NCBI GenBank assembly: GCA_003132645.1
Contig: PKYM01000150.1
Span: 8,121-32,968 of the forward strand
DNA: 24,848 bases
Direction of reading: 5' to 3'
From: Actinomycetota bacterium
Lineage (GTDB): Bacteria; Actinomycetota; Thermoleophilia; UBA2241
Shown here: in pieces, positions 1-24,848 of the stretch
How positions within the stretch are numbered: position 1 is the stretch's first letter
Layout: every line of letters begins with the position of its first letter
Program-made: the position numbers and the translations under genes
Notes under the pieces: model-generated
What the model saw: only the letters and a program-made list of their open reading frames with translations
Database searches by the model: none
Told to the model about the DNA's origin: nothing

Positions 1-16
1 GCGCGCCGCTGCGTCG

Positions 17-1453
17 TCAGCGCAGGGCGACGATCTCGTCGAGACGGGCGATCAGGTCGGCGGCCGGTGGCGGCACTTCGTGCGTGGCGATCAGCTCGCG
101 GGCCTTCTGGTGCGCCTTCTCGGTCAGATCGAGCCCGCCGGTCTCCAGCCAGCGATCGTGGCTCATGCGGTTGAGCAGGGCCGGACGCCACTGGCTGTCA
201 CGCAGGTTGCGCGAGGTGTGCCGCTGACCGAGGAAGTCGCCGCCGGGACCGACCTTGACCAGCACGTCCACGGCCAGGGTCGCGGGCGAGACCTCGATGT
301 CGGCCAGCAGGCGGCGGTCGCGAGCGATGAACTCGGCGACCATGACGAGCTCCGCGAGCGACCCGGTGAGCCCGAAGTCGAGATACCCCACGTCGTGGTT
401 CAGGTTGGAGCCGAGCTGCATCGACAGCTTGGTGAGCTCGTCTGCCTCCATGCCCGCCTGGGCGTCGATCACCTGAGCGTCGGTGTGGCCGCTGAAGCCC
501 CAGTTGGGCAGATCAAGCCACTTGGCCATCTCGACCTCGCAGGCATAGGCACGGACGAACTCCGGTGAGTTGTAGAGGGACTGCGCGGTGGCCATATCGA
601 GCGTGTTGGGCCCCTGGCCGATGACGAAGGTCGCGCCCGGACGGCGGAGCTGCTGCATCACGAGCCCAAAGAGCGCCTCGGCGATGCCGAGCGTCACCTG
701 GCCCGCGGTGGTGATGGGCGCGGTGCCGCCGGCGATGGGCGAGGGACAATACGTCGAGGGGATCCCGCGGTCGGCGCAGAACAGCAGCTTGTCGACGGTC
801 TCGAAGGGATGCTTGAGCGGGCTGACGGGCTGGTTGTACATGACGAAGTAGGGCTTCGCGGCAAGCTCATCCGCGCCGCCGCGCACCTCGCAGGCCATGC
901 GCCACATCGGCTCGACCGTCTCGACGCCGCCGGCCGTCATCACCAGTGGCTTGGTGGTCGCCTGGATCATGGCGCGAAACTGCGCCGGGTAAGCCTCCTG
1001 GGCTTCCATACCGTCGGGGTAGGCACCCGACATGACGAAGTCGATGTCGGGCAGCGCGTCGCAGAGACGAGCCGCCACGCTGACGTCGGCCAGCGTCGCG
1101 AGGCGGCGCTCGCCGGTCTCGAGGTCGAACAGATGCATGAGGTCGGAGCCGTTGCCGTAGTAGGAGTTGCGGCCGCCCACCTCCATAGCGGGCTCGCCGG
1201 AGCGGTCGTAGACCGTGAAGCTCGCCGGAGCGGTCTCGCGAGCCTTGCGCACGAGCGCCGGCGGCACGTGCACGAGGCCGGCGTCGTCGCGGGTGCAGCC
1301 GCCGGCGAGCATGACCGCCTCGCCCTCTTCGTGATGCACCTTCATGCCGATGTCGGCGAGGATGCCCAGGGCGGTGTCGTACATCTGCTGTTTCTGCGAC
1401 TCGGTGAGGAAGGTCGTTCGGCCGACGCCGGTCTGCTTGCTCACGTTCGTCAT
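17..1453 (-). CDS. MttB-family (trimethylamine/betaine-type) corrinoid methyltransferase, no pyrrolysine
   Basis: This 478-aa protein has the size and fold signature of the MttB superfamily, which moves a methyl group from a quaternary or tertiary amine to the cobalt of a corrinoid protein. The N-terminal region (about residues 15-60) and the glycine-rich barrel segments (SPIAGGTAPITTAGQ, FVIGQGPNTLDMATA) are typical of the family. True trimethylamine MttB has an in-frame UAG (pyrrolysine); this frame is open throughout, so it belongs with the non-Pyl homologues such as glycine betaine or proline betaine methyltransferases. The ATG at 1453 is preceded by AGGAG at 6-nt spacing. It lies 66 nt downstream of an enolase-superfamily gene, probably in one operon. 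A corrinoid protein and a UroD-type methyltransferase that could act with it are at 10375-12014. The substrate cannot be read from sequence; a quaternary amine is the best inference. Confidence 0.85.
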   Translation of the reverse strand: MTNVSKQTGVGRTTFLTESQKQQMYDTALGILADIGMKVHHEEGEAVMLAGGCTRDDAGLVHVPPALVRKARETAPASFTVYDRSGEPAMEVGGRNSYYGNGSDLMHLFDLETGERRLATLADVSVAARLCDALPDIDFVMSGAYPDGMEAQEAYPAQFRAMIQATTKPLVMTAGGVETVEPMWRMACEVRGGADELAAKPYFVMYNQPVSPLKHPFETVDKLLFCADRGIPSTYCPSPIAGGTAPITTAGQVTLGIAEALFGLVMQQLRRPGATFVIGQGPNTLDMATAQSLYNSPEFVRAYACEVEMAKWLDLPNWGFSGHTDAQVIDAQAGMEADELTKLSMQLGSNLNHDVGYLDFGLTGSLAELVMVAEFIARDRRLLADIEVSPATLAVDVLVKVGPGGDFLGQRHTSRNLRDSQWRPALLNRMSHDRWLETGGLDLTEKAHQKARELIATHEVPPPAADLIARLDEIVALR

Positions 1454-1519
1454 CTGAGTCTCCTGCCTCGTCTGCCCGTCTCTCGCTGATGGTTCCTGGC
1501 GATGGTAACCGAACCGACC

Positions 1520-2647
1520 CTAGGAATGGTGGTAGCGCTCGTCGCGCTCGTACAGCTCGGCCGCCCGCCGCACCGCGTCGCGGTCAAGCTCGACGCCCAG
1601 GCCGGGCCTCTCGAGCAGCCCCAGCTTGCCCTGGTCCGGCGTGAGGTCGGGAGCCGCGATGAGATCTTCGACCAGCAGCTGGTGCATGATCTGGTTGCCC
1701 TCGGTGAGGTTGGCTGTGCGCAGGCCGAGATGGTGCTGCGCGCAGTCCGTGATGCCGGACACGCCCTGGCCGTGCAGGCACATCGGCACGCCCGCAGCTT
1801 CGGCGATGGCGGCGGCCTTGCCGAAGGCCAGCAGACCGCCGGCCTCGTGTGGCGAGAGCACGATGACGTCGGCGGCGCGCTGCCGGCAGATCTCGTAGAC
1901 GTCGGCCGGCGTGAACACGGCCTGATCGGCGGCGATCGGCACGCCCACCGTCTCTTTGACCTGACGCAGCGCCGCGATGCTCATGAGCGCCGTCGGTTGT
2001 TCGATCCAGTCGGGCTCGAATCGGCGCAGGCGGGCGATCATGTGGATCGCCTCGGCGACACTCCAGGCGCAGTTGGGGTCGAGCCGCAGACGGCGGTCGC
2101 CGATCGCCTCGCGCACGGCCGCCGTGTTGCGCAGGTCGGCGGCCTCGCCGCGCCCCACCTTGAGGTAGATGACCCCATAGCCCGCCCGCGCCAGTTCGCG
2201 AGCGTCTTCGGCGAGCTCGTCGGTGGTGTCGCCCTGGACGAAACCGAAGTAGTCGACCTCGTCGCGCACGGCGCCACCGAGCAGCCGGTACACGGGCCAG
2301 CCGGCGGCCTTGCCGAGAATGTCCCAGAGTGCCATCTCGAGCCCGGCAAGCACGAAGTTCGCCTGCCACGGGGTGTGGTTGAAGCTCCCCAGGTGGCGCG
2401 CCTTGGTCACGAGGCGCTCGATGTCGAAGACCGGCTGGCCGACGAACAGGGGAGCGACGCCGCGCAGCGCCGCCACCGTACCCTCGGCTGGAAAGGCAGC
2501 GACCGATTCGCCGACGCCGACCAGACCGTCGTCGGTCTCGACTTCGACCAGCACGACCGCAGCCGCGTAGTCGACCCGTCCAGCCCAGTGGTAGGGCTCC
2601 TTGAAGGCCAGAGCCAGAGGCGTGGTCTTGATGGCGGCGATCTTCAT
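1520..2647 (-). CDS. Enolase-superfamily enzyme (mandelate racemase/muconate lactonizing type)
   Basis: A 375-aa protein with the N-terminal alpha+beta capping domain (1-125) and C-terminal barrel of the enolase superfamily, which abstracts a proton alpha to a carboxylate with a divalent metal. Probable metal ligands are D190 (LDPNCAWS), E216 (WIEQP) and D241 (AADQ). K163 sits on the barrel strand that usually carries KxK, but the second Lys is G165. The position of the usual opposite Lys reads SPHEAGG, while H292 (CLHGQG) resembles the catalytic His of the mandelate racemase group. The start chosen (ATG at 2647) has AGAGAGG about 7 nt upstream; the frame is open 18 codons further but without a better ribosome site. 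It precedes the MttB-like gene, so racemisation or dehydration of a betaine, hydroxyproline-like compound or sugar acid is possible. Substrate unknown. Confidence 0.85.
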   Translation of the reverse strand: MKIAAIKTTPLALAFKEPYHWAGRVDYAAAVVLVEVETDDGLVGVGESVAAFPAEGTVAALRGVAPLFVGQPVFDIERLVTKARHLGSFNHTPWQANFVLAGLEMALWDILGKAAGWPVYRLLGGAVRDEVDYFGFVQGDTTDELAEDARELARAGYGVIYLKVGRGEAADLRNTAAVREAIGDRRLRLDPNCAWSVAEAIHMIARLRRFEPDWIEQPTALMSIAALRQVKETVGVPIAADQAVFTPADVYEICRQRAADVIVLSPHEAGGLLAFGKAAAIAEAAGVPMCLHGQGVSGITDCAQHHLGLRTANLTEGNQIMHQLLVEDLIAAPDLTPDQGKLGLLERPGLGVELDRDAVRRAAELYERDERYHHS

Positions 2648-2983
2648 GGTCGTCCTCTCTGCACGGTCGACTGCCCTGCGTAGCCCCATGCGCTGGTCCA
2701 CTCGTCGGACCGGCCCTTTCTGACACTACGAGACTACCTGCTCGACGGCGGGAGCGGGACCGCTCTCACGATGGCCGCGACGACGACCCGCCACCTGGCC
2801 GTCCATTTGAGTCTGACACAGAGCATGCAGTCCACGCGACGCCTCGGGAGAACTCGCGCCGGTCGTCCGCGCGACGCCTCGGGAGAACTCCGCGGCGGCA
2901 ACGGGCTCGCGGGTGATGCGCCTGATAAGGTCTCTTTGATCAGCCGTTCGAGGCATCCCACCGCTTCTCAGGAGAACGCCATC
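2648..2983. other. Divergent intergenic region, 336 nt
   Basis: This gap separates the leftward enolase-superfamily/MttB operon from the rightward LUD gene, so it should contain both promoters. No convincing -35/-10 pair stands out. The only clear structure is a pair of 21-bp direct repeats, listed separately. An open frame runs through the right part in frame with the LUD gene, but it lacks a ribosome site and its residues look non-coding. Confidence 0.6.
2835..2890. repeat. Two perfect 21-bp direct repeats, 35-bp period
   Basis: The 21 bases at 2835-2855 recur exactly at 2870-2890; the core is GACGCCTCGGGAGAACTC. They lie about 95-150 nt upstream of the LUD gene start, inside the divergent promoter region. 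Perfect identity suggests a recent duplication or a paired protein-binding site. The centre-to-centre distance is 35 bp, about three and a third helical turns. Confidence 0.7.
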
Positions 2984-3625
2984 GTGAGTGACCCGCTTCC
3001 CGATCCCGGTCCGCCCGACCTCCGGTTCGCGCGGCCCGCCAGTCGAGATCGTCTGCAACAGACCGTGAAGGCTCTCCAAAGCCGCGGCTTCAGCGCGCAG
3101 CTTGCCGACAGCGCACTCCACGCCCGTCAGCTCGTGCTCGACGCCATCCCGGAGGGAGCCGAGGTTCACAGCGCGCTGTCTGAGACGTTGCAGGAGCTCG
3201 GCATCACCGCCGAGATCGACGAATCGGGACGCTACGACGCGCTGCGGCCCAAAATCAGGGCGCTCGATCGTGAGACGCAGGCCCGCGAGATACGCAAGCT
3301 CGGTGCCGCCCCGGACTACATCGTGGGCAGCGCGCACGCCGTGACCGACGACGGCCAGATCCTCGTCGGGTCGGGCACGGGCAGCCAGCTCGGCGCCTAC
3401 GCGTACGCGGCCGGCCAGGTCATCCTGGTGATCGGTCACCAGAAGCTCGTTCGCAACCTCGACGAAGGCCTGCGCCGCATCCGCGAGTACAGCCTCCCCA
3501 AGGAGTTCGTTCGCATGCAATCGGCCGGCTATCCCGGCACCCTGCTGGCCAGGACGCTCATTTTGCATGCCGACCCGAGACATCGCATCATGGTCGTCCT
3601 CGTCCCCGAGACGCTCGGCTTCTGA
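2984..3625 (+). CDS. LUD-domain protein (LutC/DUF162-like)
   Basis: A 213-aa protein matching the LUD (lactate utilisation, DUF162) domain, found in LutB/LutC and many stand-alone proteins. Family-like stretches are the early alpha-helical segment, the VHSALSETLQELG block, the APDYIVGSAHAVTDDGQILVGSGTGSQLG block and VILVIGHQKLVRNLDEGLRRIREY. The GTG at 2984 is chosen because CAGGAG sits about 10 nt upstream and because the 71 codons further upstream in the same frame look non-coding and contain the 21-bp repeats. It stands alone: no LutA or LutB iron-sulfur partner is adjacent. It converges with the next gene, leaving 38 nt between stops. Its role is unassigned; involvement in lactate oxidation is not supported by context. 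Confidence 0.8.
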   Translation: MSDPLPDPGPPDLRFARPASRDRLQQTVKALQSRGFSAQLADSALHARQLVLDAIPEGAEVHSALSETLQELGITAEIDESGRYDALRPKIRALDRETQAREIRKLGAAPDYIVGSAHAVTDDGQILVGSGTGSQLGAYAYAAGQVILVIGHQKLVRNLDEGLRRIREYSLPKEFVRMQSAGYPGTLLARTLILHADPRHRIMVVLVPETLGF

Positions 3626-3663
3626 GACCTCGGATCGGGGGCGCCTGTGTGCCAGGAGGCTCC

Positions 3664-4353
3664 TCAGACGGCCTCGTTGCCCCAGAACGGAGCATGGCGC
3701 CGGCGACAGAACTCCCGGTAGTCACCTTGCAGCTCGAAGTCCGCGTAGTCGATGCGAGCGACTCGGATGCGGTGCGCGACAAGCTGCGGGTTCGCTTCGT
3801 TCAGACGCGAGACGAGACCGGCCTCGGCGGCGCTCAGCGGACTCACGACCGCCCCCAGATGGAGCGCCCATAGCGTCGAGGCGCTCGGCTCGAACTCGGG
3901 CGGCAGGAAGACGTTGTCGAAGGCCGCCGCGCCTCCCGCGTAGCGGTACTCCGCCCGCGGCGGCACGCCGGACCCCGGCGTCAGGGAGACCGGGATCACC
4001 GTGTGCGAGAGCAGGAAGCACGAGACCGACGAGACGCGGCGCGATTGCGCCGGGAGCGTCGCCGCGGCAAGCTGCCAGTGATAGCCCGAGGCGTTACAGC
4101 GCAGGACGTGCTCGCGCTCGATGGTCGCCGCGGCGACGTCGTCCGCCATCCACCCCGTGAAGGCCCCTAGGCCGTGGAAGGGAGTGTCCGGCGAATCGAA
4201 GGCAGCGAGCACCGGTGCGTAGTCGGCCACCTCGTCCGGCGCCAGGCCGCGCAGGTAGGCGAACACCCGCTGCTCCTGCTCGTGTGTCACATCGCAGGGG
4301 CAGCTCAGCACGATCCTGAACGCCAGCTCGAGCGCCTCGCGTCTGATCTTCAT
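3664..4353 (-). CDS. Hypothetical protein, 229 aa
   Basis: I do not recognise this family. The product is soluble-looking, without signal peptide or membrane helix. It has an amphipathic N-terminus (MKIRREALELAFRIVLSCP), a DVTHEQEQRVFAYLRGL helix, two Trp-containing central segments, and a basic, aromatic C-terminus (YREFCRRRHAPFWGNEAV). The start is well supported: a GAGGAGGGCGAGAAGG ribosome site directly precedes the ATG at 4353. Codon use is strongly GC3-biased like its neighbours. It lies downstream of, and co-directional with, the ANTAR regulator gene (125 nt apart), so it could be read from the same transcript, though the gap is long enough for its own promoter. Confidence 0.75.
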   Translation of the reverse strand: MKIRREALELAFRIVLSCPCDVTHEQEQRVFAYLRGLAPDEVADYAPVLAAFDSPDTPFHGLGAFTGWMADDVAAATIEREHVLRCNASGYHWQLAAATLPAQSRRVSSVSCFLLSHTVIPVSLTPGSGVPPRAEYRYAGGAAAFDNVFLPPEFEPSASTLWALHLGAVVSPLSAAEAGLVSRLNEANPQLVAHRIRVARIDYADFELQGDYREFCRRRHAPFWGNEAV

Positions 4354-4478
4354 CCTTCTCGCCCTCCTCGTACTTCGGTCGGTACGCTCACGTCCGACGA
4401 CGATCTCCTGGCTCGGTCCAGTCGACCGTCACCGCGATCGTCGCTGCGCGCACAGACACAGAGCGCCACGCGCCTGAT

Positions 4479-5051
4479 TTACGGTTCCGCCACCTCGCTG
4501 GCGAGCATGACGGCCTCGGCGACCTCGCGCAGCGTCTTGCGCCTGTCCATCGCCTGCTTCTGCAGCCGCCGAAAGGCCTCCGCTTCGTCCATCCCCTTCG
4601 CCATGAGAGCGCCCTTGGCGCGCTCGACCACCTTGCGGGTCTCCAGCCTGTCGCTGAGATCGGCGATCTCCGCGGCGAGAGCGGCGGCCTCGGCAAAGCG
4701 GGAGACGGCGATCTGCATCGCCGGGATGATGTCGCTGCGCGAGAACGGCTTGACGACGAAGGCCATCGCTCCGGCGCGGCTGGCCTGCTCGACGAGCGCC
4801 GCCTGCGAGAAGGCGGTGACCATGACCACCGCGGCGAAGCGCTGATCGTTGATCGCCGCAGCCGCGTCGATACCGTTCATGCGCGGCATGCTGATGTCCA
4901 TGAAGACCACATCGGGTCGCAGCCGGCCGGCCAGCTCGACGGCCTCGAGGCCGTCGCGCGCCTCACCGACCACCTCGTGGCCTTCCTCAGCGAGCATCTC
5001 GCGCAGGTCCATGCGGATCAGCGCTTCGTCTTCGGCAATGATCACTCGCAT
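4479..5051 (-). CDS. pdtaR: ANTAR-domain response regulator (PdtaR-like RNA antiterminator)
   Basis: A 190-aa two-domain regulator. Residues 1-118 form a receiver domain with the acidic pair E7/D8, phospho-acceptor D52 (VVFMDISMP), T79 and K101 (VVKPFS). Residues 129-185 form an ANTAR domain (ERAKGALMAKGMDEAEAFRRLQ) of the AmiR/NasR type, which binds RNA rather than DNA. On phosphorylation such proteins dimerise and stabilise a two-hairpin RNA that prevents an overlapping terminator from forming. The gene follows its kinase by 32 nt in the order and orientation of actinobacterial PdtaS-PdtaR. A matching RNA target lies upstream of the divergent small gene at 6721, making that gene the obvious candidate for control. 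The symbol is given by similarity and synteny of type, not proven orthology. Confidence 0.93.
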   Translation of the reverse strand: MRVIIAEDEALIRMDLREMLAEEGHEVVGEARDGLEAVELAGRLRPDVVFMDISMPRMNGIDAAAAINDQRFAAVVMVTAFSQAALVEQASRAGAMAFVVKPFSRSDIIPAMQIAVSRFAEAAALAAEIADLSDRLETRKVVERAKGALMAKGMDEAEAFRRLQKQAMDRRKTLREVAEAVMLASEVAEP

Positions 5052-5083
5052 CGCTTGCCTTCTTTCCGGGCGGGCAGCGGTCG

Positions 5084-6493
5084 TCAGGGGGCGTCGGGTA
5101 AGGGTATGCGCATCGTCACAGTCGTGCCCCGTTCACTTGCCCAGGCGAGCGAGCCGTGCAGGTCGTCCTGCACAACCGTCCGCACGATGGCCACGCCGAG
5201 GCTTTGCGAGTCGGCGGGGTCGAAGCCGGGCGGCAGGCCGCGCCCGTCGTCGCTGACGGTGAGCTCGAGTTCCGCGGGCCCACGGCGCATGGCGACCTCG
5301 ATGGCTCCCCGTGCTCCGGGCTCGAAGGCGTGCTCGAAGGCGTTGTGCACGAGCTCCGCGACCGCCAGCGCCAGCGAGGTGGCCGTGCGCGCGTCGAGCT
5401 CGCCTGTACTTCCGCTGACAGCGACCGAGATGCCCGACTCCTCACCCACCAGGCCGTGCCGCACCAGGTCGACGACCGTGGCCGCGACCTCCGCGAAATC
5501 GACCCGCTCTTCGGTCGAGTGAGCGAGCAGATCGTGTACGACCGCCATCGAGGAGACGCGCTCAGTGGCCTCGGCCAGAGCTCGGCGCGTCTCCTCGCTG
5601 GAGCTGCGACGCGCCTGAATGCGAAGCAGCGAGGCGATCGTCTGGAGATTGTTCTTCACACGATGGTGGACCTCGCGGATGGTCGTGTCCTTGACTCTGA
5701 TCTCCTGCTCGCGGCGACGGGCCTCGGTCAAGTCCTCGACCAGTACCAGCGCGCCGGTCCTCAGGGCTATCGAGCGATAGCTGAGCACACGGCCGGCCGC
5801 CTCGGCTTCAGTGGCGCTGGCGCCGCGAGTGCCGAGCACGGGCGAGATGCCGAACCCGCCGCCGGGCAGCGTCGAGGCCCTCAGGCCCGTGACACGGCCC
5901 TCGACCCCAGCGAGCCGCATGACGGTGACGGCATTCGGCGAGGCGTAGGAGATCCGTCCCTTGGGATTCACGCGCAGCAGGCCGTCACCGGCACGTCGCG
6001 TCGTGGAGAAGGGATCGCCTGTCCGCAGGTCGATCAGAGGGCCGCCGTTCAGTGTATCGAGCAGCTCTCTGGCGGAGTCGGCAAAGGCTCGCTCCATCCT
6101 CCCGAGAGAAGCCGCCACCTGCTCGGCGAGGCTGCACACGACGACGCCGCAAGGTGTGGGCCGGCCGACGGGAAACGCGGCAACCGTGAACCTGACCTCC
6201 GACGCGAGGCGCGGGCCGTCGCTCTCGACCGGCCGGCCGAGCTGCAGCGCGGCATAGGCCTCGGGCTCCCCATCGCGCACCAGCAGGCAGCCCGCCCGCG
6301 ACGACGCGAACGGAGCCATGGCCGTACTGGGACGCGCGTCCGCGCGCACGGTGAGCTCGCCGTTCAGGTCGGGGACGGCAAGCGCGACGTCTCCGTAGCT
6401 GAGATCGGCCACGAGCTGAAGGTTGTCGGCGACGTTTGTGAGGTGGACCTCAGTCTCCTCGACAGGCGCCGACGCGCGATCCGACGTGATCAT
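5084..6493 (-). CDS. pdtaS: PdtaS-like sensor histidine kinase (GAF-PAS-HisKA_2-HATPase)
   Basis: A 469-aa soluble kinase. Residues about 12-150 resemble the GAF-type N-terminal domain of PdtaS (NLQLVADLSYGDVALAV). Residues about 165-260 form a PAS domain (LLRVNPKGRISYASPNAV). The HisKA_2 dimerisation helix carries EVHHRVKNNLQTIASLL, with H276/H277 as phospho-acceptor. The ATPase domain has an N box (LAVAELVHNAFEHAF, N384) and a DDGRGLPPGFD G box. It should phosphorylate the ANTAR regulator encoded immediately downstream. No membrane segment is seen, so it likely senses a cytoplasmic ligand. The ATG at 6493 has no Shine-Dalgarno sequence, but a TATACT box ends 7 nt before it, predicting a leaderless mRNA. 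Confidence 0.93.
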   Translation of the reverse strand: MITSDRASAPVEETEVHLTNVADNLQLVADLSYGDVALAVPDLNGELTVRADARPSTAMAPFASSRAGCLLVRDGEPEAYAALQLGRPVESDGPRLASEVRFTVAAFPVGRPTPCGVVVCSLAEQVAASLGRMERAFADSARELLDTLNGGPLIDLRTGDPFSTTRRAGDGLLRVNPKGRISYASPNAVTVMRLAGVEGRVTGLRASTLPGGGFGISPVLGTRGASATEAEAAGRVLSYRSIALRTGALVLVEDLTEARRREQEIRVKDTTIREVHHRVKNNLQTIASLLRIQARRSSSEETRRALAEATERVSSMAVVHDLLAHSTEERVDFAEVAATVVDLVRHGLVGEESGISVAVSGSTGELDARTATSLALAVAELVHNAFEHAFEPGARGAIEVAMRRGPAELELTVSDDGRGLPPGFDPADSQSLGVAIVRTVVQDDLHGSLAWASERGTTVTMRIPLPDAP

Positions 6494-6500
6494 GGCATGA

Positions 6501-6506
6501 AGTATA
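6501..6506 (-). promoter_or_regulatory. -10 box predicting a leaderless transcript of the sensor kinase gene
   Basis: On the minus strand TATACT occupies 6506-6501 and is followed by 7 nt before the A of the kinase ATG. A sigma-70-type start would therefore fall on, or within a base of, the initiation codon. This fits the absence of any purine-rich ribosome site before that codon. No strong -35 is visible at 17 nt (CGAACA). Leaderless mRNAs are common in actinobacteria. Confidence 0.55.
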
Positions 6507-6563
6507 GAGGGCGAGTCGGCCGATGTTCGGCATATTCCTCAGGGAAACGGGTAGATTCTCTTA

Positions 6564-6611
6564 CGGCACAACGGTGTGCCGACAGATTGAGATGGGAGCA
6601 ATGGCGCTCCC
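6564..6611 (+). promoter_or_regulatory. ANTAR target RNA: two hairpins with A1/G4 hexaloops
   Basis: Hairpin P1 has a 6-bp stem (6564-6569 CGGCAC with 6576-6581 GTGCCG) closing the hexaloop AACGGT at 6570-6575. Hairpin P2 has a 6-bp stem (6594-6599 GGGAGC with 6606-6611 GCTCCC) closing the hexaloop AATGGC at 6600-6605. Both loops have A at position 1 and G at position 4, the defining feature of ANTAR-binding RNAs. The linker is 12 nt. The 3' strand of P2 is also the 5' strand of the terminator at 6606-6632, so the two are mutually exclusive. A possible -10, TAGATT, is at 6552-6557. The element lies between the ANTAR operon and the 52-aa gene, and it is oriented to control the latter. Confidence 0.88.
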
Positions 6612-6668
6612 CGGTCTTTTCGACCGGGGGGCTTTTTTTGTTTCACCAATCTGTCGGCACACCGGTGT
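6568..6668. repeat. 22-bp inverted repeat enclosing the ANTAR P2/terminator
   Basis: Bases 6568-6589 are the reverse complement of 6647-6668 with one mismatch in 22. The left arm covers the end of the P1 5' stem, its loop, its 3' stem and the linker. The right arm lies just after the terminator. In RNA the two arms could pair and would then unfold P1. In DNA they could be paired protein sites or ends of a very small element; no target-site duplication is visible. Confidence 0.85.
6606..6639 (+). terminator. Intrinsic terminator overlapping ANTAR hairpin P2
   Basis: An 11-bp stem pairs 6606-6616 with 6622-6632, with one T-G wobble, around the loop TTTTC. It is followed by seven T residues (6633-6639). 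The first six bases of its 5' strand are the 3' strand of ANTAR hairpin P2, so forming P2 would break the terminator. It lies 82 nt before the start codon of the 52-aa gene, the arrangement expected of a conditional attenuator rather than an end-of-gene terminator. Confidence 0.9.
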
Positions 6669-6720
6669 CAGGTGTCGGCAACCAGGTCTGGCGAGACTGC
6701 GTGACTAGTGGAGGTATGAG

Positions 6721-6879
6721 ATGGACTATCTGACTGAACACCCGAACGCCATGCCCGTGCGGGAAGCGGCGATGACCTACCTGTTCAGCGATGTGCCCCC
6801 AGTGCTGCGCCTGGTTCCCGCGCCGCGCGACGACTACCCGGAAGTCACCTACCAGGAGCCGGAAGCTCGCGGCGCCTGA
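6721..6879 (+). CDS. 52-aa small protein downstream of ANTAR leader, function unknown
   Basis: A 52-codon frame starts with ATG at 6721 behind a strong GGAGG site (6710-6714, 6-nt spacing) and ends at TGA 6877-6879. It starts MDYLTEHPNAMPVREAAMTY and continues with a proline-rich, acidic C-terminal half (VPAPRDDYPEVTYQEPEARG). It has no Cys, no hydrophobic membrane span and no signal peptide; Tyr residues lie at 3, 20, 39 and 44. Codons are GC3-rich, consistent with real coding. It is the only gene between the ANTAR leader and a very strong hairpin at 6904-6949, so it appears monocistronic. I do not recognise a family; a small regulator, a protein-binding peptide or a peptide precursor are all possible. 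No modifying enzyme is adjacent. Confidence 0.75.
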   Translation: MDYLTEHPNAMPVREAAMTYLFSDVPPVLRLVPAPRDDYPEVTYQEPEARGA

Positions 6880-6903
6880 CTCGCGAGGCGAGACGCGACC
6901 GCC

Positions 6904-6949
6904 GACCGGGCCGGGCCGCCCATCTGAAGATGGGCGGCCCGGCCCGGTC
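6904..6949. terminator. Very strong hairpin between convergent genes
   Basis: Bases 6904-6925 are perfectly complementary to 6928-6949. Sterically this gives a 21-bp stem with a TGAA tetraloop. It sits 24 nt after the stop of the 52-aa gene and 60 nt before the stop of the convergent gene at 7010. No T-tract follows on either strand. It probably serves as a bidirectional transcript end or RNA-stabilising hairpin. Confidence 0.7.
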
Positions 6950-7009
6950 TCAGCGCCGCACCGGCGTGGACCGTGGTCGGTCGCGCTGCGTCGCGCTCGC
7001 GACGTCCCT

Positions 7010-7297
7010 CTAGGACATCACCTTGTACACGTCGAAGGTCGACTCCGTAGGCGGCGACTGGAACCCGCCTGCGATGCCTGCCTGCATCCTGGGCATGAGG
7101 GTACCGTCACGGAATCGCTCCCAGCTCTCCTTCGATTCGTGGACGGCGATGATCGTCCAGCCGTCGGCCGACGGACCGCCGGCGTGATAGATCTGACCGT
7201 CGGGCAAACCGCCGCCGCTCGGATGAACCGCGGCGATCGATGCCTCGTACTGCTCCCTGGTGCCGCCCGGAAACTGGTGCACGACTCCGTATGCCAT
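7010..7297 (-). CDS. Small dimeric alpha-beta-barrel-type protein (ABM-like)
   Basis: A 95-aa protein beginning MAYGVVHQFPGGTREQYE and ending with a beta strand (FDVYKVMS). The pattern of strand, helix (EQYEASIAAVHP), strand (DGWTIIAVHESKESWERFRD), then helix is that of the antibiotic-biosynthesis-monooxygenase-like dimeric alpha-beta barrel family. The ATG at 7297 follows a GAGGTGGG ribosome site at 6-nt spacing; the longer frame upstream is unsupported. Family members range from small heme or quinone enzymes to stress proteins, so no reaction is assigned. It is probably transcribed alone. Confidence 0.75.
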   Translation of the reverse strand: MAYGVVHQFPGGTREQYEASIAAVHPSGGGLPDGQIYHAGGPSADGWTIIAVHESKESWERFRDGTLMPRMQAGIAGGFQSPPTESTFDVYKVMS

Positions 7298-7524
7298 TTT
7301 CGTCCCACCTCGGGTCGGATGGGCCACAGGGCCCACCTATGGTTGGTCACTGCCGGCTGACCTCGTCGCCGTGAGATATCCCTCTGTATCGGGGATCGAA
7401 CCCGTTGCCGACACAGCGGTCACGCGACCGTGTACTTCGGCGAGGTCCCCGATGTTGCCCGTGAGGTTGAGACCTTCTGACCTGGCACTGGCCGCCGTCC
7501 CTCAGCGCCCAGCGCCGGCCTTGG

Positions 7525-8994
7525 TCAGCCTGCGACGACTGCCGGCAGGTTGCGATAGGCGGCCGCGAAGTCCAGGAATCGATGGACGTCGGCGAAGGTG
7601 GATGCCAGGCCGAGCGAGACGCGGATCGTGTTTGGCACCTTCCCCGTAGCATCCTGGATGGCCTGCTGGCACTGCCTCAGACTCATGGCCGCCCGAAGAT
7701 GCTCGAAACAGGGCTGCATGTCCTCCGGTGTGATGTCGTGGGCCACCTCTCCGTCCCCGGGGTTGCAGAAGCATCCCGTGCGGATGGAGATGCGCCGGCG
7801 GCCCGCGGCCGCCTCGACGTCGTAGACGTCGTGCGGGTGGCCACCCGGATCCAGAAGATGCAGGGCGATCGTTGCGCCGCGCCGCTCCATGTCAGTCGGC
7901 CCGAAAAGGCAGACGACCGGCGCTCCGTTGTCGTGGCGAAGGAGCTGCAGCTCCTCGAGCAGCCAGCCGACCAGCGCGTGAGTCCGCACGTGTATCGTCT
8001 CGATGCCGACACGCTCGAGGTGGCGCAGGCCGATGGTGATGGCCGGCAGGGCGAGGTAGTCGACGGTGCCGTCCTCGAAGCCGGGTGCGCCCGGGGCGAG
8101 GCGGAACCATCCTTCCCCTTGCACCGACGCGATCGCGATGGTCCCGCCGGCAAACCATGGGCGATCCAGCTTCGCGAGCTTCTCGCGCCGCGCCAGCAGG
8201 ACCCCGATGCCGGTCGGATACCCGAACATCTTGTAAAACGAGAGCACGACGTAGTCTGGCTTAATCGCCTCCAGATCCAGGCGATTGGTCGGCACGTAGG
8301 CGGCACAGTCGAGCAGAACGTCCCAACCGAGAGCCTGCGCTTCGGCGCCCCAGTCAAGCGGATGCTGCACGCCGCTGAAGTTCGATTGCGCCGGATACGC
8401 AAAGAGACGATCCGGCCCTGCCCACGTTTCGTTGAGAGCAAGCCTCAGCAGGTCCTCGTCGAGACGAAGATGCGGCCGACGCGCGGGTATGTAGGCGACG
8501 GTGGCGCCCTTGCGGCGGGCGAACTCGCGGATGCCGTTGACCGAGTTGTGGTTGTCGTAGCTCAGAAGGTAGGCGCCGCCCGGACGGAAAGGATAGGCCT
8601 CGCCTACCAGTTTGAGGGCGGCGCTGGCGTTGGCGCAGAAGACGACCTCGTAGTCCTCCTCAGCGGCGTTGAAGTAGTGCCGCACGGCACTGCGCGCCTC
8701 GGCGACGAGCTCGGAGGACGCGGCTGACGTGGGGTTGTTCGAGTGGGGATTGCCGAGCACGCGCTCGCTGAGCAGCTCGTGATGACAGCGGAGCTGCGAT
8801 TCTGCGTAGAGCCCGGCGCCCGAGTAGTCGAGGTAGGTGTGACCTCGCAGGTCGAGACGCCCGTACTCAGTCCTGCGCAACTCGTCCACCTGTGCTGTGC
8901 GCCGGTACTCCGGGTAGCGCCGCAGGAAGTCCTGTTCGGCCGCCCCGACATCGCCGATCTCAGGCGACGCCAGGTGTTCAAGTCCTTGTTTCAA
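7525..8994 (-). CDS. Class V aminotransferase / molybdenum cofactor sulfurase-like PLP enzyme
   Basis: A 489-aa fold-type I PLP enzyme of the NifS/MOCOS class. The PLP lysine is K255 (VLSFYKMFGYPTGIGVLLAR), the PLP-ring aspartate is probably D229 (VLLDCAAY), and the persulfide-forming cysteine is probably C408 (IRTGCFCNPGDGE), the same Cys-x-Cys-Asn-Pro-Gly context as eukaryotic and bacterial MOCOS N-terminal domains. The MOSC domain of full-length MOCOS is absent. The initiation codon appears to be TTG at 8994: an in-frame TGA lies two codons upstream and no ATG/GTG is nearby, so the N-terminus is uncertain. A molybdoenzyme of the sulfite oxidase family is at 12186-13271, though that family does not use sulfurated cofactor. 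Cysteine desulfurase activity on another acceptor is an alternative. Confidence 0.82.
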   Translation of the reverse strand: MKQGLEHLASPEIGDVGAAEQDFLRRYPEYRRTAQVDELRRTEYGRLDLRGHTYLDYSGAGLYAESQLRCHHELLSERVLGNPHSNNPTSAASSELVAEARSAVRHYFNAAEEDYEVVFCANASAALKLVGEAYPFRPGGAYLLSYDNHNSVNGIREFARRKGATVAYIPARRPHLRLDEDLLRLALNETWAGPDRLFAYPAQSNFSGVQHPLDWGAEAQALGWDVLLDCAAYVPTNRLDLEAIKPDYVVLSFYKMFGYPTGIGVLLARREKLAKLDRPWFAGGTIAIASVQGEGWFRLAPGAPGFEDGTVDYLALPAITIGLRHLERVGIETIHVRTHALVGWLLEELQLLRHDNGAPVVCLFGPTDMERRGATIALHLLDPGGHPHDVYDVEAAAGRRRISIRTGCFCNPGDGEVAHDITPEDMQPCFEHLRAAMSLRQCQQAIQDATGKVPNTIRVSLGLASTFADVHRFLDFAAAYRNLPAVVAG

Positions 8995-9133
8995 GCTTCA
9001 CAGCCAATCTGTCCGCATGCGTAGTTCGTAACCTACGACCGAGTCGAAGGCGGCGCAATGGCAGAACGGTCCGCTCGCCGTTCGAGCCCGCCAGGACGGC
9101 GACTTCCGCATTGACGGCGGTCGCGCCGCGGTC

Positions 9134-10378
9134 TCAGCTCCTCGTCGTCGCCCCGCGAACCGTCATGGCACGCAGCCGCAAGGCAAGCACTTCAAGGTCG
9201 TCCCCGAGCCGACCCGCAAACGCGGTCGCCTCGTCGCGCACACCCTCCGCGACTTCTTGAGGACTGCGGTCTCTCAGTCCCGAGACCGCCTCGACCAGTC
9301 GAGTCTCCCCGAACAGCTCGCCGGCGCGTCGCGCCTCGGTGACTCCGTCCGTATAGAAGACGAGGCAGTCGTCGACTGCGAGCGTCAGGTGAGAATCGAG
9401 GTAGTCCTCGTCGAAGGCGCCGAGGGGAATGCCGAACGAAGCGTCAAGCAGCCGGCAGCGCCGGGCATTGACCAGGACGGGAGGCGGATGGCCGGCGCTC
9501 GCATAGGTGGCCCGCCCCGTCTCTCTGTCCAGGACAAGAAGGAACGCAGTGACGAACTCGTCCTGGATCTCACGTCGCAGCAGCAGCTGATTGGTCTTTC
9601 TCAGGATGAAGGCCGGGGAGGTGTCGACCGTGGAGAATGCTCTCACCGCGCTGCGCACCCGTTCGGTCAGGCCCGCGGCACGGATCCCCTTGCCGGCGAC
9701 ATCGCCGATGAGAACGGCGACGAGCGAATCGTCGATGAGAAAGACATCGCTGAAGTCGTCCCCCACGCGCTCAGGCTGAAACGCCGTCTCCATGACCAGA
9801 CCCGTGTCGAGCCCCTCAACTTGAGGCAGTGGGCTCAGGAAGTTCTCCTGGAGGGCCACCGCGATACGGCGCTGCTCCTCGAAGCGCTGCGCGTTCTCGA
9901 TCGCGGCCTGCTCAGATGCGAGCCTCGCCATCGTGCTCTCGAAGAGGCCGGCGATCGCCAGGTAGATATCGAGCAGGGACTGGGACAAAGGCTGGCTGGC
10001 CCGGTGGCCGATGAGCAGCCCCGCGTCCGTCTGCTGGCCACCTGCCAGAGGCAGCAGGACGATGGCGTAGTCGTGATCTGGCAAGGCGATCAGCTCGCTG
10101 GCGAGAAAGCCGCTGTCGAGCACCTGGCGGGCAGTCTCTCGCACCTGATCGGCAAGACGATCGCAGGCCTGCGGCGCCGAAAGCGTGCAGTAGAGCGGAG
10201 TGATCGCGCCGTCGGGACGGCGCTCGAGCAAGGCGACGAGGTCCGCGCCAAAGAAACGGACCAGCACCTGCCCCAACTCCCGCCAGATGTCGGTTTCGCC
10301 ACTCAACAAGGCCAGATATTGGGCGGTCCGCAGCACCGCCGTGAGATCGTCTGCGCGCTGTTCGACGACCTCGCTCAC
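9134..10378 (-). CDS. GAF-domain SpoIIE-type serine/threonine phosphatase (PP2C)
   Basis: A 414-aa protein with an N-terminal GAF-like sensor region (about 12-160), a coiled linker (QFEEQRRIAVALQENFLSP-like, 165-183) and a SpoIIE/RsbU phosphatase domain (about 190-405). Metal-binding motifs are VGDDFSDVF (D208, D211; the usual VGGDFYD is altered at two positions), IGDVAGKG (D226), FYTDGVTEAR (D344) and LGDDLEVLAL (D393/D394). Such phosphatases usually dephosphorylate anti-sigma antagonist proteins. The GTG start at 10378 overlaps the stop of the UroD-like methyltransferase in a GTGA, implying translational coupling. A phosphatase tied to a corrinoid methyltransferase operon is unusual; the partner kinase and antagonist are not in the window. 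Confidence 0.9.
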   Translation of the reverse strand: MSEVVEQRADDLTAVLRTAQYLALLSGETDIWRELGQVLVRFFGADLVALLERRPDGAITPLYCTLSAPQACDRLADQVRETARQVLDSGFLASELIALPDHDYAIVLLPLAGGQQTDAGLLIGHRASQPLSQSLLDIYLAIAGLFESTMARLASEQAAIENAQRFEEQRRIAVALQENFLSPLPQVEGLDTGLVMETAFQPERVGDDFSDVFLIDDSLVAVLIGDVAGKGIRAAGLTERVRSAVRAFSTVDTSPAFILRKTNQLLLRREIQDEFVTAFLLVLDRETGRATYASAGHPPPVLVNARRCRLLDASFGIPLGAFDEDYLDSHLTLAVDDCLVFYTDGVTEARRAGELFGETRLVEAVSGLRDRSPQEVAEGVRDEATAFAGRLGDDLEVLALRLRAMTVRGATTRS

Positions 10379-11388
10379 GAGTCGCTGTGGACCGCCGATA
10401 CCAGGGCGGCGATGTTCTCGGGTTTGGCTTCGAGCGGGATCTCACAGCCAGACGAGAGGATGAACCCGCCGCCCTCGGCGAACAGCTCCACGAGGCGGCG
10501 CCCCTCGGTGGCGATCTCGTCCGCCGAACCCAGGACGAACGAGAGCGGGCGGATGTTCCCGTCGAGGCAGGTGTGCGACAGGATCTGCCGGGCGCGCAGG
10601 GGATCGGCATCGTAGTCAACGTTCGCGATGTCCACGCCGGCCTGCGGATAGTAGCCCAGGATCTGTTCGGTCGCCCCCGCGATGTGCAACCAGGTGGCCA
10701 GCGCCCCCGCCTTCTTGAACGCCGCGAACAGCTCTTTGAGGCGCGGCAGCAAAAGCTCTCGAAAGAACGCCGGCGGCACGACGGCCGGCGAGGCCGCCGG
10801 GTCGAACACCATCGCGACGTGAGCGCCGGCCGCCAGCAGGGCCTGGCCGTAGCGCAGCGCGCTTCGGGTCGCGAAATCGAGCAGCTCCTCGAACCGTTGC
10901 GGCTCATCGACGGCGAGAAAGAGAGCCGCTTCGGGACCCGCAAGCTGCTGGGCCAAAGTCATCGGTCCGGCCACGACCCCGATCACCGGCAGCTCGTCTT
11001 CGAACTCGGCGCGCAGCAGGGTGGTGGCCCTCAACAGCTCCGGCATACGCCCTGCGCACTGCGGGTCGGGCACGGACAGACGATCGACCGGGACGTCGGG
11101 GGTGAGCGCATAGGAGACTACCTGCGGATACTGCTGTTCGTGGTAGGCAAGGACCGAACCCAGGGCCTCCGATTCGACGCAAGCGTCCATGAAGGCAAAG
11201 GCCGCGTCGCAACCGTACTGCCGCACCGCCTCGATCTGGCAGCGCGCAAGCAGGGCGCCGTCGCGCACATAGTCGGCGATCGGCACCCCCGCCAGCACGG
11301 CCGCGTGGGCGAAGATCTGGGGGATCACGGGCGTGCGGTCCGCCTTTTCGAAGGCGACCGTGGCGCGCACGCGCTCGAGGCTGTTCAC
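10375..11388 (-). CDS. Uroporphyrinogen decarboxylase-family corrinoid methyltransferase
   Basis: A 337-aa UroD-fold protein of the methylcobamide:CoM methyltransferase-like (MtaA/MtbA, CmuA C-terminal) branch. It shows the N-terminal ERVRATVAFEKADRTPVIPQ block, VIGVVAGPMTLAQQLAG, and the barrel segments around residues 230-260 and 305-318. In MtaA/MtbA the zinc site is His-x-Cys plus a distant Cys; here H235 and C315 (LSSGCEIP) are present but the middle ligand is A237 (WLHIAGAT). The GTG at 11388 is chosen because AGAGAGG lies 6 nt upstream and it makes a GTGA overlap with the corrinoid protein gene. It should act on the adjacent corrinoid protein, either delivering a methyl group to an acceptor or demethylating a substrate. 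Confidence 0.85.
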   Translation of the reverse strand: MNSLERVRATVAFEKADRTPVIPQIFAHAAVLAGVPIADYVRDGALLARCQIEAVRQYGCDAAFAFMDACVESEALGSVLAYHEQQYPQVVSYALTPDVPVDRLSVPDPQCAGRMPELLRATTLLRAEFEDELPVIGVVAGPMTLAQQLAGPEAALFLAVDEPQRFEELLDFATRSALRYGQALLAAGAHVAMVFDPAASPAVVPPAFFRELLLPRLKELFAAFKKAGALATWLHIAGATEQILGYYPQAGVDIANVDYDADPLRARQILSHTCLDGNIRPLSFVLGSADEIATEGRRLVELFAEGGGFILSSGCEIPLEAKPENIAALVSAVHSDS

Positions 11389-12014
11389 GCCGGCCTCTCT
11401 GCCAGGCACGATTCCAGCAAGCGGGCGCCGTCGAAGGCCGTCTGCGCTACGTAGTCGACGTCGAGCTCCTCTGTCGAGGCTTGCCTGAGGGCGGCTCCAC
11501 CCGCCAGGATCTTCACGTCGAAGAGCCCGCGTTCGGCGAGGGCCGGCCTGACGCGGCGCACCTGGGGGATGACCGTGGTGAGCAAGCCGCTCAGAAGGAC
11601 CGCGGCTGCCTGCTCACGTTCCACCGCCTCGCTCAGTGCGCTCACCGGGCAGTTCCGGCCCAGATCGACGACTCGGTAACCTTTGCCGGTGAGGACCATG
11701 GTCACGATGTTCTTGCCAAGGTCGTGCACGTCGCCTTCGGGAGTGGCGATCACGACGGTCGCCTTGCTGCGATCGGGGGGTATCCCCCGCAGGTAGAGCT
11801 CGTTTGCCACCACGGTGACGGCCCGCCCCACCAGCATGATCTCGAGGAGATTGAAGGCTTCGACCGTGCACTTCGCATCGACTTGCTCCATGGCGGTCTC
11901 GAGGCCTTCGTTGACGATGCGTTCGACCGGGACGCCGGCATCGCGCAGCCGCTGCGCCTCGGCCAAGGCCGCGGCGCTGTCGCCGTCGGTAAGGGTCGCG
12001 ATCAGTCGCTGCAT
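11385..12014 (-). CDS. Corrinoid (B12-binding) methyl carrier protein, MtxC type
   Basis: A 209-aa protein with the two-domain layout of methanol/methylamine corrinoid proteins: a helical cap (about 1-80, LLEIMLVGRAVTVVANEL) and a Rossmann B12 domain (about 85-205). The cobalt-ligand motif is DVHDLG at 95-100 (H97), followed by SGLLTT (S142, L144) and AGGAA (172-173). It shuttles the methyl group between a substrate methyltransferase and an acceptor methyltransferase. The ATG at 12014 puts the start a few residues before the first helix, as in the family. Alternatives are ATG 12032, and GTG 12137 with AGGGG upstream, which would add an 11-residue repeated sequence. It overlaps the downstream UroD-type gene by a GTGA. 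No RamA-like reactivase is seen. Confidence 0.88.
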   Translation of the reverse strand: MQRLIATLTDGDSAAALAEAQRLRDAGVPVERIVNEGLETAMEQVDAKCTVEAFNLLEIMLVGRAVTVVANELYLRGIPPDRSKATVVIATPEGDVHDLGKNIVTMVLTGKGYRVVDLGRNCPVSALSEAVEREQAAAVLLSGLLTTVIPQVRRVRPALAERGLFDVKILAGGAALRQASTEELDVDYVAQTAFDGARLLESCLAERPA

Positions 12015-12069
12015 GCCGGAGTTTCTCACCATTCTTGCCGCACGCACACACCGTAGCTGATGGAACGGA

Positions 12070-12135
12070 TTTTCGGCAACCGCACTCTGCCGCTCGGGCA
12101 GGTTTTCGGTAGTCGCGCTCTGCCGCTCAGACGGC
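12070..12135. repeat. Degenerate 33-bp tandem repeat before the corrinoid gene
   Basis: Two units, 12070-12102 and 12103-12135, share TTTTCGG at their left ends and CTCTGCCGCTC in their middle. The period of 33 is a multiple of three, so the minus-strand frame of the corrinoid gene stays open across both units and would read ERQSA-x-x-EN twice. It is either an N-terminal extension repeat or a duplicated regulatory site. Confidence 0.6.
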
Positions 12136-12185
12136 ACGGCGACCGCCCCTGCTCGTGCTCGGCGACTACTCGGGGATAGGACGGA

Positions 12186-13271
12186 CTAGCTGCTGCGCGC
12201 TGTGATGTCGCGCACCGTGACCGGCACGGCCTGGACGAGGTTGTTGCCCATTCCCTGGTAGTTCCAGGGCTGCTCCAGCGGCTGCGTGTTCCCGCCGGCG
12301 TCGGTCGCTCGGCACAACAGGACATGGTCGCCAGGTGCGGTCTTCCACAGGTACCGCCAGCCACGCCACGCGAACTCGCCGATCGGCGGCTCCAGCGCGG
12401 CATCCTCCCAGGCGCCGTCCACGCCGACCTCGACGCGCTCGACCCTGCCGTCGCCGCTCCAGGCACGCCCGCGCAGCACCACCTCCCCCGCCTCGACGGT
12501 GCGCCGCCGCGTCAGGAAGTCGGGGTAGCCCGGCGGGACCATCAAGGCGCGCACGCGAATGCGTCGCACGCCTTCCCCCGGGTCCTCCGTGTGCTGCTGG
12601 TAGCGGTAGGCGATCGCCTGCTGATAGCCCTGGAAGGGCTCGATCACGGCCGCGATGCGCGTGAGCCACTTGACGCTCGCCATCCCATACCAGCCGGGGA
12701 CCAGCAAACGCACGGGTGCGCCGTGCTCGGGCTCGAGCGGGCGACCGTTCATCTCGTAGGCCAGCAGGACCTCGGGGCGCATCGCATCGGCGACGGAGAG
12801 ACTACGCTCGTAGTCATGCTCGACCGTGCCCTGAGCGCCGTGGTCGGCGCCGCTGAACACGATCTCGACCGTGCCGGGGCGCACCCCGGCCGCGACCAGC
12901 ACGTCGCGCAGCGGCGTGCCCGTCCACTCGCCGGTGCCGACAGCTTCGGCAAGCCAGGGCTGGCTGATGGGCCGTGGCGTCAGCCGCGCGCGGCCGTTGC
13001 CGGCGCACTCCATCGTGACCGGCATCGTGCTCGCGGGCAGGCCACGAAGCTCCTCCAGCGTGAGTGAGCGCGGCCGCTCCACGTTGCCGCCGATCTCGAG
13101 CCGCCAGGTCGACTCGTCGAGCTCGGGTATGTCGAAATGGACCAGCAGGTAGTGCAGGCCCGTGGGCGTGATGTCGTAGCGCAACGCCTCGAGCGGCATG
13201 CCGCTGTTGCGGGCGGCAAGCTGCAGCTCGTCGGCGGTGAGTGGACCCTCGGTCGGCTCTGCCCCTCCCAT
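12186..13271 (-). CDS. Sulfite oxidase-family molybdopterin oxidoreductase
   Basis: A 361-aa protein with the SUOX molybdopterin domain (about 30-235) and the C-terminal Ig-like Mo-co dimerisation domain (about 240-355, ending NNLVQAVPVTV). The Mo-coordinating cysteine is C89 (VTMECAGNGR); other cofactor-contact blocks are FSGADHG and HGAPVRLLVPGWYGMASVKWL (183-203, with P192-W194). There is no heme b5 domain and no twin-arginine or other export signal, so it appears cytoplasmic. It could oxidise sulfite or another small oxyanion or sulfoxide. Its ATG at 13271 lies 9 nt after the stop of the NTF2-like gene and has only a weak ribosome site, suggesting coupling. A 171-nt gap separates its stop from the corrinoid gene start. 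Confidence 0.9.
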   Translation of the reverse strand: MGGAEPTEGPLTADELQLAARNSGMPLEALRYDITPTGLHYLLVHFDIPELDESTWRLEIGGNVERPRSLTLEELRGLPASTMPVTMECAGNGRARLTPRPISQPWLAEAVGTGEWTGTPLRDVLVAAGVRPGTVEIVFSGADHGAQGTVEHDYERSLSVADAMRPEVLLAYEMNGRPLEPEHGAPVRLLVPGWYGMASVKWLTRIAAVIEPFQGYQQAIAYRYQQHTEDPGEGVRRIRVRALMVPPGYPDFLTRRRTVEAGEVVLRGRAWSGDGRVERVEVGVDGAWEDAALEPPIGEFAWRGWRYLWKTAPGDHVLLCRATDAGGNTQPLEQPWNYQGMGNNLVQAVPVTVRDITARSS

Positions 13272-13280
13272 GACTGCTCG

Positions 13281-13631
13281 TCAGTCCTTGTGCTGCAGCG
13301 TGTACCGCACGGTCTGAACACGGATCAGGCCATCGCGGAACACGAACGTGTCGATGCCGTCCTCCACGCGCGTGTGGGCAGATTCCGCCGACCATTCCAG
13401 AAAGAGGATGTCGTCGGCGAACAGGGTCTTCAGTTTCCAGTCTGCGTTCGGTACGTCGCCGACGAGCTTGACGAACGCCTGCCGAACACCGTCCTTGCCG
13501 CGCTGGATACCGTCGGGGCTGATGAAGATGGCGTCGTCTGTGTAGTCGCTGACGATGCCCTCGATGTCCCCGGCTCCCAGCACCTTGCCGTGGTGAGAGA
13601 ACACTTCTTCTGGAGTCCGCTGAGTGCTCAT
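13281..13631 (-). CDS. SnoaL/NTF2-like protein
   Basis: A 116-aa protein with the cone-shaped NTF2-like pattern: an N-terminal helix (TPEEVFSHHGKVLGAGDIEGIVSDYTDDAIFISPDG), a second helix (KDGVRQAFVKLVGDV), and long antiparallel strands (DDILFLEWSAES, GIDTFVFRDGLIRVQTVRYTL). Members are ketosteroid-isomerase-like enzymes, cyclases or ligand-binding proteins; no catalytic set is clear. The ATG at 13631 follows GGAAGGAG at 5-nt spacing and is preferred over an in-frame ATG five codons earlier. It is the first gene of a likely pair with the sulfite-oxidase-family gene. Confidence 0.8.
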   Translation of the reverse strand: MSTQRTPEEVFSHHGKVLGAGDIEGIVSDYTDDAIFISPDGIQRGKDGVRQAFVKLVGDVPNADWKLKTLFADDILFLEWSAESAHTRVEDGIDTFVFRDGLIRVQTVRYTLQHKD

Positions 13632-13666
13632 GATCGCTCCTTCCAAGTGAACCGATTACCAGTGTC

Positions 13667-13738
13667 GATCCGCACGCCGCGGCCGATCCGCATGCGGCAG
13701 CCTATCCGCACGCCGCGGCCCATCCGCACGCCGCGGCC
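13667..13738. repeat. Four tandem 18-bp repeats
   Basis: Four head-to-tail 18-bp units occupy 13667-13684, 13685-13702, 13703-13720 and 13721-13738. The consensus is NATCCGCACGCCGCGGCC; units 1, 3 and 4 differ only in the first base and unit 2 has internal changes. They fill the short space between the alcohol dehydrogenase stop and the NTF2-like gene. The spacer-free arrangement rules out CRISPR. The units contain CCGCGG palindromes and may form hairpins or bind a protein. Confidence 0.9.
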
Positions 13739-13744
13739 CGGCCA

Positions 13745-14776
13745 TCACGCCGGGACAAGCACGCCCCGGCCGTGCAGCTGGCCGTTTCTCAAGTCGGCGA
13801 GGGCCCCATTCACATCGTCGAAGGGGTATTCGCGGGTCTCGAGCTTCACTTTTCCCTGCGCGGCCAGCACCATAAGCTCCGACAGCTCCGTATAGCTGCC
13901 CACGAGACTGCCCACCACCCGTATCTCACGCGAGATCATCTCTATGGCCGGCAGGTCGATGCGACCGCCGTAGCCGACCACGAAGTACGTTCCCCCGGTG
14001 GCAAGCATCGACGGGCCCTGTCGCGTCGTGCCCTGCTCCCCGACGAAGTCGAGCACGACCTGGACGCCCTTGCCGGCCGTCAGCTCGCGGACCTGCGCGA
14101 CGGCGTCGTCGCCGGCCTTCACGACGTGGTCGGCGCCCAGACGCCCGGCCATCTGCAGCGCCTCATCTGAGACGTCGACAACGATGATCTCGGCTGAGCA
14201 CATGGCCCGCAGACACTGCACGCCGATGTGGCCGAGACCGCCCATGCCGATGGCCACGCAGGAGGTTCCCGGCGGCAAGAGCTCGACGGCCCTCTTCACC
14301 GCCCGATAGGCGGTCAGTCCGGCGTCCGCGTAGGGAGCGACCTCCTTTGGGGCAAGTCCCTCGTCGAGTTTGAAGATGGAGCGCTCCACCGTCTTCAGGT
14401 ACTGCGCAAAGCCACCGTCGACATTCAGTCCAGGGAACTTCGCGTTGTCGCAGTGCATGTCCTCGCCCCGGCGGCAGGCGGGGCACACCCCGTCGGTCAT
14501 CAGCGGGTGCACGATGACGGCATCCCCGGCGCAGACCGAATCGACCGCCGAACCTACCTCCGCGACCCAACCCGCGTTCTCGTGTCCCAGGGTGTGGGGC
14601 AGTTGCGGATCCTGGATGCCGCGCCAGATGCCCTCCATCACGTGCAGGTCCGTGCGACAGACGCCGGCCCCGCCGATGCGGACGATCACGTCAAAAGGAC
14701 CCTCGATCTTCGGGTCGGGTACCTCGTCGAGGTGGAGTCGATCGTCCCCGTACGCATGCAGCCTGGCAGCCTTCAC
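13745..14776 (-). CDS. Zinc-dependent NAD alcohol dehydrogenase (MDR family)
   Basis: A 343-aa medium-chain dehydrogenase. Catalytic zinc ligands are C40 (GVCRTDLHV), H65/E66 (TLGHENAGWV) and probably D151 in the position often held by Cys. The structural zinc loop has C98, C101 and C109, with D95 replacing the first Cys, as in archaeal-type enzymes that use an acidic ligand there. The nucleotide fold has GMGGLGHIG (177-185), and D201 after the second strand indicates NAD rather than NADP. The GTG at 14776 has GGGGGAGG 6 nt upstream. Oxidation of primary or aromatic alcohols is the likely reaction. The gene appears to have its own promoter within 14777-15132. Confidence 0.92.
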   Translation of the reverse strand: MKAARLHAYGDDRLHLDEVPDPKIEGPFDVIVRIGGAGVCRTDLHVMEGIWRGIQDPQLPHTLGHENAGWVAEVGSAVDSVCAGDAVIVHPLMTDGVCPACRRGEDMHCDNAKFPGLNVDGGFAQYLKTVERSIFKLDEGLAPKEVAPYADAGLTAYRAVKRAVELLPPGTSCVAIGMGGLGHIGVQCLRAMCSAEIIVVDVSDEALQMAGRLGADHVVKAGDDAVAQVRELTAGKGVQVVLDFVGEQGTTRQGPSMLATGGTYFVVGYGGRIDLPAIEMISREIRVVGSLVGSYTELSELMVLAAQGKVKLETREYPFDDVNGALADLRNGQLHGRGVLVPA

Positions 14777-14851
14777 GTCGCGCCTCCCCCACGTCAGTTC
14801 ACGCTTGCGTGAAGTTCTCTACCCAGACTCGGGCAACGGGAGACCGTAGGT

Positions 14852-14884
14852 GGCGGAGCGACAGGCGCCGCCTGTCGCTCCGCC
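14852..14884. terminator. Perfect 14-bp hairpin
   Basis: Bases 14852-14865 pair perfectly with 14871-14884 around the loop CGCCG. No T-tract follows on either strand. It lies 76 nt upstream of the alcohol dehydrogenase start and downstream, on the minus strand, of the tRNA-Cys remnant. It may end transcripts arriving from the right. Confidence 0.55.
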
Positions 14885-15021
14885 GCGCGTAAGGGTCGGG
14901 CTGTGTCGCGACCACGCGACCGTCATCTGCAGCATCACGACGGACCTGGGGCACTCCACGATGTACTCGTCCCTGTGCACGCGCTGGGGGCAGGTTCGAC
15001 GAGGTGGGGTAGGGGTTTTCT

Positions 15022-15070
15022 TGGAGGCGGCGACCGGAGTCGATCCGGTGATGGACGTTTTGCAGACGCC
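15022..15070 (-). tRNA. Truncated tRNA-Cys(GCA), 3' half only
   Basis: Read on the minus strand, 15070-15054 forms an anticodon arm: a 5-bp stem with one G-T pair around the loop CTGCAAA, anticodon GCA at 15063-15061. A 4-nt variable loop, as in bacterial tRNA-Cys, follows. The T arm at 15049-15033 has a perfect 5-bp stem. Next come a 7-nt acceptor strand (CGCCGCC), discriminator U73 and an encoded CCA ending at 15022. The T loop is ATCGACT, with A instead of the near-universal T54. No partner acceptor strand (GGCGGCG-like) and no D arm can be found in the 60 nt 5' of it, so the gene is a 3' fragment, not a working tRNA. Such fragments are typical leftovers of tRNA attachment sites. Confidence 0.8.
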
Positions 15071-15132
15071 ACTCGGCCGTGCGCAGGAGTGGTGCGGCTC
15101 CTCGCCCGAGCCCCGTCACGGCCGGCGCCAGA

Positions 15133-15423
15133 TCAAGCGACGAGCGTGTCGCGCGCCGCTCCGCGACCCGCGACGCGGCTCGCCACCGGCGAGGCGAGCA
15201 ACAGGTCGTCACATTGGCGCGGCGCGAACTGCGAGCAGGCACTCCGGCCGACGCGCAGCGGGTTACCACTGGCACCCGCCGCGGCGCGGCTGCAGTAGGC
15301 ACCCGGCTGCACGGCGAAGACCTGCGCGTAGCGACAGTCGATGCACGCCTCGGCGCCGTGGGTCTCCCAAGCGTACCGGCGCGCACCCTCGAGCAGCTTG
15401 CTAGTGCGGAAGTCGAGGTTCAT
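15133..15423 (-). CDS. Small Cys-rich hypothetical protein
   Basis: A 96-aa product beginning MNLDFRTSKLLEGARRYAWE with cysteines at 27, 30, 44, 63 and 71 (CIDCRYA, AYCSR, SACSQF, QCDD). The CxxC plus three further Cys could bind a metal or an iron-sulfur cluster. The C-terminal 20 residues are low complexity (RVAGRGAARD). The ATG at 15423 has AAGGGG at 6-nt spacing; another ATG two codons earlier abuts the ribosome site. I do not recognise a family. Its stop is 63 nt from the tRNA-Cys fragment, so the far C-terminus may derive from a rearrangement. Confidence 0.6.
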   Translation of the reverse strand: MNLDFRTSKLLEGARRYAWETHGAEACIDCRYAQVFAVQPGAYCSRAAAGASGNPLRVGRSACSQFAPRQCDDLLLASPVASRVAGRGAARDTLVA

Positions 15424-15535
15424 GGCCATCCCCTTCCCGATGCGTCGTCATCATGGTTTACGAGGTGAGACTACGTCACGGTGGGAGGCTCCGTCCTCAC
15501 CCGGATAGGGTGATTTCGGCGACGGGGAGTGCTGC

Positions 15536-15793
15536 TCAGCCGCACGTCTCGCTGGCGGCGTCGCGCCCCTTGGCGCTAGGCAGGGGACCGGCGGCGTCGC
15601 CCAGCACCAGCGGCGACTGGTCGACGGCCTCGAACGCCTTGTTCAGTGCCGAGATGAGCGCGCCTTGCGAGTGGCCGCGGTAAGAGTAGCGCACCTCGAC
15701 CTCGACCTCGCGCCGTTTGGTGAGGACGTTGCGGCCGACCAGCAGGCGGCAGAAGAAGTCGGCCGCGGTGGTCATTGCTGTGACGGTGTTCAT
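15536..15793 (-). CDS. Small hypothetical protein, 85 aa
   Basis: An 85-codon frame starting MNTVTAMTTAADFFCRLLVG, with a charged beta-like stretch (KRREVEVEVRYSYRGHSQG) and a helix (ALISALNKAFEAVDQSP). Codon use is GC3-rich and the composition is protein-like. No ribosome site precedes the ATG at 15793 or the ATG six codons inside, so translation is uncertain. It is divergent from the LuxR-type regulator, whose start is 53 nt away. No family recognised. Confidence 0.45.
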   Translation of the reverse strand: MNTVTAMTTAADFFCRLLVGRNVLTKRREVEVEVRYSYRGHSQGALISALNKAFEAVDQSPLVLGDAAGPLPSAKGRDAASETCG

Positions 15794-15809
15794 GTTCGCG
15801 TCTGATGCC

Positions 15810-15815
15810 TATACT
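15810..15815 (+). promoter_or_regulatory. Candidate -10 box for the LuxR-type regulator
   Basis: TATACT at 15810-15815 lies 30 nt before the chosen ATG at 15846. The sequence 17 nt upstream (TGTTCA at 15787-15792) is a weak -35. The implied start near 15822 would leave a short leader containing the GAGGTGG ribosome site. Confidence 0.4.
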
Positions 15816-15845
15816 GCCAAAGCAGGAGCCGCGAGGTGGTGCGAG

Positions 15846-18089
15846 ATGCCCAGGACTGAGCGTGCCCGAAATGTCGGCGCCGGCCTTGTTCCGCCGCCCG
15901 GTCTTTCGCCGCTCCTCTTCACCCTCCGCCCGCCCCGCACCGCCCTCGATCTGGTCGTGCGGCAGGCGCTCGTGGCGACGCTTTCGGGGTCGGACGCCGC
16001 GCTTGTGGTCGTCTCCGCGCCGGCCGGTTGGGGAAAGACCACGGTGCTCCAGCAATGGAGCGACGGGGAGGCCCGCCCGCACGCCTGGCTTCAGCTCGAG
16101 GCCGCCCACAACGATCCCCTGGTGTTGCTCACGTCCCTGGCGGCCGCCCTGAGCCAAGTCGCACCGGTCGACCCCATGGTGGCGCAGTGGACCCGTCTGG
16201 CCGCACCGCCGGTCCGCGAGCGCATCCTGCCCTCGCTTCAGGCGTCCCTGGGGCAGACCTCACCCTTCCTGTTCGCCCTCGACGACGCCCAGCTGCTGAC
16301 CAACAAGACCGGCTGGGAGACCGTCGACATCCTCTTGCGCGCCTTTCCGCCGGGGGCACAAATGGCGGTCGGCACGAGGACCGAGCCGCCCCTGCCCCTG
16401 GCCCGCCTGCGGGCCGCCGGTGGCCTGCTGCAAGTCGGCCCCGCCGGGCTTGCCCTCGACGCTCGTGAGACGGCCGAGCTGCTGGCCTTGCGCGGTCTCG
16501 ACACCGACGAGGAGACCGCAGCAGCGCTGCAGGCGACCACCGAAGGGTGGGCGGCCGGCATCTCGCTGGCGGCGCTCGCCTGCGAGGGACCGTGCACGCC
16601 CGACTGGCTCGCCGGCACCCGCGGCGACCAGCGCGACATCGCCCGCTACCTGACGGCCGAGGTCCTCGAGCGCCAGACGCGCAGCGTGCGTTCGTTCCTC
16701 CTGCAGACCTCGATCCTCGAGCGCCTCTCGGCCGGACTCTGTCGCGCCGTGACCGGCCGAGACGACGCCGGCACCACGCTGGCCCGCCTCGCCCGCGACA
16801 ATGTCTTTCTCGCCTCGCTCGATGACAGCGGCGAATGGTACCGCTACCACCATCTCTTCGCCGAGCTGCTGCGCAGCGAGCTCGAGCGGCGTGACGGTGC
16901 CAGGCTCCCCGAGCTGCACCGGCACGCCGCCGCCTGGTGCGAAGTCCACGGCCAGCTCGAGGAGGCCGTGAGCCACCGGCTGGCCGCCAGCGAGGTTGCC
17001 ATAGCGGCAGCGATCGTGTGTCGCGCCTATATCGCCTACTCGAGCCAGGGACAGATCGAGACCATCCACCGCTGGCTCGAGCTGTTCAGCGACGAGCAGA
17101 TCCTCAGCAGCGTTCCGCTGACGCTGACCGCTGGCTGGGTCGCCTCGATGACCGGCGACGTCCGCGGCGGCCGCCTGTGGAGCAACGCCGCCTTGAGCGA
17201 ACGCGTCGACGACAGCCCGATGCCCGACGGCACCGCCAGCCTGCGCGCCTCGCAGGCCGCCCTGCGAGCGGGCATGGGGCCCGACGGCGTGAGCCGCATG
17301 CGCAAGGACGCCGAGCTTGCCGCGACGCTCGTGGCCGAGAGCCACCCCGCCTATCGTGCCGGCACAAACACCATCCTCGGCGTCGCCCGCTGGCTCTCGG
17401 GCGACAGCGCGGCAGCGCAGACGGCGTTCCAGCGCGCCGTCGAGGAGGGATCGGCCTTCAACGTGATCGCCGAGATCGGCGCACTGGGGTATCTCTGTCT
17501 CCTTACGGCCGACGAGGGCCGCTGGGTGGAAGCGGAGGCCTACGCCGAGCAGGCCAGGCAGCGATTCACAGAGTCAGAACTGGGGCTGATCGGGCCGATG
17601 TTGGTCGTGCCGTTGGCAGAGGCGCGAGTTCTCGCGCATCGCGGCGCGCCCGCGATCGAGGGTCAGGTCGAGACGGTCGCGACCGCCCTGGGCCGCGTCA
17701 GCGTGCCCCCCTGGATGGCCGTGGTGGCGGCAGCGGTCCTGGCGGAAGCGGCCCTCGAGCGAGGAGACCTGGCGACGGTGGAGCGCTGGACCGCGTCGGG
17801 CATGACGACACTGCGCACCTGGCCCGATGCCGGCATCCTTCCCAGACGCCTGGAAAGGCTGCGGCAAGCCGTCGAGGAACGCCGGCTGGCCGGACACCTG
17901 ACCCCCGCCGAGCGCCGCGTACTCGAGCTGCTCGCCACGCATCTCCCGGAGACGGAGATCGCCCGACGGCTCCACGTCTCCCAGAACACGCTCAAGACAC
18001 ACGTTCGCGACCTCTTCCGCAAGCTCGACGTGCATTCGCGCAGCGAAGCCGTCGACCGCGCCCGCGAGATCGGCCTGCTCAAGAGTTGA
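15846..18089 (+). CDS. LuxR-family ATP-dependent regulator (MalT/LAL type)
   Basis: A 747-aa signal-transduction ATPase. The N-terminal NTPase domain has Walker A at 58-66 (APAGWGKTT) and a Walker B-like FLFALDDAQLL at 141-151. The centre is helical and repeat-rich (TPR-like, about 380-670), including a MalT-type winged-helix stretch with WYRYHHLFAELLRSEL. The C-terminal LuxR helix-turn-helix is at about 685-747 (LTPAERRVLELLATHLPETE, then SQNTLKTHVRDLFRKL). The length is a little below MalT. The start at 15846 is supported by GAGGTGG about 7 nt upstream; the frame is open 43 codons further, but that part overlaps the antisense small gene. Effector and targets are unknown; downstream hydG genes are a candidate by proximity only. 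Confidence 0.92.
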   Translation: MPRTERARNVGAGLVPPPGLSPLLFTLRPPRTALDLVVRQALVATLSGSDAALVVVSAPAGWGKTTVLQQWSDGEARPHAWLQLEAAHNDPLVLLTSLAAALSQVAPVDPMVAQWTRLAAPPVRERILPSLQASLGQTSPFLFALDDAQLLTNKTGWETVDILLRAFPPGAQMAVGTRTEPPLPLARLRAAGGLLQVGPAGLALDARETAELLALRGLDTDEETAAALQATTEGWAAGISLAALACEGPCTPDWLAGTRGDQRDIARYLTAEVLERQTRSVRSFLLQTSILERLSAGLCRAVTGRDDAGTTLARLARDNVFLASLDDSGEWYRYHHLFAELLRSELERRDGARLPELHRHAAAWCEVHGQLEEAVSHRLAASEVAIAAAIVCRAYIAYSSQGQIETIHRWLELFSDEQILSSVPLTLTAGWVASMTGDVRGGRLWSNAALSERVDDSPMPDGTASLRASQAALRAGMGPDGVSRMRKDAELAATLVAESHPAYRAGTNTILGVARWLSGDSAAAQTAFQRAVEEGSAFNVIAEIGALGYLCLLTADEGRWVEAEAYAEQARQRFTESELGLIGPMLVVPLAEARVLAHRGAPAIEGQVETVATALGRVSVPPWMAVVAAAVLAEAALERGDLATVERWTASGMTTLRTWPDAGILPRRLERLRQAVEERRLAGHLTPAERRVLELLATHLPETEIARRLHVSQNTLKTHVRDLFRKLDVHSRSEAVDRAREIGLLKS

Positions 18090-18143
18090 GTGTCTAGGAG
18101 TCCTTGGGGCCGGGTCGCTCGAACGAAGCGGGCGCCCTGCGGG

Positions 18144-18302
18144 CGCGTGGCCCACACCGTCGCCGAGGTCGACGCTCAGCGTGTACACGCCCTTGGCCCA
18201 GCCTGTCGTCACCAGGCCGCGGGCCTTGCCCGTGTAGAAGCGGTACTGGCCGCTGGGCCTCTCGTAGACGAACGAGGGAGCGGCATGCGCGGGGAGCGGC
18301 AT
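18144..18302 (-). pseudogene. Remnant of a secreted protein C-terminal Ig/PKD-like domain
   Basis: On the minus strand this stretch encodes SFVYERPSGQYRFYTGKARG followed by GWAKGVYTLSVDLGDGV. That pattern (aromatic strand, linker, G-x-YTL-x-VDLGDG) is the end of Ig/PKD-like C-terminal domains in actinobacterial secreted proteins, which normally finish with a few more strand residues and a stop. Here the frame runs on into unrelated sequence and overlaps the 3' end of the LuxR gene, and nothing recognisable precedes it. It looks like a gene fragment. The call rests on motif resemblance only. Confidence 0.4.
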
Positions 18303-18316
18303 CCAGTGGTGGCCGC

Positions 18317-18373
18317 TTGAAGCGGCCGGCCGCGCGGACTACGATGCAAGTACACATTGTGATCTGATTCACG
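18317..18373 (+). promoter_or_regulatory. Candidate promoter and CRP/FNR-like operator of the hydG operon
   Basis: TTGAAG at 18317-18322 and TACGAT at 18340-18345 are spaced by 17 nt, a fair sigma-70-type promoter with a predicted start near 18352. Just downstream, 18358-18373 reads TGTGA-N6-TCACG, matching the CRP/GlxR-type palindrome TGTGA-N6-TCACA at 9 of 10 positions. It overlaps the start of transcription and touches the ribosome site, a position suited to repression. Confidence 0.45.
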
Positions 18374-18384
18374 GGAGCTTTCCG

Positions 18385-18672
18385 GTGGAAAAGAGGCTCG
18401 GTACCATCTCGATCATCGTGGAACGGCAGCGGGCGCCGGTGGCCACGGTCAATGAACTGTTGAGCCAGTTCGGCGACTGCCTCCTCGCGCGTCTCGGCCT
18501 GCCCTTTCCCGATCGCGGCGTGAACATCATCACGCTGGTCACCGATACCTCGGTCGAGCGCCTCAGCGCGCTCACCGGCAAGCTGGGCAAGCTCCCGGGC
18601 GTTCAGGTCAAGTCCATGATGGCCAAGCCGCTCGAAGAGGGAGTTGCCCACGATGATCCACCCGACGACTGA
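18385..18672 (+). CDS. TM1266-family [FeFe]-hydrogenase-associated regulator
   Basis: A 95-aa protein of the TM1266 type, a ferredoxin-like fold related to the ligand-binding domain of NikR and found beside hydrogenase maturation genes. Typical features are the opening RLGTISIIVERQ, the central LPFPDRGVNIITLVTDTS and the helix-strand end KLPGVQVKSMM. It has no DNA-binding domain, so any regulatory role must use another mechanism. The GTG at 18385 has GGGAG 7 nt upstream. Its 3' end overlaps the hydG start by 20 nt, so the two are translated together. Confidence 0.85.
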   Translation: MEKRLGTISIIVERQRAPVATVNELLSQFGDCLLARLGLPFPDRGVNIITLVTDTSVERLSALTGKLGKLPGVQVKSMMAKPLEEGVAHDDPPDD

Positions 18673-20059
18673 CGGTCTAGTCGACTTCATCCCCGCCGCA
18701 CGACTCGAGGAGCTGCTGCGCCGCCCGGCCGCCCAGGCGCCCGAGGTACACGAGGTGCTGGCCCGCTCCGCGGCCAAGCAGCGCCTGACGCTCGACGAGA
18801 TGGCGGCGCTGCTCTCGGTCGCCGATCCCGGCCTTCAGGACGAGATGTTCGCCACCGCGCGCGAGCTCAAGAAGACCGTCTACGGCAACCGCATCGTCCT
18901 GTTCGCGCCGCTGTACATCGGCAACAAATGCACCAACGCCTGCCGTTACTGCGGCTTTCGCTCAGACAACCATGACATCGTGCGGCGCACCCTCACAGAC
19001 GACGAGCTGCGCGCCGAGGTGCTGGCGCTGATCGGCAAAGGCCACAAGCGCCTCGTGATCGATTACGGCGAGCACCCCGACTACGGCGCCGAGACCATCG
19101 CCCACGCGGTCGAGGTCATCTACGCTACGAAGTCCGGCTCGGGCGAGATCCGCCGCGTCAACGTCAACTGCGCACCGCTCGATGTGGCCGGCTACCGTCT
19201 GATGAAAGAGGTCGGCATCGGCACCTACCAGATCTTCCAGGAGACCTACCACCGGCCGACCTACGCGGCGATGCACCCGCGCGGCAACAAGGCCGACTTC
19301 CTCTGGCGCCTCTACGGCCAGGACCGCGCCATGGAGGGCGGCTGCGACGACGTCGGCCTGGGGGCGCTCTTCGGCCTCTACGACTGGCGCTTCGAGGCCC
19401 TGAGCCTGCTGGCCCACGCCATCCATCTCGAGGAGACCTTCGGCGTAGGCCCGCACACGTTCTCGTTCCCGCGCCTGAAGGACGCCAGCAACCGCGACCT
19501 CGACCCGCGCTACGCGACAAGCGACGCCGACTTCAAGCGTCTCATCGCCATCCTGCGCCTCGCGGTGCCCTACACGGGGATGATCCTCACCGCGCGCGAG
19601 CCGGCGCGGCTGCGCCGCGAGCTCATCGAGTTCGGCGTCTCGCAGATCGATGGCGGCACGCGCATCGAGCTCGGCGGCTACAGCGAGGCCGCCCAGAACC
19701 AGGACCTCGAGCGCGAGCAATTCCGCATCGGCGACGAACGCCCGCTCGATGAGATCGTCAGCGAGCTGCTGGACATGGGCGAGATCCCCTCGTGGTGCAC
19801 CGCCTGCTACCGCAAAGGACGCACTGGGGAGCACTTCATGGAGTTCGCCATCCCCGGCTTCATCAAGCGCTTCTGCACCCCGAACGCGCTGCTCACGCTC
19901 AAGGAGTACCTGAGCGACTACGCCTCGGACGAGGTGGTCGCCAAGGGCGAGCGGCTGATCGCAGCCGAGCTCGCCGCCCTGCCGGACAGCGACGCCACGA
20001 GGTTGCTCGTCGAGCGTCTCGGCGCCATTGGTGACGGGCAGCGCGACCTGTATTTCTGA
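18653..20059 (+). CDS. hydG: [FeFe]-hydrogenase maturase HydG (radical SAM tyrosine lyase)
   Basis: A 468-aa radical SAM enzyme. C93, C97 and C100 (NKCTNACRYCGFR) form the CxxxCxxC site for the SAM cluster. The C-terminal CX2CX22C motif, C382, C385 and C408, is diagnostic of HydG over ThiH and binds the auxiliary cluster on which the Fe(CO)2(CN) synthon is built. The enzyme cleaves tyrosine to supply CO and CN for the H-cluster. GGTRIELGGYS (334-344) and the end GDGQRDLYF are also typical. The ATG at 18653 is preferred (GAGGGAG 10 nt upstream) over the TTG three codons earlier. hydA, hydE and hydF are not in the window. The last 67 bp are duplicated at 22981-23047. Confidence 0.95.
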   Translation: MIHPTTDGLVDFIPAARLEELLRRPAAQAPEVHEVLARSAAKQRLTLDEMAALLSVADPGLQDEMFATARELKKTVYGNRIVLFAPLYIGNKCTNACRYCGFRSDNHDIVRRTLTDDELRAEVLALIGKGHKRLVIDYGEHPDYGAETIAHAVEVIYATKSGSGEIRRVNVNCAPLDVAGYRLMKEVGIGTYQIFQETYHRPTYAAMHPRGNKADFLWRLYGQDRAMEGGCDDVGLGALFGLYDWRFEALSLLAHAIHLEETFGVGPHTFSFPRLKDASNRDLDPRYATSDADFKRLIAILRLAVPYTGMILTAREPARLRRELIEFGVSQIDGGTRIELGGYSEAAQNQDLEREQFRIGDERPLDEIVSELLDMGEIPSWCTACYRKGRTGEHFMEFAIPGFIKRFCTPNALLTLKEYLSDYASDEVVAKGERLIAAELAALPDSDATRLLVERLGAIGDGQRDLYF

Positions 20060-20060
20060 G
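19994..20060 (+). repeat. hydG 3' end, left copy of a 67-bp direct repeat
   Basis: The last 66 bp of hydG plus one base match 22981-23047 at 63 of 67 positions. Identity starts inside the codons for ATRLLVER and stops abruptly one base after the stop codon, after which the flanks differ completely. This copy is the intact one. Confidence 0.95.
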
Positions 20061-20235
20061 AGGCGACGGCTGGCTCGGCCCCCGCGCCTTCTCAGCGGTT
20101 TCTCAGGTCGCTCCAAGCCAAGTCTCTGCACTGCGGGAATGATCGCGTGCAGACGAGCTCTCTTTTGGCAGCAGCAGGGCGAGCCTTGCGCACGAGCTCG
20201 CGCGGGGCTCAGGAGCCCAGGAGTGGAAAGACATC

Positions 20236-21447
20236 ATGGACGAGCACGATTTACCTCCCGCGGAGCATGACGACAGCCAGGGCGCCGGGGCAGTTGGTCA
20301 GCCCCCGTCGCGTGTGAGTCGATTCCGCCTTCTTGTCATTGCCGCAGCAGTGCTGTTTGTGGTGGCAGTCTCGCTGTCCCTGATCGCCGTCGGTCACTTC
20401 TTCGGCACGTCGGCGTCTGCCTCAAACCCACGCCCGCGCGTGGGCTCCGCCCGATCCGCGATCGCCGTCCAGGCCGCCCCTTCGTCACGTCCGCTGACCG
20501 CCTCGGCCATCGCCGCAAGGGTCGACCCCGGTCTCGTCGACATCAACGTCGTCTTCGGCAACCCCGGGGCGCGAGGGGCCGCTACGGGGATGGTGCTCAC
20601 GCCCGCGGGTGTGGTCTTGACGAACAACCACGTCATCCACGGCGCGACCAGGATCAGCGTGACGGACGTCGGCAACGGCAGGACCTACTCCGCAAGCGTA
20701 GTGGGCTACGATCTCACCGGCGACGTGGCCGTGCTGCAACTGCAGGGCGCCAGCGGTCTGCAGACGGTACCCTTGGGTGACTCCTCCACGGTGGCCGCCG
20801 GAGCCAAGGTCACGGCTCTCGGGAACGCCGGCGGCGTCGGCGGTACCCCTCGCGTAGCCAGTGGGTCGGTCACCGCCGTCGGTCGGACGATCACGGCAAG
20901 CGACGGCGGCTATGCTCAGCGACTGCGGGGACTCATCGTGACGAGCGCGGCCATCCGACCCGGCGACTCGGGCGGACCCCTCGTCACACGCACAGGTCAG
21001 GTGATCGGCATGGACGCCGCTGGGTCGGCCAGCTTCTTCCGGCCGCTTCACACCCAAGGGTTCGCGATCCCGATCAACGCGGCGGTGTCCATCGTCAACC
21101 AAGTAGAGGCTGGCACGGCCTCGTCGACCGTGCACATCGGTCCGACCGGGTTCCTGGGAGTGGCGGTCGCCCCGCCCGCGCAGGCCGGCGTGGGCGTGGT
21201 CATCGGTACGCAGAACCAGGGTGCGCTCGTGGCCGGGGCACTCGCCGGATACCCCGCCGCCCACGTCGGGCTGAAGCAGGGAGACGTGATCACCTCTGTC
21301 GATGGCCGCAGCGTGACGTCGGCCACCGGGCTCACTGGTCTCCTGTCTGCTCACCACCCCGGAGACACGGTGCAACTGCGGTGGGTCGGCCCATCAGGGC
21401 AGACGCACAGCGCGACGGTGAAGCTCGCCAGCGGCCCGCCGGCCTGA
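20236..21447 (+). CDS. HtrA/DegP-like membrane-anchored serine protease with PDZ domain
   Basis: A 403-aa protease. A charged cytoplasmic N-terminus is followed by one transmembrane helix (about 30-52), an Ala/Ser-rich linker, a trypsin-like domain (about 90-290) and a PDZ domain (about 305-400, FLGVAVAPPAQAGVGVVIG). The catalytic triad is H132 (LTNNHVIHG), D163 (YDLTGDVAVL) and S245 (RPGDSGGPL). The catalytic domain should face the outside. Purine-rich GGAAAG precedes the ATG at 20236 by 5 nt. Such proteases degrade misfolded exported proteins. It sits 176 nt downstream of hydG, within the interval bounded by the repeated hydG 3' end. Confidence 0.93.
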   Translation: MDEHDLPPAEHDDSQGAGAVGQPPSRVSRFRLLVIAAAVLFVVAVSLSLIAVGHFFGTSASASNPRPRVGSARSAIAVQAAPSSRPLTASAIAARVDPGLVDINVVFGNPGARGAATGMVLTPAGVVLTNNHVIHGATRISVTDVGNGRTYSASVVGYDLTGDVAVLQLQGASGLQTVPLGDSSTVAAGAKVTALGNAGGVGGTPRVASGSVTAVGRTITASDGGYAQRLRGLIVTSAAIRPGDSGGPLVTRTGQVIGMDAAGSASFFRPLHTQGFAIPINAAVSIVNQVEAGTASSTVHIGPTGFLGVAVAPPAQAGVGVVIGTQNQGALVAGALAGYPAAHVGLKQGDVITSVDGRSVTSATGLTGLLSAHHPGDTVQLRWVGPSGQTHSATVKLASGPPA

Positions 21448-21664
21448 GGACTGATGCTCTGGAGGCGTCCCGCACAACGACGGCTTCGAGGCCTTGGCTC
21501 GTGAAACAGGCGGACGCCCGTAGCCGCCCTTACGCGGAGCTTACTGGGCGGCGGGTATCGTCACTCTACGAATCGACACGGCGGCGGTCGCCCTATGGGT
21601 TTTCGACGCAAACGACAACCTTGTCTTGCGGCGGCGCAAGCTCCGCAGTACCAAAGGAGGACCG

Positions 21665-22930
21665 ATGAGTCGCAGATGGTGGGCCGTTCTCGTGGTCGCC
21701 GTGCTGGCCGCCGCGGCGGTAACGGTGGGTATTGCAACAAGCAGGGCGCAAGGCAGCGCGACCTCGCTCCGGCCGATCAGCGCCGCGAAGCTGCTGGCCC
21801 GCGTCGCCGGTGCCGCCAAGACGATGACAGCCGTGAGCGGCGACGTCTCCTGGAGCAACGGCCTGATCCCGGGCTCGGATCTGACCGGCCTGCTGAGCGG
21901 ACAGGGCTCCGCCCCGACCAGCCTCAGCGGCCTCGCGCTCGGCGGCTCGGGACGTCTGTGGTTCCAGCAGGGCAGCGGCCTGCGCCTTGAGTCGCAGGGC
22001 AGCGGCTCGGATTTCGTCGTGGTCGCCGGTAAGAGCGGCATCTGGAGCTACAGCTCGGCGAACAGCACGGCGACGCACTACGCGCAGCTGCCGGTCGCCT
22101 CCGCCGCAGCTTCATCCGGTCCGCGCCCGCAGACCAGTCCCAGCGACCCTCTGGCCGCGATCACCGCCGGTCTCCAGCACTTCGCCTCGACCGGCACAGT
22201 CACGATGAGCGGCTAGGCTACGGTCGCCGGCGAGCCGAGCTACCTGCTGACCATGACCCCCACGTCGGCCACCACGACCGTCGGCTCGGTCCGGGTGGCC
22301 ATCGACGCCAAGACCTTCGTGCCGCTGCGCGTGCAGGTCTTCGCCAAGGGCGACACGACACCGGCACTGTCCGCCGGGTTCACGAGCGTGTCGTACGGAC
22401 GCCTGAGCGACAGCCTGTTTGCCTTCACGCCACCGTCCGGCGTGACCGTGCACGAGCAGGCGCTGCCCTCACCGCAGAGCCTGTTCGGCGGCGCGACCGC
22501 GGCCAAACCCGCGACCCCCAGGCCGCTCACACTCGCCCAGGCCACGGCAAAGGCCGGCAGCTACGGCCTCACCCTCGCCGTCCCCCAGCGGTGCGGGCTG
22601 CCGAGCGCGCTGCCCTTCGCAGGCGCCACGGTGACCGCGCCCACCAAGGCACACGCTGCCACAGCGGTGCTGCACTACGGCGCCGGGTTCGGCTCCGTCG
22701 TGCTCGTCGAGTCGCAGGGGGTGTCGAGTCAGTCCGCGGGCCTGCAGCAGCAGATCGCGCACCTGCCGCGGGGCCTGGTGACCACGACGACCATCGCCGG
22801 CGCGCCCGGTTACGAGCTGCAGACGCCGCTTCTCAACATCGCCGCCTGGCGGCACGGCACGATAACCGCCGCGGCTGCCGGCCCTGTGCCACAGGCGTTG
22901 CTCGGTCAGTTCCTGGCTGCGATCCACTAG
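21665..22930 (+). pseudogene. LolA/RseB-like exported protein interrupted by an in-frame amber codon
   Basis: A signal-peptide or anchor segment (SRRWWAVLVVAVLAAAAVTV) opens a secreted beta-rich protein of the LolA-like / DUF2092 sort (WFQQGSGLRLESQGSGSDFV, then SYLLTMTPTSATTTVGSVRV and AIDAKTFVPLRVQVFAKGD). An ideal AAAGGAGG site precedes the ATG at 21665. Codon 184 (22214-22216) is TAG, and the same frame continues for 237 sense codons to the TAG at 22928. The protein-like composition and GC3 bias are equal on both sides, and the motif order runs across the stop. The simplest reading is a recent CAG-to-TAG mutation. The second half has no ribosome site at its first ATG (22253). A truncated 183-aa product or readthrough remains possible. 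Confidence 0.75.
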
Positions 22931-22950
22931 GCCGGCGACTGTCTTCCGTC

Positions 22951-22984
22951 TGGCGAGCAGAGCGCAGTCCCCCTCTGCTCGCCA
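22951..22984. terminator. Perfect 12-bp hairpin after the LolA-like gene
   Basis: Bases 22951-22962 pair perfectly with 22973-22984 around a 10-nt loop. It lies 20 nt after the stop of the LolA-like gene, in the space before the convergent membrane-protein gene. No T-tract follows. The right arm shares its last four bases with the repeated hydG 3' end. Confidence 0.6.
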
Positions 22985-23047
22985 CGAGGTTGCTCGTCGA
23001 GCGCTTCGCCGCCATTGGTGACGGGCAGCGCGACCTGTAGTTCTGAG
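22981..23047 (+). pseudogene. Duplicated fragment of the hydG 3' end with premature stop
   Basis: This 67-bp stretch is 63/67 identical to 19994-20060. In the hydG frame it reads ATRLLVERFAAIGDGQRDL and then TAG, where hydG has TAT (Tyr). No other hydG-like sequence precedes it. It is therefore a fragment, either a scar of an insertion that duplicated the target or the tail of a lost second hydG copy. Confidence 0.9.
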
Positions 23048-23066
23048 CCGTCGCTTAGGGAACTCG

Positions 23067-23531
23067 TCACGCGGTCCCGGATGCGGCCAGGGTCGCGAGG
23101 ATCTTCTCGATGGCTGTGTCCTGGGCGGCGAGATGGGCCTGGATCTGTTTGGCCTCCTCCAGGACGGCGGCGGCATCGTTGTAGGTGGCCTCCGAACGGG
23201 CGTCGGCGGCGGCGGCCTGCACGTTCTGACCGACGATGATGATCGGCAGCAGCACCAACTGCAGGAAGGTCTGGGCGATCCAGGCGATGATGATGAGCTT
23301 GTTGCCGGTCTTGAAGGCAGACGGTGCGCTGACCAGGGCCAGCAGTGTGAACAGGTAGGCGCACCACATGGTCCCGACCACGACCGTGACCTTCAGCCCG
23401 ATCCTGGCGTTCAGGCGTCCGATCGGACCGGGACCATGCAGCGTGGCGACCGCGGCCGCGACCGTGGGCGGTCCGGCGGCCTTGCGCTTCTCGACGTGCG
23501 GGTGCTGAACGTACTCGAAGATGCCGGACAT
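23067..23531 (-). CDS. Two-helix membrane protein with C-terminal coiled coil
   Basis: A 154-aa protein with a soluble N-terminus (MSGIFEYVQHPHVEKRKAAG), two membrane helices (about 47-67 VTVVVGTMWCAYLFTLLALV and 78-100 IIIAWIAQTFLQLVLLPIII), and an Ala-rich helical tail likely to form a coiled coil (LEEAKQIQAHLAAQDTAIEK). The layout is reminiscent of DUF1003-type proteins, but I cannot confirm the family. The ATG at 23531 has GGGGAGG at 6-nt spacing. It converges with the LolA-like gene. No function assigned. Confidence 0.75.
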   Translation of the reverse strand: MSGIFEYVQHPHVEKRKAAGPPTVAAAVATLHGPGPIGRLNARIGLKVTVVVGTMWCAYLFTLLALVSAPSAFKTGNKLIIIAWIAQTFLQLVLLPIIIVGQNVQAAAADARSEATYNDAAAVLEEAKQIQAHLAAQDTAIEKILATLAASGTA

Positions 23532-23746
23532 GTGCCGCCTCCCCAGGACTGTGCCATCAGGTCAAGCTCAGTCTGAGATTCGCGCCCCGGACTGAGAAAG
23601 CCTGCTGCGCCCGCGGTGGGATGGTATGCGAGAAGACGTTCCCAGGGCGGTCGAGAGGGTCCCCTTCTTGCGCCTAGGGGGATACTCCGCAGGAAGGATC
23701 GCACGGCGACCGTGCGCAGCCCGAAAGGAAAGCAAGGAGTGAAACG

Positions 23747-24103
23747 ATGGCCATTCTGAGTGGCTCAGTCGAAGCAGATGTACCGATCCAGTTCGCGGAC
23801 CGTGAATGGAGCGAGTTCGTATGGCGCTCTCTCTATGGCAACTTCGCCAAGGGCTTTGCCGAGTACTCCTCGTCGATCACAGAGACCGACGCGGACTCCG
23901 GTACCGTGAAGTTCGAAACCGAAGGCGAGCGCCTCGTCAGGGTAACGGTCGAGGTCGACTACACGCCCCGCTCCCAGTCGGATCCGCAGGCAGAAGTCCT
24001 TCTGGCGCAGGCGCGACTTGACCGGGACCTGGCGAAGTATCGCGACTTTCTCGTGCACCGTTGCGAGCAGGAGGACTGTCGCCCAGGCCGGCCATCCGCC
24101 TGA
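23747..24103 (+). CDS. SRPBCC-like (polyketide cyclase/START-fold) small protein
   Basis: A 118-aa protein opening with ILSGSVEADVPIQFADREWS and containing VKFETEGERLVRVTVEVDYT, the alternating strands of a ligand-binding START/SRPBCC fold. A C-terminal helix (LAKYRDFLVHRCEQ) matches the long closing helix of that family. The ATG at 23747 has AAGGAG 7 nt upstream. It stands alone; it converges with the diguanylate cyclase. Ligand unknown. Confidence 0.75.
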   Translation: MAILSGSVEADVPIQFADREWSEFVWRSLYGNFAKGFAEYSSSITETDADSGTVKFETEGERLVRVTVEVDYTPRSQSDPQAEVLLAQARLDRDLAKYRDFLVHRCEQEDCRPGRPSA

Positions 24104-24177
24104 GCGATCCTGACCGGCGGCGCAGTCTGCAGACGGTGCCCTTGGGCATGTGGGATGCCGCCGCTGGCAGGTCTCGC

Positions 24178-24848
24178 TCAGGGGTCAGGGTCGGTCTCCC
24201 CCGCCACCTTTGCGAGCACGACGCGGTCGCGTCCCTCCTGCTTGGCGGCGTAGAGCGCGTCGTCGGCACGCGCGATGAGGGCGTCGGCCGCCTCGCCCAC
24301 GCAGGTCGCGGCGCCGAGGCTCACGGTGACGGCCAGCCGATGCTCCCCGACCGCTATCGCTGTCGACCCCACGGCGCCACGGATGCGTTCCAGCACTTCC
24401 CGCAGCTCGTTCTCTCCGGCGCCGGGCACGATCACGAGGAACTCCTCGCCGCCGAAGCGTCCGAAGCCGTCGTAGGGTCGCAGTGCACCCTGTGCGCGCC
24501 GCACGACCTCGCACAGTACAGCGTCGCCGGCGGCATGGCCGCAGGTATCGTTGACGCGCTTGAAGTGATCGATGTCGAGCATCCCCAGCCCTAGTCGAGA
24601 GCCCTCACGCTCGGCGCGCTGGATCTCCTGCTCGAGCTCTTTGAGAATGGCGCCACGGTTCATGATGCCCGTCAGGGCGTCCGTGCGGGCCTGGGTCTCC
24701 AGCGCGTGCTGCGCCTCGAGCAACTCGTCGTTGAGGTCCACGAGGCGCCGGCCGACCGCGAGGCGCGCGCGCAGCTCGGCAGGGTCGTAGGGCTTGCCGA
24801 CATAGTCGTCGGCGCCGGCCTCGAGGCCGACCACCACGCTCTCTTTGT
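24178..24848 (-). CDS. Receiver-GGDEF diguanylate cyclase, 5' end beyond window
   Basis: The window contains the C-terminal 222 codons. The first visible residues (VVVGLEAGADDYVGKPYDP) are the end of a response-regulator receiver domain including its conserved Lys; the phospho-acceptor Asp lies outside. A helical linker (LVDLNDELLEAQHALETQAR) leads to a GGDEF domain with TDALTGIMNR, DIDHFKRVNDTCGHAAGD and the active GGEEF motif. The RxxD inhibitory site (RPYD) lies five residues before GGEEF. It should make cyclic di-GMP from two GTP when phosphorylated, with product inhibition. The stop is at 24178-24180. Confidence 0.93.
   Translation of the reverse strand, partial: KESVVVGLEAGADDYVGKPYDPAELRARLAVGRRLVDLNDELLEAQHALETQARTDALTGIMNRGAILKELEQEIQRAEREGSRLGLGMLDIDHFKRVNDTCGHAAGDAVLCEVVRRAQGALRPYDGFGRFGGEEFLVIVPGAGENELREVLERIRGAVGSTAIAVGEHRLAVTVSLGAATCVGEAADALIARADDALYAAKQEGRDRVVLAKVAGETDPDP

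Follow-up and report, generated by a model that had tools for sequence, protein, structure and literature searches.

A probable ANTAR antitermination leader ahead of an unannotated small-protein gene beside a PdtaS/PdtaR-like pair in an actinobacterial draft genome

Introduction

How is a 52-aa gene controlled that lies behind a leader with two hairpins and an intrinsic terminator, next to genes for a histidine kinase and an ANTAR-domain response regulator? This question is raised by a 24,848-nt stretch of DNA from a draft genome of Actinomycetota (GenBank assembly GCA_003132645.1, contig PKYM01000150.1), which was analyzed as a whole and is hereafter called the window. An initial annotation, made from the sequence, had proposed that these elements form an ANTAR antitermination circuit with the small gene as its output, and this overall interpretation gains support from the conservation of the locus in a second genome and from the database relatives of the small protein. 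Here, we argue that positions 6552-6949 probably form a transcription unit with a single gene, governed through ANTAR antitermination by a PdtaS-like/PdtaR-like pair and with the 52-aa protein as its output. Judged from its sequence, the leader is an ANTAR antitermination leader and thereby a known kind of switch; what would be new is the small-protein family that forms its output.

Results

The leader and its overlapping hairpins

The initial annotation had described two 6-bp hairpins with A1/G4 hexaloops, an 11-bp terminator with a T7 tract that reuses the 3' strand of the second hairpin, and a strong ribosome site ahead of a 52-aa gene; each of these elements was borne out on direct reading, and a script recovered both hairpins as well (Table 1). 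Six bases, 6606-6611, form both the 3' arm of P2 and the start of the terminator stem, so that P2 and the terminator are mutually exclusive. With 6 bp each, the two stem-loops exceed the 3-bp minimum for ANTAR-target RNAs, and A1 and G4, the loop bases expected of such targets, occur in both AACGGT and AATGGC. In the predicted fold of P1, A1 pairs with U6 to give 7 bp and a tetraloop. Folding by transcript length places P1 and P2 in an RNA ending at 6612 and the terminator in RNAs ending by 6630-6636, with predicted energies of -10.6 kcal/mol for P2 and -22.9 kcal/mol for the terminator. A consensus promoter scan recovered neither the TAGATT box noted by eye (6552-6557) nor any promoter of the kinase operon.

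Table 1. Coordinates of the features of the locus within the window, with their strands.
Feature	Position	Strand	Description
PdtaR-like response regulator	4479-5051	-	Receiver and ANTAR RNA-binding domain, 190 aa; Pfam Response_reg 3.4e-27, ANTAR 1.3e-19
PdtaS-like cytosolic histidine kinase	5084-6493	-	469 aa; Pfam GAF_PdtaS, HisKA_2 and HATPase_c
-10-like box TATACT of the kinase operon	6501-6506	-	By eye; also 5' of the kinase ATG in G001
Possible leader -10 box TAGATT	6552-6557	+	By eye; RNA start would fall just 5' of P1
P1 hairpin	6564-6581	+	6 bp, cggcac-AACGGT-gtgccg, hexaloop AACGGT; read directly and recovered by script
Inverted repeat, arm 1	6568-6589	+	P1 loop, P1 3' arm and linker; 21/22 complementary to arm 2
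P2 hairpin (putative antiterminator)	6594-6611	+	6 bp, gggagc-AATGGC-gctccc, hexaloop AATGGC; read directly and recovered by script
Intrinsic terminator	6606-6639	+	11-bp stem 6606-6632 (9/11 pairs G-C), T7 at 6633-6639
Inverted repeat, arm 2	6647-6668	+	Immediately 3' of the terminator; in the predicted fold of readthrough RNA, takes the place of P1
Shine-Dalgarno GGAGGT	6710-6715	+	Read from sequence
Putative output gene, 52 aa	6721-6879	+	Unannotated family; 22 database relatives
Perfect 22-bp inverted repeat, 2-nt spacer	6904-6949	.	Perhaps 3' end of the small transcript

With a pair defined as A1/G4 hexaloop hairpins 3-45 nt apart, none whose stems reached 6 bp arose when the whole window was put through 40 dinucleotide shuffles; a stem limit of 5 bp gave 0.075 pairs per shuffle (at most one in any of the 40), never together with a terminator. 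A generic two-hairpin model (R2), built from 16 synthetic sequences of which none was taken from an organism, scored the window leader at 31.5 bits and the leader of a second genome, G001, at 37.5 bits, the next best score in 43.9 kb being 22.3 bits; over 150 kb of other loci (81.5 and 68.5 kb), the maximum was 16.0 bits. The initial annotation had also suggested scoring the leader against the ANTAR family of Rfam, and this gave no ANTAR match at either the gathering or a permissive threshold. At the gathering score, Rfam release 15 had no matches in the window, and permissive scans returned eight sub-threshold matches in 6500-6760 and five in the G001 leader, none of them to an ANTAR family.

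Conservation and layout of the cassette

The initial annotation held that its reading would be refuted by relatives that keep the small gene and lose the A1/G4 loops or the overlap of P2 with the terminator. G001, a genome of the same genus and the only other one found to have the small gene (1/1), keeps both hairpins, their A1/G4 loops and the overlap. Its P1 reads tggcac-AAGGGT-gtgccg and its P2 gggagc-AACGGC-gctccc; relative to the window, the third base differs in both loops, with A1 and G4 unchanged in both. The terminator stem is identical, the T tract of G001 is interrupted, the P1-P2 linker (12 nt in the window, 10 nt in G001) shows three substitutions and a 2-nt deletion, and the flanks have diverged. 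Between these leaders, which represent the two species that give leader DNA, a single stem pair varies, one-sidedly, from C-G to U-G. The 52-aa protein is 47% identical between the two genomes, the kinase 62% and the regulator 76%. In G001, too, GGAGG precedes the small-gene ATG, and a GC-rich hairpin is predicted 3' of the gene as it is in the window.

In G001, one strand carries the leader, small gene, kinase and regulator; in the window, the first two of these run opposite to the kinase and regulator. TATACT stands immediately 5' of the kinase ATG in both, from which we infer that it was the cassette of leader and small gene that became inverted. The divergent kinase/ANTAR pair at 4479-6493 of the initial annotation stands as a pair of genes, identified by their Pfam domains, but not in its divergence; judging by this comparison, the divergent arrangement is not part of the module. 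Among the 15 genomes of the family, the own one included, the two with the small gene are the only two with a full-length match to the regulator at E 1e-20, the match in G010 being confined to residues 2-126. Since both genomes with the small gene and the regulator belong to one genus, this co-occurrence may reflect a single event.

The small protein family

The 52-aa protein has no Pfam match at E 0.001 and no NCBIfam match at E 0.1, and its G001 counterpart has a single NCBIfam match, which at 14.8 bits stays below the cut-off of 131. Searches for the small gene returned two matches among 60 relatives, with the own genome included, two among 15 genomes of the order, and four among 399 genomes of the class at E 0.01; of these four, two are the own genome (G000) and G001, and the other two are partial, at about 18 bits. 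Among 396 genomes of the phylum, a set for which the sampling of G001 is not shown, the single match was the own genome, and a scan of GTDB contigs gave one locus, PLTW01000246.1 (Actinomycetota bacterium isolate bog_752), which we take to be that of G001. A profile search recovered 22 database proteins, which together with the window and G001 sequences make up 24 rows with 11 invariant columns and a conserved N-terminal motif of consensus MDYLLEHPTAMPVxEAAMTYLF. Structure prediction gave no confident fold for the 52-aa protein with either five input sequences (mean pLDDT 78.2, pTM 0.52) or 24 (mean pLDDT 62.0, pTM 0.16). As delimited by these searches, the small protein predicted as the output belongs to an unannotated family restricted to the clade.

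Four of the 22 database proteins (P0004, P0010, P0014 and P0020) have 32-40 extra N-terminal residues, and all of these, the only ones with more than 30, contain the peptide MALPG (4/4); the remaining 18 of 22 have at most 10 residues upstream. In the window, MALPG is the peptide encoded by P2 and the 5' arm of the terminator, and translation from the ATG in the P2 loop gives MALPGLFDRGAFFV across P2, the terminator and the T-run. The four relatives seem to retain the P2/terminator sequence 5' of the small gene, with peptides that imply G4 of P2, not A1, and that are silent on P1; long gene calls of this sort presuppose a frame that is open by chance and hence form a selected sample. The four calls themselves are likely annotation errors in which a regulatory RNA was rendered as protein, the start lying apparently in the P2 hairpin.

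The kinase and the ANTAR regulator

Together, the receiver-ANTAR regulator and the GAF_PdtaS/HisKA_2 kinase have the domain composition of a PdtaS/PdtaR two-component system. Residues 2-182 of the 190 of the ANTAR protein match PDB 1s8n, a 'putative antiterminator' (E 5.8e-65), and the kinase matches PDB 2ykf, the sensor part of PdtaS (E 1.6e-16). The Cu/NO cysteines of M. tuberculosis PdtaS are those of 53-CVAQC-57, according to the available text of PMC8131098; at these two positions the window kinase aligns V and A, and it has no Cu/NO motif of the CVAQC dicysteine type. On its domains, we class the kinase as PdtaS-like, with no claim as to Cu/NO.

Leaders elsewhere in the genome and in related loci

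The own draft genome gave one ANTAR match. A model built from the two leaders of the window and G001 (R1) had the window leader as its sole match in this genome at E 10 or better, and the pattern GCAANGNNGC followed by T5 14-40 nt later matched once, with none in the reversed control; this pattern misses the G001 leader on account of its interrupted T tract. At 87.95% completeness, the assembly could lack further leaders, so that the count of one ANTAR gene and one leader in the draft genome, and with it the description 'single target', is provisional.

Candidates for further leaders were rejected. In the own genome, a P2-like pattern with up to two mismatches gave 293 matches against 336 in the reversed control, and so no enrichment; among the matches listed, there were seven other places with one mismatch, of which six were scored with R2 and five were read, none exceeding 22.3 bits. 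In relatives, R1 matched in 13 of 60 genomes at E 1 or better, with 14 places beyond the two leaders, none above 21.9 bits; the nine of these 14 weak places that were read by eye looked chance-like. G001 has three further weak R1 matches, of 18.4 bits and below, and the P2 core followed by T5 occurs in 9 of 15 genomes at counts similar to the reversed control; of these matches, the one in the own genome and one in G016 were taken further.

In all eight loci retrieved from one family of the same class (f3), a related kinase/ANTAR pair has a glutamine synthetase gene 5' of it (Pfam-checked in one), as against none of three loci retrieved from other families. All seven f3 glutamine synthetase leaders with a visible start (L087, L088, L089, L090, L092, L093 and L094) have a GAGGC-RAYGNN-GCCTC hairpin that overlaps a terminator, and in most the hairpin comes just 3' of a -10-like box. 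No P1 was seen in these leaders, and the first loop base is G in five of the seven; by eye, the glutamine synthetase genes of G000 and G001 have no such leader.

Two other sites in these loci also have a P2-like hairpin with a terminator: one, in genome G016, stands before a P-II/ammonium-transporter gene pair (L087, ~5319, minus strand; Pfam-checked), and the other, in G036, before a second glutamine synthetase gene (L094, ~653, minus strand). Each has an upstream hairpin whose loop starts with G rather than A.

Repeats in the window

An element overlooked by the initial annotation is the inverted repeat of 6568-6589 and 6647-6668, whose 22-nt arms flank P2 and the terminator. Its complementarity of 21/22 compares with a best value of 15/22 in 40 shuffles of 6494-6720, and in the predicted fold of an RNA reaching 6666 the repeat helix, a duplex of -37.2 kcal/mol, supplants P1. 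The repeat is absent from G001 (best 13/22); the P0004 peptide implies a near copy of the second arm in this close relative, and no such copy follows from the P0010, P0014 or P0020 peptides. As a speculation from the predicted fold, the repeat could free the ANTAR dimer after readthrough, or it could be a by-product of rearrangement.

Elsewhere in the window, a radical SAM/BATS gene has its 3' end duplicated 3 kb away, as a 68-nt direct repeat (94% identical, 19993-20060 and 22980-23047). This gene, which we take to be HydG-like, adjoins a gene for a TM1266-like iron-only hydrogenase regulator, the two together lying at 18385-20059. Genes for MttB-type methyltransferase, URO-D-family and B12-binding proteins are found at 17-1453 and 10375-12137.

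Discussion

The available text of PMC3369931 describes how phosphorylation-induced dimers of EutV bind a two-hairpin RNA and thereby cause antitermination, and from this precedent we infer the same mechanism here, with the small gene as the output. RNA polymerase would start just 5' of P1, at the putative promoter, and the terminator at 6606-6639 would be its default stop. The adjoining PdtaS-like kinase would phosphorylate the PdtaR-like ANTAR protein, a dimer of which would grip P1 and P2 by way of their A1/G4 loops; with the 3' arm of the bound P2 withheld, the terminator would not form and the 52-aa gene would be transcribed. Activation by readthrough is accordingly only the presumed direction of control. 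The M. tuberculosis kinase is constitutively active and ligand-inhibited, so that the signal could instead switch the 52-aa gene off, and PdtaR binding in that organism is only partly phosphorylation-dependent (both from the available text of PMC8131098).

The same leader might be read in other ways. The terminated leader RNA (~6563-6639) could itself be what the locus is there to make, titrating the ANTAR protein as a decoy, with readthrough into the small gene being incidental. RNAs of the EutX/Rli55 type are decoys of this kind, and the leader adjoins the sole ANTAR gene found in the draft genome. The available text of PMC8131098, moreover, refers to ANTAR-titrating small RNAs of Listeria and Enterococcus and shows such RNAs in M. 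tuberculosis. We nevertheless hold a decoy to be distinctly improbable: no second leader was found in the draft genome as a competitor for the protein, and the 52-aa ORF has its own Shine-Dalgarno sequence and the 11 invariant columns over 24 rows, which incidental readthrough would not preserve. An ordinary terminator-attenuator that is not bound by ANTAR, in which P1 and P2 are incidental and readthrough is set otherwise, would agree with the lack of an ANTAR-family match in Rfam and with the tetraloop fold that P1 may adopt. It accords poorly, however, with a hairpin pair that arose in none of 40 shuffles, with the retention in G001 of A1 and G4 in both loops despite a third-position change in each, and with an ANTAR gene that adjoins the leader in both species, and we regard it as quite unlikely.

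Translation of an upstream ORF is, in our estimate, extremely unlikely to be what governs readthrough. Such an ORF would begin at the ATG in the P2 loop (6601) and run for 35 codons to 6708, its ribosome disrupting the terminator; the frame is open in the window, and the four long database calls start at or just before the same place. Yet those calls are the selected sample in which the frame is open, and in G001 the corresponding codon is ACG, in a frame that differs from that of its small gene. Antitermination by the ANTAR protein is thus the reading we prefer. It can be extended to a minimal closed circuit in which the leader is the single RNA target, the 52-aa protein feeds back on either the kinase or the regulator, and the arm at 6647-6668, by invading P1 after readthrough, ejects the dimer and resets the circuit. 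We think this joint reading unlikely; if true, each antitermination event in the window lineage would reset itself and the regulator would be recycled.

The glutamine synthetase leaders of the f3 loci, which come from the same class, resemble the window leader in the overlap of a hairpin with a terminator near a related kinase/ANTAR pair. They differ in having one hairpin, and R2 reaches at best 16.0 bits in the eight f3 loci; it is possible that they represent a single-hairpin variant of ANTAR control. The available text of PMC3369931 reports ANTAR-type RNA matches that, in other bacteria, precede genes for P-II, ammonium transporters and glutamine synthase. We rejected the link to nitrogen as a direct clue to function, given that none of the three other-family loci has the glutamine synthetase gene and that the f3 leaders fail R2; these leaders suggest that related pairs might have a nitrogen role and assign none to the window pair. 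The papers listed on ANTAR proteins with glnA leaders, glutamine synthetase, small proteins with an antiterminator, and Geobacter gave no sign of this arrangement, and in the available text of PMC8164766 'glnA' appears only in the title of a reference.

The interest of the locus is twofold. The regulator, its probable RNA target and one small-protein gene have remained neighbors despite an inversion, and with one ANTAR gene in the draft genome they would make an unusually clean system for testing antitermination and for finding out what a clade-restricted small protein does; the conserved N-terminal motif offers a handle on an unannotated protein family.

Among known systems, the pair is like mycobacterial PdtaS/PdtaR in its GAF_PdtaS kinase, its receiver-ANTAR regulator and the near end-to-end match of the latter to 1s8n; it differs in the lack of the CVAQC dicysteine and in that kinase and regulator are adjacent to each other and lie beside their probable RNA target. 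With the actinobacterial ANTAR RNAs (Mehta and Ramesh 2021, PMC8164766), the window leader shares the phylum and the dual A1/G4 hairpins. In the available text of that study, these RNAs number one to three per species in most species, about 37% overlap a ribosome site or start codon, and few stand upstream of a terminator; compared with this set, in which terminator-type leaders are thus reported to be few, the window leader is clearly of the terminator type. Its closest likeness in layout, as far as the available text of PMC3369931 describes them, is to the leaders of E. faecalis eut (EutV), Klebsiella nasF (NasR) and Pseudomonas amiE (AmiR), with which it has in common two hairpins, A1/G4 hexaloops, a short linker and the overlap with a terminator. 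By the same text, P2 of the window fits the eut motif AGCAANGRRGCUY at 12 of 13 positions, and the linkers of 12 and 10 nt (window and G001) are of a length seen in the E. faecalis eut leaders (5-12 nt). What sets the present leader apart from those of eut, nasF and amiE is its single 52-aa output gene and, in the window copy, an extra arm past the terminator that is complementary to P1.
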